From contig NZ_CSTE01000002.1 in NCBI RefSeq assembly GCF_001368915.1, forward strand, positions 348,248 to 412,247: a stretch of DNA of 64,000 nucleotides, in the 5' to 3' direction. Below the pieces are notes generated by a model. The model saw only the letters and a list, made by a program, of their open reading frames with translations. It ran no database searches and was not told the origin of the DNA. The translations under genes and the position numbers were made by a program. Positions 1-64,000 of the stretch are shown here, piece by piece. Every line of letters begins with the position of its first letter. Position 1 is the first letter of the stretch. This DNA comes from Haloferax massiliensis. GTDB lineage: Archaea; Halobacteriota; Halobacteria; Halobacteriales; Haloferacaceae.

Positions 1-397
1 CCGTCTCGCCGCGGACGTGGAGGAACGCCCACCAGACGAGTTCCGTGACGCCGAACAGGGCGACGAGCGGCGCGACCAGCCCCCGGCGAGCGAACAGCAG
101 GGCCGCGACGACGACGAACCCGGCGAGCAGGAGGAACGAGAACCCGAGGAAGCCCGCCGCGGCCAGCGGGTCCTCGACGAAGCCCGAGGGGAACGCGTCG
201 GTGACGAGTCGCGCGACAGTCCAGACGGCGAGCGCGGCGAGGGCGTAGCCGCCACCGAGGAGCGCGGGCGTCAGAAAACCGCGGGCGCTCCGAGCGCGGG
301 TCGCGTAGACGACGCCGACGGTCGTGAGCGCGGCGGCGACGGCGACGACGTGGGTGAGAAGCCAGTCGCCGAGCACCGGGTCGGGCGAACCGGGCAT
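1..397 (-). CDS. Integral membrane protein, 3' end outside window
   Basis: Reading the minus strand from the ATG at 395-397 gives an open frame of 132 codons that reaches the window edge without a stop. The protein starts MPGSPDPVLGDW and contains about four hydrophobic stretches (around residues 14-30, 45-62, 82-102 and 108-128) joined by short Arg-rich loops, so it is a multi-pass membrane protein. Its ATG lies one base after the stop of the M48 protease, which suggests co-transcription and coupled translation. I do not recognise the family. The C-terminus is not visible. Confidence 0.65.
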   Translation of the reverse strand, partial: MPGSPDPVLGDWLLTHVVAVAAALTTVGVVYATRARSARGFLTPALLGGGYALAALAVWTVARLVTDAFPSGFVEDPLAAAGFLGFSFLLLAGFVVVAALLFARRGLVAPLVALFGVTELVWWAFLHVRGET

Positions 398-398
398 C

Positions 399-1352
399 TC
401 ACCGCACCTCGATTCGCGTCATCGACTCGTCGGCCATCGCGGCCAGCCGCTCGACGCGCTCGTCGGTCGAGGGGTGGGTCGAAAGCAGGTCCGACACCGG
501 GTCTTCGACCTCGACCTCGCCGTACACCCACAGCGGCGACAGCCCGAGTTGCGGCCGGGCGGCCCGCTCTAACTTCCGCAGGGCCGACGCGAGCGCCATC
601 GGCTTGCCCGTCACCTCGGCGGCCCGCGCGTCGGCCGCGAACTCCCGCTTTCTCGACTGCGACCGGACGAACACGGTGAGGCCGAAGCCGAACAGGCCGA
701 CGAACTCGTCCAGTCGGAGGCGAATCCGTCCGGCGAGCGTCTCGGGCCACGACCCCGGTCGGCCGCGCATCCACGCCGAGCCGAGGGCGAGCCCCGTCGT
801 CAGGAACGTCACCGGCGAGACGAACAGGTAGCCGACGCCGACGACCGTCTGGAGGACGCTCGCCACGAGCGACTGGACCAGCCCGTCTTTCCGTTCGAGG
901 TGCGCGAGTTCGTGCGCCAGCAGGGCCTCGAACTCGTCGGCGTCGAGGAGGCGGAACAGCGCGGCGTCGAAGACGACCACGTCGCGGCCCATCGGGTCGA
1001 GCGCCAGCGCGTTCGGCGCTGAAAAGCGCGCGAGCTTCAGCGTCGGCGGGTCGATGTCCATCCGCTCGGCGAGTCGGTCGCGCAGGCGGTGGACCGACGG
1101 CGACTCCGCGGGCGACATGTCCCGCGCGTCGAGTTGGCTGAGCAGGCGCACCGTGCCGAAGCGGAAGCTCAGATAGCCGAGGACGACGGCGACTGCGACG
1201 CCGACGACGGCGGCGGTCAGGGGGTCGGGGCGGAGTCGCCAGAGCGTCACCACCGCGAACGCGCTGAGCGCGCTGAGCGAGAGGTAGAACGCGAGGACGA
1301 CGACGCCGACGGCGACCATCGGGAGGCGAGAGCGACGCGGGGACGTTGCCAT
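399..1352 (-). CDS. M48 family zinc metalloprotease (HtpX-like)
   Basis: A 317-residue membrane protease. Two transmembrane helices (about residues 12-38 and 45-65) precede a cytosolic domain with the zinc motif HELAH at residues 147-151. Two more hydrophobic stretches follow, then the downstream segment RKREFAADARA, whose Glu is the expected third zinc ligand. HtpX-type proteases degrade damaged membrane proteins. I chose the ATG at 1352 because it puts a short basic N-terminus before the first helix; an in-frame ATG ten codons upstream adds nothing recognisable. It lies directly upstream of the membrane protein at the left edge. Confidence 0.85.
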   Translation of the reverse strand: MATSPRRSRLPMVAVGVVVLAFYLSLSALSAFAVVTLWRLRPDPLTAAVVGVAVAVVLGYLSFRFGTVRLLSQLDARDMSPAESPSVHRLRDRLAERMDIDPPTLKLARFSAPNALALDPMGRDVVVFDAALFRLLDADEFEALLAHELAHLERKDGLVQSLVASVLQTVVGVGYLFVSPVTFLTTGLALGSAWMRGRPGSWPETLAGRIRLRLDEFVGLFGFGLTVFVRSQSRKREFAADARAAEVTGKPMALASALRKLERAARPQLGLSPLWVYGEVEVEDPVSDLLSTHPSTDERVERLAAMADESMTRIEVR

Positions 1353-1492
1353 CTCGCGTGAGGGTAGGACGCCGGGTCGCAAAAGCTGTCTGGCGCGTCG
1401 GGGAAGCGAAGTCGCCGAACGCGACCGGGGGAGCGCGTCGCCCGGACCGCCGGCACCGCTACTTTCTCCACGGGGCCAGTCGAAGTGGGGTC

Positions 1493-1954
1493 ATGCAGTT
1501 CTTCGAGGATTTCGCGGTCGGCGACACTCACGAGTTCGGCGCGTACGACGTGACCGAATCGGAGATTCTGGAGTTCGCCGAGCGGTACGACCCGCAGTGG
1601 TTCCACACCGACACGGAGCGCGCCGAGGCCGAATCCATGTACGGCGGGGTCATCGCCAGCGGCTGGCACACCACGGCGATGACGATGCGCCTGCTCGTGG
1701 ACGGCTTCCTCGCCGACTCCGCGTCCCTCGGCGCGAAGGGCGTCGACGAGCTTCGCTGGTGGAAACCGGTGTACCCGGGCGATACGCTCGTCGTGGAAGC
1801 CGAAGTGCTGGAGACGACCGTCGAGACCGACAGTCGCGGCCTCGTGGAGATTCGGACGACGACCCGCGCCGAACGCGAGTCGGGCGAGGTCGAGAAGGTC
1901 TGTTCGTTCGTGAGCTACGTGATGTTCGCCCGCCGGGACGGCGACGCGGAGTAG
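1493..1954 (+). CDS. MaoC family dehydratase
   Basis: A 153-residue hot-dog-fold protein. It begins MQFFEDFAVGD and carries the family pattern Y(D/N)PQ.FH.D near residue 37, then GGVIASGWHT near residue 55, which holds the active-site region of MaoC/R-specific enoyl-CoA hydratases. A GD(T/V)L...EVLE strand follows, typical of the second half of the fold. Such enzymes hydrate enoyl-CoA in fatty-acid or polyhydroxyalkanoate metabolism, but the substrate cannot be read here. It is a single gene between two minus-strand units. The ATG is chosen because homologous sequence starts there; the upstream extension is low quality. Confidence 0.85.
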   Translation: MQFFEDFAVGDTHEFGAYDVTESEILEFAERYDPQWFHTDTERAEAESMYGGVIASGWHTTAMTMRLLVDGFLADSASLGAKGVDELRWWKPVYPGDTLVVEAEVLETTVETDSRGLVEIRTTTRAERESGEVEKVCSFVSYVMFARRDGDAE

Positions 1955-1970
1955 CGCGGGGCGCGCCGCG

Positions 1971-2750
1971 TCAGTCCTCGTCGTCGCGGAAGCGGTCCGG
2001 GTCGCGGACGGCCTCGGCGGCCCGGCGGAACACGCCCGTCAGCGTCGCGGCCTCGCGCTCGGTCGGGTGGGCGCGCCCGAGCAGTCGGCGCATCATCCGC
2101 GAGGTCTTGGTCCGCTTGTGCTCGCGGTAGTCCACGGCGTCGAGCAGGTCGTCGAAAAAGCGATAGACGACCTCGATTTCGTCCTCGGAGGCGCGCTCGC
2201 GCTCCACGTCGGGGAGTTGCGTCTCCTCGACCGTAAAGCGGCGAAGCTCGTACATGAGAATCGTCGCCGCCTGCCCGAGGTTTAACACGGGGTAGCGGTC
2301 GTCCGCGGGGATGCAACAGACCTCGTCGAGCATCGCCAACTCCTCGTTGTCGAGGCCGGTTCCCTCGCGGCCGAACACGAGCGCGGTCTTCGTCTGCACC
2401 GACTCCAGCGAGTCGGCGATTTCGACCGGCGTCTTGAACGGGTAGCGGACGTGCCGGGTGGAGTCCTCGTGGGAGACCGCGGTCGTCCCGACGGTGTGGA
2501 ACTCCTCGACGACTTCCTCCAAGGTCGTCTCGGTGGCGTTCGGGAGCACGTCCTCGCGGGCGTGGCCGGCGAAGCCGTACGCCTCGCCGTCGGGGTCCAG
2601 TTCCGGCGGGTCGACGAGGCGGAGGTCGTAGATGCCGAAGTTCTTCATCGCCCGCGCGATGGTCCCGACGTTGCCGGGCGTCTCGGGTTCGACGACGACG
2701 ACGACGAACTCGCGGCCCCGGTCGGCGTCGGCGTCTCGGTCGCCGCTCAT
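1971..2750 (-). CDS. trmJ: TrmJ-like tRNA/rRNA 2'-O-methyltransferase (SpoU/TrmH family)
   Basis: A 259-residue protein with the SPOUT knot motifs: PETPGNVGTIARAMKNFG near the N-terminus, LVFGREGTGLDNEEL in the middle and PVLNLGQAATILMYEL after it. The first and third form the S-adenosylmethionine-binding knot. The C-terminal helical tail (about residues 190-259) matches the archaeal TrmJ arrangement, which methylates the 2'-OH of tRNA position 32. The exact RNA target is inference. The start overlaps the stop of the upstream gene by four bases, so the two are translationally coupled. Confidence 0.85.
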   Translation of the reverse strand: MSGDRDADADRGREFVVVVVEPETPGNVGTIARAMKNFGIYDLRLVDPPELDPDGEAYGFAGHAREDVLPNATETTLEEVVEEFHTVGTTAVSHEDSTRHVRYPFKTPVEIADSLESVQTKTALVFGREGTGLDNEELAMLDEVCCIPADDRYPVLNLGQAATILMYELRRFTVEETQLPDVERERASEDEIEVVYRFFDDLLDAVDYREHKRTKTSRMMRRLLGRAHPTEREAATLTGVFRRAAEAVRDPDRFRDDED

Positions 2751-3337
2751 CTCGTCGGGTAGTCCGTGTCGAGGTCGACGCCGTCGAGGTCGTCTTCGGT
2801 CAGGGGCGTCGCGTCCTCGTCGTCGTCCGCGTCGGGACCGTAATCGCGGAGGTCGATGCGCTCGCCCTCGACGAAGTTCTCCTCCAGCCGGCGCTGTATC
2901 TCGTTCGCGTCCGGCGGCGACGGCAGTTCGTCGGGTTCGGTGTCGACGTACTCCAGTCCGCCGTAGCCCTCGGGGGCGCGGCCGCCGTCGGCGAACCACT
3001 CGTGGAAGGCGTCGGCGAACACCGCGTCGCCGACGAGGTCGCGGCCGTCCTCCTCGCGGAACCAGTAGAGGAAGTCCGGCTCGTGGTGTTCGCAGAGGAG
3101 CACCTCCTCGCGGGGCTCGCCGTAGACGATGGACGCCTGTCGGCACTGCTGTATCTCCTCGTCGCCGTGAATCAGATAGCAGGCGTCGCACGGCTCCTCG
3201 ACGAGCGAGACGAGGCGCACGAGTCGCTCCCGCGGGTCCTCGGGAATCTCGTCGAGCGGTTTGAACTCGCCCTCGTCGGTGAATATCTCGGCCTCCTCGA
3301 ACCGCCATCCGCGGAGTCCGACGCTGACCTTCGCCAT
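2747..3337 (-). CDS. Conserved haloarchaeal protein with Cys/His cluster
   Basis: A 196-residue acidic soluble protein that begins MAKVSVGLRGWRFEE. A Cys/His cluster (EPCDACYLIHG, then QQC, then LLCEHHEP) spans about residues 48-87 and could bind zinc. The region after it is rich in Trp/Tyr/Glu, and the C-terminus is Asp-rich. I do not recognise a named family beyond a conserved haloarchaeal protein. It overlaps trmJ by four bases (ATGA), so a link to RNA modification or translation is plausible, but this is inference from position only. Confidence 0.7.
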   Translation of the reverse strand: MAKVSVGLRGWRFEEAEIFTDEGEFKPLDEIPEDPRERLVRLVSLVEEPCDACYLIHGDEEIQQCRQASIVYGEPREEVLLCEHHEPDFLYWFREEDGRDLVGDAVFADAFHEWFADGGRAPEGYGGLEYVDTEPDELPSPPDANEIQRRLEENFVEGERIDLRDYGPDADDDEDATPLTEDDLDGVDLDTDYPTR

Positions 3338-3381
3338 GGGCCGAGATAGCCGAGCGGCGGATAAAAATGGCGTGATGCCGG

Positions 3382-4416
3382 TCAGCCGTCCGCGAGGAGC
3401 GCGTCCAGCCGGTCGAGGTTGTCGGCGGCCGCCTCCTCCGTGACGGGCACGTAGCCGACGACCGCCGGCTCCGACGTGGACCGTTCGAGGTAGTAGCGGA
3501 CGAACGCGGCGACCTCCGGACGCGACAGCGCCTCGCGGGCGACGTAGACGTACAGGGGTCGCGAGAGCGTGTCGTAGGTCCCGTTCTTCGCGTTCGCGGG
3601 CGACGGGAGGGCGCATCCGTCGGGCTCGGAAATCGGGACCGCGCGGACGGTGTCGCGGTTCTGGAGGTAGTACGCGAGGCCGAAGTAGCCCATCGCGTGC
3701 GGGGAGTCGCCGACGGTCTTGGCGATGACCGTGTCCTGTTCGGTCGTGAGGTGGTCGGTCCGCTGGACCGCGCTCGGGAGGACGGCGTCGGAGAAGTAGT
3801 CGAACGTGCCCGAGGCGGTCGTCGGGCCGGCGAGGCGAATCGGCTCGTCGGGCCACTCGGGTCGGACGTCGCTCCACGACGAGGCCCCGCCGACGCGCCA
3901 TATCGCGGCGAGTTCGGAGAGCGTGAGGCAGTCCACCCAGTCGGCGTCGGGGTTGACGACGACCGAGACGGCGTCGGTGGCGATGCGGAACTCCACGGGG
4001 CCGATGCCGGCGGCCGCACACGCGTCGCGCTCGTCCGCCTCGATGGCCCTGCTCGCGTCGTTCACGACGGTCCGGCCCGCACAGAAGAAGTCGGCGAACC
4101 CCCCGCCGGTCCCGGTCGAGGCGACGGACACCGTCACGTCCGGGTGCGCCTCCGAGAACGACTTGCCGAGCGAGAGCGTCAGCGGGTAGACCGTACTACT
4201 TCCGGCGATAGCGATACGCCCCGAGAGCGCGTCGTCGGCCGTCGCGGTCGCGGTCCGACTCGCGGTCGGCCCCGGCACCGACCCGACGCTCCCGAGACAG
4301 CCCGCGAGCCCGACTGCCCCGGCCGCCCCGAGCGCGCCGAGGAACCCGCGCCGACTCGCTCCGTCTCCGCCCCGACAAGGTGGCTTCACGGTCGGTCGTT
4401 TCTCGCGTCCGGTCAT
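3382..4416 (-). CDS. PstS-like substrate-binding lipoprotein (Tat exported)
   Basis: A 344-residue protein with a twin-arginine signal (SRRGFLGALG) followed by a lipobox (VGLAGC), so it is exported folded and lipid-anchored outside the membrane. The mature part starts with SGRIAIAGSSTVYPLT and later has STGTGGGF, the phosphate-loop signatures of PstS-type periplasmic binding proteins. No pstC, pstA or pstB gene is in the window. The gene follows a histidine kinase by 25 bp, so it may be a solute-binding partner of that sensor rather than a transporter subunit. A TATA-like box overlaps the kinase stop, so it may also be transcribed alone. Phosphate as ligand is inference. Confidence 0.85.
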   Translation of the reverse strand: MTGREKRPTVKPPCRGGDGASRRGFLGALGAAGAVGLAGCLGSVGSVPGPTASRTATATADDALSGRIAIAGSSTVYPLTLSLGKSFSEAHPDVTVSVASTGTGGGFADFFCAGRTVVNDASRAIEADERDACAAAGIGPVEFRIATDAVSVVVNPDADWVDCLTLSELAAIWRVGGASSWSDVRPEWPDEPIRLAGPTTASGTFDYFSDAVLPSAVQRTDHLTTEQDTVIAKTVGDSPHAMGYFGLAYYLQNRDTVRAVPISEPDGCALPSPANAKNGTYDTLSRPLYVYVAREALSRPEVAAFVRYYLERSTSEPAVVGYVPVTEEAAADNLDRLDALLADG

Positions 4417-4432
4417 GGTGGTTGCTAAGTGG

Positions 4433-4441
4433 GGTATATAG
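4433..4441 (-). promoter_or_regulatory. TATA-like box for the PstS-like gene
   Basis: The minus strand reads CTATATACC just after the stop codon of the histidine kinase, about 20 bp before the ATG of the PstS-like gene. This suggests a separate leaderless or very short-leader promoter in the gap between two genes that otherwise look like an operon. Spacing is slightly shorter than usual for a leaderless start. Confidence 0.45.
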
Positions 4442-6406
4442 TCACACGAGGGAGACGGCGTCGTCGGCACCGCCGCCGACATGCTCGACGCCGCTGAGTT
4501 CGAACCGCGCGCCGCCGGTCGCCGACTCGCAGAGCGCGAGGTCCCAGCCGTGGGCGTCGGCGACCTGCAGGACGATTGGGAGGCCGAAGCCGGTCCCGCC
4601 GCCGGCGCGGTTCGTCGTGTAGCCCGGTTCGAGCACGCTCGCCCGGTCGGCCTCCGGGATGCCGGGGCCGTCGTCTTCGACGTAGAAGCCGGGGGCGTCG
4701 CAGAGCGCGCCGACGGTGACGGTCACTCCGTCTGGGTCGCCGTGCTCGACGGAGTTCCGAAACAGGTTCTCGAAGACGTGGGCCGCGAGGTCGGGGTCGG
4801 CGGCGAACCGGGCGTTCTCCTCGACGACGAGCGTCGCGTCCCCCGTCTCCACGTGCCCCCACGCCCGCCGGGCCGCGTCCGACAGCGCGACCGGGAGCGT
4901 GTCTTCGACCCGCCGCTGGAGCGCCAACACGAGCGCGTCGTCGATGATGGCGTCGATGCGGTCGAGCGACTCGACGAGCGGTTCGACGTGGTCGCTTTCG
5001 GTCTCGTCGGCGAGGAGTTCGGCCCGGCCGACCGCGACGTTGAGTGGGTTTCGCAGGTCGTGCGAGAGCACGTTCGAGACGGTTCGGAGCTGTTCGTTTC
5101 GCTCCTGTACGTCGGCCATCATCTCGTTGAACGAGCGGGCGACCTCGGCCATCGCCTCGCTCTCCTCGTCGGGCTCGATTCGCTCCGCGAGGTCGCCGTC
5201 GGCGCAGGCCCGCATCACCTCGCCGTAGGCCTCCGCGGTCCGTTCGAGGTGGCGGCGGCGGCGCTCGGAGGCCTCCTTTTCGGCCCACGCCACCCCTCTC
5301 GCCGCCTCGGCCTCCTCGCGGGCGCGCTCGGCTTCGAGAATCTGGTCGCGCAGGGAAACCCGCATCACGTCGAACGCCTCGTAGAGGTCGCCGAACTCGT
5401 CCTCGCGGTCGCGGTCGATTGAGACGTCGAGGTTGCCGTCGGTGAGTTCCCGCGCGTTCGACCCGAGGGTCCGAACCGCGTCCACGGTGTCCCGACCGAT
5501 GGTGACCGCCAGCAGGGCCGCGCCCGCGCCGACGACGAACAGGGTCGCGAGTATCTGCGTGAGGATGTCCGTCCGCAGGGCGTACGCCTCGCCCGTGGGG
5601 ACGCGGGAGGTGACGACCCAGTCGTGGGTCTCCATCCGGGCGAACCCGACCTCGGTCGACGAGCCGGCGAGCAACTGCCCGGGGACGAACCCCGACGCGG
5701 CGTCGTATCGGGTCGTGTCGAGCGCGTCGGTCTCCAACAGCCGCGACTCGTCCTCCGCGAGGACGACCGTCCCCGCCCCGTCGACGACGACGAACCGGCC
5801 GGCGTCGATGTCGTGGAGATGCGTCTCGGAGATGTCTCGGAGGTTCGCCACGGCGATGACGGCCCGGTTCGGGCGGTCGGGAATCGTCGTCGCGAAGAGG
5901 ACGACGGGCGCGGCCCCCTCGGAGGGGCGGAACGGGTCCGAGACGACCACGTCGCCGTGGGACTGCTGGGCGAGCGCGGTGAACTCCCGGCGGCCGTAGT
6001 ACGTCGTCACCGACTCGGCCGAGGCGACGCTGGCGCTCCCCGTGCTCGTGAGAACCGTCTCGTTTCTCGTGTCGATGTAGTACGCGGCGTCGATGTCGCG
6101 GTCGCGTTCGACCACCGACCACAGATAGAGGTTGATGTCGCGGTCGTCGCCGGACTGGAACGCCGCGGACTCAGATATCGACCGCATCTGCACCTCCATC
6201 CGCGTGAGCCACTCGTCGAGGTTCTGCGCCTGAATCTCGGCGTTCGTCACGAGGTCGTCGCGCGTCTCGTCGCCGATGACCTCGTTGGCGTGGAGATACG
6301 AGTAGCCGCCGACGGCCGCGATGGCGAGCGTGACGAGACCGACCGCGAGCGCGAACTGCACCGCGTACCGCTTCCTGACGAACCGCGGCAGGAGGCGTCG
6401 CGTCAC
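4442..6406 (-). CDS. Membrane sensor histidine kinase (dCache-HAMP-HisKA-HATPase)
   Basis: A 654-residue kinase. A first transmembrane helix (about 15-36), an extracytoplasmic sensor of about 240 residues (dCache-like), a second helix (about 284-303) and a HAMP region (about 305-360) lead through a long coiled coil to the phosphoacceptor motif SHDLRNPLN with His449. The ATPase boxes are present: ENLFRNSVEHG, DDGPGIP and GGTGFGLPIV. Its start lies 22 bp after the stop of a HalX response regulator, and a PstS-like lipoprotein follows. Together these look like a two-component system with an external binding protein. The signal sensed is not known. Confidence 0.9.
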   Translation of the reverse strand: MTRRLLPRFVRKRYAVQFALAVGLVTLAIAAVGGYSYLHANEVIGDETRDDLVTNAEIQAQNLDEWLTRMEVQMRSISESAAFQSGDDRDINLYLWSVVERDRDIDAAYYIDTRNETVLTSTGSASVASAESVTTYYGRREFTALAQQSHGDVVVSDPFRPSEGAAPVVLFATTIPDRPNRAVIAVANLRDISETHLHDIDAGRFVVVDGAGTVVLAEDESRLLETDALDTTRYDAASGFVPGQLLAGSSTEVGFARMETHDWVVTSRVPTGEAYALRTDILTQILATLFVVGAGAALLAVTIGRDTVDAVRTLGSNARELTDGNLDVSIDRDREDEFGDLYEAFDVMRVSLRDQILEAERAREEAEAARGVAWAEKEASERRRRHLERTAEAYGEVMRACADGDLAERIEPDEESEAMAEVARSFNEMMADVQERNEQLRTVSNVLSHDLRNPLNVAVGRAELLADETESDHVEPLVESLDRIDAIIDDALVLALQRRVEDTLPVALSDAARRAWGHVETGDATLVVEENARFAADPDLAAHVFENLFRNSVEHGDPDGVTVTVGALCDAPGFYVEDDGPGIPEADRASVLEPGYTTNRAGGGTGFGLPIVLQVADAHGWDLALCESATGGARFELSGVEHVGGGADDAVSLV

Positions 6407-6428
6407 GGCCGGTCGAGCCTCCGGTCAG

Positions 6429-6998
6429 TCATCCGAAGTCGAGCGCCGCCTCCTCGAACGCGTCGTCGAGCAGTTCCGCGCGGGCGTCGTCGGCGCGGGC
6501 CGCCGCGTCATCGACCGAGGCGGTGAGTTCGCGGTACGACGCCGACTCTTCGAGCGTCTCGCGGTCGTAGGTGGACTCCAACACGGCCCGCTTGCGGGCG
6601 AGCGCGAAGTACTCGCGGAGCAGGTCGTTGTACGACCCGCGGACCACGAGCGAGCGGACGGCGCGGCGGACCTCCAGTTTTCCGACCGGCTTGACGAGGT
6701 AGTCGTCGAACGGCATCTCGACGATGTCGGTGTCGGGGTCGACGCCGGTCACCATCACGACCGGGAAGTCGTGGTCGCGCGCCCGGAGTTCGGACAGCAC
6801 CTCGTCCCCGGTGCCGCCGGGCATCTGCCTGTCGAGCATCGCGGCGTCGAACGACTCGTCGGCGACGAGTCCGAGCGCCTCCTCCGCGCTCGAAGCCGTC
6901 TCGACGCGGTAGTCGTCCGCGAGCCACGCCTCGTACAGCGTCGTCAGGGACGGTTCGTCGTCAACGGCGAGTATCGTCGGTGGTCCGTCGCCAGTCAT
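6429..6998 (-). CDS. Response regulator with HalX domain
   Basis: A 189-residue protein. The receiver domain (about residues 7-120) has the acidic pair D13-D14, the phospho-acceptor Asp56 in AAMLDRQMPG and the conserved Lys103 in YLVKPVG. The C-terminal part (YNDLLREYFALARKRAVLE onward) is the haloarchaeal HalX domain. There is no DNA-binding helix-turn-helix, so output is probably by protein contact. It is the first gene of the regulator-kinase-lipoprotein set. A TTAATA-type box lies roughly 60 bp upstream of the ATG. Confidence 0.88.
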   Translation of the reverse strand: MTGDGPPTILAVDDEPSLTTLYEAWLADDYRVETASSAEEALGLVADESFDAAMLDRQMPGGTGDEVLSELRARDHDFPVVMVTGVDPDTDIVEMPFDDYLVKPVGKLEVRRAVRSLVVRGSYNDLLREYFALARKRAVLESTYDRETLEESASYRELTASVDDAAARADDARAELLDDAFEEAALDFG

Positions 6999-7150
6999 AA
7001 TCCTGTGTGGGTGCGCCCGGAAGGCACCCGGTTGGCTGTGTAGTCCAGAGAGCGCTATTAAGCGGTTGCTATGAGGACTCAATAGCCCTCAATTCCGTCG
7101 CATGCGGCTTCGTACTCGACGAACTCGCCCGCCTTCCGCGACCGGTCGGC

Positions 7151-7158
7151 ATATAATC
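7151..7158 (+). promoter_or_regulatory. TATA box for folP
   Basis: ATATAATC is centred about 24 bp before the folP ATG at 7179. This is the spacing expected for a leaderless haloarchaeal transcript and supports that start codon. Confidence 0.6.
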
Positions 7159-7178
7159 GTGTGGTCCAACCGACGGGT

Positions 7179-8318
7179 ATGCGAACCGTCGATGCGGCAG
7201 GACTCGAAATCGGCGACGACCACCCGCCCCGAATCATGGGTGTGCTGAACGTCTCCAAGGAGTCCCCGTACAAGCCGAGCGTGTTCAACGACCCGAGCGA
7301 GGCCGCCGAATACGTCGACCGCGAGCTCATCGACGAGGGGGCCGACATCGTCGACGTCGGCCTCGAATCGGCGAACAAGCGCCTCGACGTGCTGTCGGCC
7401 GAAGACGAACTCGACCGCCTCGACACGGCGCTTTCGGTCCTCGACAGCGTCTCCGGCGACGCCGTCTTCTCCATCGAGACGCGCTACCACGAGGTCGCCG
7501 AGGCGGCGCTCGACGGCGGCTTCGACATGGTCAACGACATCTGCGGCTTCGCCGACCCGGAGATGCCCCGCGTCTGCGAGGAGTTCGACGCCGCGGTCGC
7601 CAAGATGGCCAGCCCCCCGGACCTCACTCGCCCCGGCGCGATAGAGGAGGTCGACGACATCTACGACGCCCTCGAACTGAACGGCTTCACCGACAAGACC
7701 ATCGTCGACCCCGCCTTCGGCGGCTGGTCGGAGGCGAAGACGCTCGAACACGACCGCGAGACGTTCGACCGCCTGCGGGAGTTCCGCGGCTACGGCCACC
7801 CCATCTTGGTCTCCATCAACCGCAAGAACTTCCTCCGCGACGTGGCCGGCCGCCCGACCGAGGAGGCCTTGCCCGTCAGCCTCGCCGCCACGTCGATGGC
7901 GGTCGAGCGCGGCGCACACGTCGTCCGGACCCACGACGTGAAAGAGACCCGCGACGCCGCCCTCATCGGCCACGAGTTCAAGCGCCGCCGCGTCCGCGAA
8001 CCCGGCGACGTGTCGGTCGAGGAACTCGACGTGACGACGCCCGGCGAGGCCGCGAGACACCTCGACCGCGTCGGCGCGAACCGCGAGGTCGCCGCCGAGA
8101 GCGTCACGCGCGTCTTCGAACTGGAGGGGCTCGGGGCCGACGACCGGGAGGCCCTCGCCGCCGCCGCCGGCGACGCGGGAGCCGTCTTGGCCGGCGGCGA
8201 CACCGGCGCGCTTCTGGTCGGGACGCCCGCCGCGCTCGCCCGGCTTTCGGCGCTCGTCACGGACGCGTCCGACGCCCTCGAATCCGCCCTCGAAACGGTC
8301 GAGCGGGCGACGCGTTAA
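7179..8318 (+). CDS. folP: Dihydropteroate synthase with C-terminal extension
   Basis: A 379-residue protein whose first 270 residues are a TIM-barrel dihydropteroate synthase: IMGVLNVSKESPYKPS for the pterin loop, SIETRY and MVNDICGF in the barrel, and VSINRKNF later. It condenses pterin pyrophosphate with p-aminobenzoate in folate synthesis. The last 100 residues form an Ala/Glu-rich domain absent from bacterial FolP and typical of haloarchaeal versions. mptE, encoding the preceding pathway step, starts 188 bp downstream on the same strand. The ATG is supported by a TATA box at leaderless spacing. Confidence 0.85.
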   Translation: MRTVDAAGLEIGDDHPPRIMGVLNVSKESPYKPSVFNDPSEAAEYVDRELIDEGADIVDVGLESANKRLDVLSAEDELDRLDTALSVLDSVSGDAVFSIETRYHEVAEAALDGGFDMVNDICGFADPEMPRVCEEFDAAVAKMASPPDLTRPGAIEEVDDIYDALELNGFTDKTIVDPAFGGWSEAKTLEHDRETFDRLREFRGYGHPILVSINRKNFLRDVAGRPTEEALPVSLAATSMAVERGAHVVRTHDVKETRDAALIGHEFKRRRVREPGDVSVEELDVTTPGEAARHLDRVGANREVAAESVTRVFELEGLGADDREALAAAAGDAGAVLAGGDTGALLVGTPAALARLSALVTDASDALESALETVERATR

Positions 8319-8506
8319 CCGGTTCGAGAACCCTTCACAGACCCGTCTGCCCGTCTGACGTTCGGCAGACGTTGACCGTTCTACTAAGAGAAAACTTATA
8401 CCATCCGACTCTAAAACGGTCCTGTGGACGCCGGAAGGGCACGCGGGTAGGGGTACACGAGTGCCGTTCCGGCCCATACAGTTACATTCTGAGCGACAGC
8501 TACACC

Positions 8507-9190
8507 ATGGATTTCACCACGTGGGAACCCGTCTACGGGCGGATTCTCGATGACTTCGGCTTCGACCGAACCGGCGACGAGCGCGCCAGAGACGCGCTCG
8601 CGGACCTCGTGGAACCGTTCGACCGCGACCGACTGGACTGGGCGGGCGCGACCGTCGCCGTCTGCGGGGCGGCCCCGACGCTCGACGCCGAACTCGACCG
8701 GCTCGACGGCCCCGACGTGGACGTCGTCGTCGCCGCTTCCACCGCCGCCGACGCGGTTCGAGACGCCGGGTTCGACCTCGATTTGATGGTGACCGACCTC
8801 GACAAAAACCCCGAGACGGCGGTCGAACTGACCGAATCGGGCGTGCCCGTCGCGGCCCACGCCCACGGTGACAACCTCCCCGCGGTCCGCGAGTGGGTGC
8901 CGCGGTTCGATACCGACCACGTCCTCGGGACGACGCAGGCGGCCCCGGTCGGTCCCGTCGTCAACTGGGGCGGCTTCACCGACGGCGACCGGGCGGCCTT
9001 CACCGCCGACGAACTCGGGGCGGACCGGCTCGTCTTCGTCGGTTGGGACTTCGACGACCCGACCGTGGACGCCATGAAAGCGCAGAAACTCCGGTGGGCA
9101 GAACGACTGCTCAGGTGGCTCGAACGACGCCGCGGGGAGCGGTTTTCGGTGCTCGACGGGCGACGCGACGGCATCGACCCGCTCCCCTGA
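8507..9190 (+). CDS. mptE: 6-hydroxymethyl-7,8-dihydropterin pyrophosphokinase (MptE/DUF115)
   Basis: A 227-residue protein beginning MDFTTWEPVYGRILDDF. It carries the archaeal MptE/DUF115 signatures VVVAASTAADAV, LMVTDLDKNPE, HAHGDN and FVGWDFDD. MptE transfers pyrophosphate to 6-hydroxymethyl-dihydropterin, replacing bacterial FolK. Its product is the substrate of the dihydropteroate synthase encoded just upstream, so the two genes cover consecutive steps. The first ATG of the frame, at 8372, would add 45 unrelated residues. An AACTTATA box at about 8393 could drive a short leader. Confidence 0.85.
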   Translation: MDFTTWEPVYGRILDDFGFDRTGDERARDALADLVEPFDRDRLDWAGATVAVCGAAPTLDAELDRLDGPDVDVVVAASTAADAVRDAGFDLDLMVTDLDKNPETAVELTESGVPVAAHAHGDNLPAVREWVPRFDTDHVLGTTQAAPVGPVVNWGGFTDGDRAAFTADELGADRLVFVGWDFDDPTVDAMKAQKLRWAERLLRWLERRRGERFSVLDGRRDGIDPLP

Positions 9191-9238
9191 GAGCGCCCGC
9201 GCCAACGCGTCCCCGGCGAGCGGTGAGCGGTCGCCCGG

Positions 9239-10069
9239 CTACCTCGTGTTCTGCGGATGCACGCCGGCCCCCTCCTCGGACCCGGACTGCTCGCCCGCCG
9301 ACTGCTCGACGACGCCGTCGAACAGGGACGCGTCACAGCCGCGGCAGGTCGCCGAGACGCGCCGTTTCGTCCCACCGCGTTCGGCGCCCGCAACTCGCTT
9401 CGTCTCGACCGAAACCGCGCCGTCGCAGGTCGGGCAGGTCCGGAGACACAGCCGAAGCGCTCCGAGGACGCGGTTCCGGTCCGCCGTCGAGAGCCGCCAC
9501 CACTCGGGGTAGTACCGCCGGAACGTCGCGACCGCCGTGAGGTCGGCGACGAACGCGGCGCGAGAGGCCCACCGGCCCACGGTCCCGCGGTCGAGGCGCG
9601 CGAACAGCCCCCGCTCGTCCCACCCCAGTTCGATTCTGTCCGGATCGACGCCGAGGAGTCCTGCGAGCGCCTCGCGGTCGTGGTCCCGCCCCTCGGTGTC
9701 GAGCACGCGGGCGCGCCACTCTTCGGCGAACTGCGGCGACAAAGAGAGCGTGCCGTCCGCGTCGGCCGAAAAGACGCCCGCGCCGTGCAGGGCGGCCGCG
9801 AGGTCGACCCGGCCGTCGAGCGAGAGCGGCGGCGACGGTCGCGCCGACGGGAGTCGCGGGGGCGACGGCGGCGGCGACGAGAGTTCGGCGAGCGCGAAGC
9901 CGAAGACGACGACCGGCGGCAAGACGCCGAGGAACACGCCGTAGGGGACCCAGACAAGCCACCCGAGCGTGCCGCAGACGAGCGTCAAGAGGAAAAGCGG
10001 AAACACGAGCGGGGAACGGAGACGCGGCTGTCGGACCCCGGAGTCGGGAAGGAAGCGATGCCCGGACAT
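9239..10069 (-). CDS. Membrane protein with C-terminal zinc ribbon (paralogue of 17972-18886)
   Basis: A 276-residue protein. Two adjacent hydrophobic helices lie at about residues 18-62, followed by a Pro/Ser/Arg-rich linker. A conserved soluble domain has WxxRVLDTEG, LLGVDPDRIEL and RWASRAAFVADL. The C-terminal part has two Cys pairs (CPTCDGAV, then CRGC) typical of a zinc ribbon. The order and spacing of domain and ribbon closely match the gene at 17972-18886, so these are paralogues. I do not recognise a named family. Convergent with mptE. Confidence 0.7.
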   Translation of the reverse strand: MSGHRFLPDSGVRQPRLRSPLVFPLFLLTLVCGTLGWLVWVPYGVFLGVLPPVVVFGFALAELSSPPPSPPRLPSARPSPPLSLDGRVDLAAALHGAGVFSADADGTLSLSPQFAEEWRARVLDTEGRDHDREALAGLLGVDPDRIELGWDERGLFARLDRGTVGRWASRAAFVADLTAVATFRRYYPEWWRLSTADRNRVLGALRLCLRTCPTCDGAVSVETKRVAGAERGGTKRRVSATCRGCDASLFDGVVEQSAGEQSGSEEGAGVHPQNTR

Positions 10070-10393
10070 ACCAGAACCGTGGGTACGACGCCGTATAGGT
10101 ATGAACCGGGTACACCAGATAGCAAGAACGTAAACGTGCTCCGGTCCGGGAATTCGGTCGATAACATCACATTACCCGCGACAGTCGCGTCGCCGGGAGT
10201 GTCGGCTGTCGTACCACATTCATGCCAACGGGCGTCCGAAAACGAGCGACTGCCGCCGCGAGACGCGGTAGGAAGCCGTTTCCAGCGTCTCCGGGCGATT
10301 AAGCTCAGTCGAACGAGCCGGTCGAGCGGTTTTCCCGCCTGTCGGCGGCCGACTGCCGCTACATTGACATAGACGCCGTCCTGAGGCGCGGCT
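10070..10393. other. 324-bp divergent intergenic region
   Basis: This spacer lies between the minus-strand zinc-ribbon membrane protein and the plus-strand photolyase, so it should hold both promoters. A TATAGGTAT-like stretch lies near 10095, just upstream of the membrane gene. No clear palindrome, RNA gene or conserved reading frame is visible. Confidence 0.4.
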
Positions 10394-11848
10394 ATGCAAC
10401 TGCACTGGCACCGCCGGGACCTGCGCGTCGCGGACAACCGCGGCCTCGCCACGGCCGCGGAGGCGGGGCCCGTCGCCCCGCTTTTCGTCTTCGACCGGGA
10501 CGTGCTCGACCACGCCGGCGCGCCCCGCGTCAGGTACTTGCTCGACGCGCTCGCCGAACTCCGCGAGGCGTACCGAGAGCGCGGGAGCGACCTGCTCGTC
10601 GCCCGCGGCGACCCGCGGACGGTCGTGCCGGCGGTCGCGGCGGCGCTCGATGCGAAACGGACCGTGTGGGGCATCGACTACTCCGGACTGGCCCGCGAGC
10701 GCGACGCCGACGTGCGGCTCGCCCTCGACGACGCCGGCGTCGCCCGCGAACCGGTCCACGACGCCATCTTCCACCCGCCGGGGAGCATCACGACGAACGC
10801 GGGGGACACGTACTCCGTCTACACCTACTTCTGGAAGAAGTGGCGCGACCGCGACAAGCCCGAGCCGTACTCGGAACCGGAGGCCGGAGACCTCGCCGAC
10901 GCCGGAACGCTCGAATCCGCAGCCGAACGCCTCGCCGACGGAGACGCCGAGTTCGACATCGCCGTCGGCGACCTGCCGACCGTCTCGGACCTCGGCTTCG
11001 AGGAGCCGACGGCGGCGGTCCAGTCGGCGGGGACCGAGGCGGCCCGCGAGCGCCTGTCGGCGTTCTGCGCGGACGCCATCTACCGCTACGCCGACGACCG
11101 CGACTACCCGACGCGGGACGCCACGTCGCGGCTCTCGGCGGACCTCAAGTTCGGGACCATCGGCATCCGCGAGGTGTACGCGGCGACCGCGGCGGCCCGC
11201 GAGGGCGTCGGCGGCGAGCGAGACGAGTCGGTCGAGGAGTTCCAGTCGCAGTTGGCGTGGCGGGAATTCTACGCGCACGTCCTCCGAGAGCACCCGAACG
11301 TCGTCACGGAGAACTACAAGGAGTACGAGGAGGACATCGCGTGGCGCGACGACGCCGAAGAGCTCGCGGCGTGGAAGGCGGGCGAAACCGGCTATCCCAT
11401 CGTCGACGCCGGGATGCGACAGCTCCGCGAGGAGGCGCACATGCACAACCGCGTCCGGATGATCGTCGCGTCGTTCCTCACGAAGGACCTCCTGTGCGAC
11501 TGGCGACACGGCTACGCGCACTTCCGCGAGCACCTCGCGGACCACGACACCGCCAACGACAACGGCGGCTGGCAGTGGGCCGCCTCGACCGGGACCGACG
11601 CCCAGCCGTACTTCCGCATCTTCAACCCGATGACGCAGGGCGAGCGCTACGACCCCGACGGCGAGTACATCAAGCGGTACGTCCCCGAGCTATCGGACGT
11701 GACGGCCAACGCCATCCACGAGTGGCACGAACTGACCGACCTCGAACGCGAGCGCCTCGCGCCCGACTACCCGGCCCCGGTCGTGGACCACTCCGAGCGC
11801 CGCGAGCGGGCGATTTCGATGTTCGAGGCCGCCCGCGGCGACGACTGA
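10394..11848 (+). CDS. phr: Deoxyribodipyrimidine photolyase (DNA photolyase)
   Basis: A 484-residue protein. The N-terminal Rossmann domain begins MQLHWHRRDLRVADNRGL, which marks the photolyase/cryptochrome family. The C-terminal FAD domain has TSRLSADLKFGTIGIREV, QLAWREFYAHVL, YPIVDAGMRQL, HNRVRMIVASFL and DTANDNGGWQWAASTGTDAQPYFRIFNP. It repairs UV-induced pyrimidine dimers using blue light, an expected need for a haloarchaeon in sunlit brine. Length and motifs fit a functional class I CPD photolyase. It is followed after 84 bp by a DJ-1/PfpI gene. Confidence 0.92.
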   Translation: MQLHWHRRDLRVADNRGLATAAEAGPVAPLFVFDRDVLDHAGAPRVRYLLDALAELREAYRERGSDLLVARGDPRTVVPAVAAALDAKRTVWGIDYSGLARERDADVRLALDDAGVAREPVHDAIFHPPGSITTNAGDTYSVYTYFWKKWRDRDKPEPYSEPEAGDLADAGTLESAAERLADGDAEFDIAVGDLPTVSDLGFEEPTAAVQSAGTEAARERLSAFCADAIYRYADDRDYPTRDATSRLSADLKFGTIGIREVYAATAAAREGVGGERDESVEEFQSQLAWREFYAHVLREHPNVVTENYKEYEEDIAWRDDAEELAAWKAGETGYPIVDAGMRQLREEAHMHNRVRMIVASFLTKDLLCDWRHGYAHFREHLADHDTANDNGGWQWAASTGTDAQPYFRIFNPMTQGERYDPDGEYIKRYVPELSDVTANAIHEWHELTDLERERLAPDYPAPVVDHSERRERAISMFEAARGDD

Positions 11849-11932
11849 GCGTCGGCCGAATCAGTCCGCGTTTCTCCGCCCGCGGTCGCCGCGGCACGAA
11901 CGGCTTTCTCCTCGGGCACCGACTCCGGAAGC

Positions 11933-12538
11933 GTGCACGTCTCTATCATCCTCTACGACGGCTTCGACGAACTCGACGCCGTCGCGCCGTTCGAGGTGTT
12001 CCAGAACGCCGGCGCGGCCGGGGCCGACTGCGCGGCCGAACTCGTCGCGCTCGACGACCGCGAGTCCGTGACCGCGAACCACGGGATGCGCGTCGGCGTC
12101 GACGGCGTCCTCGACCCCGAGACCGACCGCCCGGACCTCCTCGTCGTCCCCGGCGGCGGCTGGAACTCCCGCGCCGAACAGAGCGCGTGGGCCGAAGCCG
12201 AGAAGGGCGAGATTCCCGACGCCATCGCCGCGCTCCACGAGGCCGGGACCACCGTTGCGGGCGTCTGTACCGGCGGGATGCTCCTCGCCCGCGCCGGCGT
12301 CCTCGACGGTCGCCCCGCGGTCACCCACGGCGGCGCGCTCGCCGACCTCCGAGAAACGGCCGCGGAAGTCGTCGAAGCGCGCGTCGTCGACGACGGCGAC
12401 GTGCTCACCGCGGGCGGCGTCACCTCCGGACTCGACCTCTCGTTACACGTCGTCGAGCGCGAGTTCGGGTCAGACATCGCCGACGCCGTCTCGACCGAAA
12501 TCGAGTACGAGCGCCGGACGGACCCGTTCGACGGCTGA
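11933..12538 (+). CDS. DJ-1/PfpI family protein
   Basis: A 201-residue protein starting at a GTG. It has the glutamine-amidotransferase-like fold, with the nucleophile elbow AGVCTGGMLLARAG (Cys near residue 109) and the partner segment VTHGGALADL. LVVPGGGWNSR near residue 64 is the family's glycine turn. Members act as isonitrile hydratases, glyoxalases or redox-protective chaperone-like proteins; the exact reaction is not readable. It sits between photolyase and superoxide dismutase, both stress genes, so a protective role is a reasonable inference. Confidence 0.82.
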   Translation: MHVSIILYDGFDELDAVAPFEVFQNAGAAGADCAAELVALDDRESVTANHGMRVGVDGVLDPETDRPDLLVVPGGGWNSRAEQSAWAEAEKGEIPDAIAALHEAGTTVAGVCTGGMLLARAGVLDGRPAVTHGGALADLRETAAEVVEARVVDDGDVLTAGGVTSGLDLSLHVVEREFGSDIADAVSTEIEYERRTDPFDG

Positions 12539-12630
12539 CACGCTCGCGCGAACCGGAGTTTCTCGAACGGGAGAAATCGACCGACAGCGGTCTCTATACC
12601 GTGGTTTGTGCTAGCATACCTCTCCTCAAG

Positions 12631-12667
12631 TTTTAACAGGATTCCGCCCCACCCGTGATACGGAGGT
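12631..12667 (+). promoter_or_regulatory. TATA-like box and Shine-Dalgarno site of sod
   Basis: TTTTAACA at 12631-12638 resembles a haloarchaeal TATA element. GGAGGT at 12662-12667 is a strong ribosome-binding site eight bases before the ATG at 12676. It decides the start against the in-frame codon at 12655. Confidence 0.5.
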
Positions 12668-12675
12668 TACACATT

Positions 12676-13428
12676 ATGAGCTACGAACTCGACCCGCTTC
12701 CGTACGAGTACGACGCCCTCGAACCGCACATCTCCGAGCAGGTGCTGACGTGGCATCACGACACCCACCACCAGGGCTACGTCAACGGCTGGAACGCGGC
12801 CGAGGAGACCCTCGCCGACAACCGCGAAGCAGGCGAGTTCGGCTCGTCCGCCGGCGCGCTCCGCAACGTCACGCACAACGGCTCCGGTCACATTCTGCAC
12901 GACCTGTTCTGGCAGAACATGTCGCCGGAAGGCGGCGACGAGCCCTCGGGCGCGCTCGCAGAGCGCATCGCGGAGGACTTCGGCTCCTACGAGGCGTGGA
13001 AGGGCGAATTCGAAGCGGCGGCCGGCGCGGCCGGCGGCTGGGCGCTCCTGGTGTACGACTCGTTCTCGAACCAGCTTCGGAACGTCGTCGTCGACAAGCA
13101 CGACCAGGGCGCGCTCTGGGGTAGTCACCCGATTCTCGCGCTGGACGTCTGGGGGCACTCGTACTACCACGACTACGGCCCGGCCGGCGGCTGGGCGCTC
13201 CTGGTGTACGACTCGTTCTCGAACCAGCTTCGGAACGTCGTCGTCGACAAGCACGACCAGGGCGCGCTCTGGGGTAGTCACCCGATTCTCGCGCTGGACG
13301 TCTGGGAGCACTCGTACTACCACGACTACGGCCCGGCCCGCGGCGACTTCGTGAGCGCGTTCTTCGAAGTCGTCGACTGGGACGAACCCGCCGCTCGCTA
13401 CGAGCAGGCCGTCGAACTCTTCGAGTAA
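12676..13428 (+). CDS. sod: Fe/Mn superoxide dismutase with internal 51-residue duplication
   Basis: A 250-residue Fe/Mn superoxide dismutase, about 50 residues longer than normal. N-terminal metal ligands are in WHHDTHH (about residue 27) and ILHDLFW. The C-terminal ligands Asp and His lie in the motif DVWEHSYYHDY. Residues 120-170 are repeated as 171-221, so the Asp/His ligand motif occurs twice. In the first copy the motif reads DVWGH, with the Glu that normally bridges subunits changed to Gly; the second copy is canonical. The frame stays open. Whether the enlarged protein folds is unknown. Start chosen by GGAGGT eight bases upstream. Confidence 0.9.
   Translation: MSYELDPLPYEYDALEPHISEQVLTWHHDTHHQGYVNGWNAAEETLADNREAGEFGSSAGALRNVTHNGSGHILHDLFWQNMSPEGGDEPSGALAERIAEDFGSYEAWKGEFEAAAGAAGGWALLVYDSFSNQLRNVVVDKHDQGALWGSHPILALDVWGHSYYHDYGPAGGWALLVYDSFSNQLRNVVVDKHDQGALWGSHPILALDVWEHSYYHDYGPARGDFVSAFFEVVDWDEPAARYEQAVELFE
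13033..13338 (+). repeat. 153-bp tandem duplication inside sod (2 copies)
   Basis: Copy 1 is 13033-13185 and copy 2 is 13186-13338. By eye they differ at one internal base (GGG versus GAG, Gly versus Glu) and at the border. The unit is 51 codons, so the frame is kept. The borders share CGGCC, with a near-match CGGCCGGCGGC/CGGCCCGCGGC. Confidence 0.92.
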
Positions 13429-13544
13429 ACCCGATACATCCCGACTTTTCTTTCGGACGCCACGCCGCCAGCGACGGCGCTATTCGCGTCGAATAGAGTG
13501 TTGAGAGCCGTCAGAGCCGTCTCTCTCGGATTGCGGTCCGCCGC

Positions 13545-13970
13545 TCAGAACTGTCCGTCGCGGGCGGTCGGGTCGGAGAACAGCTCTGTGCCGCCGAACT
13601 CCTCGTTCAGCGCGCAGACCCGGTCGTACAGCGCGGCGAAGTCGCGGCCGTCAGTTCCGCGGTCGAAGCTGGCGAGGACGCCGGTGGGGCGGTCACCGAC
13701 GAACGTCCGGAACTGCTCGAACGAGTCGAATCCGCGGACGGTGTAGCCGTAGTCCGCGTAGTACAGCGTCTCGTAGGTGTCTCTCGTGACGTAGCCGAAC
13801 CGCTCGTTGTCGATAAATCGGGAGACGTCGAGGCATTCGAGCGCATCGGACACGTCCGCCCTGAGATAGAGGTGTTCGTACCCGTGGTGGTCGAAGACCC
13901 AGAGGTCTCGGAGGTCGTCCCCGCCGAAGCTTCGGAAGGCCTCGACGAGTCGTGCGGCGGCGTCGCTCAT
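13545..13970 (-). CDS. Conserved haloarchaeal hypothetical protein
   Basis: A 141-residue soluble protein starting MSDAAARLVEAFRSFGGDDL. It contains FDHHGYEHLYLRADV, RFGYVTRDTYETLYYADYGYTVRGFD and FRTFVGDRPTGVLASFD, and is rich in Tyr and Phe. I know no function for it. The ATG at 13970 fits better than the upstream ATG at 14009, whose extra residues look non-conserved. It is convergent with sod and faces a diverging small plus-strand gene. Confidence 0.65.
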   Translation of the reverse strand: MSDAAARLVEAFRSFGGDDLRDLWVFDHHGYEHLYLRADVSDALECLDVSRFIDNERFGYVTRDTYETLYYADYGYTVRGFDSFEQFRTFVGDRPTGVLASFDRGTDGRDFAALYDRVCALNEEFGGTELFSDPTARDGQF

Positions 13971-14128
13971 CGTTTCGGGTCTCGCGGCACGGATGATAAG
14001 CCTACTCATGGGCCCGTGGAGGCTCGTGCGGGCGTCACGGGGGCGCTCACCGCCCGCAGTGCCGTCGTCTCCCCCGCGCGTCGCCCGCTGTCGTCGGGGT
14101 TTTGACCGTCGGCCGAGAAGCGTGCGGT

Positions 14129-14419
14129 ATGCCCAAGCCGAAAGACGAGTTCGACACCCTCTACGGGTATCTGCTGTACGAACCCGCCGACATCCTCGAC
14201 CCCGACTACATGTACACCGTCGGCGAAATCGCCCGCCTGATGCAGGGGCTGTCGCCGCAGGACGACCTCAGCGAGGAGACCGAAGACCGCATCGTCCAGT
14301 GGACGATTCCGTGGATCGTCGCCAATCAGGAGGACTTCGTCATCAACGACCCCCGGAGCGACGAACCGGGCTACTTCGGCCTCCACCCCGACGCCGTCCC
14401 CGAAGAAGACGAGGAGTAG
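14129..14419 (+). CDS. Small acidic conserved protein
   Basis: A 96-residue protein, MPKPKDEFDTLYGYLLYEPADIL at the N-terminus and EEDEE at the C-terminus. A helix-rich middle (YTVGEIARLMQGLSP) resembles a small helical domain but no DNA-binding motif is clear. It is followed 105 bp later by an SDR gene. No function can be assigned from sequence. Confidence 0.65.
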   Translation: MPKPKDEFDTLYGYLLYEPADILDPDYMYTVGEIARLMQGLSPQDDLSEETEDRIVQWTIPWIVANQEDFVINDPRSDEPGYFGLHPDAVPEEDEE

Positions 14420-14523
14420 CCGCCGCCACACACTCACCGCGCTGGTCGCCGTCCCCGACATTCTCCCGACGCGAGAGTCGCACAAACGGTTATCTGTCAG
14501 GTTGTTGTGTTCTCTATCGTACT

Positions 14524-15282
14524 ATGGCTCAGTTCGACACCGAAGTCGCGGTTGTAACAGGCGCTGGCTCTGGAATCGGTCGCGCGACGGCGGAGGCGTT
14601 CGCCGCGGAGGGCGCGCGCGTCGTCGTCTCCGACGTGAACGTCGAGGGCGGCGAGGAGACCGTCGCGCGCATCGAGGAGGCCGGCGGGACGGCGACGTTC
14701 GTCGAGACGGACGTGACGGACGGCGACGCCGTCGCCGCGATGGTCGAGACGGCGGTCTCGGAGTACGGGCGACTGGATTTCGCCTGCAACAACGCGGGCG
14801 TCGGCGGCGCGCAGAAACCGGCCGCCGACCTCTCGTTCGACGAGTGGCAACAAGTCATCGACGTGAACCTCAACGGCGTCTGGCGGTCGATGCGACACGA
14901 GATTCCCGCGATGCTCGACGGCGACGGAGGCGTCGTCGTCAACATGGCGTCGATTCTCGGAAAGGTCGGCTTCGCGAACGCGAGCCACTACGTCGCCGCG
15001 AAACACGGCGTCCTCGGGTTGACGAAGACCGCGGCCATCGAGTACGCCGAACAGGGCGTCCGCGTCAACGCGGTGTGTCCGGGGTTCGTTGACACGCCAC
15101 TACTCGGCGAGGGCGGCCTCGACGACCCCGAAGCCCGGAAGGGCATCGAGTCGCTCCACCCGATGAACCGCCTCGGCGACGTGGACGAAATCGCCTCCGC
15201 GGTCGTCTGGCTCTGTTCCGACGGCGCGTCGTTCACGACGGGCGAGGCGCTCACCGTCGACGGCGGCTACACGAGTCGGTAA
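14524..15282 (+). CDS. Short-chain dehydrogenase/reductase (SDR)
   Basis: A 252-residue classical SDR. The NAD(P)-binding motif TGAGSGIG is near residue 12 and NNAG near residue 89. Ser in NMASILGK and the catalytic YVAAKHG follow, and PGFVDTPLL sits in the substrate loop. It oxidises or reduces an alcohol/ketone with a pyridine nucleotide; the substrate is unknown. The Asp in VVVSDVNVEGG after the second strand suggests NAD preference. The following gene is convergent. Confidence 0.88.
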   Translation: MAQFDTEVAVVTGAGSGIGRATAEAFAAEGARVVVSDVNVEGGEETVARIEEAGGTATFVETDVTDGDAVAAMVETAVSEYGRLDFACNNAGVGGAQKPAADLSFDEWQQVIDVNLNGVWRSMRHEIPAMLDGDGGVVVNMASILGKVGFANASHYVAAKHGVLGLTKTAAIEYAEQGVRVNAVCPGFVDTPLLGEGGLDDPEARKGIESLHPMNRLGDVDEIASAVVWLCSDGASFTTGEALTVDGGYTSR

Positions 15283-15318
15283 GAGGCGTCGGGGCGTCGG
15301 TAACGTCGATACGGCGAC

Positions 15319-15897
15319 TCACCTCGTCCGCGCCGCGCGCGCCGCGAGTTCGAGGTCCTCGCTCGGGCGAGTCGTGACGCTCGGGCCGTGGCCGGTGTGG
15401 AGTTCGGTCAGGTCGTCGCCGACGACCTCGCGCAGGCGGTCGATGCTCTCGACGAGCGCGCCGCGGTCGCCCTCGGGGAGGTCGGTTCGGCCGAAGCCGC
15501 CGTCGGCGAAAACGAGGTCGCCCGCGAAGCAGACGCCCGACCCGCGGGAGAAAAAGCACAGGTGGTCGTCCTTGTGCCCCGGTGTGTGGACCGCCTCGAA
15601 CACGTCGTCGCCGATTTGGACGCGCTCGCCGTCGTCGATACGCTTATCGACGGCGAGGTTGCCGGTGTCGTAGCCCCACGTCTGTACGTCGAACGCCTCG
15701 CGGACGGCGTCCACGTTTCCGATGTGGTCGGGGTGCGTGTGGGTGAGGTACACCGCGTCGAGCGAGTCGGTGACCTCCCGGACCTTCGGCACCACGTCGA
15801 AGTTCGCGCCGGCGTCCACGAGCGCGGTGGTCTCGCCGTCGACGAGGAAAACATTGCTCGTGAAGGCCCGGATATCCCCTGCGAGGTTGCGAATCAT
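15319..15897 (-). CDS. MBL-fold metallo-hydrolase (glyoxalase II-like)
   Basis: A 192-residue metallo-beta-lactamase fold protein. The zinc motif THTHPDHIG is near residue 51 (HxHxDH), with further ligands in AVHTPGHKDDHL and CFAGDLVF, and LHTGHGP near the end. The arrangement matches hydroxyacylglutathione hydrolase-like enzymes, but the substrate is not determined. The start at 15897 is the first codon of recognisable sequence (MIRNLAGDIRAFTSN). It is divergent from thyA, with about 115 bp between the starts. Confidence 0.85.
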   Translation of the reverse strand: MIRNLAGDIRAFTSNVFLVDGETTALVDAGANFDVVPKVREVTDSLDAVYLTHTHPDHIGNVDAVREAFDVQTWGYDTGNLAVDKRIDDGERVQIGDDVFEAVHTPGHKDDHLCFFSRGSGVCFAGDLVFADGGFGRTDLPEGDRGALVESIDRLREVVGDDLTELHTGHGPSVTTRPSEDLELAARAARTR

Positions 15898-16013
15898 GGG
15901 CACAGGTACGAAAAGCGGGGTATTCGGTGTTGTGGGCGTCGCGGAAATCCGCGCTGATACGGGGAAGTTTAGTATGGTCCGACCACGACCAACAGCCAAT
16001 CAGGGCACCTCTC

Positions 16014-17012
16014 ATGCGCCAATATCTCGACCTCGTGACAGACGTTCTCGGCACCGGGCGACACAAACCCAATCGGACCGGAGTAGACACCATCTCGGGC
16101 TTCTCGAAGCACTACACCGTCGACCTACAGGAGGGTTTTCCGCTGCTCACGACCAAGGACCTCTCGGGCTTCCGCTGGAACTCGCTCATCCACGAACTGC
16201 TGTGGTACCTCTCGGGCGAAGAGCACATCCGCACCCTCCGCGAGGAGACGGGCATCTGGGACGCGTGGGCCGACGAGGAGGGCCACCTCGACACGGCCTA
16301 CGGTCGGTTCTGGCGGCGCTACCCGGTCCCCGAGGAAGAGCTTTCGGGCGAGGCGTGGCCCGACGACGACCACCGCTGGATGAACGACGAGGGGACGTTC
16401 GACCAGCTCGCGTACGTCCTCGACACGCTCGAAGAGAACCCGAACTCCCGACGGCTTGTCATCAACGCGTGGCACCCCGCGAACGCGGCCGTCTCGACGC
16501 TTCCGCCGTGTCACTACACGTTCGTCTTCAACGTGCAGGGCGACGAACTCAACCTCCACCTGACCCAGCGCTCCGGCGACATCGCGCTCGGCGTCCCGTT
16601 CAACCTCGCGGCGTACGCCATCCTCGCGCAGGTCGTCGCCCAGCGCGCCGGATTCGAACTCGGGTCGTTCGCCCACACCATCGTCGACGCCCACGTCTAC
16701 TGCGGCACGGGCGAGCGCGGCGCGTGGTACGGCGACCACCTCGACGAACTCCAGTCCCGCCTCGCCGACGTGGAGTCCCCCGAAGGGTACCTCGACGTGC
16801 GCGAGTGGCTCCTCGACGCGGCCCCCGAGGAGGCCGACGGCGAGGAGGACTACGACCACGTTCCCGGACTGCTCCTGCAGGCCTCGCGCGAACCCCGCGA
16901 GCGCCCCGCGCTCGACGTGGCCGACGTGCCGCTCGAAGAACTCTCGTTCGAGGACATCGTCCTCCGAGACTACGACCCGGCCGACGGGATTCGCTTCGCG
17001 GTGGCCGAATGA
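16014..17012 (+). CDS. thyA: Thymidylate synthase (ThyA)
   Basis: A 332-residue ThyA-type thymidylate synthase. Key motifs are RTGVDTISGF near the start, FRWNSLIHELLWYLSG, the catalytic Cys in LPPCHYTFVF, the substrate segment LTQRSGDIALGVPFNLAAYAIL and HVYCGTG. It converts dUMP to dTMP using methylene-tetrahydrofolate and yields dihydrofolate. It is about 65 residues longer than bacterial ThyA, with insertions common in haloarchaea. The dihydrofolate reductase gene overlaps its stop by four bases, pairing dTMP synthesis with folate recycling. The ATG follows upstream AT-rich DNA. Confidence 0.93.
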   Translation: MRQYLDLVTDVLGTGRHKPNRTGVDTISGFSKHYTVDLQEGFPLLTTKDLSGFRWNSLIHELLWYLSGEEHIRTLREETGIWDAWADEEGHLDTAYGRFWRRYPVPEEELSGEAWPDDDHRWMNDEGTFDQLAYVLDTLEENPNSRRLVINAWHPANAAVSTLPPCHYTFVFNVQGDELNLHLTQRSGDIALGVPFNLAAYAILAQVVAQRAGFELGSFAHTIVDAHVYCGTGERGAWYGDHLDELQSRLADVESPEGYLDVREWLLDAAPEEADGEEDYDHVPGLLLQASREPRERPALDVADVPLEELSFEDIVLRDYDPADGIRFAVAE

Positions 17013-17641
17013 GCGGCGAGGAGTCCGGCGAGTCTGGGGCCGCCGTCGACCCCGCGGCCGACGTCGCCACCGCCACCGACGCCGCGGTCCGGTTCGTCCT
17101 CGTCGCCGCCGTCGCCGACAACCGCGTCATCGGCCGCGACGGCGACATGCCGTGGCACCTCCCCGAGGACCTCAAACACTTCAAGCGGACGACGACCGGT
17201 CACCCGGTCGTGATGGGTCGCACGACCTACGAGAGCATCGCCCGCCAGCTCGGCGGCCCGCTTCCGGACCGTCACAGCGTCGTGCTGACGACCCGCGACC
17301 TCGACCTCCCCGAGGGCGCTGAAGCGGTCGATTCGGTCGACTCCGCGGTCGCCGCCGCCGAGGCCGCGGCCGCCGAGATGGGCGTCGAGACGGTGTACGT
17401 CGTCGGCGGCGCGACCGTCTACGAGCAGTTCCTCGACCGCGCGGCGGGGCTGATTCTCACCGAACTCGACGCGGCCCACGAGGGCGACACGCGGTTCCCC
17501 GAACGGGACCGCGAGGAGTGGGTCGAGACCGCCCGCGACGACCGCGACGGCTTCTCGTTCGTCACGTACGAGCGCCGGGAACGCGGGGACCCCGCCGCGG
17601 CCGGTGGAGCCGAGTGCGACCCGGAGGAGTCCGATGACTGA
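17009..17641 (+). CDS. folA: Dihydrofolate reductase
   Basis: A 210-residue DHFR. After a 27-residue acidic N-terminal extension comes FVLVAAVADNRVIGRDGDMPWHLPEDLKHFK, with the catalytic Asp in PEDLKHFK. PVVMGRTTYESI and YVVGGATVYEQFL form the NADPH and folate pockets. It reduces dihydrofolate made by ThyA. ThyA and this gene overlap (ATGA), and this gene overlaps the next by eight bases, so all three are one transcription unit. Haloferax volcanii has two DHFR genes, hdrA and hdrB; from memory the thyA-linked one is hdrB. Confidence 0.92.
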   Translation: MSGEESGESGAAVDPAADVATATDAAVRFVLVAAVADNRVIGRDGDMPWHLPEDLKHFKRTTTGHPVVMGRTTYESIARQLGGPLPDRHSVVLTTRDLDLPEGAEAVDSVDSAVAAAEAAAAEMGVETVYVVGGATVYEQFLDRAAGLILTELDAAHEGDTRFPERDREEWVETARDDRDGFSFVTYERRERGDPAAAGGAECDPEESDD

Positions 17642-17849
17642 CCCCACCGCCCCCGGCGGCGAGTGGGAGTACAAAATCGTCCGCACGGCCGACGGCGGCC
17701 TGTTCAGCGGCGATACCGCGCCGATGGAAGACGCCCTCAACTCCCTCGGCGGCGAGGGGTGGGAGCTCGTGGACACGATTTCCGACTCGCGCGGTGCCGG
17801 CGCGAACAGCGGGCAGACGGCGCTCGTGTTCAAGCGGCCGACGCGCTGA
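17634..17849 (+). CDS. DUF4177-like small protein
   Basis: A 71-residue protein, MTDPTAPGGEWEYKIVRT at the start, with LNSLGGEGWELVDTISDS in the middle and ALVFKRP at the end. This pattern (WEYK...LN.LG.EGWELV...FKR) is that of DUF4177-type small beta proteins. It overlaps the DHFR stop by eight bases and is therefore the third gene of the thyA operon. Function unknown. Confidence 0.75.
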   Translation: MTDPTAPGGEWEYKIVRTADGGLFSGDTAPMEDALNSLGGEGWELVDTISDSRGAGANSGQTALVFKRPTR

Positions 17850-17971
17850 GACGCCGGGCGTCGCGTCTCGCGGCGACACTCGTGAACGACCCGTGCTCCC
17901 CGCGACGTGTCACGAGTAGCTTTATTGACGCGAACGACCTCATAGGAGGGAACGAAGCTTTCCCGCCCGCC

Positions 17972-18886
17972 ATGACAACCTCGACACTCGCAGACCGACT
18001 CCGCCAACCCGAGTACACCGGCGAGAACCGGTGTACCCCGTGTACCATCGTGAACGTCGTCATCGCCGCCGCGTTGAGCCTGTTGCTCGGCGTCGCGTGG
18101 CCGCCGCTCGCGCTCGTCTCGTTCGCCCTCTTCGCGGGCGCGATTTATTTCCGCGGCTACCTGATTCCCGGCACGCCGACGCTCACGAAGACGTACTTCC
18201 CCGACCGGGTCCTCCGGTGGTTCGACAAGGAGCCGACGCCGGCCCACGTCGGGGCCGCCGCATCCGCGCCGGCCGCCGGTGACGACGTTGACGCCGAATC
18301 CCCGAGCGAGGAGGTCGAAACGGGGCAGTTAGACGGCGATGGCGCGTCGGCCGCGGCGTTCGACGTGGAGGCGGCCCTGATGGACGCCGGCGCGTTGGAG
18401 TTGGACGAGAGCGGCGACGAACTCCGCCTCGCACCGGCGTTCGAATCGGCGTGGAACGACGAGATTGCGCGCACCGACGAGGACGTCGCGCGACGGTGGC
18501 TCGCCCGCATGACCGGCGTCGACGAGGCCGACGTCACGCTTGAATCCCGGGCTCGGAGCCGGTGGGTCGTGGCGATGGCCAACGGCACAACACTCGGCAC
18601 ATGGGAGTCGGACGGCGCGCTCGTCGCGGACGTGGCCGCCGACGCCACCCTCGACGGTCGCCTCGACGACTGGGACCGCCTGACGGCCGAGCAGCGGAGC
18701 GCGCTGGCGAGGGGGGTCCGCATCTACCTCGACCGATGTCCGACCTGCGGCGGCGACGTCCGGTTCGGCTCGGAGACCGCCGAGTCGTGCTGCCGGTCGT
18801 GGGAAGTACTCGCCGTCCGCTGTGAGGACTGCGAGGCGCGACTGCTGGAAGTCGACGCCGAGTCGCTCGAACCCGAAGCCGCCTGA
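17972..18886 (+). CDS. Membrane protein with C-terminal zinc ribbon (paralogue of 9239-10069)
   Basis: A 304-residue protein. The N-terminus has an additional Cys pair (NRCTPCTIVN), then a long hydrophobic region (about residues 25-60) and an acidic Ala-rich linker. The soluble domain parallels the gene at 9239-10069 (AWNDEIARTDED, MTGVDEADV, LDRCPTCGGDV). A C-terminal CPTC...CEDC zinc ribbon closes it. A GGAGGG stretch lies 25 bases upstream of the ATG. Function is unknown; membrane position and zinc ribbons could suit a regulatory or quality-control role. Confidence 0.7.
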   Translation: MTTSTLADRLRQPEYTGENRCTPCTIVNVVIAAALSLLLGVAWPPLALVSFALFAGAIYFRGYLIPGTPTLTKTYFPDRVLRWFDKEPTPAHVGAAASAPAAGDDVDAESPSEEVETGQLDGDGASAAAFDVEAALMDAGALELDESGDELRLAPAFESAWNDEIARTDEDVARRWLARMTGVDEADVTLESRARSRWVVAMANGTTLGTWESDGALVADVAADATLDGRLDDWDRLTAEQRSALARGVRIYLDRCPTCGGDVRFGSETAESCCRSWEVLAVRCEDCEARLLEVDAESLEPEAA

Positions 18887-18957
18887 GGCGACCGGGCCGA
18901 CGCGTCCGCCGCGACGCTCGCAAGTACACTTTTGTTCGTTGACAGCAATTTCACGGT

Positions 18958-19140
18958 ATGAGCAAGGCGCACTTCGAGGTGTTCGTCGACGCGGCGGACA
19001 AGTACCGATGGCGGCTCGTCCACGACAACGGGAATATCCTCGCCGATTCTGGCGAGGGATACGCGTCGAAGCAGAAGGCGAAACAGGGCATCGAGAGCGT
19101 CAAGCGGAACGCGCCCGACGCGGCCGTGATAGAGGAGTAG
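18958..19140 (+). CDS. DUF1508 (YegP-like) small protein
   Basis: A 60-residue protein with FEVFVDAADKYRWRLVHDNGN and EGYASKQKAKQGIESVKRNAP, the single-repeat signature of DUF1508/YegP. Bacterial members carry two tandem repeats; this has one and probably dimerises. The function of the family is not established. It is complete and starts at an ATG. It precedes the proteasome gene by 160 bp. Confidence 0.85.
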   Translation: MSKAHFEVFVDAADKYRWRLVHDNGNILADSGEGYASKQKAKQGIESVKRNAPDAAVIEE

Positions 19141-19262
19141 CTCCGGGGAACTGCGCCTCCGAGTCGCCGTGCGTTCGCGGGACGGCCGCCGATTCGAGAG
19201 TGAACCCCACACCGCTGCCGGGTGTGGAGGCTTTTTCCGCCTCCGGGACTGACCAGAGAGTA

Positions 19263-19304
19263 ATGACGAACGCCGCCGACGCGAGCGAGGAGGTCGCACG
19301 ATGA
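19263..19304 (+). CDS. Possible 13-codon leader ORF before psmA
   Basis: ATG at 19263 opens a 13-codon frame (MTNAADASEEVAR) whose stop TGA overlaps the psmA ATG as ATGA. GAGGAGG inside it, about ten bases before the psmA start, may serve as the ribosome-binding site of psmA. It could couple psmA translation to a leader, or could be chance. Confidence 0.3.
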   Translation: MTNAADASEEVAR

Positions 19305-20059
19305 ACCGAAACGACAAGCAGGCCTACGACCGCGGGACGTCGCTTTTCTCTCCCGACGGTCGCATCTATCAGGTCGAGTACGCCCGCGAGGCCGTCAAGC
19401 GCGGCGCGCCGGTGCTCGGCGTCCGCACCGCCGACGGCGTCGTGCTGGCGGCCCTCCGGTCGACCCCGTCGGACCTCATGGAAGCCGAAAGCATCGAGAA
19501 ACTGCACAAGCTCGACGACGCGCTCGGCGCGGCCACGGCCGGCCACGTCGCCGACGCGCGGAAGCTCGTCGACTTCGCGCGGACGACCGCCCAGCGCGAG
19601 CACCTGCGCTACGGCGAGCCCATCGGCGTCGAGACGCTCACGAAGACAATCACCGACAACATCCAAGAGAGCACGCAGTCCGGCGGCACCCGCCCGTACG
19701 GCGCGTCGCTCCTCATCGGCGGCGTCGAGAACGGCTCGGGTCGCCTCTTTGCGACCGACCCGTCCGGGACGCCCCAGGAGTGGAAGGCGGTCGCCATCGG
19801 CGGCCACCGCGAGGACGTACAGGCCGCCCTCGAAGACGGGTACGCCGAGGACCTGTCGCTCGAAGACGGCCTCGCGCTCGCCGTCGAGGCGCTCGTCGCG
19901 GCCGACGACGAAATCGAAAGCGACGAGCTGAACCTCGTCACCGTCTCCGAGGCGGGCTACGAAATCGTCGACGAGGAGACCATCGCCGAGCTGTTCGCCG
20001 ACGCGACCGCGGACGCCGAGTCCGACGACGCGGACGAGACGGGCGAAAGCGAGGAGTAG
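19301..20059 (+). CDS. psmA: 20S proteasome alpha subunit
   Basis: A 252-residue alpha subunit beginning MNRNDKQAYDRGTSLFSPDGRIYQVEYAREAVKRG. RGTSLFSPDGRIYQVEYA is the hallmark N-terminal helix and gate of archaeal alpha rings. Alpha subunits form the outer rings of the 20S core and control entry and assembly with PAN ATPases. The C-terminal 30 residues are very acidic. Haloferax has two alpha subunits, and this sequence with its flanking genes resembles the alpha2 (PsmA2) locus, from memory. The MOSC gene begins immediately after its stop codon. Confidence 0.92.
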   Translation: MNRNDKQAYDRGTSLFSPDGRIYQVEYAREAVKRGAPVLGVRTADGVVLAALRSTPSDLMEAESIEKLHKLDDALGAATAGHVADARKLVDFARTTAQREHLRYGEPIGVETLTKTITDNIQESTQSGGTRPYGASLLIGGVENGSGRLFATDPSGTPQEWKAVAIGGHREDVQAALEDGYAEDLSLEDGLALAVEALVAADDEIESDELNLVTVSEAGYEIVDEETIAELFADATADAESDDADETGESEE

Positions 20060-20899
20060 ATGACAGACGGGAGCCCGGTTGACGACGGCTCGCCGGCGAC
20101 GACGACCGCCGGCGCGGCGGCCGTGACGCTCGACCGCATCGCGGTGTATCCGGTGAAGTCGCTCGACGCCGAGTTCGTCGACGCCGCCGACATCGTCGAG
20201 AACGGCGGGCTCCGCGGCGACCGCGAGTACGCGATGTTCGACGAGGACGGCGAGTACGTCAACGGGAAGCGCGAACGGGCGGTCCACCGCATCCGAAGCG
20301 CCGTCTCGCTCGCCGACGGCACGGTCGAACTCTCGGCCCCCGAGATGGACGACTACGACGGCCCGATAGACGAGGCCGACGGCTGGCTCTCTGAGTACTT
20401 CGGCTACCCGGTCGAACTCCGCCGCGACCCCGCCGGCGGGTTCCCCGACGACACCGAGGCCAGCGGGCCGACGGTCATCTCGACGGGGACGCTCGACGCG
20501 GTCGCCTCGTGGTTCGACGGCGTCGACGGCGGCGAGATGCGCCGTCGCCTCCGGCCGAACCTCGTCCTCGACGCGACCGAACCGTTCTGGGAGGACCATC
20601 TGTTCGACCGGCGCGGGAGGGTCGTCGAGTTCAGCGTCGGAAGGGTCGCCTTCGAGGGCGTCAACCCCTGCCAGCGCTGTGTCGTCCCGAGCCGCGACCC
20701 CGACACGGGCGAGGAGACGCCCGACTTCCGGACGACGTTCATGACGAAGCGCCGGGAGGCGCTCCCCGAGTGGTCCGGCGGCGACTGGTTCGACCACGAC
20801 TTCCGACTCATGGTCAACACCGCCGTCCCGGAGTCGTCGTGGGGCGAGACGCTGTCCGTCGGCGACGTCGTCACCGTCGGCGACGTCGTCCCCGAGTGA
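20060..20899 (+). CDS. MOSC domain protein
   Basis: A 279-residue protein with an N-terminal MOSC beta-barrel (YPVKSLDAEFVDAADIV, LRGDREYAMFDEDG) and a C-terminal MOSC core (LRPNLVLDA, GRVAFEGVNPCQRCVVPSRDPDTGE). The Cys in VNPCQRC is the predicted molybdenum-cofactor sulfur ligand, as in mARC-like reductases and the C-terminus of MoCo sulfurase. Its ATG lies directly after the psmA stop (TAG-ATG), so it is probably co-translated. The substrate reduced is unknown. Confidence 0.85.
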   Translation: MTDGSPVDDGSPATTTAGAAAVTLDRIAVYPVKSLDAEFVDAADIVENGGLRGDREYAMFDEDGEYVNGKRERAVHRIRSAVSLADGTVELSAPEMDDYDGPIDEADGWLSEYFGYPVELRRDPAGGFPDDTEASGPTVISTGTLDAVASWFDGVDGGEMRRRLRPNLVLDATEPFWEDHLFDRRGRVVEFSVGRVAFEGVNPCQRCVVPSRDPDTGEETPDFRTTFMTKRREALPEWSGGDWFDHDFRLMVNTAVPESSWGETLSVGDVVTVGDVVPE

Positions 20900-20999
20900 G
20901 TCGGTCAGTTTTTACGTCGCGTTCGAACGCCCCGCAGTCGGGCGGTTCCACCTCGCCGACACCCGCGGCTTTACGTCGTCTGCCTCGGTTGAGAGAGGC

Positions 21000-22157
21000 A
21001 TGTTCACGCTGACCGGCGTGCGGGTCGTCGACGCCGACGGGGCCCGCGAGGCGAACGTGGTGATAGACGAGTCGACCGGGCGCATCGCGTCCGTCGGCGA
21101 CGAGACAGAAGGCGAGACGCGGAACCTCTCGGGTTCGGTCGTCGCGCCGGGGCTCGTCGACGCCCACGTGCACCTCATGATGGACGGCCGCCCCGACGTG
21201 GCCGCCTACCAGTCCGAACCGGTCGAACGCGCCTGCTATCGGGCCGCGGCCAACCTCCAGAAGACGCTGGAAGCGGGCGTCACGACCGTCCGCGACCTCG
21301 GTTCGCCCGGCGACCTCGCGACGAGCGCGAAGGCCGCCGTCGCCGACGGCGAACTCGACGGGCCGCGCGTCCTCGCCGCCGGGGAGAACGTCACCATGAC
21401 CGGCGGCCACGGCCACTGGTTCGGCCGGGAGGCCGACGGCCCGAACGAGGTTCGCAAGGCCGCCCGAGAGCAGCTGAAACGCGGCGCAGACGTGGTGAAG
21501 TGCATGGCGACCGGCGGCGTCCTCACCACCGGCGCGGTCACGGGCGCGCCCGAGTTCACGGAAGCGGAGATTCGCGCCCTCGTCGACGCCGCGAGCGCGA
21601 AGGGCGTCCCGACCGCGGCCCACGCCCACGGCGAGGCGGGTATCAAGAACGCCGCCCGCGCGGGGATTTCGAGCGTCGAACACGGGATGTTCATGGACGA
21701 GGAGGCCGCGGCGCTCATGGTCGAACACGGCACGTACTGGGTGCCGACGGCCTCGGCGGTTCGGGAGATCGTCGAGGCGGGCGTCGAGGCCGGCATCCCA
21801 CCGGAGGCGGTCGCGAAGGCCGAAGACGCCGCCGAGCGCTTCGAAGTCGCGTGGGAACACGCGCTCGACGCCGGCGTCAAAATCGCCATGGGAACCGACG
21901 CGGGCACGCCGTTCAACGACCACGGCGAGAACGCGCTCCGCGAGATGGAACTGCTCGTCGAGTACGGACTGTCGCCCGCCGAGGCCCTCGAAGCCGCGAC
22001 CGTCGGCGGCGCGGACCTCCTCGGACTGGACGACGCGGGGAAAGTCGCCGAGGGCTACGTCGCGGACCTCGTCGTACTCGACGCCGACCCGAGCGAGGAC
22101 GCGGGGGCGTGGCGGACGGTCCGGCAGGTGTACCGCGAGGGCGAGCGAGTCGTCTAA
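21000..22157 (+). CDS. Amidohydrolase family protein (imidazolonepropionase-like)
   Basis: A 385-residue metal-dependent hydrolase. DAHVHL near residue 55 is the first metal pair and VVKCMATGG carries the probable carbamylated or bridging lysine. HAHGEAG, SSVEHG and GTDAGTP hold the later His, Glu and Asp ligands. Order and spacing fit the prolidase/imidazolonepropionase-like subgroup rather than urease. The specific substrate is unknown. It stands before tRNA-Glu. Confidence 0.85.
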   Translation: MFTLTGVRVVDADGAREANVVIDESTGRIASVGDETEGETRNLSGSVVAPGLVDAHVHLMMDGRPDVAAYQSEPVERACYRAAANLQKTLEAGVTTVRDLGSPGDLATSAKAAVADGELDGPRVLAAGENVTMTGGHGHWFGREADGPNEVRKAAREQLKRGADVVKCMATGGVLTTGAVTGAPEFTEAEIRALVDAASAKGVPTAAHAHGEAGIKNAARAGISSVEHGMFMDEEAAALMVEHGTYWVPTASAVREIVEAGVEAGIPPEAVAKAEDAAERFEVAWEHALDAGVKIAMGTDAGTPFNDHGENALREMELLVEYGLSPAEALEAATVGGADLLGLDDAGKVAEGYVADLVVLDADPSEDAGAWRTVRQVYREGERVV

Positions 22158-22241
22158 TCGCAACACGGCAGTCGGTATCACACCCGATTTGAAGCGACAA
22201 CCTTTTACAATCACGAGCAATACGAAAGGATGTACCAACGT

Positions 22242-22316
22242 GCTCTGTTGGTGTAGTCCGGCCAATCATATCACCCTCTCACGGTGATGACCAGGGTTCG
22301 AATCCCTGACGGAGCA
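22242..22316 (+). tRNA. tRNA-Glu (CTC anticodon)
   Basis: A cloverleaf folds: acceptor GCTCTGT pairs with ACGGAGC, the discriminator is A, the anticodon stem TCACC/GGTGA encloses the loop CTCTCAC with anticodon CTC (reads GAG, Glu), and the T arm is CAGGG-TTCGAAT-CCCTG. CCA is not encoded. It lies between an amidohydrolase and a convergent regulator gene. Confidence 0.93.
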
Positions 22317-22455
22317 CTTCTCTCAATCCCCGAACCGCGAGCGACAGCGAGCGTGTTCGGTTCCGAAATGCGACGAAGGGTTCGACCGACGAGCGTTCCC
22401 GCTATCGTCCGTCGTCGTTCCGGCTTCGAACCGACGGAGTGGCATCGGCCGCCGG

Positions 22456-23175
22456 TTACGCCTCCGGGTCGCCGAGTTGCGACATCACGAGGTCTTCGGC
22501 GGTTCGCAACCGGTACTGGACCGTCGAGCGCGGCACGTCGAGCACCCCGCTGAGGTCCTCGACGGTCACCTGCCGCGGGCGCTCGTAGTAGCCGTGTTCG
22601 ACGGCGGTTTCGAGCGCCTCCCAGTGGGCCGCCGAGAGGTCGGCCGCGATGCGCGCCTCGGCGTCCCAGTTGCCGGCGTTCGTGAGATGTTCGACGTCCA
22701 GTTGCAGGCCTTCCCTGAGTTGCGCCTCGATGGTCTCGTACAGTTCGCCGAGCGGGTGGTCGCCCGGGTAGAGGATGCGCCAGCGATACGCGCCCGCGCT
22801 GCGAGACGACTCGAAGATGACGCCCGGACCGACGTGTTCGAGGACGTACCGGGGAATCGAGTGGCAGTCGCTCACCTCCTCGCGGTAGGTGTAGACGGTC
22901 ATCGAGTTGTCCGAGCGGTCGAGGACGTGGTAGTCGCGGTGGGTGTGACAGTCGGGGGCGTCGAGGCACTCGTTGCACCGCGTCTCGTCGGTGAACACCC
23001 CCTCGAACGCCGACAGCGCCTCCGGCGTGCCGACGACGTGGTCGACCCGCCACATCACGTCCTCGGTGGACGAACAGACCGACGACCGGGACCGCAGGCT
23101 CGGGTACTCGTAAAACAGGTCCATCAGTTCGTCGGTCCCCTCGGAAAAGCGAACGACGAATTCGAACTCGCGCAT
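22456..23175 (-). CDS. HTH-10 (bacterio-opsin activator-like) transcriptional regulator
   Basis: A 239-residue regulator. The C-terminal helix-turn-helix (VTVEDLSGVLDVPRSTVQYRLRTAEDLV) is the haloarchaeal HTH_10 type. The N-terminal sensing part has a Cys-rich segment (RCNECLDAPDCHTH) that could bind a metal or sense redox. It is divergent from the amidohydrolase at 23540. Two copies of the palindrome TTAGCAnGTnCTAA lie between them, one close to its own start, so it probably regulates itself and the neighbour. Ligand unknown. Confidence 0.85.
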   Translation of the reverse strand: MREFEFVVRFSEGTDELMDLFYEYPSLRSRSSVCSSTEDVMWRVDHVVGTPEALSAFEGVFTDETRCNECLDAPDCHTHRDYHVLDRSDNSMTVYTYREEVSDCHSIPRYVLEHVGPGVIFESSRSAGAYRWRILYPGDHPLGELYETIEAQLREGLQLDVEHLTNAGNWDAEARIAADLSAAHWEALETAVEHGYYERPRQVTVEDLSGVLDVPRSTVQYRLRTAEDLVMSQLGDPEA

Positions 23176-23202
23176 TCGGTCTTCGTTCTGTCGCGGAGCG
23201 AC

Positions 23203-23216
23203 TTAGCATGTACTAA
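23203..23216. promoter_or_regulatory. Operator-like palindrome 1
   Basis: TTAGCATGTACTAA, an inverted repeat of the form TTAGCAnGTnCTAA with one mismatch, 28-41 bp upstream of the regulator ATG. That is where a TATA box would be expected, so binding would repress the regulator. Confidence 0.55.
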
Positions 23217-23285
23217 TCCGACATCTGTCGTTTTCGAGGCCACTTCCGGGCTATATTCGTCTTCGTCACCACCTCTCCGGCCGGA

Positions 23286-23301
23286 GTTAGCAGGTGCTAA
23301 C
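23286..23301. promoter_or_regulatory. Operator-like palindrome 2
   Basis: GTTAGCAGGTGCTAAC has perfect 7-bp arms around GG. It shares 11 of 14 core bases with palindrome 1 and its centre is 84 bp away, about eight helical turns, so a pair of dimers could loop the DNA. Confidence 0.55.
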
Positions 23302-23539
23302 GAAATCGTGAGGGATATTTGGCACGGACTGGAAGACGCAGCGAGCGGACACCGGTGCGACACGGCAGACGCGGGGTCCACCCGCGATTCGAGAACGTAC
23401 GGTCGCGCGGGCCGCTCGCTCGCGGGGACGGTTCCGACCGTCCCCGCTCCACCACCGACCGCAACCGTTCACTCCAACCAACCTCGGACGGCGACCGGGT
23501 CACCACCTATTTCACGACCGGTCGTCTACCCGCACGAGG

Positions 23540-24853
23540 ATGTTACTCGCGGGAACGGTGGTCGCCGACGCGGCCACCATCATCGAAGAGGGTGCCGTCG
23601 TCGTCGACGGCGACCGCATCGTCGCGGTCGGAGCGCACGCGGACCTCGTTGACGCGTACCCCGACCACGAGCGACGCGAGTTCGGTATCGTCGCGCCCGG
23701 ACTCATCGGCGGGCACGTTCACTCCGTGCAGTCGCTCGGCCGCGGCATCGCCGACGACACCGAGCTCTTGGATTGGCTGTTCGACCACGTGCTCCCGATG
23801 GAGGCCGGCCTCGACGCCGAGGGGATGCGCGTCGCCGCCGAACTCGGCTACCTCGAATGCATCGAGTCCGGGACGACGACGGTCGTCGATCACCTCTCTG
23901 TCCGACACGCCGAAGAGGCGTTCGAAGCCGCGGGCGAGATGGGCATCCGCGGGCGCATCGGGAAGGTGCTCATGGACACGAACGCCCCCGAGGGATTACA
24001 GGAAGACACCGACGCCGGCCTCGACGAGTCCGAGCGCCTCATCGAGCGCTATCACGACGGCTTCGACGGCCGCATCCGGTACGCCGTCACGCCGCGGTTC
24101 GCCGTCACCTGCTCGGAGGCCTGTCTCCGGGGCGTCCGCGAACTCGCAGACCGGTACGACGGCGTCCGCATCCACACCCACGCGAGCGAGAACCGCGACG
24201 AAATCGCCACCGTCGAGGCGGAGACGGGCATGCGCAACATCCACTGGCTCGACGAAGTCGGCATCACCGGCGACGACGTGGTGCTGGCCCACTGCGTCCA
24301 CACCGACGAGTCCGAGCGCGAGGTGCTCGCCGAGACCGGCACGCACGTCACCTACTGCCCGTCGTCGAACATGAAGCTCGCGTCGGGTATCGCGCCGGTT
24401 CCGGACTACCTCGACCGCGGCATCAACGTCGCGCTCGGCAACGACGGCCCGCCGTGTAACAACACGCTCGACCCCTTCACCGAGATGCGGCAGGCCAGCC
24501 TCCTCCAGAAGGTCGACGCGCTCGACCCGACGAGCACGCCCGCCGCAACCGTCTTCCAGATGGCGACCCGAAACGGCGCGAAGGCCGCCGGCTTCGACCG
24601 CGTCGGCGAACTCCGCGAGGGGTGGAAAGCCGACATCGTCGGCATCGACACCGACCGCACGCGAGCGACGCCGCTCCACGACGTGCTGTCGCATCTCGTG
24701 TTCGCCGCCCACGGCGACGACGTGGTGTTCACCATGGTCGACGGCGACGTGCTCTACGACGGGGGCGAACACGTCCGCGCGGACGCCGACGACATCCGCG
24801 AGCGGGCGCGGGCGGTCGCCGACGGCCTCGACGCGGCACCCACGAGCGACTGA
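23540..24853 (+). CDS. ATZ/TRZ-type amidohydrolase (deaminase/guanine deaminase-like)
   Basis: A 437-residue metal-dependent deaminase. GGHVHSVQSL is the first metal motif. TTTVVDHLSV, HTHASENRDE (HxHxxE), LAHCVHTDESE, TYCPSSNMKLASG and ALGNDGPPCNNTLD follow in the order seen in ATZ/TRZ and 5'-deoxyadenosine/guanine deaminases. It probably removes an amino group from a purine, pterin or triazine-like substrate. Divergent HTH-10 regulator and shared palindromes suggest inducible control. Substrate identity is inference. Confidence 0.85.
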   Translation: MLLAGTVVADAATIIEEGAVVVDGDRIVAVGAHADLVDAYPDHERREFGIVAPGLIGGHVHSVQSLGRGIADDTELLDWLFDHVLPMEAGLDAEGMRVAAELGYLECIESGTTTVVDHLSVRHAEEAFEAAGEMGIRGRIGKVLMDTNAPEGLQEDTDAGLDESERLIERYHDGFDGRIRYAVTPRFAVTCSEACLRGVRELADRYDGVRIHTHASENRDEIATVEAETGMRNIHWLDEVGITGDDVVLAHCVHTDESEREVLAETGTHVTYCPSSNMKLASGIAPVPDYLDRGINVALGNDGPPCNNTLDPFTEMRQASLLQKVDALDPTSTPAATVFQMATRNGAKAAGFDRVGELREGWKADIVGIDTDRTRATPLHDVLSHLVFAAHGDDVVFTMVDGDVLYDGGEHVRADADDIRERARAVADGLDAAPTSD

Positions 24854-24955
24854 GCGCCCCCCGCTCACGAGACCGCCTCGCACGCAGGACCGGCCGCACC
24901 CGCGAGGCCCGCCGCCATCGTCGCCTCTTTCTCTCCGCGCGACTCCACCTGTGTC

Positions 24956-25561
24956 ATGACTGTCCCTGTCCGCCTCCGCGCGGCGACGCCGTCCGACCTC
25001 CCCGCGATACGAGAGATTTACGCGCCGTTCGTCCAAGACACCGCGATTTCGTTCGCATACGACCCGCCGAGCGTCGCGGACCTCGAATCGAAACTGGAGA
25101 AGAAGACCGACTACCCGTGGCTCGTCTGCGAACTCGACGGCGAGGTTGCCGGCTACGCCTACGCCGGCGCGTTACGAGAGCGCATCGCCTACCAGTGGAC
25201 CGTCGAGACATCGATTTACGTCCGCCCGGACTTCCAGCGCCGCGGCGTCGCTCGCGGTCTCTACACGGCGCTTTTGGACCTGCTCGAACGACAGGGCTAC
25301 GTCTCCGCGGTCGCCGTCATCACGACGCCGAACCCCGCGAGCATCGACTTCCACGAGTCGTTCGGGTTCGAACGCGTCGGCCGCTTCGAGCGCGTCGGCT
25401 ACAAACGCGACGCGTGGCACGACGTGGAGTGGTGGAGTCTCGACCTCGGCGACCGACCCGACGACCCCGATGCGCCGCTGTCCGTCGCCGACGCTCGCGA
25501 ACGTGACTGGTGGGACGATGCGCTCGCACGCGGTGCGGCGCTCGTCGAAGACAGCGCATAG
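24956..25561 (+). CDS. GNAT acetyltransferase (phosphinothricin acetyltransferase-like)
   Basis: A 201-residue GNAT protein. VRLRAATPSDLPAIREIYAPFV at the start, then YPWLVCELDGEVAGYAYA and the acetyl-CoA loop VRPDFQRRGVARGLYTALL. FHESFGFERVGRFERVGYKRDAWHDVEWWSLDL closes the domain. This order matches phosphinothricin/methionine-sulfoximine acetyltransferase-like proteins, which N-acetylate toxic amino acid analogues. The substrate here is not known. It lies 102 bp after the amidohydrolase on the same strand. Confidence 0.85.
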   Translation: MTVPVRLRAATPSDLPAIREIYAPFVQDTAISFAYDPPSVADLESKLEKKTDYPWLVCELDGEVAGYAYAGALRERIAYQWTVETSIYVRPDFQRRGVARGLYTALLDLLERQGYVSAVAVITTPNPASIDFHESFGFERVGRFERVGYKRDAWHDVEWWSLDLGDRPDDPDAPLSVADARERDWWDDALARGAALVEDSA

Positions 25562-25615
25562 CAAGCAGTCCCTCCCAAACCGGAGTCCCCACGTCTCCCG
25601 GTTCAGCCCGCGCGT

Positions 25616-26026
25616 TCAGACGCCGGCTTCGAGGGAGTCTTCCACCTCGGTATCCGTCGAATCGCTTCCGTCGGTCGTATCGACCTCGTCGACCGTTTCG
25701 ACCTCGTCGGCCGTATCGGCCGCCCGTTCGCCGGCCCTCGCCTGTTCGAGCACGTAGCGCTCGACGCCGGCGGAGAGCATCCCCTGCCAGTCGTCGAACT
25801 CGGTGTTCGACTCGACGTACCGGTCCCACTCGTGGGGCGGTATCGACTCGAAGGAGTCCTGATCTTCGACCGCGAACCCGCTCTCTTCGAGGAATTCACT
25901 GATCGATGCAGCCTGACAATGCGACTCGACCCACGACGACGGGAACAAGTCGGCCAGCGTCACCTCGCCGCCGAGTCCCCCAATCTCGACGTCGAGTGTC
26001 GCGGCCGTCGTTTCGGCCTCACCCAT
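25616..26026 (-). CDS. Acidic haloarchaeal hypothetical protein
   Basis: A 136-residue protein. The first 95 residues are a plausible globular part (LADLFPSSWVESHCQAASISEFLEESGF, YVESNTEFDDWQGML). The last 40 residues are a low-complexity Asp/Glu/Thr/Ser tail. I do not recognise a family. It is followed by ychF on the same strand with 54 bp on the upstream side. Confidence 0.6.
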   Translation of the reverse strand: MGEAETTAATLDVEIGGLGGEVTLADLFPSSWVESHCQAASISEFLEESGFAVEDQDSFESIPPHEWDRYVESNTEFDDWQGMLSAGVERYVLEQARAGERAADTADEVETVDEVDTTDGSDSTDTEVEDSLEAGV

Positions 26027-26080
26027 ACCCGGGTGCTACAGCCACGGATATAACGGTGTTGCGGTTGGCGTCCGAGAGAG

Positions 26081-27271
26081 TCAGTTCGTCGAGACGATTT
26101 CGACCACGTCGCGGTGTGTGAGTTCGTGGTCCGACCCGATTTGCCGCTTCGAGTGGCAGTCGATGCCGTGGAGGAGGCCGTCGCCGATGTCCGAGTGCAG
26201 ATGGTACGCGAAGTCCTCGGTCGTCGAGCCCTCGGGGAGGATAAAGCAATCCCGGAAGACGCCCTGCGAGTCGCTCTTGCCGTTCGCGCTCCCGGGGAAG
26301 ATGGCGATGGCACCCATCACGTCGAACAGCGCGTTTTCGAGCGACTGCTGGACGCCCGTGCCGCCGAACTCGGTGACGAACCCGCGAATCTGTTCGAGAC
26401 CCGCCTCCTGCTCGTCGCTCACGTCGCCGACGATATCGAAATCGTCGTCGCCGGGGCGGTAGTCGACGACGCCGCCCTCGGCGGCCTTCTTCAGCGCCTT
26501 CTCCGCGTGCGCCGAGGTCGGAACGAACGTCAGGTGCTCGTAGTCGGGATCAGCCGTGATTTCCTCGTAGTTCTCCTGGGAGATGGGCTTGTCCATCTTG
26601 TTCGCCGCGATGATGATGGGCTTCGTCCGCTTCCGAATCTCGCGAGCGAGCGACTCCTTGTCCGCGTCGTCCCACTCGTCGGGGTCGAGCTCTAGGCCGA
26701 GCGAGAGGATTATCTGCTTGATCTCGTCTTTGTTCGTCTTGAACGCGGACATCTGCTCCGCGAGGTCGACCTCGATGTCCTTGTCCTCGCCGTGGTAGCC
26801 CGAACGGTAGCGGTCGATTCCCTTCTCTAAGACGCCGAGGTACCACATGTCGAGTTCGTTTTCGAGGAAGTCGATGTCCTCGCGGGGGTCGTGGCCCTCC
26901 GTCGCCTCGCCCTCGATGTCCGTCTCACCGGAGAAGTCGACGACGTGGACGAGCACGTCCGCCTCGTTGAGGTCGGTGAGGAACTGGTTTCCGAGACCCT
27001 TACCCTCGTGCGCGCCGGGGATGAGCCCCGCCACGTCGACGAGTTTGACCGGAACGAACCGCATCCCGTGGTCGCAGTAGCCGACCGAAGGCGTACACGA
27101 CTCGTCGAACTCCGGGGCCGCACACTCGACGCGGACGTACGCCTCGCCGATGGAGGGGTCGATGGTCGTAAACGGATACGCGCCCTCGGGCACGTCGTTC
27201 ATCGTCGCCGCGTTGAAGAAACTCGACTTCCCGACGGACGGTTTTCCGACGAGACCGATCTTGTAACTCAT
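26081..27271 (-). CDS. ychF: YchF/OLA1 family ATPase
   Basis: A 396-residue Obg-related P-loop protein. The Walker A loop GLVGKPSVGKSSFFNA is near residue 7, and KLVDVAGLIPGAHEGKGLG contains the switch II DVAG motif. NKMD is the G4 motif, and a C-terminal TGS-like domain follows. YchF/OLA1 proteins prefer ATP and associate with ribosomes and redox stress. The length is typical. A CTAATAACC box lies about 30 bp before the ATG, consistent with a short or absent leader. Confidence 0.9.
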   Translation of the reverse strand: MSYKIGLVGKPSVGKSSFFNAATMNDVPEGAYPFTTIDPSIGEAYVRVECAAPEFDESCTPSVGYCDHGMRFVPVKLVDVAGLIPGAHEGKGLGNQFLTDLNEADVLVHVVDFSGETDIEGEATEGHDPREDIDFLENELDMWYLGVLEKGIDRYRSGYHGEDKDIEVDLAEQMSAFKTNKDEIKQIILSLGLELDPDEWDDADKESLAREIRKRTKPIIIAANKMDKPISQENYEEITADPDYEHLTFVPTSAHAEKALKKAAEGGVVDYRPGDDDFDIVGDVSDEQEAGLEQIRGFVTEFGGTGVQQSLENALFDVMGAIAIFPGSANGKSDSQGVFRDCFILPEGSTTEDFAYHLHSDIGDGLLHGIDCHSKRQIGSDHELTHRDVVEIVSTN

Positions 27272-27298
27272 TCGTTGGTCGGACTGGTGTCTCGAACG

Positions 27299-27307
27299 CT
27301 AATAACC
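27299..27307 (-). promoter_or_regulatory. TATA-like box for ychF
   Basis: The minus strand reads GGTTATTAG at about 32 bp from the ychF ATG (27271), consistent with a very short leader. Confidence 0.4.
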
Positions 27308-27538
27308 GTTCGACGTTCGTCTCGCTGTGCGTGAAATTCACACGCTATCGGGGCCGAGGAGGACGATTTCCCGCGCTCGACTCCCGGGTTCGAGCGCCGG
27401 GGACGCGACTGCGTCGGCGAGTTCGCGGCGGGTGAGAGCAAAGTTGCACCCGCGAACCGACGGCCGTTCCGCGTCCGGGTTCGGTCCCTTCGGCTCACGT
27501 CCGGTGCATCTTTGTCTTCAGGTCCCCGACTGCCGGGC

Positions 27539-27916
27539 ATGACCAGCCCCGACGAGACGGCGAGCGAACCCGCGCCCGCGTCGAACACGGACTCCGACGC
27601 GGCGGCCACCGACCCCTCGCCGGGCGACACGACCGACGCGGACACGTTCCGCGTCGGCATCCACGTCACCGAGACCGAACTCCGATTCGTGGTCAACGTC
27701 CCGTCCGACATCGACTCCGGATGGACCGACCCCGACGCGTTCCAGCGCCTCGTCGAACGCGTCACGTGGGAACAACTCGACCAGCGGGCGACGCTCCAGA
27801 CCGTCGCGACCAACGCCGACGAGGGCGAGACGGTATTCCTCGGCACGGTGACGCTCCGCCCAGACGAGACCGTCGTCGACCACTCTCTCCGCGTGCCGCC
27901 GCTCGACGGGGCGTGA
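27539..27916 (+). CDS. Haloarchaeal hypothetical protein
   Basis: A 125-residue protein. The first 37 residues are a low-complexity acidic Ser/Thr/Ala/Asp stretch, then TFRVGIHVTETELRFVVNVPSDI and WEQLDQRATLQTVATNADEGETVFLGTVTL form a beta-rich domain. No family is recognised. It is followed 16 bp later by another small gene on the same strand. Confidence 0.6.
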   Translation: MTSPDETASEPAPASNTDSDAAATDPSPGDTTDADTFRVGIHVTETELRFVVNVPSDIDSGWTDPDAFQRLVERVTWEQLDQRATLQTVATNADEGETVFLGTVTLRPDETVVDHSLRVPPLDGA

Positions 27917-27932
27917 CCCGACTCAGCGTCAG

Positions 27933-28331
27933 ATGACCGAACCCACGACTGAGACCGCGATTCGAGAGATTCAGGACGCCGCGCTCAGCCGCGCGCTCAC
28001 CGACGACGACCACGCGCGGCAGTCGCTGGCCGTCGCCGGCGCGCTCGAAACGGCCAGAACGGAAGCGACCGATGCGGCGTTCGACGACGGCGGCGTGACG
28101 CTCGCGGCGTCGCTCGCGTTCGTCTCCACGCTGTTCGCACACCGTCGCCTCCGCGAGTCGCTCCGGTCGAGCGTCCGCGCGTCCGACGATTCGGCGTGGT
28201 ATCCGAGCGGCGCGCCCGCCCGCGTCGACGACGACCTCGTGGTCGCGGGCGCACGGCTCGCGGTTCGACGGTTCGACGTCGACCCGGCGCTCGGTGACGT
28301 TTCGATAGAAAAAATCGCGTCGGGCGAGTGA
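27933..28331 (+). CDS. Haloarchaeal hypothetical protein
   Basis: A 132-residue protein with a helical middle (VTLAASLAFVSTLFAHRRLRESLRSSV) and a C-terminal beta part (DLVVAGARLAVRRFDVDP). It has no recognisable catalytic motif. The 16-bp spacing to the gene before it suggests a two-gene operon. Function unknown. Confidence 0.6.
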   Translation: MTEPTTETAIREIQDAALSRALTDDDHARQSLAVAGALETARTEATDAAFDDGGVTLAASLAFVSTLFAHRRLRESLRSSVRASDDSAWYPSGAPARVDDDLVVAGARLAVRRFDVDPALGDVSIEKIASGE

Positions 28332-28470
28332 GTAACCCGACCGTCAGGCTCTGACAAAACGGTCGGGGACGTAGTGGGATGGGGTGCCTCTGATCCACAG
28401 TACCCGCCCGGACGCGGACGGCTGAAACCCAAGCCCACGCTCGATGCGTGGGGAATCCGTGTCCGATTAG

Positions 28471-30027
28471 TTAGTTGTTGGCGTGGTCCGGCGGGCCACC
28501 GCCGTTGCCGTTGCCGTTCGATTCGTCGTCGTCCGAGGAGTCGTCGTCCGAGGAGTCGTCATCCGAGGAGTCGTCATCCGAGGAGTCGTCGTCCGAAGAA
28601 TCGTCGTCCGAAGAGTCGTCCGCGGTCTCGGTCTCATCGTCGTCGCTCTCCTGGTCTTCCTCGTCGCTCACCTTGTCGTTGTTGGCGTGGTCCGGCGGGC
28701 CGCCACCGTTGCCGTTCTTGGCGTTGGCGGAGTTCCCGGGGGCGTCCCCGTCGTCGTCAGCGTCGTCGCTGTTCTTCGGACCGGCGTGGTCCGGGCGCTT
28801 GTCGTCCGCGTTACCCGGGTTGTTCTCGGTCACGAAGTCGGAGACTGCCTGCCCGAGCGGACCGTCACTGCCCGTGTCCTTGAGACGCTCGACGAAACTG
28901 CTGACGAGCTGTCCGAACGGGTCTTCCGCGGCGACCTCACCCTGCAGGGTGACGGTCGTCTCGGCGGAGAGACCGTCGTACTCGGCGGTCACGTCGACCG
29001 TGACGGTCTGCAGCGGCGAGATGAGGTCGACGGTACCGTTCGCGTCCGTCTCGTACTCGCCCGCGTCCGTGTAGTTCCCGTCGACCGCGACCGACGCGTT
29101 CTCGACGGGTTCGCCGTCCTCGGTCACGGTGATGGTGACCGACTCGTTTCCGTCCTGCGAGACGGAGACGTTGAGGTCGTCGGTCTCGACGGCGACCGTC
29201 GTCTCGGCGGTGAGGCCGTCGGCGGTCGCGACGAACGTCAGGTTCGTCGTGGTCGTCGGCTCCGCGACTTCGACGGTGCCGTTCGCGTCCGTCTCGTACG
29301 TTCCGTTCCCGGCGTAGTCGGTCCCGTTGACCTGAACCGACGCGTTCTCGACGGGTTCGCCGTCCTGCGTGACGGTAGCGACGACCGTGTCGTTGGCGTC
29401 GTCAACCTCGGCGGAGACCGAGAGGTCGTCACCCTCGACTGCGACCGTCGTCTCGGCGGTGAGGTCACCCTCCATCGCGACGAACGTCAGGTTCGTCGTG
29501 GTCGTCGGCTCTGCGACCTCGACGGTGCCGTCCGCGTCCGTCTCGTACGTCCCGTTGTCGGCGTAGTCGGTCCCGTTGACCATGACGGACGCGCCTTCGA
29601 CGGCGTCACCGTACTGGGTGACGGTGGCGACTACCGTGTCGTTGGCGTCGTCGGCCTCGACGGACACGTCGAGGGACTCGTCGAGCGGGACGAGGACGAC
29701 GGACGTGCTAGTCGTGTTGTTCCCCTCGGTGACGGTGAACGTCGCGTTCACGCGTTCCTGCGGGTTGGGGAGGTCGACGGTGCCGTTCGCGCCTGTCGCG
29801 TACGTTCCGTTCCCGGCGTAGTTACCGCTCGATTCGACGACGACCGTCGCGTTCTCGACGGCCGTCTCGTTCCGTGTCACGGTCACTGTCGCGTCGCCCG
29901 TGCCGGCGTCCTGCGTGACGCCGACATGGAGGGCATCGGTACTCGCTGCACCGACGGTCCCGGGGACCATCGCGACGGCGAGCATCGCAACGACCATGAC
30001 TACGGTAAGGTGTTTGCTGCCGCGCAT
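28471..30027 (-). CDS. Secreted protein with repeated Ig-like domains and an acidic DS-rich tail
   Basis: A 518-residue protein. A Sec-type signal peptide (HLTVVMVVAMLAVAMVPGTVGA) is followed by about four imperfect beta-sandwich repeats of 75-90 residues. Recurring motifs are VTVT.(N/D)(G/E)..V(E/A)NA(S/T)V, (N/D)GTYET(D/N)A(D/N)GTV(E/D) and LTAETTVAV. Many NxT/S sequons suggest surface glycosylation. The C-terminal 160 residues contain a dozen DDSSDDD units and GNGGGPPDHANN twice. No C-terminal membrane anchor or PGF motif is seen, so release or non-covalent association is possible. It may be an adhesin-like surface protein. Function inferred only. Confidence 0.8.
   Translation of the reverse strand: MRGSKHLTVVMVVAMLAVAMVPGTVGAASTDALHVGVTQDAGTGDATVTVTRNETAVENATVVVESSGNYAGNGTYATGANGTVDLPNPQERVNATFTVTEGNNTTSTSVVLVPLDESLDVSVEADDANDTVVATVTQYGDAVEGASVMVNGTDYADNGTYETDADGTVEVAEPTTTTNLTFVAMEGDLTAETTVAVEGDDLSVSAEVDDANDTVVATVTQDGEPVENASVQVNGTDYAGNGTYETDANGTVEVAEPTTTTNLTFVATADGLTAETTVAVETDDLNVSVSQDGNESVTITVTEDGEPVENASVAVDGNYTDAGEYETDANGTVDLISPLQTVTVDVTAEYDGLSAETTVTLQGEVAAEDPFGQLVSSFVERLKDTGSDGPLGQAVSDFVTENNPGNADDKRPDHAGPKNSDDADDDGDAPGNSANAKNGNGGGPPDHANNDKVSDEEDQESDDDETETADDSSDDDSSDDDSSDDDSSDDDSSDDDSSDDDESNGNGNGGGPPDHANN
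28516..28626. repeat. 15-bp tandem repeats encoding the DS-rich tail
   Basis: About seven imperfect copies of the 15-bp unit GTCGTCCGAGGAGTC (plus-strand reading, with GTCATC variants) code for the Asp-Asp-Ser-Ser tail of the secreted protein. Such repeats are prone to expansion and contraction. Confidence 0.8.
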
Positions 30028-30324
30028 GCAAGCCTCCCTTCTGGCCCCGATACGGTAAAAGGGGACAATCGTAACCCCGGTTTTCGCTGAATTTCACCCC
30101 AATCAACGCGTTCGAAATCGGGCCTTCGTCTGTCGATTTCGTCGAGTTTCGCACCGAACGACTAACTGGCTCGTATCGGAACTCCCCCCACGTCGTATTC
30201 GAGGTGCCAGCGGAGGCACCCCGCGCTGCGAGAGCGTTGCCACTCTCGAACGACGAGGAGACGCGACCAGAACGCGGTCGCTCTGAGTGTGTGCGTGCGA
30301 GCGGACGTCCGCTCGCTGTAAATG

Positions 30325-30362
30325 AAAAAAGCCCACTGGACCGAAGTCCAGCGGGCTCTGTA
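30325..30362 (-). terminator. Second copy of the rRNA operon terminator hairpin
   Basis: On the minus strand, GAGCCCGCTGGACTTCGGTCCAGTG... with a TTCG loop is followed by a run of T. It is an exact copy of the hairpin at 30474-30511, carried by the 149-bp duplication. It is preceded by a partial 5S sequence only. Confidence 0.6.
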
Positions 30363-30363
30363 T

Positions 30364-30424
30364 GAGTGGGGGCGGCGAACTGGATTTCCCAGAGGATCGC
30401 TCACTCCAGTACTGACCAGAACGC
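30364..30424 (-). pseudogene. Partial 5S rRNA copy (3' half)
   Basis: An exact copy of the 3' half of the 5S gene, lacking its 5' half. It is part of the 149-bp duplication and cannot fold as 5S. It lies downstream of the true terminator hairpin. Confidence 0.88.
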
Positions 30425-30473
30425 GGTCGCTCTGAGTGTGTGCGTGCGAGCGGACGTCCGCTCGCTGTAAATG

Positions 30474-30511
30474 AAAAAAGCCCACTGGACCGAAGTCCAG
30501 CGGGCTCTGTA
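30474..30511 (-). terminator. rRNA operon terminator hairpin
   Basis: Directly after the 5S gene on the minus strand is an 11-12 bp stem (GCCCGCTGGAC/GTCCAGTGGGC) with a TTCG loop, followed by TTTTTT. It probably ends the rRNA transcript. Confidence 0.65.
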
Positions 30512-30513
30512 TG

Positions 30514-30636
30514 AGTGGGGGCGGCGAACTGGATTTCCCAGAGGATCGCTCACTCCAGTACTGACCAGAACGCAGGTGAGCTTAACTTCCGTGTTCGGGA
30601 TGGGTACGGGTGGAACCTCACCGCTCTGGCCGCCTT
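30514..30636 (-). rRNA. rrf: 5S ribosomal RNA
   Basis: The minus strand has the archaeal 5S sequence: TTAAGGCGGCCA at the 5' end, CCATCCCGAACACGGAAGTTAAG in the conserved middle and GCCGCCCCCACTCA at the 3' end, about 123 nt. A 61-bp copy of its 3' half occurs again at 30364-30424. No tRNA-Cys follows it, unlike some haloarchaeal operons. Confidence 0.93.
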
Positions 30637-30703
30637 AATGCCGACCAACGGAATCGAACCGCTGTCATACCAATATCGGTCGGGCCGTCGTACCAATGTA
30701 TAC

Positions 30704-30735
30704 GTGCAATCCAGTTTGCGCCTGGACCCGTTCTC
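30704..30735 (-). other. 23S rRNA processing stem, 3' side (bulge-helix-bulge)
   Basis: Pairs with 33681-33712. The outer arms CTGGATTGCAC/GTGCAATCCAG and inner arms GAGAACGGGTCCAG/CTGGACCCGTTCTC enclose GCGCAAA here and GCGTCCA opposite. That gives a 4-bp helix (GCGC with GCGT) and two 3-nt bulges, the archaeal splicing-endonuclease motif used to excise pre-23S. Confidence 0.8.
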
Positions 30736-30744
30736 GGGTCTCAG

Positions 30745-33661
<2,917 letters not shown>

Positions 33662-33680
33662 ATATAGTCACTGTGACCCG

Positions 33681-33712
33681 GAGAACGGGTCCAGTGGACG
33701 CCTGGATTGCAC
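33681..33712 (-). other. 23S rRNA processing stem, 5' side (bulge-helix-bulge)
   Basis: The upstream partner of 30704-30735, read on the minus strand as GTGCAATCCAG-GCGTCCA-CTGGACCCG. It holds the 5' half of the endonuclease motif. Confidence 0.8.
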
Positions 33713-33880
33713 GTACACACGGTTTCATCAAATCCCCTCGGTGACGACCCGAGGCGAATTTTCGACCCTTCCCAACCTCGCTTGCGCGGGATGGTGCATC
33801 TGTCGTCAGTATCCATTCTGTCGAAACGTCTTGCCACACTTAAGGGGCACGATCGTTTCGGAGTGGAGTACTGCTTACCA

Positions 33881-33952
33881 TGGACCCACAGGGATTCGAA
33901 CCCTGGGCATCCTCCTTGCAAAGGAGGCACTCTACCACTGAGCTATGGGCCC
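33881..33952 (-). tRNA. tRNA-Ala (TGC anticodon)
   Basis: On the minus strand GGGCCCATAGCTCAGTGGTAG... folds with acceptor GGGCCCA/TGGGTCC, anticodon loop TTTGCAA (anticodon TGC, Ala) and T arm CAGGG-TTCGAAT-CCCTG. It lies in the 16S-23S spacer, the usual archaeal position. CCA is not encoded. Confidence 0.95.
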
Positions 33953-33954
33953 GT

Positions 33955-33971
33955 GTTAGCCCTAGTAGTTC
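33955..33971 (-). other. 16S rRNA processing stem, 3' side
   Basis: The 17-bp sequence here is an exact inverted copy of 35638-35654 upstream of the 16S gene. The pair forms the outer helix of the pre-16S processing stem. The adjacent inner helix (CACC/GGTG and CCGTTCGG/CCGAACGG) holds a probable bulge-helix-bulge. Confidence 0.7.
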
Positions 33972-34049
33972 TAAGGTGTCCGAACGGGTGTCATTGGTGA
34001 ACTCGGAAGATCGCGTGTGAGCCACCCCGTCGGGGTGGTCTCGGTCGTT

Positions 34050-35523
<1,474 letters not shown>

Positions 35524-35637
35524 GGGTCGCGACCATTTAAACCTGGTCGCGGGGTGTTGGCGGGTGAATGGCAGCGTATTGCTGTCAAATCACCGTTCAA
35601 AGGTCCGAGTTCGCGTGACATCCGTTCGGATGTCACC

Positions 35638-35654
35638 GAACTACTAGGGCTAAC
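35638..35654 (-). other. 16S rRNA processing stem, 5' side
   Basis: The 5' arm of the pre-16S stem, inverted copy of 33955-33971. It sits about 115 bp before the 16S 5' end. Confidence 0.7.
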
Positions 35655-35723
35655 ATCAGATACCGTCTTGCGGCGTACCGCAGGGGCGGAATCCTCATTT
35701 CCTTCGGACCTGAATCGAAGCGG

Positions 35724-35745
35724 TTCGAGGGTATAAACCCTTCGA
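35724..35745 (-). promoter_or_regulatory. Candidate rRNA promoter P4 (proximal)
   Basis: The minus strand reads GGGTTTATACCC at about 35730-35741, a TATA-like box within the leader, about 200 bp before 16S. It resembles the internal proximal promoter of haloarchaeal rRNA operons. A transcription start about 25 bp downstream is inferred. Confidence 0.45.
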
Positions 35746-35810
35746 ACCCCGTTCGGTTCAGGGCCGGTGAGGCAGGACGCGTTGAATCGCCCTGCAATCG
35801 CGGTGTGTCG

Positions 35811-35845
35811 TTCGCATTCATCCGAAATGCCTTGGACCACTTAAG
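35811..35845 (-). promoter_or_regulatory. Candidate rRNA promoter P3
   Basis: The CTTAAG box (35840-35845) and the TGCGAA element (35811-35816) lie about 28 bp apart, the distance from a TATA box to a start site. The promoter lies in repeat unit 1 and is identical to P2. Confidence 0.6.
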
Positions 35846-35931
35846 GCCGTCGTATCGTGGCGACCCCCGGGAAGGTGTGTCATCCCGGTGAGGCAGGACG
35901 CGTTGAATCGCCCTGCAATCGCGGTGTGTCG

Positions 35932-35966
35932 TTCGCATTCATCCGAAATGCCTTGGACCACTTAAG
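35932..35966 (-). promoter_or_regulatory. Candidate rRNA promoter P2
   Basis: The CTTAAG box (35961-35966) and TGCGAA (35932-35937) in repeat unit 2, identical to P3. Repeated promoters with this pattern are known from haloarchaeal rRNA operons. Confidence 0.6.
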
Positions 35967-36079
35967 GCCGTCGTATCGTGGCGACCCCCGGGAAGGTGTG
36001 TCATCCCGGTGAGTGCCTGACGACCTTGGGGTCGGGGCGTTCGGTGGAAGCGTTCGGGGGGAGTGCCCCCGTGCGCTTC

Positions 36080-36113
36080 TTCGCATTAGTCCGAATGCCG
36101 GGGATACATTTAA
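36080..36113 (-). promoter_or_regulatory. Candidate rRNA promoter P1 (distal)
   Basis: The minus strand has a TTAAATGTATC box (36104-36113) about 25 bp before TGCGAA (36080-36085), the same arrangement as P2 and P3 but with a different sequence between. It is the farthest of four candidates and diverges from the TBP gene. Confidence 0.55.
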
Positions 36114-36268
36114 CCCCGTTGATTTAGTGGCTCTGTGAGAAAAATAGACACGAGGCGTGCCATAACTTCACGCGCGGTCAGTTGTGACATCAATTCGGTT
36201 GAGCGAGAAATCAATGTATTAGTTTCGCGCGCGTACGAAGCGTGGATAGAATCGACCCGTTGAAGTCG

Positions 36269-36291
36269 GTTTATAACGGGTCGCTTTATAA
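36269..36291 (+). promoter_or_regulatory. TATA-like boxes of tbp
   Basis: TTTATAAC at 36270 and CTTTATAA at 36284 lie 30-50 bp before the TBP start. A GGAGGT element sits at 36296-36301. The second box may drive a short leader. Confidence 0.5.
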
Positions 36292-36319
36292 GGCCGGAGG
36301 TACGATTCACGTGCGAGCA

Positions 36320-36880
36320 ATGAGTGGGCCGGCAGACTCCATCGAGATTCAGAACGTAGTCGCATCGACCGGGATCGGTCAGGAGCTCGACCTCGAAGCC
36401 CTCGCCGACGACCTCCCCGGTGCAGATTTCAACCCGGACAACTTCCCGGGCCTCGTCTATCGCACCCAGGACCCGAAAGCCGCTGCGCTCATCTTCCGTT
36501 CGGGGAAGATCGTGTGCACGGGTGCAAAGAGTATCGACGACGTGCACGACGCACTCGGCATTATCTTCGACAAGCTCCGCGAGCTTCAGATTCCCGTCGA
36601 CGACGAGCCAGAGATAACCGTCCAGAACATCGTCTCAAGCGCTGACCTCGGACACAACCTGAACCTGAACGCGCTGGCTATCGGTCTCGGACTCGAAGAC
36701 GTCGAGTACGAACCCGAGCAGTTCCCCGGTCTCGTCTACCGGATGGACGAGCCGAAGGTCGTCATCCTGCTTTTCGGTTCCGGAAAAATCGTCATCACCG
36801 GCGGAAAGCGGACGGACGACGCGGAAACCGCCGTCGAAGAGATCGTCGAGCGCATCGACGCGCTCGGCCTTCTCGGATAG
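36320..36880 (+). CDS. tbp: TATA-box binding protein (TBP)
   Basis: A 186-residue general transcription factor made of two direct repeats of about 90 residues: IEIQNVVASTGIGQELDLEALADDL and the matching ITVQNIVSSADLGHNLNLNALAIGL. Each has FPGLVYR and an IFRSGKIVCTG or LFGSGKIVITG strand, which form the saddle that bends TATA DNA. Haloarchaea have several TBPs, so this is one paralogue. I use the ATG at 36320, because the longer frame from 36242 has unrelated residues. It diverges from the rRNA promoter. Confidence 0.92.
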   Translation: MSGPADSIEIQNVVASTGIGQELDLEALADDLPGADFNPDNFPGLVYRTQDPKAAALIFRSGKIVCTGAKSIDDVHDALGIIFDKLRELQIPVDDEPEITVQNIVSSADLGHNLNLNALAIGLGLEDVEYEPEQFPGLVYRMDEPKVVILLFGSGKIVITGGKRTDDAETAVEEIVERIDALGLLG

Positions 36881-36964
36881 GCACTTCCGAACCATCGATT
36901 TTTCGCCGCACCACGGGTACGAACACCCATAAATGTAAAATACCGGATAGTCTAACGGAAGGAC

Positions 36965-37747
36965 ATGAGCGCGCGGGAGGACGTGGCGTTTCTCGTCGGG
37001 TCGCAAAGCAGGGAGGCGATTCTCCGAGCCTTGGCGGTCGAGCCACACCGACCGACAGAGCTCGCGGAACGCTGTGACTGCGCCCGAGAGACGGCACAGC
37101 GGACACTCGCGGGGTTCTGTGACCGGGGATGGGTGAAGAAGGCCGATGGGCTGTATCACCTCACGCCGGGCGGAACGATGGTCCACGAGCAGTACGAGCG
37201 GTTCACCGAGACGGTCGAATGCGCCGACCGAATGAGCGAGTTCCTGGCGGATGCCGCGGAAATCTGTGAGAACGCTCCACCCGGCGTCCTCGGTCAGATG
37301 AACATCACGACCGCCGCGGACAACGACCCGCACGCGCCGCTTAACAGATATCTCACTATCGTCGGAAACGAACCGGTCGACCGCTTCCGCGGTGTCGCGC
37401 CCATCGTGAGTCGCGTCTTCAACGAATCGGCCGAAGCGGTGCTGGGGGAGAACACCCGGATGGAACTCATCGTCGACCGCGGGGTCCTCGAACGGTCGAT
37501 AGACGCCTATCCGGACTCCTTCGAGCGCGCGCGGGAACTCGACCAGTTCGAACTTCGAATCGCCGAGGAGAGCCTCGACTTCGGACTGCTCGTGGTCGAC
37601 GGCCACGGCGTCGGCTCCGCCTACGACGAGCACAACAACCTGACGGCCCTCGTGGACGGCGACACGCCTGAAGTCGTCTCGTGGGTCGAAAGCCTGTACG
37701 AATCGGTCCGCTCGAAGTCGGTCCCGATCGACCGACTCGAACCGTGA
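36965..37747 (+). CDS. HTH regulator with FilR1/DUF1724-type domain
   Basis: A 260-residue regulator. The N-terminal winged helix (REDVAFLVGSQSREAILRALAVEPHRPTELAERCDCARETAQRTLAGFCDRGWVKK) is followed by a C-terminal ligand-binding-like domain (VDRFRGVAPIVSRVFNESAEAVL, ELIVDRGVLE, ELRIAEESLDFGLLVVDG). This architecture is common in archaea and named FilR1/methanogenesis regulator-like. Its target is not known. It lies between TBP and Orc genes. A promoter for it is likely in the 84-bp gap (ATAAATGTAAAATACC). Confidence 0.82.
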   Translation: MSAREDVAFLVGSQSREAILRALAVEPHRPTELAERCDCARETAQRTLAGFCDRGWVKKADGLYHLTPGGTMVHEQYERFTETVECADRMSEFLADAAEICENAPPGVLGQMNITTAADNDPHAPLNRYLTIVGNEPVDRFRGVAPIVSRVFNESAEAVLGENTRMELIVDRGVLERSIDAYPDSFERARELDQFELRIAEESLDFGLLVVDGHGVGSAYDEHNNLTALVDGDTPEVVSWVESLYESVRSKSVPIDRLEP

Positions 37748-37917
37748 GTCTCCACCGACAACCGAGAGTGTGATCGGACCGGTCACACGTGAATATTCCG
37801 GTCACGTGATGCTGCAATAAAATATAAGAGGCCGCTCTACGGAGATACGCCTGCAGCGGTGCAGCGTCCCCGCGAGTCGGTTCGGCCCTCACACGCCCCG
37901 CGAGATTCCGGTTTCAA

Positions 37918-39123
37918 TCAGGTGTCCGTGTTCTCGATGAGGACGTCTCTCACCACGTCCGGATCTTCGAGCAGTTGGTGCTTGGTGTAGCTTCCTTCCG
38001 CACTTCCGCCGCTGTGTTTCGACTGCTCGATGATGTCGAGAAACGCGTGTTCTTTCAGTAGGTCTCGGACTCGCCGGAGCGACAGGCTGTCGGAGCCCTG
38101 CTGTCGACAGATGTTCTCGTAGACCTCGTAGACGCGACTCGTTCGGAAGCCGTCCTGCTTTTCGTTCGAAAGCGAGAGGATAGCGAGCGCCTGTAACACG
38201 TAACGAGAGTGCGGTGTCGACCCGCGAATCAGCTCTCGGAAGCGGTCGGTCTCGGCGCGCTGACGCGCCTGCGTGACGAAGTTCTCCTTGACCGTACTCG
38301 CTCCCATCGACTGTGCGATTTCGCCCGCGTACCGCAAGATGTCGATGGCTTTCCGCGCGTCCCCGTGTTCGCGGGCGGCGAGCGCCGCGGCACGCGGAAT
38401 CGTCGAGGGGTCCAACACGCCGTCGCGGAACGCGTCGCTGCGGGCGTCCATGATGTCGCGGAGTTGGTTCGCGTCGTACGGCGGAAAGACGAACTCGCGC
38501 TCGCAGAGGCTGGATTTCACCCGCTCGTCCATCCGGTCTTTGTACTGGATCTTGTTGCTGATACCGATGACGCCGAGCTTACAGCCGGCAATCTTCCCCG
38601 CCTCACCGGCCCGCGAGAGCTGCATGAGGATGTCGTCGTCGCTCAGTTTGTCGATCTCGTCGAGGATGATGAGGACGACGTCGTACAGCGAGTCGAGGAT
38701 GCGCCACAGCCGCTTGTAGTACGTCGACGTCGAAAGCCCCTTGTCTGGAACTTTGATCCCGGTGATCGCGGTGTCGTTGACGCTGTCGGCGATGGTCTGG
38801 ACGGCCTGCGTCTCGGTCGTGTCCTGCGCGCAATCCACGTAGGCGAACGTCGCTTTCACGCCCTCTTCTTCGGCCGTCTCGACGAGGCGCTGAGAGACGT
38901 ACTTCGCACAGAGCGACTTACCCGTCCCCGTCTTCCCGTAGATGAGGACGTTGCTCGGACTCTGTCCGAAGATGGCGGGGTTCACCGCGGTCGCGAGATC
39001 CGAGATCTCGTCGTCGCGACCGACGATGCGACCCTCACCCGGGAGGTGGTTGATCTCCAACAACTCCTTGTTGGCGAAGATGGGGTCCTCCCGGGTGAAG
39101 AGGTCGTCGCTGGCGTTAGGCAT
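37918..39123 (-). CDS. orc: Orc1/Cdc6 family replication initiator
   Basis: A 401-residue AAA+ initiator. Walker A GKTGTGKS is at residues 63-70, Walker B LIILDEID at about 151-158, sensor 1 VIGISNKI follows, and the Arg-rich lid comes after. A C-terminal winged helix (SRYVLQALAILSLSNEKQDGFRTSRVYEVYENICRQQG) completes it. Orc1/Cdc6 binds ORB elements at origins and recruits MCM. Ten ORB copies lie just upstream, and one reversed copy lies only 11 bp before its ATG, so self-repression is likely. Haloferax has many Orc paralogues; the neighbours suggest that of the oriC2 type, from memory. Confidence 0.95.
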   Translation of the reverse strand: MPNASDDLFTREDPIFANKELLEINHLPGEGRIVGRDDEISDLATAVNPAIFGQSPSNVLIYGKTGTGKSLCAKYVSQRLVETAEEEGVKATFAYVDCAQDTTETQAVQTIADSVNDTAITGIKVPDKGLSTSTYYKRLWRILDSLYDVVLIILDEIDKLSDDDILMQLSRAGEAGKIAGCKLGVIGISNKIQYKDRMDERVKSSLCEREFVFPPYDANQLRDIMDARSDAFRDGVLDPSTIPRAAALAAREHGDARKAIDILRYAGEIAQSMGASTVKENFVTQARQRAETDRFRELIRGSTPHSRYVLQALAILSLSNEKQDGFRTSRVYEVYENICRQQGSDSLSLRRVRDLLKEHAFLDIIEQSKHSGGSAEGSYTKHQLLEDPDVVRDVLIENTDT

Positions 39124-39133
39124 GTTCGCAACA

Positions 39134-40260
39134 CACCACGTTTCCGGTGAAAGGACTTACCATTCGACGCAGCACACACACACCACGTTTCCGGTGAACG
39201 ACCACAAACCCCGGGTGCCGGTCCACACGAAACGGGGGTTTCGGTTCACCGGAAACACGGTGTGGGGGTTCCTCTCAGTTCACGCGAAAACAGGGGGCTG
39301 CGCTTTGCGTCCCGGCGAGGACCGAAGATAGAACGCTCGAAACGGGCGAACAGTGGGGTAATCGTGTGTCGAAGCGACTCGCAGTCACCGCAACAGAACC
39401 GACGAGAGCCGACGAGTTCGAACCGGTTTCCGAACTCGCGAACCTCTCGAAAATGCCTGACTGAGACACTCTATTCCAGTCGAGCAGTACTCGATGTTTG
39501 AGTTCATTCTTACTTTCACGAGTGTATCAATGGACGGTAACACAAATAAACTATTTAACTGTTGTTATACGTGGTGTCCAACCCTGCCAACGTGAACCGG
39601 GTTGCCGTCCGACGCTCACTAACCGGTCCCACACGCTAACTCACCGGAAACGTGGTGTCCCGCACGGATTCTGTAACCCAAGGCGGAAGCGCCGATACGG
39701 CGTCTGAAACGATTGGTTTCACCGGAAACGTGGTGTGGCCGTTATAAGTGGTCCGATTCGGCCATAGCTGGGAGGCACGAGACAACCGCAGGTCGTCCCT
39801 CGCTTTCCGCCGCGTCTCTCGCTGCCGGTCGCTCGGTCCAGTTCATCGGAAACGTGGTGTGCGCGTGACTCCGCTCTCGGAACTCACCGACGCGCCGCGT
39901 CACTGCTCCCCGGTGTTACTGCCGGCGTTCCCTCGCGCCGCATTTCACCGGAAACGTGGTGTCTGTCAGCGCTGCTACGTTCTCCGTTGAGTCGACTCGC
40001 GGCGGCGGCTTGTGGAACGGTGCTCTCTATTTGTCCCTTCCCATCGGTCCGCGTTTCCATTCCCGATCCTTCGCGCTAGTTCACCGGAAACGTGGTGTCT
40101 CTGCCCGTCTCACACGGACTCGCGATTCACCGGAAGCGAGGTGTGGGTCGCTCGCGGCACGACTCGGTGAGGTATCGCCGGTGACCGACCGCCGACGCCG
40201 ACGTTTACTGCAGTCCCGGAGCCGAGATTCGACTCCGCTCGTTCACCGGAAACGTGGTGT
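39134..40260. other. Replication origin with ten ORB elements
   Basis: The 1.1-kb region has ten copies of an 18-19 bp motif, TTCACCGGAAACGTGGTGT or its reverse. Reversed copies: 39134-39151 and 39181-39198. Forward: 39245-39262 (variant ACACGG), 39640-39658, 39718-39736, 39842-39860 (TTCATC), 39944-39962, 40080-40098, 40126-40144 (GCGAGG) and 40242-40260. Forward and reversed groups flank an AT-rich stretch at 39530-39576. This is the haloarchaeal origin layout: Orc1/Cdc6 binding sites around a duplex-unwinding element. No convincing gene lies inside; the short frames there look non-coding. Confidence 0.9.
39530..39576. other. Candidate duplex-unwinding element
   Basis: The segment ACACAAATAAACTATTTAACTGTTGTTATA is the AT-rich part of the origin in an otherwise GC-rich region, placed between the inner ORBs. 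It is the likely site of initial melting. Confidence 0.6.
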
Positions 40261-40446
40261 GCATGCGACTCACGCGCACTCGGCTGTTCACACCCAAGCG
40301 TCCGCGGCGAGCGTCCACGGACGAAACCGCCACTCGTCCCAGCGTTTTCTCGCCCCAACGTCCTCCCGTCCCAACATCCTCTCGTGACGGACTGTTTCGT
40401 TCCCGTGGCGTCAATGCAATTACCAAGGGGGACGAATTGGTGACAT

Positions 40447-40929
40447 ATGCGTGCGCTCAGTCGCGTGTGGGTGCGCCTCGGCGAGGCCGTGTTAGATCGC
40501 GGCGGCGACGAGGAGTGGTCCCTCGAACGCTCCCGTACGACGGAGACGCGGTGGTCGCGTTCGGGAGAGCGAGTCGACTGCTTTCGGTTCGACGACGGCT
40601 ACGTGACCACTGTCCACTACGAAGACCGGGAGGTCACGTGGCAGTTGACGCCCGGACAGGTCCCGCTCGCGAGCGCCCTCGCGATGGCGAAGCTCTACCT
40701 CGAACACGAACTGACGCCACAGACCGACCCGGAGGGGCGACCGTTCGTGGGTCTCACCGAGCGAGGCCCGGTTCAGGTCTTCGAGGAGATACCCCCGGAA
40801 CCGGTCGAGTACGTCTATCTCGACGGCGTCCGGACCCTCGAAGAGTTCCCCGAGTTCCTCACCGTCGACGACGACTTCCGGGCCGTCTTCGACCGGATGG
40901 CTCCGGCGCGGTCGAGCACGTCTCGATAA
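40447..40929 (+). CDS. Origin-adjacent haloarchaeal protein
   Basis: A 160-residue protein beginning MRALSRVWVRLGEAVLDRGG. It has RVDCFRFDDGYVTTVHYEDREVTWQLTPGQVPLASALAMAKLYLEHEL and YVYLDGVRTLEEFPEFLTVDDDF. No family or motif is recognised. It is the first gene on the right side of the origin, between it and rad25, and could be conserved through position. Function unknown. Confidence 0.7.
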   Translation: MRALSRVWVRLGEAVLDRGGDEEWSLERSRTTETRWSRSGERVDCFRFDDGYVTTVHYEDREVTWQLTPGQVPLASALAMAKLYLEHELTPQTDPEGRPFVGLTERGPVQVFEEIPPEPVEYVYLDGVRTLEEFPEFLTVDDDFRAVFDRMAPARSSTSR

Positions 40930-41099
40930 CGTCGGGTCGACGCAGAACCGCTTCGAGAAATCGAGTCGCGTCCTCTCGGTTCCTCGCTCGCTCCCGTCGA
41001 AGCCCACCTGCTCTCACCCGCGACGAGCGGGTTTCCCCGCCCATCTCACGGCTCCCGGTGTCGCAAGCCGTTTCCCCGTCGCGGCCGTACTCGCGTTCG

Positions 41100-43184
41100 A
41101 TGACTGCCGAGGACGAGGACCCCGGTCCTCCCGACGGAGACGGCGACGGGGACGGCACGTCCCGAGACGTACTCGACCGATTGGCCGGTGCGGCCGACGT
41201 ATCCGAAGCGCTCGACGTACCCGAGACGTCTCCGGCCGATGCGGACCACCCGAGCGACGCGGCGGACGGCGTCTCGCTCGCGTCGTTCTACGGGGCGCTC
41301 GAATCCGAGGGTCGTCCCGTCGCGACCGCCCAGCAGGTCGCGCGCCGTCTCGGGGTCTCGCAGGCGGACGCAATGGACGGACTCGACGCCCTCGCCGACG
41401 CGGGGCGGGTCCAGCGGGTGAACGTCGAGACCGACCCGGTCGTCTGGTACCCGACCGAGTGGGGCGAACTCGCCTCGCGCGAGCGGGTCGTCCTCTTTCC
41501 GAAGCGCCGCGAGGTCGTCGTCGACAACCCGACCCAGTACACGCGGGCGAGACTCTCGCAGTTCGCGCACCTCGTCGACACCACCGGTGACCGCGAGGGT
41601 CGCGGCCGAGGCTACCTCTACCGAATCCGGCAGGAAGACGTGTGGCAGGCCCCCTTCGACGAGGTCGAGTCACTGCTCTCGATGCTCCGGTCGGTCCTCC
41701 CCGAGCGGTCGCCGCACCTCGAAGCGTGGGTCGAAGACCAGTGGAAGCGCGCCCACCAGTTCCGCCTCTACTCGCACGAGGAGGGGTACACCGTCCTCGC
41801 AGCCGCCACCGAGAGCCTCATGGGCAACGTCGCGCTCCAGAAACTCGACGACGACCACGTCTACGCGCCCATCTCGGACACCGAGGCGTGGGTCAGAGAC
41901 GAGGAAATCGCGGCGATAAAGCGCATCCTCTACGACGCGGGCTACCCCGTCGAGGACGACCGCGACCTCGAAGAGGGCGAGGAACTCGACGTCGCGCTCG
42001 GCGTCGACCTCCGCGACTACCAGCGAGACTGGGTCGACCGCTTCGTCGACCAGCGCGCCGGCGTCCTCGTCGGCCCGCCCGGCGCGGGGAAGACCATCGC
42101 CGGTATCGGCGCGCTCGCCGCGGTCGGCGGCGAGACGCTAATTCTCGTTCCGAGCCGCGAACTCGCCCGCCAGTGGCGCGAGGAACTGCGCTCGACGACC
42201 GACCTCGACGCCGACCAAATCGGCGAGTACCACGGCGGCGCAAAGGAGATTCGCCCGGTCACCATCGCCACCTACCAGACCGCGGGGATGGACCGCCATC
42301 GCTCGCTTTTCGACTCGCGTCGCTGGGGGCTCATCATCTACGACGAGGCCCACCACATCCCGAGTCGCGTCTTCCAACGGAGCGCCGACCTCCAGTCCAA
42401 ACACCGCCTCGGGCTGTCGGCGACGCCCATCCGCGAGGACGACAAGGAAGCCGAGATTTTCACGCTCATCGGCCCGCCCATCGGCACCGACTGGGACAAA
42501 CTGTTCGACGCCGGCCACGTTCAGGAGCCGGAAGTCGAGATTCGCTACGTGGGCTGGGGAAGCGACATGGCCAGAAACGAGTGGGCCTCAAGCGACGGCC
42601 GCGAGCGGCACATGCTCGCCGCGATGAACCCCGGGAAGATATTCGAGATCCGTCGGCTCCGCGCCCGCCACGCCGACTCGAAGACGCTCGTCTTCGTTGA
42701 CTACCTCGACCAGGGTGAGGCGATTTCCGAGGCGCTTGAGGTCCCCTTCGTCAGCGGCGAGACCCGCCACCACCGCCGCGAGGCGTACTTCGAGGCGTTC
42801 CGCGACGGCGACCTCGACACGCTCGTCATCTCCCGCATCGGCGACGAGGGCATCGACCTCCCGAACGCCGGCCTCGCAATTGTCGCCTCCGGCCTCGGCG
42901 GCTCCCGCCGGCAGGGCTCTCAGCGGGCCGGCCGAACCATGCGACCGACGGGGAGCGCGCTCGTCTACGTGCTCGCCACCCGCGGGACCAGCGAGGAGGA
43001 CTTCGCCCAGCGTCAGATGCAACACCTCGCCGGAAAGGGTATCCGCGTCCGTGAGGTCAGTGCTGACGACCTCGACACTGAGTCGGATGACGGGGTCCCC
43101 GACTCAAGCGACGGCGATACTGACCCCGAAGGCGACGAGTCGGCGTCTGCGGACGGCTCCGACTCGGCGACGCCCGACGAGTAA
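41100..43184 (+). CDS. rad25: XPB/Rad25-type DNA helicase
   Basis: A 694-residue superfamily 2 helicase. After an acidic N-terminus and a winged-helix-like region (about residues 80-150), it has Walker A GPPGAGKT (about 325-332), DEAH (about 415-418) and the motif III SATPIREDDKE. FVDYLDQGEAI, VISRIGDEGIDLPN and GSQRAGRTMRPTG follow. Archaeal XPB/Rad25 proteins take part in nucleotide excision repair or transcription-coupled events. The acidic tail is halophilic. An ATG at 41100 fits; the frame extends into the origin but that part is non-coding. It is transcribed away from the origin. Confidence 0.92.
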   Translation: MTAEDEDPGPPDGDGDGDGTSRDVLDRLAGAADVSEALDVPETSPADADHPSDAADGVSLASFYGALESEGRPVATAQQVARRLGVSQADAMDGLDALADAGRVQRVNVETDPVVWYPTEWGELASRERVVLFPKRREVVVDNPTQYTRARLSQFAHLVDTTGDREGRGRGYLYRIRQEDVWQAPFDEVESLLSMLRSVLPERSPHLEAWVEDQWKRAHQFRLYSHEEGYTVLAAATESLMGNVALQKLDDDHVYAPISDTEAWVRDEEIAAIKRILYDAGYPVEDDRDLEEGEELDVALGVDLRDYQRDWVDRFVDQRAGVLVGPPGAGKTIAGIGALAAVGGETLILVPSRELARQWREELRSTTDLDADQIGEYHGGAKEIRPVTIATYQTAGMDRHRSLFDSRRWGLIIYDEAHHIPSRVFQRSADLQSKHRLGLSATPIREDDKEAEIFTLIGPPIGTDWDKLFDAGHVQEPEVEIRYVGWGSDMARNEWASSDGRERHMLAAMNPGKIFEIRRLRARHADSKTLVFVDYLDQGEAISEALEVPFVSGETRHHRREAYFEAFRDGDLDTLVISRIGDEGIDLPNAGLAIVASGLGGSRRQGSQRAGRTMRPTGSALVYVLATRGTSEEDFAQRQMQHLAGKGIRVREVSADDLDTESDDGVPDSSDGDTDPEGDESASADGSDSATPDE

Positions 43185-43258
43185 CCGAGCCGTCGTCGGG
43201 CGCTTCGCCGCCCGGAATGAGAATTCTTAAGTCTACCCGTAGATTGAGATTCTCTTGA

Positions 43259-43332
43259 CCGCTCTTAGCTCAGCCTGGCAGAGCAGCCGACTGTAGATCG
43301 GCTTGTCCCCCGTTCAAATCGGGGAGAGCGGA
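43259..43332 (+). tRNA. tRNA-Tyr (GTA anticodon)
   Basis: The 74-nt sequence folds with acceptor CCGCTCT/AGAGCGG and discriminator A, an anticodon loop CTGTAGA (GTA, Tyr) and T arm CCCCG-TTCAAAT-CGGGG. A C1-G pair at the acceptor end fits archaeal tRNA-Tyr. Its 3' end is repeated twice downstream. A TTCTTAAG box lies about 35 bp upstream. Confidence 0.95.
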
Positions 43333-43499
43333 TTTCGCTTGCAAAATCCGGTCGAGCCGGTTCGAGTAGCGAGCAACGCGAACGTTGCGAGTGAGTTCAA
43401 ATCGGGGAGAGCGGATTTCGCTTGCAAAATCCGGTCGAGCCGGTTCGAGTAGCGAGCAACGCGAACGTTGCGAGTGAGTTCAAATCGGGGAGAGCGGAT
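43312..43499 (+). repeat. 83-bp tandem repeat of the tRNA-Tyr 3' end
   Basis: GTTCAAATCGGGGAGAGCGG starts at 43312 (in the tRNA), 43395 and 43478. The first two copies are followed by the same 61-62 bp that contain inverted repeats such as AACGC-GAA-C-GTTGCG. The third stops after GAT. Unit length is 83 bp. Confidence 0.93.
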
Positions 43500-43553
43500 C
43501 GCCTTCTTTCGTACTGGTCGGTTCGCTCCCTTAGTCTCGCCCCACAGCGCCCT

Positions 43554-43934
43554 CTACTCCCGGCCGCCCCACACCGCTTTCTCGACCAGTTCGACGGTCA
43601 TCGGTCCGTCGACGCGAAGCTGACAGGAGAGCCGCGGATAGCCGAATCTCGCCGCGAGGTCGTCGTGCCAGTGGTCGGCCGTCGGTTCGCCCGAGCGAAC
43701 CCGGACGCCGCACGTCGCACAGAGACCGCGGCCGCCGCAGTTCACTCGCTTCGTGAGCCGCGCGTACGGCGAGAGTCCGGCGTCGAGAAGCGCGTCGCGG
43801 AGGACGGTCCCGCGTTCGACGTCGAGGTCGGTGACGCGGTCGCCGTCGGCGTCTTCATCTCTGGCGTCACAGGCGCGGACCGTGACGGTCGAGCCGGCCG
43901 GGTCGCGCTCGGGTCGAGACTCGCGGTCGCTCAT
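43554..43934 (-). CDS. 2Fe-2S ferredoxin-like protein
   Basis: A 126-residue protein with an N-terminal acidic extension and a ferredoxin fold. Cluster cysteines are in NCGGRGLCATC (C-x5-C-x2-C) and the last in RLSCQL. The spacing is like adrenodoxin-type rather than plant-type (C-x4-C) ferredoxins. It probably carries electrons for an oxidoreductase; the partner is unknown. It lies alone, divergent from the small gene at 44095. Confidence 0.85.
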   Translation of the reverse strand: MSDRESRPERDPAGSTVTVRACDARDEDADGDRVTDLDVERGTVLRDALLDAGLSPYARLTKRVNCGGRGLCATCGVRVRSGEPTADHWHDDLAARFGYPRLSCQLRVDGPMTVELVEKAVWGGRE

Positions 43935-44062
43935 CGGTCGGTCGTTCGGGCCGACTCGGCATGGATGTGCCCCTCCGGTCGGTTCCTCGCCCGGCGACTC
44001 ACTGACGGCTCTTCGGTGAGAACCCGGTCACCTATGTAGAGTCCATACCCGAAGATATCAGT

Positions 44063-44070
44063 ATTATAAC
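44063..44070 (+). promoter_or_regulatory. TATA box for the gene at 44095
   Basis: ATTATAAC lies 28 bp before a GTG at 44095, matching leaderless haloarchaeal spacing. It favours that GTG over the ATG at 44104. Confidence 0.5.
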
Positions 44071-44094
44071 GGCTTATGACGGGCGAATCCGTAG

Positions 44095-44382
44095 GTGAGC
44101 GTGATGGTGACCCCCGCGTCCGCTCCGGTGTTGGTGAACGTCCGCGTCGAGATGAACGACCACGAGACGATGACGGTGGAGCTGCACGAGACGAACGAAA
44201 CGCGCCACCTCGTGGCCTACGAGTCCGAGCGCATCCGCGACACGCTCGCGTCTCTCCCCGAGGGCGCTCGCGTCCCCGTCGAGATGGTGCGCGCCGGCTC
44301 GCGCTCGAACGTCTGGAAAGCCGTCGCGCTGCACGGCCGACAGACTTCCCCCGCTGACCAGTCCGCGCGGACGGCCAACTGA
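44095..44382 (+). CDS. Small haloarchaeal hypothetical protein
   Basis: A 95-residue protein from GTG at 44095, or 92 residues from ATG at 44104. It contains VNVRVEMNDHETMTVELHETNETRHLVAYESERIRDTLASLPEGARVPVEMVRAG. It is a short beta-rich domain with no recognisable active site. The TATA box supports the GTG. Function unknown. Confidence 0.65.
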   Translation: MSVMVTPASAPVLVNVRVEMNDHETMTVELHETNETRHLVAYESERIRDTLASLPEGARVPVEMVRAGSRSNVWKAVALHGRQTSPADQSARTAN

Positions 44383-44469
44383 GTCGTCCGCGGCCCCCTC
44401 TCTGACTGCGCCCTGTTCACCGGAGACGAACCGTCGGTGCTATACTCCTCGCGCGTGTCCCGCACCGCA

Positions 44470-44853
44470 ATGAGCTTCGTCGCCGAGGTGGAAGTCCGGT
44501 TCCGCGACCACGACTCGTTCGGACACGTGAACAACGCCGTCTACGCGACCTACTGCGAACAGGCCCGCGTCCGCTTCTTCGAGGAGGTGTTGGGGACGCC
44601 GCTTTCCGACCCGCACATCGTCGTCGCGCACCTCGAACTCGACTACCGCGCGCCCATCGAGGGCGTCGGCACCGTCGAGGTGGAAATCGAGGCCGGCGAG
44701 CCCGGCGGGAAGAGCTTCCCCATCTACTACACGCTCTCCTACGAGGGCGAGACCGTCGCCACCGGCGAGACGGTCCAAGTCGCCATGGACGACGAGGGCC
44801 GCCCGACCCGCGTCCCCGACCAGTGGCGCGAGGCAATCGCCGACCAACCGTAA
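44470..44853 (+). CDS. Thioesterase superfamily (4HBT) protein
   Basis: A 127-residue hot-dog thioesterase. VRFRDHDSFGHVNNAVYATYCEQARVRFFEEV contains the catalytic Asp/His motif of YbgC/4HBT-type acyl-CoA thioesterases, and LDYRAPIEGVGTVEVEIEA follows. It hydrolyses an acyl-CoA; the acyl chain is not known. The ATG at 44470 starts the family sequence; an ATG at 44437 adds 11 poor residues. It precedes queD by 119 bp. Confidence 0.88.
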   Translation: MSFVAEVEVRFRDHDSFGHVNNAVYATYCEQARVRFFEEVLGTPLSDPHIVVAHLELDYRAPIEGVGTVEVEIEAGEPGGKSFPIYYTLSYEGETVATGETVQVAMDDEGRPTRVPDQWREAIADQP

Positions 44854-44940
44854 CGCGCGGCTGCGCCACTTCCCTTCTCGCCTCTCGACACGGGCCGCGA
44901 CCGCTGGGACCCTCGATTCGACCGACGGAGCCGAGACAGG

Positions 44941-44951
44941 AGAATTAAATA
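44941..44951 (+). promoter_or_regulatory. TATA box for queD
   Basis: AATTAAATACT lies 26 bp before the queD ATG at 44973, the leaderless spacing. It marks the start of the que operon. Confidence 0.55.
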
Positions 44952-44972
44952 CTCTCATGATAATCCTCGGAT

Positions 44973-45449
44973 ATGCCTCGGGGAACACTAGAACACGCAC
45001 GGTCGGCGGACACCGACGACGAGACCCCGCTGTCCCGAGCGGGCGAGCGCGTCCTCCACATCGGGCGCGACCGGCCGATTCGCATCAGCGCCGGCCATCG
45101 CCTCCTCCACCACGACGGCAAGTGTAGCCGCCCGCACGGGCACAACTACGAGATTTCGGTCCGCGTCGTCGGCGACCTGACCGACGAGGGCTGGGTCGTC
45201 GACAAGGGCGTCGTCACCGACGTCATCGACGAGTGGGACCACCGATTTCTCGTCGAGTCGGGTGACCCGCTCGTCGAGGCGTTCGAGCGCTCTGGCGACG
45301 CCGACGGGACAGTTGTCCTCGACGCGCCGCCGACGGCCGAGGTGATGGCCGTCGTCCTCGAAGAGAAACTGCTCGCGGCGCTGCCCGACACCGTCTCCGA
45401 GGTATCGGTCTCGGTCAGCGAAACGTCGGAACTCTGCGCCGGCTTCTGA
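44973..45449 (+). CDS. queD: 6-carboxytetrahydropterin synthase (QueD)
   Basis: A 158-residue PTPS-family enzyme. The zinc-binding His in RISAGHRLLH and the motif CSRPHGHNYEISV hold the Cys and two His residues. A later DHRFLVESGD supplies the next His. QueD makes 6-carboxy-tetrahydropterin from dihydroneopterin triphosphate, the first dedicated step of preQ0. In archaea preQ0 becomes archaeosine at tRNA position 15. Its stop codon shares one base with the queE start. Confidence 0.9.
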   Translation: MPRGTLEHARSADTDDETPLSRAGERVLHIGRDRPIRISAGHRLLHHDGKCSRPHGHNYEISVRVVGDLTDEGWVVDKGVVTDVIDEWDHRFLVESGDPLVEAFERSGDADGTVVLDAPPTAEVMAVVLEEKLLAALPDTVSEVSVSVSETSELCAGF

Positions 45450-46222
45450 TGCCCGTCTCCGACACCGTCGCCCGCGACGACACCGACGCCGAGGGCGACC
45501 GCCTCCCGATAAACGAGCTGTTCGCGTCGCTCCAGGGCGAGGGCAAACTCGCCGGCGTTCCGAGCACGTTCGTCCGCACCAGCGGCTGTAACCTCCGCTG
45601 TTGGTTCTGCGACTCGTTTCACACCTCGTGGGAGCCGACCCACGCGTGGATGGGCCTCGACGAAATCGTCGCCGAGGTCGAGTCGCTGTCCCCCGAACAC
45701 GTGGTCGTCACCGGCGGCGAACCCCTCGTCCACGACGAGACCGACGCGCTCCTGTCGGCGCTCGCCGACGACTACCACCTGACCGTCGAGACGAACGGGA
45801 CGCTCGAAACCGACGCCCCGGTCGACCTCGCGAGCGTCAGCCCCAAACTCGCGTCGTCGACGCCGACGCCCGAGAACGCCCCGGCCGACGTGGACCCCGG
45901 CGTCTGGACCGAGCGCCACGAGAACGCCCGCGTCGACCTCGACGCGCTCGCCTCGCTGGTCGAACGCGCGGCGGAGTTCCAACTGAAGTTCGTCGTCACC
46001 GGCCGCGGCGACCTCGACGAAATCGAGTCGCTCGTCGCCGACGTGCGCGGCGTCGCCGACCGCGAAGTCCGCGACAGCGACGTGTTGCTCATGCCCGAGG
46101 GACAGACCCGCGAGCAACTCGCCCGGACTCGGACCGAGGTCGCCGACCTCGCCGCGGCGTTCGGCTACCGCTACACGCCGCGACTCCACGTCGACCTCTG
46201 GAACGACGCGCCCGAGACGTGA
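45449..46222 (+). CDS. queE: 7-carboxy-7-deazaguanine synthase (QueE, radical SAM)
   Basis: A 257-residue radical SAM enzyme. The [4Fe-4S] motif CNLRCWFC (C-x3-C-x2-C) is near residue 47 and VVTGGEPLVH follows as the SAM-binding stretch. TVETNGT is another conserved segment. It rearranges carboxytetrahydropterin to 7-carboxy-7-deazaguanine. The TGATG overlap with queD (TGA at 45447 and ATG at 45449) couples the two. The N-terminal 20 residues are a haloarchaeal acidic extension. Confidence 0.9.
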   Translation: MPVSDTVARDDTDAEGDRLPINELFASLQGEGKLAGVPSTFVRTSGCNLRCWFCDSFHTSWEPTHAWMGLDEIVAEVESLSPEHVVVTGGEPLVHDETDALLSALADDYHLTVETNGTLETDAPVDLASVSPKLASSTPTPENAPADVDPGVWTERHENARVDLDALASLVERAAEFQLKFVVTGRGDLDEIESLVADVRGVADREVRDSDVLLMPEGQTREQLARTRTEVADLAAAFGYRYTPRLHVDLWNDAPET

Positions 46223-46292
46223 GGCACGCCGACCACCCCCGAACCGACTCCGAACGACCTCCGAACGACCTCCGAACTATTCCACGACAACG

Positions 46293-47039
46293 ATGACCTC
46301 CGATACCGACACCGACACCGACACCACGTCCGACGAGAAGCGCGCCGTCGTCCTCCTCTCCGGCGGCATGGACAGCGCGACGACCGCCTACGAGGCCAAA
46401 GAACGCGGCTACGAACTCTACGCGCTCCACACGTCCTACGGCCAGAAGACCGAGTCGAAAGAGTACGACTGCGCCCGCGCGCTCGCCGACGAACTCGACG
46501 CCCGCGACTTCCTCCACATCGAGACGAGCCACCTGAAGCAAATCGGCGCGTCGTCGCTCACCGACGACTCGATGGCCGTCGCCGACGCCGACATGGACGC
46601 CGACGAGATTCCGACCTCGTACGTCCCCTTCCGCAACGCCAACCTCCTGTCGATGGCCGTCTCGTACGCCGAGGCGAACGACTGCGACGCCGTCTTCGTC
46701 GGCGCGCACTCCGAGGACTACTCGGGCTATCCCGACTGCCGCCCCGAGTTCTTCGACGCCTTCGAGGCCATGGTCGACGTCGGCACGAAGCCCGACACGA
46801 CCATCTCGCTGGAAGTCCCGTTCGTCCACGACTCCAAGACCGACATCGCCCGCCGCGGCCTCGAACTCGACGTCCCCTTCGAGCACACGTGGTCCTGCTA
46901 CCGCGCCGAGGAACCGGCCTGCGGCACCTGCGACTCCTGTGCGTTCCGCCTGCAGGCGTTCCAGAACCTCGGCGAGCGCGACCCGATTCCGTACGCCGAG
47001 CGACCCGACTACGTGGACGCTGACGCGGACGCGTCGTAG
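46293..47039 (+). CDS. queC: 7-cyano-7-deazaguanine synthase (QueC)
   Basis: A 248-residue ATP-dependent preQ0 synthase. The PP-loop LLSGGMDSATTAYEA is near residue 21, and FVPFRN-like VPFRNANLL and VGAHSEDYSGYPDCRPEFF follow. The zinc site TWSCYRAEEPACGTCDSCAFR has four Cys. It converts carboxy-deazaguanine and ammonia to preQ0. The gene starts 70 bp after queE. The spacer contains short direct repeats of CTCCGAACGAC. GTP cyclohydrolase, the step before QueD, is not in the window. Confidence 0.92.
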   Translation: MTSDTDTDTDTTSDEKRAVVLLSGGMDSATTAYEAKERGYELYALHTSYGQKTESKEYDCARALADELDARDFLHIETSHLKQIGASSLTDDSMAVADADMDADEIPTSYVPFRNANLLSMAVSYAEANDCDAVFVGAHSEDYSGYPDCRPEFFDAFEAMVDVGTKPDTTISLEVPFVHDSKTDIARRGLELDVPFEHTWSCYRAEEPACGTCDSCAFRLQAFQNLGERDPIPYAERPDYVDADADAS

Positions 47040-47137
47040 CGCCCCTCTGCCCGCCGCCGACGCGGATTGCGGATTGCGGATTGTCCCCGCCTGTCTCCTC
47101 GCGTCCCTTTTTCACCGACCTGCGCGAACTCCGCGCC

Positions 47138-47877
47138 ATGAGCGACGAGAAACGCCGGACTGCCGCCCAGTTCGGAAGCGCCGCCGAGTCGTACTTCGAC
47201 AGCGAGGTCCACCGTCTCGGCGAGGACCGCGAGACGCTCGCGTCGTGGTGCCGCGGCGCGACCCGCGCGCTCGACGTGGCCACACCGCGGGCGCGATAGC
47301 CGATGTCGGGGTCGAGTCGGTCGTCGCGGCCGACGCCGCCCCGGAGATGGTCGCCACCGCGGTCCGCGAGTACCCCGTCGCGGGCGTCGTCGCCGACGCG
47401 GAGCGCCTTCCCTTCGCGGACGCGTCCTTCGACGCGGCCGCCTGCCGCATCGCCGCGCACCACTTCCCCGACCCCGAGTCGTTCGTCGCCGAAGTCGCGC
47501 GCGTCCTCGACTCCGGCGGTGTCTTCGCCTTCGAGGACAACGTCGCGCCCGAGGACGCATCCCTCGCGGCGTTCCTCAACGGCGTCGAGGTGCTCCGCGA
47601 CCCGACCCACGTCGAACTCCGCCCGATTTCGCGGTGGCGCGAGTGGTTCGAGGCCGCGGGCCTGTCGGTCGAGGCGGTCGAGACCGCCGCGATACGCCTC
47701 GAATTCGACCCGTGGACCGAGCGGACGAACGTCTCGCCCGCGGACCGAGACGAACTCGAACGTCGCTTCCGCGAGGCGTCCGACGAGGCGAAAGAACTGT
47801 TCGACGTGGAGTTCGACGGCGACTCCGTCGTCTCGTTCGCCAATCCGAAGGCGCTGATTCGAGCGCGGAAGGAGTAG
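47138..47877 (+). pseudogene. Class I SAM methyltransferase broken by a 13-bp deletion (frameshift)
   Basis: The first part reads MSDEKRRTAAQFGSAAESYFDSEVHRLGEDR and then ALDVAT in one frame, ending at a stop at 47299. The next frame continues with GHTAGAIADVGVESVVAADAAPEMVATAVRE and goes to 47877. The family motif I (normally DVATGAGHTAG) is interrupted at the shift. Inserting 13 bp there restores one frame, and GGCCAC repeats around the point support a deletion. Otherwise the protein would be about 250 residues, of UbiE/MenG-like type with VADAERLPFADASFDAA and HHFPDP. It could also be a sequencing error. Confidence 0.8.
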
Positions 47878-47965
47878 GTCCGCCGCGTCGGCCCCGCGGC
47901 TGACAGGCTGACGCCGACCGGCGTGGACCCACAAACGGTAAGCGGGCCCCCCGCGACGTGGGGGT

Positions 47966-48847
47966 GTGTCAACGCCCGACTCCGAGGCCCCAATCTCGCC
48001 GCTCGCGGGCCTCGGCATCGCCGTCCTCGCGGTCAGCACGAGCGCCATCCTCGTCCGCTGGAGCGCCGCGCCGAGCCTGATAAAGGCCTTTTACCGGGTC
48101 CTGTTCACCGTGGCTCTGCTCGCGCCCGTCGCGCTCGTCCGCCACCGCGACGCGCTGGCGACCATCTCGGGGCGCGACCTGCTGGCGGCCGGGGGCGCGG
48201 GCGTCGCGCTCGCGGCCCACTTCGCGTCGTGGTTCGAGAGCCTCAACCACACGACGGTCGCCGCGAGCGTCACGCTCGTGCAGTCCCAACCGCTTTTCGT
48301 CGCCGTCGGCGCGTGGGCCGTCCTCGACGAGCGCGTGAGCCGCCGCACCGCAATCGGCATCGGCGTCGCGCTCGCTGGCATGGCGCTCATGTCCGTCTCC
48401 GACTTCCTCACCGCCAGCGGCGCGCCGCGGCCACTTCTCGGAAACGGGCTCGCGGTCATCGGAGCCGTGACGGCGGCCGCCTACGTCCTCACGGGCCGGA
48501 GCGTCCGAAGCAGGGTCTCGCTTGTCCCCTACGTGGTCGTCGTCTACACGGTCTGTGCCGCCGCGCTCCTCGTCGTCGCGGTCGGCCGGGGCGACCCGCT
48601 GACGGGCTATCCGCCCCGCGAGTGGCTCCTGTTTCTCGGGATGGCCGTCGGGCCGGGCGTCTTCGGTCACACCGTCATCAACTGGGCGCTCGCCCACCTC
48701 GAATCGAGCGTCGTCTCCGTCTCGCTCCTCGGCGAACCCGTCGGCAGTACGATACTCGCGCTCTTTCTCCTCGGTGAGATTCCCACGCTCCCGACGGTTC
48801 TCGGCGGGGCTGTCGTCCTCGGCGGCATCTACGTCAGCGCGTCTTGA
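47966..48847 (+). CDS. EamA/DMT family transporter
   Basis: A 293-residue integral membrane protein with ten predicted transmembrane helices in two halves. The first half has LIKAFYRVLFTVALLAPVAL and VTLVQSQPLFVAVGAWAVLDERV; the second has VSLLGEPVGSTILALFLLGE, the repeat signature of EamA/RhaT-type drug-metabolite transporters. The substrate is unknown. A GTG start at 47966 is used; a G/C-rich hairpin lies just before it. It follows the broken methyltransferase by 88 bp. Confidence 0.85.
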   Translation: MSTPDSEAPISPLAGLGIAVLAVSTSAILVRWSAAPSLIKAFYRVLFTVALLAPVALVRHRDALATISGRDLLAAGGAGVALAAHFASWFESLNHTTVAASVTLVQSQPLFVAVGAWAVLDERVSRRTAIGIGVALAGMALMSVSDFLTASGAPRPLLGNGLAVIGAVTAAAYVLTGRSVRSRVSLVPYVVVVYTVCAAALLVVAVGRGDPLTGYPPREWLLFLGMAVGPGVFGHTVINWALAHLESSVVSVSLLGEPVGSTILALFLLGEIPTLPTVLGGAVVLGGIYVSAS

Positions 48848-48964
48848 ACGGTGTTTCGGGGCGTTTACCTCCGATTTCGAACTTCGGACCAGAATCGGAA
48901 ATTTAGTTATCGGTGGTGATAACCGCGTCACAACGCTCATTACGGTGAGCGGTCGCTACACGGT

Positions 48965-51013
48965 ATGGACGACGGGTCGGGGGCAGACGTACGTGTCCTC
49001 CACGTCGACGACGAACCCAGTCTGACCGACCTCGTATCGATTTACCTCGAACGCGAGGCCGGCGACGTCGACCTCTCGGTCTCGACGTCGAACTCGGGGG
49101 CCGACGCCCTCGAACGACTCCGACAGGAACGACTCGACTGCGTCGTTTCGGACTACGACATGCCGGATATCGACGGACTGGAGTTCCTCCGCGCGGTCCG
49201 CTCCGAACACCCCGACCTCCCTTTCATCCTCTTTACCGGCAAGGGCTCCGAGGAGGTCGCCCGCGACGCCTTCCGCGTCGGCGCGACCGACTACATGCAG
49301 AAAGACACCGGCACCGACCAGTACACGGTCCTCGCCAACCGCGTCGTCAACGCCGTCTCGCAGTACCGCGCGAAGGCGGCCTCCGAGCGCTACGGCACCG
49401 CCATCGAGGTGCTCGACAGCGGCGTCTACTCGCTCGATTCCGCGGGGCGCTTTACCTCCGCCGACGGCGTCTTCTGCGACCTCACCGGCTACGACCGAGA
49501 GGCCGTCATCGGTCGGGAGTTCGCCGACCTCGCCGCCGAGTCCGACGACGAGATTCGCGCCGCCTTCGAGCGGGTCGTCGCCCCTGACGCCCCCGACACG
49601 GAGCGCTTCGAAACGGTGCTGTCGCCCGGCCCGGCGTACCCGCACGACGACGGCCTCCTCTGTGAGGGCCACCTCGCGCTCCGCCCCACCGAGGACGACG
49701 AACCCGCGGTCATCGGGACGCTCCAGGACGTGACCGAGCGCCGCCGGCGACGGAACCGACTGCGCTACGAGACGCGCCTGAAAGACGCCGTCTTGGACAC
49801 CTCCACGTCGCTGATGAGCGCCGAGACCGACGAAATCGGCACGAAAATCGAGTGGACGCTCCAGTCGGTCGGCGAGGTGGCCGACCTCGACCGCTGTTCG
49901 GTCTACCTCTACGACGACGAGACGAACGTCGCCGCCCGGATGCACGACTGGCGCGGCGGCGACCGGCGCGCCCACCCCGAGCGCGTCGCCCTCGAAGACG
50001 CCCGCTGGCTGCTCGAACGACTCCACCGCTTCGAGAACGTCCGCCTCCACCGCGTCTCGGACCTCCCGCCCGAGGCGTCGGACACGAAGCGCGTGCTCAC
50101 CGACGCCGAGACCGGCGGGTTCGTCGCCGTGCCGATGGTGTCGAAGTGGGCGCTCGTCGGCTTCGTCGTCTTCGACGTGGTCGAGTCGAGTCGCTCGTGG
50201 ACCGACACCGAGGTCGACCTCCTGCGGTCGGTCGGGAACAACGTCACCCACACGCTGGCCCGCCAGCGACGCGAGTGCGAACTCCAGCGGCAGAACGACC
50301 GCCTCGAAGAGTTCGCGTCGGTCGTCTCCCACGACCTCCGGAACCCGCTCAACGTCGCCAAGGGGTTCGTCGAACTCGCCCGCGAGGAAGACGACGTGAC
50401 CTATCTCGACCGCGCACTCGACGGCGTCACTCGGATGGACACGCTTCTCAACGACGTGCTCACACTCGCCAGACAGGGACGAACGGTCGGCGAGACGCGC
50501 TCTATCGCCATCGAGAACGTCGCCGAGCGGGCGTGGAAGGCGGTCGACACCGGCGACGACGCGGTGCTCGTCGTCGAGGACGGCCTCGGGTCCACACAGG
50601 CAGACCAAGGGCGACTCCAACAGGCGTTCGAGAACCTGTTTCGGAACGCGGTGGAACACGGCGGCCCCTGTCGCGACCCAGGGGACGCGTCGGCAGACGC
50701 GTCGAGAAAAGCGGCGGACGCGGCCGACGAACTCGTCGTCCGCGTCGGCCCCACCGAGACCGGCTTCTACGTCGCCGACGACGGCCCCGGAATCCCGGAC
50801 GACGAGCGCGACACCGTCTTCGAGCACGGCCACACGACCTCCGAGTCCGGCACGGGCTTCGGCCTCTCTATCGTCGAGAGCATCGTCGAGGCCCACGGCT
50901 GGGACATCGAGGTGACCGCCCCGGAACCCGACCTCGGCGGCGCGCGCTTCGAGTTCGACATCGGCGGCGTCCGCTCCGAGGTCGAACCGCGCTTTTCGCT
51001 CAGCGACGACTGA
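48965..51013 (+). CDS. Hybrid sensor histidine kinase (REC-PAS-GAF-HisKA-HATPase)
   Basis: A 682-residue cytosolic kinase. Its receiver domain (1-125) has Asp63 in VVSDYDMPDIDGLEF, followed by a PAS domain (about 145-260), GAF domain (about 275-440), then SHDLRNPLNV with His456 and the ATPase boxes ENLFRNAVEHGG, DDGPGIPDDE and GTGFGLSIV. It lacks membrane helices, so it senses an internal or light/redox signal. The N-terminal receiver suggests that it is controlled by another kinase. It shares the C-terminal kinase type with the gene at 4442. No target regulator is beside it. Confidence 0.9.
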   Translation: MDDGSGADVRVLHVDDEPSLTDLVSIYLEREAGDVDLSVSTSNSGADALERLRQERLDCVVSDYDMPDIDGLEFLRAVRSEHPDLPFILFTGKGSEEVARDAFRVGATDYMQKDTGTDQYTVLANRVVNAVSQYRAKAASERYGTAIEVLDSGVYSLDSAGRFTSADGVFCDLTGYDREAVIGREFADLAAESDDEIRAAFERVVAPDAPDTERFETVLSPGPAYPHDDGLLCEGHLALRPTEDDEPAVIGTLQDVTERRRRRNRLRYETRLKDAVLDTSTSLMSAETDEIGTKIEWTLQSVGEVADLDRCSVYLYDDETNVAARMHDWRGGDRRAHPERVALEDARWLLERLHRFENVRLHRVSDLPPEASDTKRVLTDAETGGFVAVPMVSKWALVGFVVFDVVESSRSWTDTEVDLLRSVGNNVTHTLARQRRECELQRQNDRLEEFASVVSHDLRNPLNVAKGFVELAREEDDVTYLDRALDGVTRMDTLLNDVLTLARQGRTVGETRSIAIENVAERAWKAVDTGDDAVLVVEDGLGSTQADQGRLQQAFENLFRNAVEHGGPCRDPGDASADASRKAADAADELVVRVGPTETGFYVADDGPGIPDDERDTVFEHGHTTSESGTGFGLSIVESIVEAHGWDIEVTAPEPDLGGARFEFDIGGVRSEVEPRFSLSDD

Positions 51014-51040
51014 GCGTCGATTCCGACTCGACTTCCGCTC

Positions 51041-51523
51041 CTACTCTTCTAGCAGTCGCTTCGTCTCGGCGTGACGCCCGCGGAACATCCCCTCGAAGCC
51101 GACGCCGCCGAAGACGCCCGCGAGGTCGCCGAGCGGGCCGAACGGGAGTCGGTACTCGACGCGGTCTTCGAGTATCGTCTCGTCGCCGTCGGCGACGAAC
51201 CGGTGGGTGTGGACCCACCGCGGGAAGGGGCCGCCGACCATGTCGTCGCGGAACCACGCCGTCGTCTCTCCGGCCTCGCGGTCGAGGATGCGCGAGGTCC
51301 ACCGCTGGCGCGGGCCGACCCCGAACGGTCGCATCGACATCTCGATTTCCGTCCCGGAAACGAGTTCGTCGGGGTCGTCCTCGCCGTCGGGGCCGCGGAC
51401 CGACTCGATTTCGAGGTGCATCCACGCCGGGGTGAGCGCCTCCAGTCCGGACGCGTCCGAGTGGAACTCCCAGACGCGTTCGAGCGGGGCGGCGATGCGG
51501 GTTCGACGCTGGTAGACCGGCAT
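51041..51523 (-). CDS. SRPBCC/START-like ligand-binding protein
   Basis: A 160-residue protein starting MPVYQRRTRIAAPLERVWEFHSDASGLEALTPAWM, the typical N-terminal strand-helix of the Bet v 1-like SRPBCC fold. VEYRLPFGPLGDLAGVFGGVGFEGMFRGRHAETKRLLEE is the C-terminal helix. These proteins bind small hydrophobic ligands such as polyketides or lipids. Its ligand is not known. It is convergent with the sensor kinase and lies next to the glucoamylase gene on the same strand. Confidence 0.85.
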   Translation of the reverse strand: MPVYQRRTRIAAPLERVWEFHSDASGLEALTPAWMHLEIESVRGPDGEDDPDELVSGTEIEMSMRPFGVGPRQRWTSRILDREAGETTAWFRDDMVGGPFPRWVHTHRFVADGDETILEDRVEYRLPFGPLGDLAGVFGGVGFEGMFRGRHAETKRLLEE

Positions 51524-51634
51524 ACCCGACCCTTCGGCCGGAGACGGAAAAGCGGTGCTGGCGGAGCGGGTCGAAAACGGAAGCGAACCGCCGACCGCGG
51601 GGGTCGGGGTCGGCGGCCGGTCGGTCGCGCCGCC

Positions 51635-54600
51635 TCAGAGCGTGAAGCGCGAGACGGTCGTGCCGGCCTTCGTCAGGTCCTCGTGGGTCGCCGCGGCGAC
51701 CGTCACTTGGTTTTCGCCGTACTCGATGGCGACTTCGACTTCGAACGATTCGCCGTCGGGTTCGACGAGTCGGGTCTCGCCGGGCGTCTTGACCGCGACG
51801 ACGGCGGCGTCGGTCTGCCCCGAGACGACGAGCTTGTCGCCCTTGAAGCGCGTGCTCACGCGGAGCGACGGTCCGTCCGGGCGGTCGGACTCGACGTACC
51901 GCTCGCGGAGGAACGCGGGCGTCTCGACGGGTTCGCCCGCGTCGACGCCGTGGGCGAGGCGGACGTACTGGGCCATCGACCACGCCAGCGGCGTCGCACT
52001 GCCGGTGCCCTCGCCGAACTCCCAGTTGTAGTCGGTCGCGTGCTCGCGGTCCCAGACCTGCTCTGCGAGCATGCGGCCGGAGTTGGCGAAGGCGGCCATC
52101 GTCCGAAGTAGGTTGTCCGGCGCGAGGTCGCCCTCCTCGGTTCCCGCGAGAAGTTCGTACTCGCCGCGCTCGCCGGTGAAGATGGGCCACAGCCGGCCTT
52201 TCCCCTTCGCGTCGACGGACCACGGCGCGCCCTCCTCGTCGCGCTCGCGCTCGCCGTAGCCGTCGCCGTTGTACCGGTAGAACGCCGGGCCGTGCGGCGT
52301 GTCGACGCGGATGGTCTCGTCGACCTCCTTCACCGAGTTGCGGATTATCTCGTCGTCGGCGGGCTTGATGCCGAGGCGGGTCAGTTCGAGGAAGCCCGCG
52401 TCGATGATTTCGCGCTCGTCGAGCGTCGGCCCGTTGTTCGCGAGCGTCCGCAGGTGTCCGGCGTCGGGTTCGCCGTCGCGGGTGACGCGGACGTAGTACG
52501 GCGTGTGCGTGTTGCGGTCGGTGCCGGTCCGCGTCGCGGTCCAGTCGTCGACGCGCTCGGTCCAGTCGTCGGCCAGCGCCAGCCAGACGAGCGCGTCCTC
52601 GGAGTGGTCCTCGTCGAGCGCGATGGCCGCCGCACAGCCGAGGCCGGCGATTTCGGCCGCGATGGACGACGGCGAGTAGCCGGCTTCCTCCTCCCAGCGC
52701 TCCTGTGCGGTCGGCGGCCCGTTCCGCGCGACGTAGTCCGCGGAGTGCTTGACGTTCTCGTAGCCGTAGCCCACGTCGTCGAAGGTGACGCCGCGCTCGT
52801 GGAGCATGTACGCCATCACCTGCGGGAACGAGATGTTGTCCATCTGCTCGCCGCCCCAGCGGGTCCGCCCGTTGAGGTAGGTGTTCTGCGGGATGAAGCC
52901 GCGGTCGTCCTGCTGGTAGGTGTAGATGTACTCCAGCGCGTCGATGGCCGTCTCGACGTCGCCGACGGCCTCGAAGACGGTGAACACCTGATAGAGGTCG
53001 CGCGACCAGACGAAGTTGTAGCCGTACCCCTTCGGCTCCTCGGCGGCGACGGCCTCGCCCCACGGGACCGACGGCGAGGCGAGCCCCGCGCCGAGGTAGG
53101 TCTTGTCCTCGACCGCCCGCAGGCTCATGAGCGCGGTCTTGTACTGCGCGGCGAGGTCGTCGGCGGCGGCGACGGAGCCGGGGAGTTCCTTGTCGGCGAG
53201 GAAGTCGGCCCACGAGTCGACGTAGGCCGACCGGGCCGTCTCGTAGCCGCGGGTGAGCGCGCCGGCCGCCTCGCCGAGCGCGGCGGCGGTGTCGGCGTGT
53301 TCGGCGAAGCCGAGCGCCAGCGTCTCGCCGAGCTCGTCGCCCGTGCCGATGCGCCCGACGAGCACGACGTTCTCGTCGTCGACGCGCTCTTGGGCGCTCG
53401 GGAGCGCGCCCTTCGAGAAGAAGTCCGCGAGGTACCGCGAGCCGGCGACGCCGACGGTCGCCCACTCGAAGCGGCCGGCGGCGGTGAGCGCGATGGCGAC
53501 GCTGTACTCCCTGCCGTCCCGGTCGATGAGGAGCGGTTCGTGGCCGTCGCCGGCGTCGAACGCGCCGGCGTCGCGGGCGACGAGGTGGTAGCTCCCGAGC
53601 TGGCCGAGGCGGATGCCGCGGTCTTTCGTCCCCGTGTTCGCCAGCGCCGTGTCGGCGATGGTGTACAGCTCGTAGTCGTCGCCGTCGATGGACACGAACT
53701 GCACGTCCGCGAGCATCGCGTCGTGTTCGGGGTCGAGGACGTACTCGACGGTGAGCTCCCACTCGTGGCCGCGGCCGTCGCCCGTCTCGGTGACGACGTG
53801 CCGGAAGACGAGCGCGTCGTCGTCGACGATTTCGGCCCGGCGCTCGACCGTGTCGGCGTGGTCGTCGCGGCGGGTCTCGTTGTGGGTCCGCGCGGTGTAC
53901 TCGTCGTCCGGGTCGGCGTCGACGACGAGGAAGTCGAGCGTCCGGAGGTTCATCAGGTCGACCCGCGGGAAGCGGACCTCGGTCAGCGCGCCCTCGGTCA
54001 GGGTGAACCAGACGCGCGAGGGGTCGTCGGCGTAGTGGTCCGCGACGGTGCCGATGCCGTACTTCTCGCCGGTCGTCCACCGCGGCCGGTTCTCCGGGCC
54101 GGTCGGCGCGGGCTTCGGCGCGGGGAGCGCGTCGATGTCGGCGAGGATGGCGGTCGTCTCCATGCGGATGGCGTGGGGCCACCCCAGCGGCGTCGCGCTG
54201 TCGAAGCCCCCGTCGTCGAACACCTGCTCTGCGAGGTAGCCCGCGTCGGTCGTGAAGGGGCCGTCGGGCTGGAGCAGTTCGTAGAGGTTCGTCGCGCGCT
54301 CGACGAAGCGGCGGCCGTCCTTCCCGAGGCGGTCACAGAGGACGCCGAACTTCGCGGCGGCGTTCGCGCCCCACGCGGTCGAGACGGACCAGACCTTCTC
54401 GCCGTCCTGCCCGTCGGCGCGCCAGTAGTCCTCTTCGAACCGGACCAATCCGGCTACGTCGCCGCGGGGGTTCCGATAGAGCCCCTTCAGCGTCGCGGCC
54501 ATGTGCTTGACGAGCCGGTCGGCGGTCTTCGAGTCGACCTCTCCGACGTCGGCGTAGGCGTCGACGGCGTCGACGAGGGCGAACGTGGACGAGTCGAGGC

Positions 54601-56170
54601 GGTCGTCGAGGCCGCCGTTCCCGTCGATTCGGAGGGCGTACACCTCTCGCTCGTCGGACCAGAGCTCGTCGAGCCCCTCGCACACCGCGGTCGCCTGCTC
54701 GGCGGCGTGCTCCCGGAGGTCGTCGTTCACGGGCGCGGTGGCGACCGTGGCGTACGCTTGGAGGAACGTCGCGGTCGTGTGCGTGAACCGGCCGCTCATG
54801 TTCTCCCACGCGTTCTGACAGGGCTTCGGGAGCCCGTCGGATTCGAGACTGCTATCGAGTCCGGAGACGCCCGCCGCGACGGTCGAGCGGATGCGCCCGA
54901 CGAGTTCGTCGTCGAGTTCGTCGCGGCGCTCGGCGAGGAGCGACGCGAGCGCGGCGACGACGCTCGCCGTCTGGTCGGCCTGATACTCCTCGTCGCCGGT
55001 GCCCTCGACGCGGCCGTGCGCCCAGCCCGGAGCGACGGTCCCGTCGACGGCCCAGACGCGGTGGGGCCACGTGCCGTCTTCGAGTTGCGTCTCGCAGTAG
55101 AACTCCGCGCTCGTCGCGAGGCGGTCGCCGAGGCCGAGGTCGAAGGCGTCGTCGGCGTGCGCGAGCGCCTGCGTGACCTCGGCGTCGTCGCGGAACCACG
55201 TGTAGCCGTAGCCGCCGGAGTGGGCGTAAAACGGGTCGAACTCGGGGCCGGCGATGCGCGCGCCGCTGGGGGCGGTCAGAAGCGACAGCGCCCGGAGGTC
55301 GGCGCGGACGATTCGCTCGCGCGGCGTCCCGTCGGGGACGAACACCTCGGCCTGCTCGCGGGCGGCGTCGCGGAGCGCGTCCGCGGTCGCGTGCTGGACC
55401 GAACAGTGTCGGAGATCGGCGAGGGCGTCGGTCCGCGCCATCTCGTTGTGGTCCGAAAGCTGGGTGACGAGGGTGGTCCGCGCGGCGCGGCCCTCCTGTT
55501 CGAGCGGGGCGCTGACGACCACGTCGCCCGAGAGGTGGGTGTCCTCGTAGCGGTCGAGGACGGCCTCCCGCGGGAAGTCGAAGACGTCGTCGGAGAGAAT
55601 CTCGTCGAACCGCTCGGGAATCTGGCCGCGAACGTCTGTCAGCCCGGTCGACGCGGTGACGTAGTCGTGTTCGTTCCGGTGGAACACCTCGACCGCTTGG
55701 GTGTCGTTCGGGCCGCCGGCCTCGTGGATGAGGCGGCCGACCCGCGTCTCTCGGCCCTCGGGGGCGAAGGTGAGAAACGCGGTCAGGTGGGCGTCGGTGG
55801 GAATCGCACCGCGGAGTTCGACGTGGGTCACGTGGGCGCGGCCGAGGGTCAGGTCGTACTGGTGGACGGTGTACTCCCCGGCGTCGTACTCGGTCTCGAC
55901 GAGGCTCGTCTCCCGGTAGTAGTGCTGCCGCACGGACTCCAGCTCGTCGAACCAGTGCGTCTCGCCGTCCGTCTCGATGCCGAACCGAGAGCGGTCGATG
56001 CCGTAGAGGCCCGAAAGAGAAGCGGAGTAGTCCCGGAGGGAGCCGTCGAGGCCGACGTAGACGAGTCGGTCCCCGTGACCCGAAAACGCGCCGTCCGAGG
56101 TCTGGCACTCCTCTGGGAAGCGTCCGCCCCGGTCGCGCTTGTATTCGTTTAACGCGGTCCGAAGTCGCAT
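51635..56170 (-). CDS. Double GH15 protein (glucoamylase/glucodextranase-like)
   Basis: A 1511-residue protein in one frame. The N-terminal half (about 1-690) has a beta-sandwich, GYGYTWFRDDAEVTQALAHADD, AWENMSGRFTHTTATFLQ and SATPLGWPHAIRME. The C-terminal half (about 700-1511) begins with a second beta-sandwich, then repeats the (alpha/alpha)6-barrel motifs as GYGYNFVWSRDLYQVF, ERWEEEAGYSPSSIAAEIAGLG and SATPLAWSMAQYVRLA. Both have the Trp-Glu catalytic signature of glycoside hydrolase family 15. No signal peptide is evident, so it may work in the cytoplasm. It hydrolyses alpha-glucosidic bonds, probably of glycogen or maltodextrin. A TATA box lies 28 bp upstream. Confidence 0.88.
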   Translation of the reverse strand: MRLRTALNEYKRDRGGRFPEECQTSDGAFSGHGDRLVYVGLDGSLRDYSASLSGLYGIDRSRFGIETDGETHWFDELESVRQHYYRETSLVETEYDAGEYTVHQYDLTLGRAHVTHVELRGAIPTDAHLTAFLTFAPEGRETRVGRLIHEAGGPNDTQAVEVFHRNEHDYVTASTGLTDVRGQIPERFDEILSDDVFDFPREAVLDRYEDTHLSGDVVVSAPLEQEGRAARTTLVTQLSDHNEMARTDALADLRHCSVQHATADALRDAAREQAEVFVPDGTPRERIVRADLRALSLLTAPSGARIAGPEFDPFYAHSGGYGYTWFRDDAEVTQALAHADDAFDLGLGDRLATSAEFYCETQLEDGTWPHRVWAVDGTVAPGWAHGRVEGTGDEEYQADQTASVVAALASLLAERRDELDDELVGRIRSTVAAGVSGLDSSLESDGLPKPCQNAWENMSGRFTHTTATFLQAYATVATAPVNDDLREHAAEQATAVCEGLDELWSDEREVYALRIDGNGGLDDRLDSSTFALVDAVDAYADVGEVDSKTADRLVKHMAATLKGLYRNPRGDVAGLVRFEEDYWRADGQDGEKVWSVSTAWGANAAAKFGVLCDRLGKDGRRFVERATNLYELLQPDGPFTTDAGYLAEQVFDDGGFDSATPLGWPHAIRMETTAILADIDALPAPKPAPTGPENRPRWTTGEKYGIGTVADHYADDPSRVWFTLTEGALTEVRFPRVDLMNLRTLDFLVVDADPDDEYTARTHNETRRDDHADTVERRAEIVDDDALVFRHVVTETGDGRGHEWELTVEYVLDPEHDAMLADVQFVSIDGDDYELYTIADTALANTGTKDRGIRLGQLGSYHLVARDAGAFDAGDGHEPLLIDRDGREYSVAIALTAAGRFEWATVGVAGSRYLADFFSKGALPSAQERVDDENVVLVGRIGTGDELGETLALGFAEHADTAAALGEAAGALTRGYETARSAYVDSWADFLADKELPGSVAAADDLAAQYKTALMSLRAVEDKTYLGAGLASPSVPWGEAVAAEEPKGYGYNFVWSRDLYQVFTVFEAVGDVETAIDALEYIYTYQQDDRGFIPQNTYLNGRTRWGGEQMDNISFPQVMAYMLHERGVTFDDVGYGYENVKHSADYVARNGPPTAQERWEEEAGYSPSSIAAEIAGLGCAAAIALDEDHSEDALVWLALADDWTERVDDWTATRTGTDRNTHTPYYVRVTRDGEPDAGHLRTLANNGPTLDEREIIDAGFLELTRLGIKPADDEIIRNSVKEVDETIRVDTPHGPAFYRYNGDGYGERERDEEGAPWSVDAKGKGRLWPIFTGERGEYELLAGTEEGDLAPDNLLRTMAAFANSGRMLAEQVWDREHATDYNWEFGEGTGSATPLAWSMAQYVRLAHGVDAGEPVETPAFLRERYVESDRPDGPSLRVSTRFKGDKLVVSGQTDAAVVAVKTPGETRLVEPDGESFEVEVAIEYGENQVTVAAATHEDLTKAGTTVSRFTL

Positions 56171-56194
56171 AGAGGTAGACGAGGGTCCCGAACC

Positions 56195-56201
56195 ATAAGT
56201 A
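56195..56201 (-). promoter_or_regulatory. TATA-like box of the double GH15 gene
   Basis: TACTTAT on the minus strand, 28 bp before the ATG at 56170, fits leaderless spacing. The region 56171-56344 between the divergent glycosidase genes holds both promoters. Confidence 0.5.
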
Positions 56202-56344
56202 TTGGCCGCCCGTTTGCCATCATTTATGCCTGTAGACCGACGAATTCGGGAGACGCCGGCGCGACTCGGTAGAACCCGTCTCTCACCGGAACGCCGGTCA
56301 CTTCAGGGGTAAACTCAAAGTCACCCGGCACGTTGATTGTGAGT

Positions 56345-58384
56345 ATGCAACACCCAGGACCGCCGCAGTTCATGGCTGTCGGCGAGTCAGTACAACTCGC
56401 ACCTCGCGACCCGGACCCCGACGCAGACTACTCGTGGCGGGTTCGGAGCGCGCCGGTCGCAAGCAGTCTCGAACTCGACGAAGACACCGCAGTCGTGCAG
56501 TTCACGCCCGACGCGGCCGGGCGGTACGTGGTCGAACTCGACGCGCCCGACGTGACGTACACGCTCACCGTCCGCGTCTTCCCCGGTTCCTACCTGCCCG
56601 CCGGCTCGGTCAGGAGCGGCGCGAGCGGGATGAGCGGGATGAGCGGCTACAGCGGACAGAGCGGCTCCGCGCGCCCGACGGGGTCCAGCGGCGGCGCGTC
56701 CGGCTCCGGAAGCGGCGCCGGCGACGCCCAGCGGGGACGGGGCGGTCGGCCGCGCATCAGGCTCGACGCGACCGTCGAGGACGGCGTCGTCGTCGTCCGC
56801 GCCGACCCGCACCCGAACCCCGACAGCGACACCGACCGCGACGACCTCGTGGTCGAGTTCGTCGTCGACGACCGCGACGAGGTGGACGACGCGGCCGTCG
56901 AGACCGACGGCTGGGAGCTCCGCGTCCCGCTTTCGGCGATTGGCGACCGGCTCCGCGTCCACGCCGTCGCCCTCGACGAGACGTACAGCGTCCCCGACAC
57001 CGTGACCGTCGAACGCGAGGCCATCGCCGACGGCGGGGTCGCCGAGGCGGAGACGGAGGCGGTACGGGCCGACGTGACGGGCCACACTGACGGCTCCGGC
57101 GCGCAGGAGGCGTCCGTCTCCGTCTCCCGGCCGAACGACCCGCCGCAGTGGGCCCAAGAGGTGACGCTCTACGAGATTTACGTCCGCGGCTACGCCTCGG
57201 ACGTCGAGGACGCCGACAACACCTTCGAGGCGCTCGAAACGCGGCTCGACTACCTCGAATCGCTCGGCGTCGACTGCCTGTGGCTCACGCCCGTTCTGGA
57301 GAACGACCACGCGCCCCACGGCTACAACATCGTGGATTTCTACGACGTCGCCGAGGACCTCGGCACCCGCGAGGACTACGAGCGGTTCGTCGAGGCCGCC
57401 CACGACCGCGGCATGAAGGTGCTTTTCGACCTCGTGCTCAACCACTCCGCGCGCGCCCACCCCTTCTTCGAGGACGCCTACAAGAACCCCGACTCCGAGT
57501 ACTACGACTGGTACGAGTGGCAGGAGAACGGCGAGCCGGGCACCTACTTCGACTGGGAGTACATCGCCAACTTCGACCACCGGAACCTCGAAGTCCGGCG
57601 CTACCTGCTCGACGCGGTGGACATGTGGGCCGAGGTGGTCGACGGCTTTCGCTGTGACATGGCGTGGGCCGTCCCCGACACGTTCTGGCAGGAGATTCGG
57701 GACCGCGTGAAGGCGAAAGACCCCGAGTTCCTGCTTCTGGACGAGACCATCCCCTACATCGCCGACTTCCACGAGGGCATGTTCGACATGCACTTCGACA
57801 CGACGCTGTACTTCACCCTTCGGCAGGTCGGCCGCGGCGACGAACCCGCAGAGCGCGTCCTCGACGCCATCGAACAGCGGACGCAGGTCGGCTTCCCGGA
57901 CCACGCGTCGTTCATGCTCTACCTCGAAAACCACGACGAGACGCGCTACATCGTCGAGTGCGGCGAGGACGAGGCGCTGGCCGCCGCGGGCGCGCTGTTT
58001 ACGCTCCCCGGCGTGCCGATGGTCTACGGCGGGCAGGAAATCGGCCAGCGCGGCCGCCGCGACGCCCTCGCGTGGGACCACGCCCGCGACGACGTCCGCG
58101 AGCACTACGAGCGACTCATCGAGGTCCGCGACGAGACGCCCGCGCTCCGGCACGACGGGACGTTCCGCCGCATCGACTACGAGGCCGACTCCGACCGCGC
58201 GGTCGCGTTCGTCCGCGACCACGACGACGGCTCGTACCTCTGTGCGCTCAACTTCGCGCCCGGCGCGACCACGGTCGACGTCGGCGACCTCGACGTCGAC
58301 GCGACCGACGTGGTCTCCGGTGACTCGGTCGCCGCCGAGGGCGGCGTCCGCGTCGACGACGTGGTCGTCTGCCCGCTCGCGTAA
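56345..58384 (+). CDS. GH13 alpha-amylase-family glycosidase with N-terminal domains
   Basis: A 679-residue protein. A beta-sandwich (about 1-85), Gly/Ser-rich linker (about 90-130), a second beta domain (about 135-225) and a catalytic barrel from about 265. The catalytic residues Asp438 (GFRCDMAW), Glu467 (LLLDET) and Asp531 (LENHDETR) are present, and LVLNHSARAH carries the family His motif. It cleaves or transfers alpha-1,4-linked glucose. No signal peptide is seen. A TTG at 56333 is an alternative start. It is divergent from the double GH15 gene and 95 bp before the next enzyme. Confidence 0.88.
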   Translation: MQHPGPPQFMAVGESVQLAPRDPDPDADYSWRVRSAPVASSLELDEDTAVVQFTPDAAGRYVVELDAPDVTYTLTVRVFPGSYLPAGSVRSGASGMSGMSGYSGQSGSARPTGSSGGASGSGSGAGDAQRGRGGRPRIRLDATVEDGVVVVRADPHPNPDSDTDRDDLVVEFVVDDRDEVDDAAVETDGWELRVPLSAIGDRLRVHAVALDETYSVPDTVTVEREAIADGGVAEAETEAVRADVTGHTDGSGAQEASVSVSRPNDPPQWAQEVTLYEIYVRGYASDVEDADNTFEALETRLDYLESLGVDCLWLTPVLENDHAPHGYNIVDFYDVAEDLGTREDYERFVEAAHDRGMKVLFDLVLNHSARAHPFFEDAYKNPDSEYYDWYEWQENGEPGTYFDWEYIANFDHRNLEVRRYLLDAVDMWAEVVDGFRCDMAWAVPDTFWQEIRDRVKAKDPEFLLLDETIPYIADFHEGMFDMHFDTTLYFTLRQVGRGDEPAERVLDAIEQRTQVGFPDHASFMLYLENHDETRYIVECGEDEALAAAGALFTLPGVPMVYGGQEIGQRGRRDALAWDHARDDVREHYERLIEVRDETPALRHDGTFRRIDYEADSDRAVAFVRDHDDGSYLCALNFAPGATTVDVGDLDVDATDVVSGDSVAAEGGVRVDDVVVCPLA

Positions 58385-58479
58385 CGTCCGCATACGTCCC
58401 GTTTCAACTTCGCGTAGTCCCCCGATTTCGACTCCACCTCCGATTTCGATTCCGTCCGACCCGACCGACCCGATACACC

Positions 58480-60954
58480 ATGAGCACGAACTCCCCCACG
58501 CCGACCCTGCACGCCGACCGAACCGACGACCTCGCCTCGTGGCACGAGTCGGTCGTCGAGAGCCGCGACGACGACTTCTCGGCCGCCAAGACGCTGACGA
58601 CGAAACTCGGCGCGCACCGCCGCGACGAGGTCGTCGAGTTCGGCTTCTGGACGCCGGACCTCGTCGAGGACGGCGTGCCGGAGGCCGCCGTCGAACTGGA
58701 ACTGCTGACGCCGCCGGCCGACCTCGACCCCGGCGAGACCGACCACCGGCGCGTGACGTTCGACCGCCACCGCGTCCCGACGCGTCGGGTCGGCGAGTAC
58801 CACTGGGCGGCCGTCGAGGGCGTCCGCGCCGGCACGCGCGACACCCTCGGCGCGCTCTATCGTCTCGTCTACGAGGGCGACGACGGCGAGGAGCGAACGG
58901 TTCAGGACCCCGTCGCGTACTCGGTTCCGTTCGGGGCGTTCGCGCCCGCGGAGGTGTACGACCTCGACAGGCTGGACGAGACCCGCGCCGACCGCGCCTA
59001 CTTCGAGGCGCTCGGCACCGACGACGAGCGGGTGGCCACGACCGACGACGGCGGCCTCCCGCGTATCGACCCCGCGACGAGCATGCTCGAAATCCACCCC
59101 GGAACCGCCACGGAACGCGGGTCGCTCGCCGGCCTCGCCGAGGTGTACGAGGGAATCGCCGCGAAACAGCGCGCCGGCGACGACCTCGCCCCGTGGGAGC
59201 GCGCCTTCGCCGGCTACGACGGGATTCAGTTGATGCCCGTCGAGCCGTTGACCGAGAACGAGGCGGAACACGACTTCTGGGCGGTCGCCGACGGCTCGGC
59301 CGGCGAGGTGACGGTCGACGTCGCCCGCCCGGAGATGATAAACTGGGGCTACGACATCGTCGTCAGCGCCTTCTCCGCGCCGAATCCGGCCGTCCTCGAA
59401 ACCGGCCGCCCGGACGAACTCGTCGACTTCATCGCCGCCTGCCACGACCTCCCGCGACCGATAAAGGTCGTCTTCGACATCGCGCTCGGCCACGCCGACA
59501 ACCGCGGCGCGGAACTCCTCTCGGACCGGTACGTCCTCGGCCCGGGGATGTACGGCAAGCACCTCGACTACACCGAACCGACCGCGCGCGCCGTCTTCTT
59601 GGAGATGCAAGAGCGCAAGATGGACTTCGGTGCCGACGGCATCCGGGTCGACGGCGCGCAGGACTTCACCTCCCACGACCCCGAGACGGGCGAGATGTAC
59701 CACGACGACGACTTCCTCGCGGAGATGGACCGCGTGACGCAGGAGGTCGCCGGCACGGAGTACCGGCCGTGGATGGTTTACGAGGACGGGCGGCCGTGGC
59801 CGCGCGAGGACTGGGAACTCGCCTCCTCGTACCGGGCGCTCATCGAACAACACCCCCACTCGTTCCAGTGGTCGCCCATCACCTTCGCCCACAACACCCC
59901 CGCGCTTCTCACCTTCTGGGCGACGAAGTGGTGGCGCGTCCGCGAGGTCGGCGAGTTCGGCGGCAACTGGCTGACGGGCGTCGCCAACCACGACACTGTC
60001 CGCCGGGGGACGCAGATAGACCCGACGGTCGAGTTCAACCAGTCGCCGGTCAACCCCTACCTCGGCGACGACTACCCCGAGACGCTGAGCGAGGCGTACG
60101 ACAACGCCGCGTCGTCGATGCTGTTCCACTGCTTCCTGCCGGGCGTCCCGATGGACTTCGTCCACGCCAACATGCGCGCGCCGTGGGGGTTCGTCCGCGA
60201 CACCGACCCGACGTGGAACGTCAAGGTCGTCTCCGACGAGTCGAAGTTCTGCTACTGGCAGGTGCGCGACGAGGACTTCGAGGACGACCGCTTCTTCCGG
60301 CGCGTGAAGGACCTCGGCTTCGACTCCCGCGAGGGACTGTTGACCTTCATGAACGCCCTCTCGTCGGCGGTCGGCGCGACCGACTACGACCTCGACGTGA
60401 TGGCGGCCATGCTCTCGGCGATGGACCAACCGCTCGGCGACGACCTCTCGGCCGCGGACCTCGAAGCCTACGGCTACGCGTGGATGCGCGACGTGCACGA
60501 CTTCGCGAACCTCGGCCACTGGCGCGACGAACAGGACGACGAGCGGACCGCCTTCCGCCTCGAAACCCGCGAGTTCCGTCACGACCGCCCGTGGCTCCTC
60601 GCCGACCTCGATGCCGACGACGACTACTTCACTTACCGCCACCCGACCGACGGGACGGTCCTCTACTACGGCTTCCGAACCGCGCCGGACAGGGGCGACG
60701 CGACCGACTCGACCGGTGGCGAACAACTGCTCTTCGCCGCCAACATGGAGGGCGTCCCCGTCGAGGTGTCGCCCGCGACCCTCGCCGACGACGCGGCCGG
60801 GGACGCGAACGCGCCGGCCGTCCCGACCGACGGCTGGGAGCCGGCGCTCGTCGCTCCCGGCGTCGAGGAACCAGACGGTTCGACCGCCGCTTCCAATCCG
60901 CTCGCGGTCGAACTCGCCAACGGGGCGGCCGTCGTCTGGCGGCGCGACCCGTAG
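58480..60954 (+). CDS. GH13-like glycosidase
   Basis: An 824-residue protein. A beta-rich N-terminus (1-170) is followed by a barrel with INWGYDIVVSAF, IKVVFDIALGHADNRG, the nucleophile Asp391 in GIRVDGAQD, the proton donor Glu435 in MVYEDGRPW and Asp505 in VANHDT. The C-terminus is acidic. The motifs fit a distant GH13 clan member acting on glucosides; the substrate is not clear. It belongs to the glycosidase cluster and may process the products of the neighbouring enzymes. Confidence 0.8.
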   Translation: MSTNSPTPTLHADRTDDLASWHESVVESRDDDFSAAKTLTTKLGAHRRDEVVEFGFWTPDLVEDGVPEAAVELELLTPPADLDPGETDHRRVTFDRHRVPTRRVGEYHWAAVEGVRAGTRDTLGALYRLVYEGDDGEERTVQDPVAYSVPFGAFAPAEVYDLDRLDETRADRAYFEALGTDDERVATTDDGGLPRIDPATSMLEIHPGTATERGSLAGLAEVYEGIAAKQRAGDDLAPWERAFAGYDGIQLMPVEPLTENEAEHDFWAVADGSAGEVTVDVARPEMINWGYDIVVSAFSAPNPAVLETGRPDELVDFIAACHDLPRPIKVVFDIALGHADNRGAELLSDRYVLGPGMYGKHLDYTEPTARAVFLEMQERKMDFGADGIRVDGAQDFTSHDPETGEMYHDDDFLAEMDRVTQEVAGTEYRPWMVYEDGRPWPREDWELASSYRALIEQHPHSFQWSPITFAHNTPALLTFWATKWWRVREVGEFGGNWLTGVANHDTVRRGTQIDPTVEFNQSPVNPYLGDDYPETLSEAYDNAASSMLFHCFLPGVPMDFVHANMRAPWGFVRDTDPTWNVKVVSDESKFCYWQVRDEDFEDDRFFRRVKDLGFDSREGLLTFMNALSSAVGATDYDLDVMAAMLSAMDQPLGDDLSAADLEAYGYAWMRDVHDFANLGHWRDEQDDERTAFRLETREFRHDRPWLLADLDADDDYFTYRHPTDGTVLYYGFRTAPDRGDATDSTGGEQLLFAANMEGVPVEVSPATLADDAAGDANAPAVPTDGWEPALVAPGVEEPDGSTAASNPLAVELANGAAVVWRRDP

Positions 60955-61221
60955 CCGACGGGAGAGAACTCACCACCAGATTCATACTCTCCGAGTGTTT
61001 TTGGACGTATGTCCATAGTGAAACTCGGTATATTATCGGATAATATGGGTAATATACTCCTTATCTAGTTCAATTCTCTAAACACTCGGTAAGTGTTTAT
61101 GGAGAATTGTGGACAGTACTTTTCTATGATGTCTCTGTGCTATCCGCTACATGATGTTCAAACCAATGCAGAAGAACGGTAGGATTGTACACGATTGTGC
61201 TCCTATTTCGGAGGTTGCTGT
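60955..61221 (+). other. AT-rich leader with two dyads upstream of narK
   Basis: Unlike its surroundings, this 267-bp stretch is AT-rich. It has the perfect dyad ATATTAT-CGG-ATAATAT at 61030-61046 and a second, AATTCTC.TAAACACT/AGTGTTTA..GAGAATT, at 61072-61108. A 27-codon frame (61151-61234) starting [11 protein letters not shown] overlaps the narK start. These could be operators, an RNA switch or a terminator of the glycosidase unit. Confidence 0.6.
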
Positions 61222-62535
61222 ATGGGTCTCGTAAAGATGACCAAGTGGCGAACGCTCCTTCTCGCCACTATCGGGTTCAACTTCTCCTTTCTCATCTGGT
61301 TCTCGTTCGCGCCCTTCACGGGGCCGATGGCGGAGGAGTTCGGGCTTTCGCTCGCCGAAATCGGCATCTTGGCGAGCGCGGCAATCTGGCTCGCGCCCTT
61401 CGGCCGCATCCTCACCGGCTGGCTCTCGGATAAGTTCGGCGCGCCGGTGGTGTTCGCCATCGTCCTCGGCTACGTCGGGGTGTTCTCGATGGCGAGCGCC
61501 TTCGCCGAGAGCTACACCGTGTTCTTCGTCGAGCGCCTCATCGTCGCCACGGCGGGCATCACGTTCGTCATCGGCATCCAGCACGTCTCGGAGTGGTTCG
61601 AAGAGGAGAACCTCGGCATGGCCGAGGGCATCTACGCCGGCATCGGGAACGCCGGGGCCGCCGGCGGTGCGCTCATCCTGCCCCGCGTGTTCGGGGCGGA
61701 CTGGAGCGGCCCGCTGTTCCAGACCAACTGGCGGGCCGCGTTCTTCTACACCGGCATCGTCTCGATTCTGCTCGCGGTCGCCTACTACCTCCTCGGCGAG
61801 GCCGCGGCGAACGACGAGCGCCGGCAGGCGACCGCCGACAACGCGACGCTCAAGCAGTGGGTCCACACCGCCACCCGGTACGGGACCGTCGCCCTCGCGC
61901 TCGCCTACGTCATGAGCTTCGGCCTCGAACTCTCGATGAACGGCTGGCTCGCGACCTACTACCGCGAGGCGTTCAACACCAACAACCTCGTGCTCGCGAG
62001 CACGTTCGCGGCCACGTTCTCCGTCGCGGCCGGCCTGCTCCGTCCCATCGGCGGCTACGTCAGCGACGTGCTGGCGCGCAGGGAGATGGACATCCTGCCC
62101 GTGTTCAAGGGTCGCTACCGCGAACAGTGGACGTTCGTGGCGCTGTCGTTCATCGTCGTCTCCATGCTCGTCATGACGCTCGCCGGCCTCTCGGGGACGG
62201 TCCTCATCGCGGTGGCCGCCGGCTTCATGGTCGGCATGGCCTGCGCGTTCGCCGAGGGCGCTATCTTCGCGCAGGTCCCCGCGATGTTCCCCAACAGCTC
62301 CGGGGCCGTCGCGGGCGTCGTCGGCGGCGTCGGCACCATCGGCGGCATCACCTACCCGCTCGTCTACTCCTCGGTGCTCCTGCCGAACCTGCACGTCGGC
62401 TACGCGCTCGTCGCGGCGACGATGGTTCCCATCGTCCTCCTGAACGCGTGGGTCTACCGCCCGCACATCGCGAAGCGCGCGACCGTGGACGGCTTCCTCG
62501 GCTCGTCGGGCTCGACCGGCCCGGCCGACGACTGA
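61222..62535 (+). CDS. narK: NarK-type nitrate/nitrite transporter (MFS)
   Basis: A 437-residue membrane protein with twelve predicted helices. [15 protein letters not shown] in the first part, [12 protein letters not shown] between helices 2 and 3, and [15 protein letters not shown], the nitrate-transporter signature, are present. [13 protein letters not shown] repeats the second. It moves nitrate or nitrite for assimilation or denitrification; no nitrate reductase gene is in the window. GGAGGT is six bases before the ATG at 61222. A second ATG at 61237 is possible. Confidence 0.85.
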
Positions 62536-62607
62536 GCCGCCGACCGCGACGTTTCATTTTTCACCCGACACTCACCGCCCGCGAGCCGCCGGCTCTCGAC
62601 GCTCGCC

Positions 62608-63987
62608 TCAGGCGACGCGCGCGTCGGTCTCGACCGAGACGCCGTCGAGGTAGTCGCCGTCGGGGGCGACCCACTCGCCTTCGGTCCCGCAGTCGGTGGT
62701 CAGCCGGCAGACGCGCGTCTCCGGCGGCCAGACGACGCGCACCTCGCCGCCCGAGCGCGCGACCGACACGGTCTGTCGGTACGTGACCGTCTCGCCGAAG
62801 TCGCCGACGTAGGTCACCGCGAGGTCGACCTCGCTCGCGCCGGGCGGAATCGACAGTCGCTCGGGACCGGCGGCCAGCGGGCGGTTCGTCACGGCCACGC
62901 CGTCGGGCGAAAGCGACCACTCGACGGTCAGGTTCTCGGCCGTCGCGGCGTCGTAGCGGGCGTACCCTTCCTCGGTCTCGACGCGGACCGACGCCGTGTT
63001 CGCCCCCGCGGGCGCGCCGAGCGTCGTCGTCGCGTCGACCCGCTCGCCAGCGAGCACGTCGAGGCGGGTCAGTTCCGGTTCGACCGACTCGGTTGCTCCG
63101 GTCCACGCTCCCCGATAGGTGAATCGATACGGCGTCCGGTTCGTCGCGTCGAGGACCGCGAAGTCCCGTTCGGCCCCGCCGTCGATGGCGTACACCACCG
63201 GGCCGTCGAAGCCGGGGTCGTTGCGGAGCGTCTGGAAGGGATGGGCCGACCAGTCGCCGTAGGGGTCGGGGTGGAAGACGAGAACCTTCGTGTCGTTGCC
63301 CGCGGCGGCCGGGTCACCGGCGACGCCAATGCCGTCGTCACCGCTCCCGACACCGCCGGCATCGACGCCCGGCACAGACGGGGTCAGCGGCGGCCGTTCG
63401 AAGCCGGCGTCGAGGAGCGGTTCGTAGGTCGCCGCGAGGTTCTCCGTTCGGAGCCGGTTTTCGTCGTAGGGGTCCTCGACTGCTCCGACCGTCACGCCGC
63501 CGGCGAACAGCGCCGAGACGAGAAGCACCGAGAAGACGACGCCGCGGGCCTCCGAGGCCGAAAAGCGGCGATGGGCCAGTCGGCGGAGGAGTCGAGCGCC
63601 GGCGACGACGCCGGCCGCGCCGAACACCGCGAGCGGGACGAGCGCGTCGAAGTGGTAGAACGGGCCGAGGAGGTCGATGAGGCCGTTTCGGAGGCCGTTG
63701 TGCGTCCCCCAGAAGGCGGCGTTGCCGACGAGCACCGAGGCGAACACGCCCGCGACGACGCAGGCGAGGGCGTCGTCTGAGAGTTCGGCGAACGCGCGGT
63801 CTCGGCCGCCGAGTCCGTGGTGGCGGCGTCTCGCGCTCCCGCGGAGGTTCCGGCCGGTCTTGTGGCCCCACCAGCGGCGGGCGGTGACGCCGAGACCGAA
63901 CACCGCGGCGACGGTGCCGAGCCAGCCCATCGGCCCCCAGCGCGTCGCGAGCATGTCGAGCGCTTCGACGGCCGTCTCGACGCCCAT
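62608..63987 (-). CDS. Membrane protein with large extracytoplasmic C-terminal region (may be 5' partial)
   Basis: A 459-residue frame. Hydrophobic helices occur at about 20-36, 76-95, 110-135 and 150-172. An extracytoplasmic domain of about 280 residues follows, with KVLVFHPDPYGDWSAHPFQTLRNDPG and a beta-rich tail with three Cys. The frame stays open upstream to the window edge, so the first ATG may be internal and the true N-terminus outside. The end of the helix region resembles a family linked to N-glycosylation flippase (TIGR03663/Agl23-like), but I am not sure. Confidence 0.55.
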   Translation of the reverse strand: MGVETAVEALDMLATRWGPMGWLGTVAAVFGLGVTARRWWGHKTGRNLRGSARRRHHGLGGRDRAFAELSDDALACVVAGVFASVLVGNAAFWGTHNGLRNGLIDLLGPFYHFDALVPLAVFGAAGVVAGARLLRRLAHRRFSASEARGVVFSVLLVSALFAGGVTVGAVEDPYDENRLRTENLAATYEPLLDAGFERPPLTPSVPGVDAGGVGSGDDGIGVAGDPAAAGNDTKVLVFHPDPYGDWSAHPFQTLRNDPGFDGPVVYAIDGGAERDFAVLDATNRTPYRFTYRGAWTGATESVEPELTRLDVLAGERVDATTTLGAPAGANTASVRVETEEGYARYDAATAENLTVEWSLSPDGVAVTNRPLAAGPERLSIPPGASEVDLAVTYVGDFGETVTYRQTVSVARSGGEVRVVWPPETRVCRLTTDCGTEGEWVAPDGDYLDGVSVETDARVA

Positions 63988-64000
63988 GGCGGGCGTATAG

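Follow-up and report, generated by a model that had tools for sequence, protein, structure and literature searches.

Does the cluster of repeats beside an orc gene in Haloferax massiliensis mark a chromosomal replication origin and, if it does, which of its elements belong to this origin and which are shared with others? In the current view, an origin in haloarchaea is controlled by an initiator of its own. We analysed a 64,000-nucleotide stretch of the genome (the window), for which an earlier note had proposed an origin with ten ORB copies around an AT-rich unwinding candidate. Judged by its sequence, the locus is oriC2-orc5, a chromosomal Haloferax origin that is of the rRNA-linked ‘oriCb’ family and orthologous to an experimentally established origin. 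The origin itself is not new, as deletion of orc5 in H. volcanii abolishes initiation at oriC2 (PMC6063281); what is added here is its anatomy, from comparison with 80 related loci.

Orthology places the locus in the oriCb family

The gene adjoining the repeats (37918–39123, minus strand) encodes a 401-aa Orc1/Cdc6 initiator of the orc5 type with Cdc6_lid and Cdc6_C wing domains, and scored 433.7 bits against the TIGR02928 family model (cut-off, 181.3), which bears out the orc gene of the earlier note. Its product is 100% identical to the Hfx. denitrificans and H. sulfurifontis orthologs, 96–100% identical to its counterparts within Haloferax and 80–94% in other genera (oriCb family criterion, at least 80%). 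Published primers for deleting H. volcanii orc5 match both ends of the gene, one of them fitting best when shifted by one base and read as carrying engineered sites. An rRNA operon (16S, tRNA, 23S and 5S; 30516–35523, minus strand; Rfam matches) is transcribed away from the origin, giving the rRNA linkage of the oriCb type, and is the defining neighbour of the chromosomal form of that type. The oriCb arrangement with the rRNA operon is as in H. volcanii oriC2-orc5 (PMC3528665), an established origin (PMC6063281), and the H. mediterranei counterpart, oriC3-cdc6G, is active (PMC4595724). The proposal of a replication origin at this site is thus upheld by its orthologs, and from the same orthology we infer that the origin would be active in H. 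massiliensis. The universal origin oriC1 of this genome lies elsewhere, on contig C1.

Over 400 kb, GC skew had no switch at the origin (387.5 kb of contig C2) and gene orientation no clear one, which speaks against an origin; both were dropped as origin evidence for that reason. Among neighbouring genes, one for a TATA-box-binding protein (36257–36880, plus strand) lies between the rRNA operon and orc, and a 160-aa ORF without a Pfam or NCBIfam match (40447–40929, plus strand) lies between the origin and an XPB-type helicase gene. The 20 bp preceding this ORF (40404–40423) are 98% conserved in Haloferax.

ORBs form two groups of opposite orientation

Searching for the ORB 18-mer TCACCGGAAACGTGGTGT with up to three mismatches returned exactly 10 matches in the window, all within 39133–40260, two reversed near orc and eight forward, as had been claimed; the chance expectation from dinucleotide shuffles was 0.06. 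A scan of the whole 4.0-Mb genome, which the earlier note had suggested, found copies with at most one mismatch at this locus only, the few other ORB-like copies being solitary and having 2–3 mismatches. Simple counting of 7- to 9-mers brought up only ORB words and their flanks.

The reversed pair consists of ORB1 (39133–39150, minus strand; 99% conserved in Haloferax), an exact match that adjoins the orc start codon, and ORB2 (39180–39197, minus strand; 93%), the opposed ORB of the core. The forward copies, all on the plus strand, are ORB3 (39246–39263; 97%), ORB4 (39641–39658; 88%), ORB5 (39719–39736; 97%), ORB6 (39843–39860; 92%), ORB7 (39945–39962; 97%), ORB8 (40081–40098; 84%), ORB9 (40127–40144; 100%, identical in all Haloferax) and ORB10 (40243–40260; 98%). 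Start-to-start spacings in the right group are 78, 124, 102, 136, 46 and 116 bp, as irregular as described earlier apart from the first, which had been given as 77. A CRISPR array was rejected, here as before, given spacings of 46–136 bp and both orientations.

Across 10 Haloferax loci the ORBs are conservation footprints, 84–100% identical to the window versus 50% outside named features. Three of them carry the variant words that had been pointed out: ACACGG in ORB3, TTCATC in ORB6 and GCGAGG in ORB9. The accompanying suggestion of weaker sites, possible in itself, is unsupported because these ORBs are conserved as variants: GCGAGG is identical in 11 of 11 Haloferax sequences, ACACGG is common to 8 of 11 (the remaining three have a different variant) and TTCATC is common to several. 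By this comparison, the variant ORBs are mostly kept as variants and are no decaying relics. A long G-run follows ORB3 only, the other ORBs ending in GTGGTGTG or GTGGTGTC (halophile G-string criterion).

The left side was the steadier one across the 80 related loci, with ORB1, then reversed ORB2, then forward ORB3. In nearly all of them ORB1 precedes the orc start codon by 4–17 bp, and in Haloferax the three ORBs stand at 9, 56 and 122 bp from the orc start. The right array is mostly forward and variable in number and spacing, with five to seven copies in Haloferax and often one in Halorubrum. Two stretches right of ORB5 (39744–39763, 79%) and ORB7 (39964–39983, 89%) are also conserved in Haloferax and hold no ORBs. 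Plasmid copies of the locus are left-module fragments only, on megaplasmids of other genera; viral contigs held three single exact matches to the ORB 18-mer, a number within chance by a rough estimate.

So extended an array could mean that the repeats serve mainly for initiator titration and autoregulation, with the true start elsewhere or the origin dormant in this H. massiliensis strain. Seven forward ORBs reach 600 bp past the AT-rich segment, the right-side copy number varies from one to seven between relatives, H. hispanica offers a documented case of titration by an ORB-rich region (PMC3936714) and H. mediterranei has dormant origins (PMC4595724). We nevertheless regard this as very improbable, because the orthologs are active in H. 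volcanii (PMC6063281) and H. mediterranei (PMC4595724) and because the core elements (ORB2, ORB3 and the box and AT-rich motif described below) are conserved as strongly as the array.

A conserved motif lies in the AT-rich segment

Taking the locus as an origin, the AT-rich unwinding candidate that had been placed between the inner ORBs gained support: the best 50 bp, starting at 39520, are 70% A+T versus 40% for the intergenic region, and a conserved ACTYAATGGACTWT-like motif lies exactly there, where ORB orientation switches. By A+T content and conservation, the putative unwinding element spans 39524–39580 (no strand assigned) and includes the motif and ACTATTTAAC; its block 39524–39563 is 92–95% conserved in Haloferax.

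The motif, ACTTAATGGACTTTTCTCA, came from a de novo search of 35 diverse oriCb loci with ORBs masked, 29 of which scored at least 10, and its total log-likelihood was 225.6 versus 96–102 in four block-shuffled controls. Its top score in the window, 17.0, falls on GAGTGTATCAATGGACGGTAACAC (39520–39543, plus strand). With a matrix built and thresholded in this analysis (threshold, the 99th percentile per kilobase of this chromosome), the motif exceeded threshold in 39 of 46 held-out loci (same orientation in 38) versus 2 of 46 when shuffled; the held-out loci are not fully independent, because many are close relatives (Haloferax, Halorubrum) of the matrix-building loci, and more independent tests come from the scans of whole genomes and from the family of the contig-C4 origin, both described below. 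The ATG of the motif (ATGGAC) was rejected as a start codon, as it is not kept in many loci.

Four of the seven held-out loci without the motif (L093, L094, L105 and L111) are single-ORB loci: the orc5-type gene is there with an ORB at its start, and the other ORBs and the motif are gone. Motif and ORBs were lost together at these four loci, which are apparently decayed origins with the promoter ORB retained.

The motif recurs at other haloarchaeal origins

Genome-wide scans used exact forms of the motif and therefore pass over diverged copies, the Haloferax version among them. The form ACTYAATGGACTWT had 17 matches in 293 genomes of the order, all 17 just upstream of an orc gene, and the reversed pattern, a composition control, had 12 in the same genomes, a total regardless of position. 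A second form, CTYRRYGRACTWTACTC, searched in 170 genomes, had nine matches, and eight lay upstream of an orc gene. Locus L232 (CTCGGTGAACTATACTC) was the only motif-form match without a recognisable orc gene within 1.5 kb.

The origins matched fall into at least four groups, each with an ORB word of its own (CACCGGAAA, CACTGGAAA, ACACCCCTC and ACGTTTCCG), the last adjoining an Orc that is 58% identical to Orc5. At loci with readable ORBs, these point mostly in one direction left of the motif and in the opposite direction right of it, whichever side orc is on. Two other origins of the same genome carry the motif between opposed ORBs, on contig C4 (score, 15.9) and, more weakly, on contig C5 (11.7). 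The best match in a further origin of this genome, L015, was not counted, as it lies away from the ORB switch point. The contig-C5 origin also has many ORBs (CAGCGGACAACGTGGTGTT) on both sides of orc (L010, 1069–1355 and 2664–3997), like the H. hispanica titration region.

The oriC1 loci (L140–L169) have a conserved gap motif of their own, AACCATACCCGTAGTAGAGAAAA followed by ATATTATT, between inverted ORBs, with a log-likelihood of 376 versus about 122 in shuffled controls. Presence of the orc5-origin motif at oriC1 was rejected, the oriC1 gap motif being different; a few oriC1 gaps score moderately.

Judged from these scans, the motif is an origin motif and not a local quirk, its exact forms being nearly confined to origins. 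Since origins whose ORBs are quite unlike one another carry it, the motif is probably the binding site of a common factor, in a role analogous (not homologous) to that of the Sulfolobus ucm. It might instead be a promoter element of some transcript, since a TATTTA/TTTATA-like stretch follows about 12 bp after it in most loci; on this reading it would be a transcription-factor site or the promoter of an origin-linked RNA, and not an unwinding or helicase-loading element. We consider this unlikely: 25 of the 26 motif matches lie at origins, with the orc gene on either side, at the switch in ORB orientation, and no ORF of annotated size starts shortly downstream of the motif in the window.

A box resembling oriC1 ORBs lies between ORB2 and ORB3

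Beside this putative unwinding-region motif, the core holds an oriC1-type ORB-like box, GTCCACACGAAACGGGGGTTT (39221–39241, plus strand; 89% conserved in Haloferax). The G-rich run noticed earlier near 39245, which had been likened to the G-string of haloarchaeal ORBs, is present, and it is part of this separate conserved box rather than the G-string of ORB3 itself. Among the related loci the box is absent in Halorubrum; in the 47 non-Halorubrum loci it stands 20–23 bp after ORB2 in 39 at p ≤ 0.05 and in 32 at p ≤ 0.01. The contig-C4 origin of the same genome, whose Orc is 52% identical and whose ORBs (TTTCACTCTGGACGAGGGGTG) are different, also has this box, placed 22 bp from the opposed ORB; ten relatives of that origin have it too.

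Whether Orc5 or an oriC1-type Orc1 would bind the box is a closer question. A GAAAC core and a G-run are common to the box and the orc5 ORBs, and its spacing beside them is fixed, as might be expected of a divergent ORB for Orc5 itself, an interpretation to which we give somewhat less than an even chance. The matrix scores favour oriC1 ORBs, in the same direction in almost all box-bearing relatives: against a matrix built from 67 distinct ORB-like sites of oriC1 loci, the box reached 13.5 bits, more than any other site in the window, versus −6.6 against the orc5-ORB matrix. The recurrence of the box at the contig-C4 origin, beside unrelated ORBs and 22 bp from the opposed one, likewise argues for an oriC1-type site.

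Discussion

As a whole, the locus is very probably explained best as oriC2-orc5, with Orc5 on two divergent ORB groups that flank an AT-rich segment. In the mechanism that we propose, Orc5 is made next door and would bind two ORB groups of divergent orientation, one on either side of the AT-rich segment. The core would have the AT-rich motif at its centre, with ORB2, the box and ORB3 to its left and the first right-hand ORBs to its right; Orc5 at this core would load MCM, and the AT-rich segment would open. A factor common to several haloarchaeal origins may recognise the motif, playing a part like that of UBP at the Sulfolobus ucm. ORB1, over the orc promoter and start, probably represses orc5 in an autoregulatory manner. 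The extra forward ORBs (ORB5–ORB10) may modulate firing, most likely as a sink for Orc5 of the kind proposed for H. hispanica oriC2D, a role suggested by analogy only, since the H. hispanica array lies downstream of orc and the present one on the far side of the origin.

What the core shares with other origins bears on two published questions. The H. hispanica study took it that origins have cis elements in common and put forward Cdc6A as a common factor (PMC3936714), and the Sulfolobus UBP paper asked whether other archaea have analogous origin proteins (PMC12141716). It is slightly more probable than not, in our judgement, that haloarchaeal origins with different initiators and ORBs share a ACTYAATGGACTWT-like cis-element in the unwinding region, several also an oriC1-type box with constant spacing to the opposed ORB, and that a trans-acting factor common to these origins (perhaps Orc1 at the box together with an origin-specific protein at the motif) coordinates them as a counterpart of ucm/UBP. 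Such a factor would act at, and coordinate, multiple origins because element and box are shared across them. A nearly origin-exclusive motif and an oriC1-type box in a non-oriC1 origin thus offer a concrete target for the study of origin coordination in a tractable genus. We found no description of either in the main-text literature searched; the H. volcanii mapping paper or supplements may mention them.

Among known systems, H. volcanii oriC2-orc5 and H. mediterranei oriC3-cdc6G are alike in their orthologous initiator (at least 96% identical within Haloferax), adjoining rRNA operon and inverted ORBs around an AT-rich region, and have no family-level difference from the present locus. At H. 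hispanica oriC2-cdc6E, where the ORB-rich region oriC2D is proposed to titrate the initiator (PMC3936714), there are likewise many extra ORBs beyond the minimal origin, but the initiator is of a different family and the array lies downstream of the cdc6 gene. The haloarchaeal oriC1 (orc1/cdc6A) has an ORB core, TCCANNNGAAAC, that resembles the box at 39221, whereas its ORBs carry the full G-string and its gap motif is its own, unlike at oriC2-orc5.

The Sulfolobus ucm, a site in the unwinding region to which UBP binds, is found at origins that differ in initiator and is required for activity (PMC12141716). Like the haloarchaeal motif, it is a short conserved motif in the AT-rich region of origins with different initiators. 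Its sequence (ATTATACAAAC, taken from the oligonucleotides of PMC12141716) does not match the motif, shuffled ucm scoring as high in 92% of trials, and the likeness is therefore one of role only. The ucm has more than 300 sites genome-wide, whereas exact forms of the haloarchaeal motif are nearly confined to origins, and it has a binding protein in UBP, whereas the haloarchaeal motif is known here from sequence alone. In its putative role, the haloarchaeal motif would find its nearest functional analogue in ucm.
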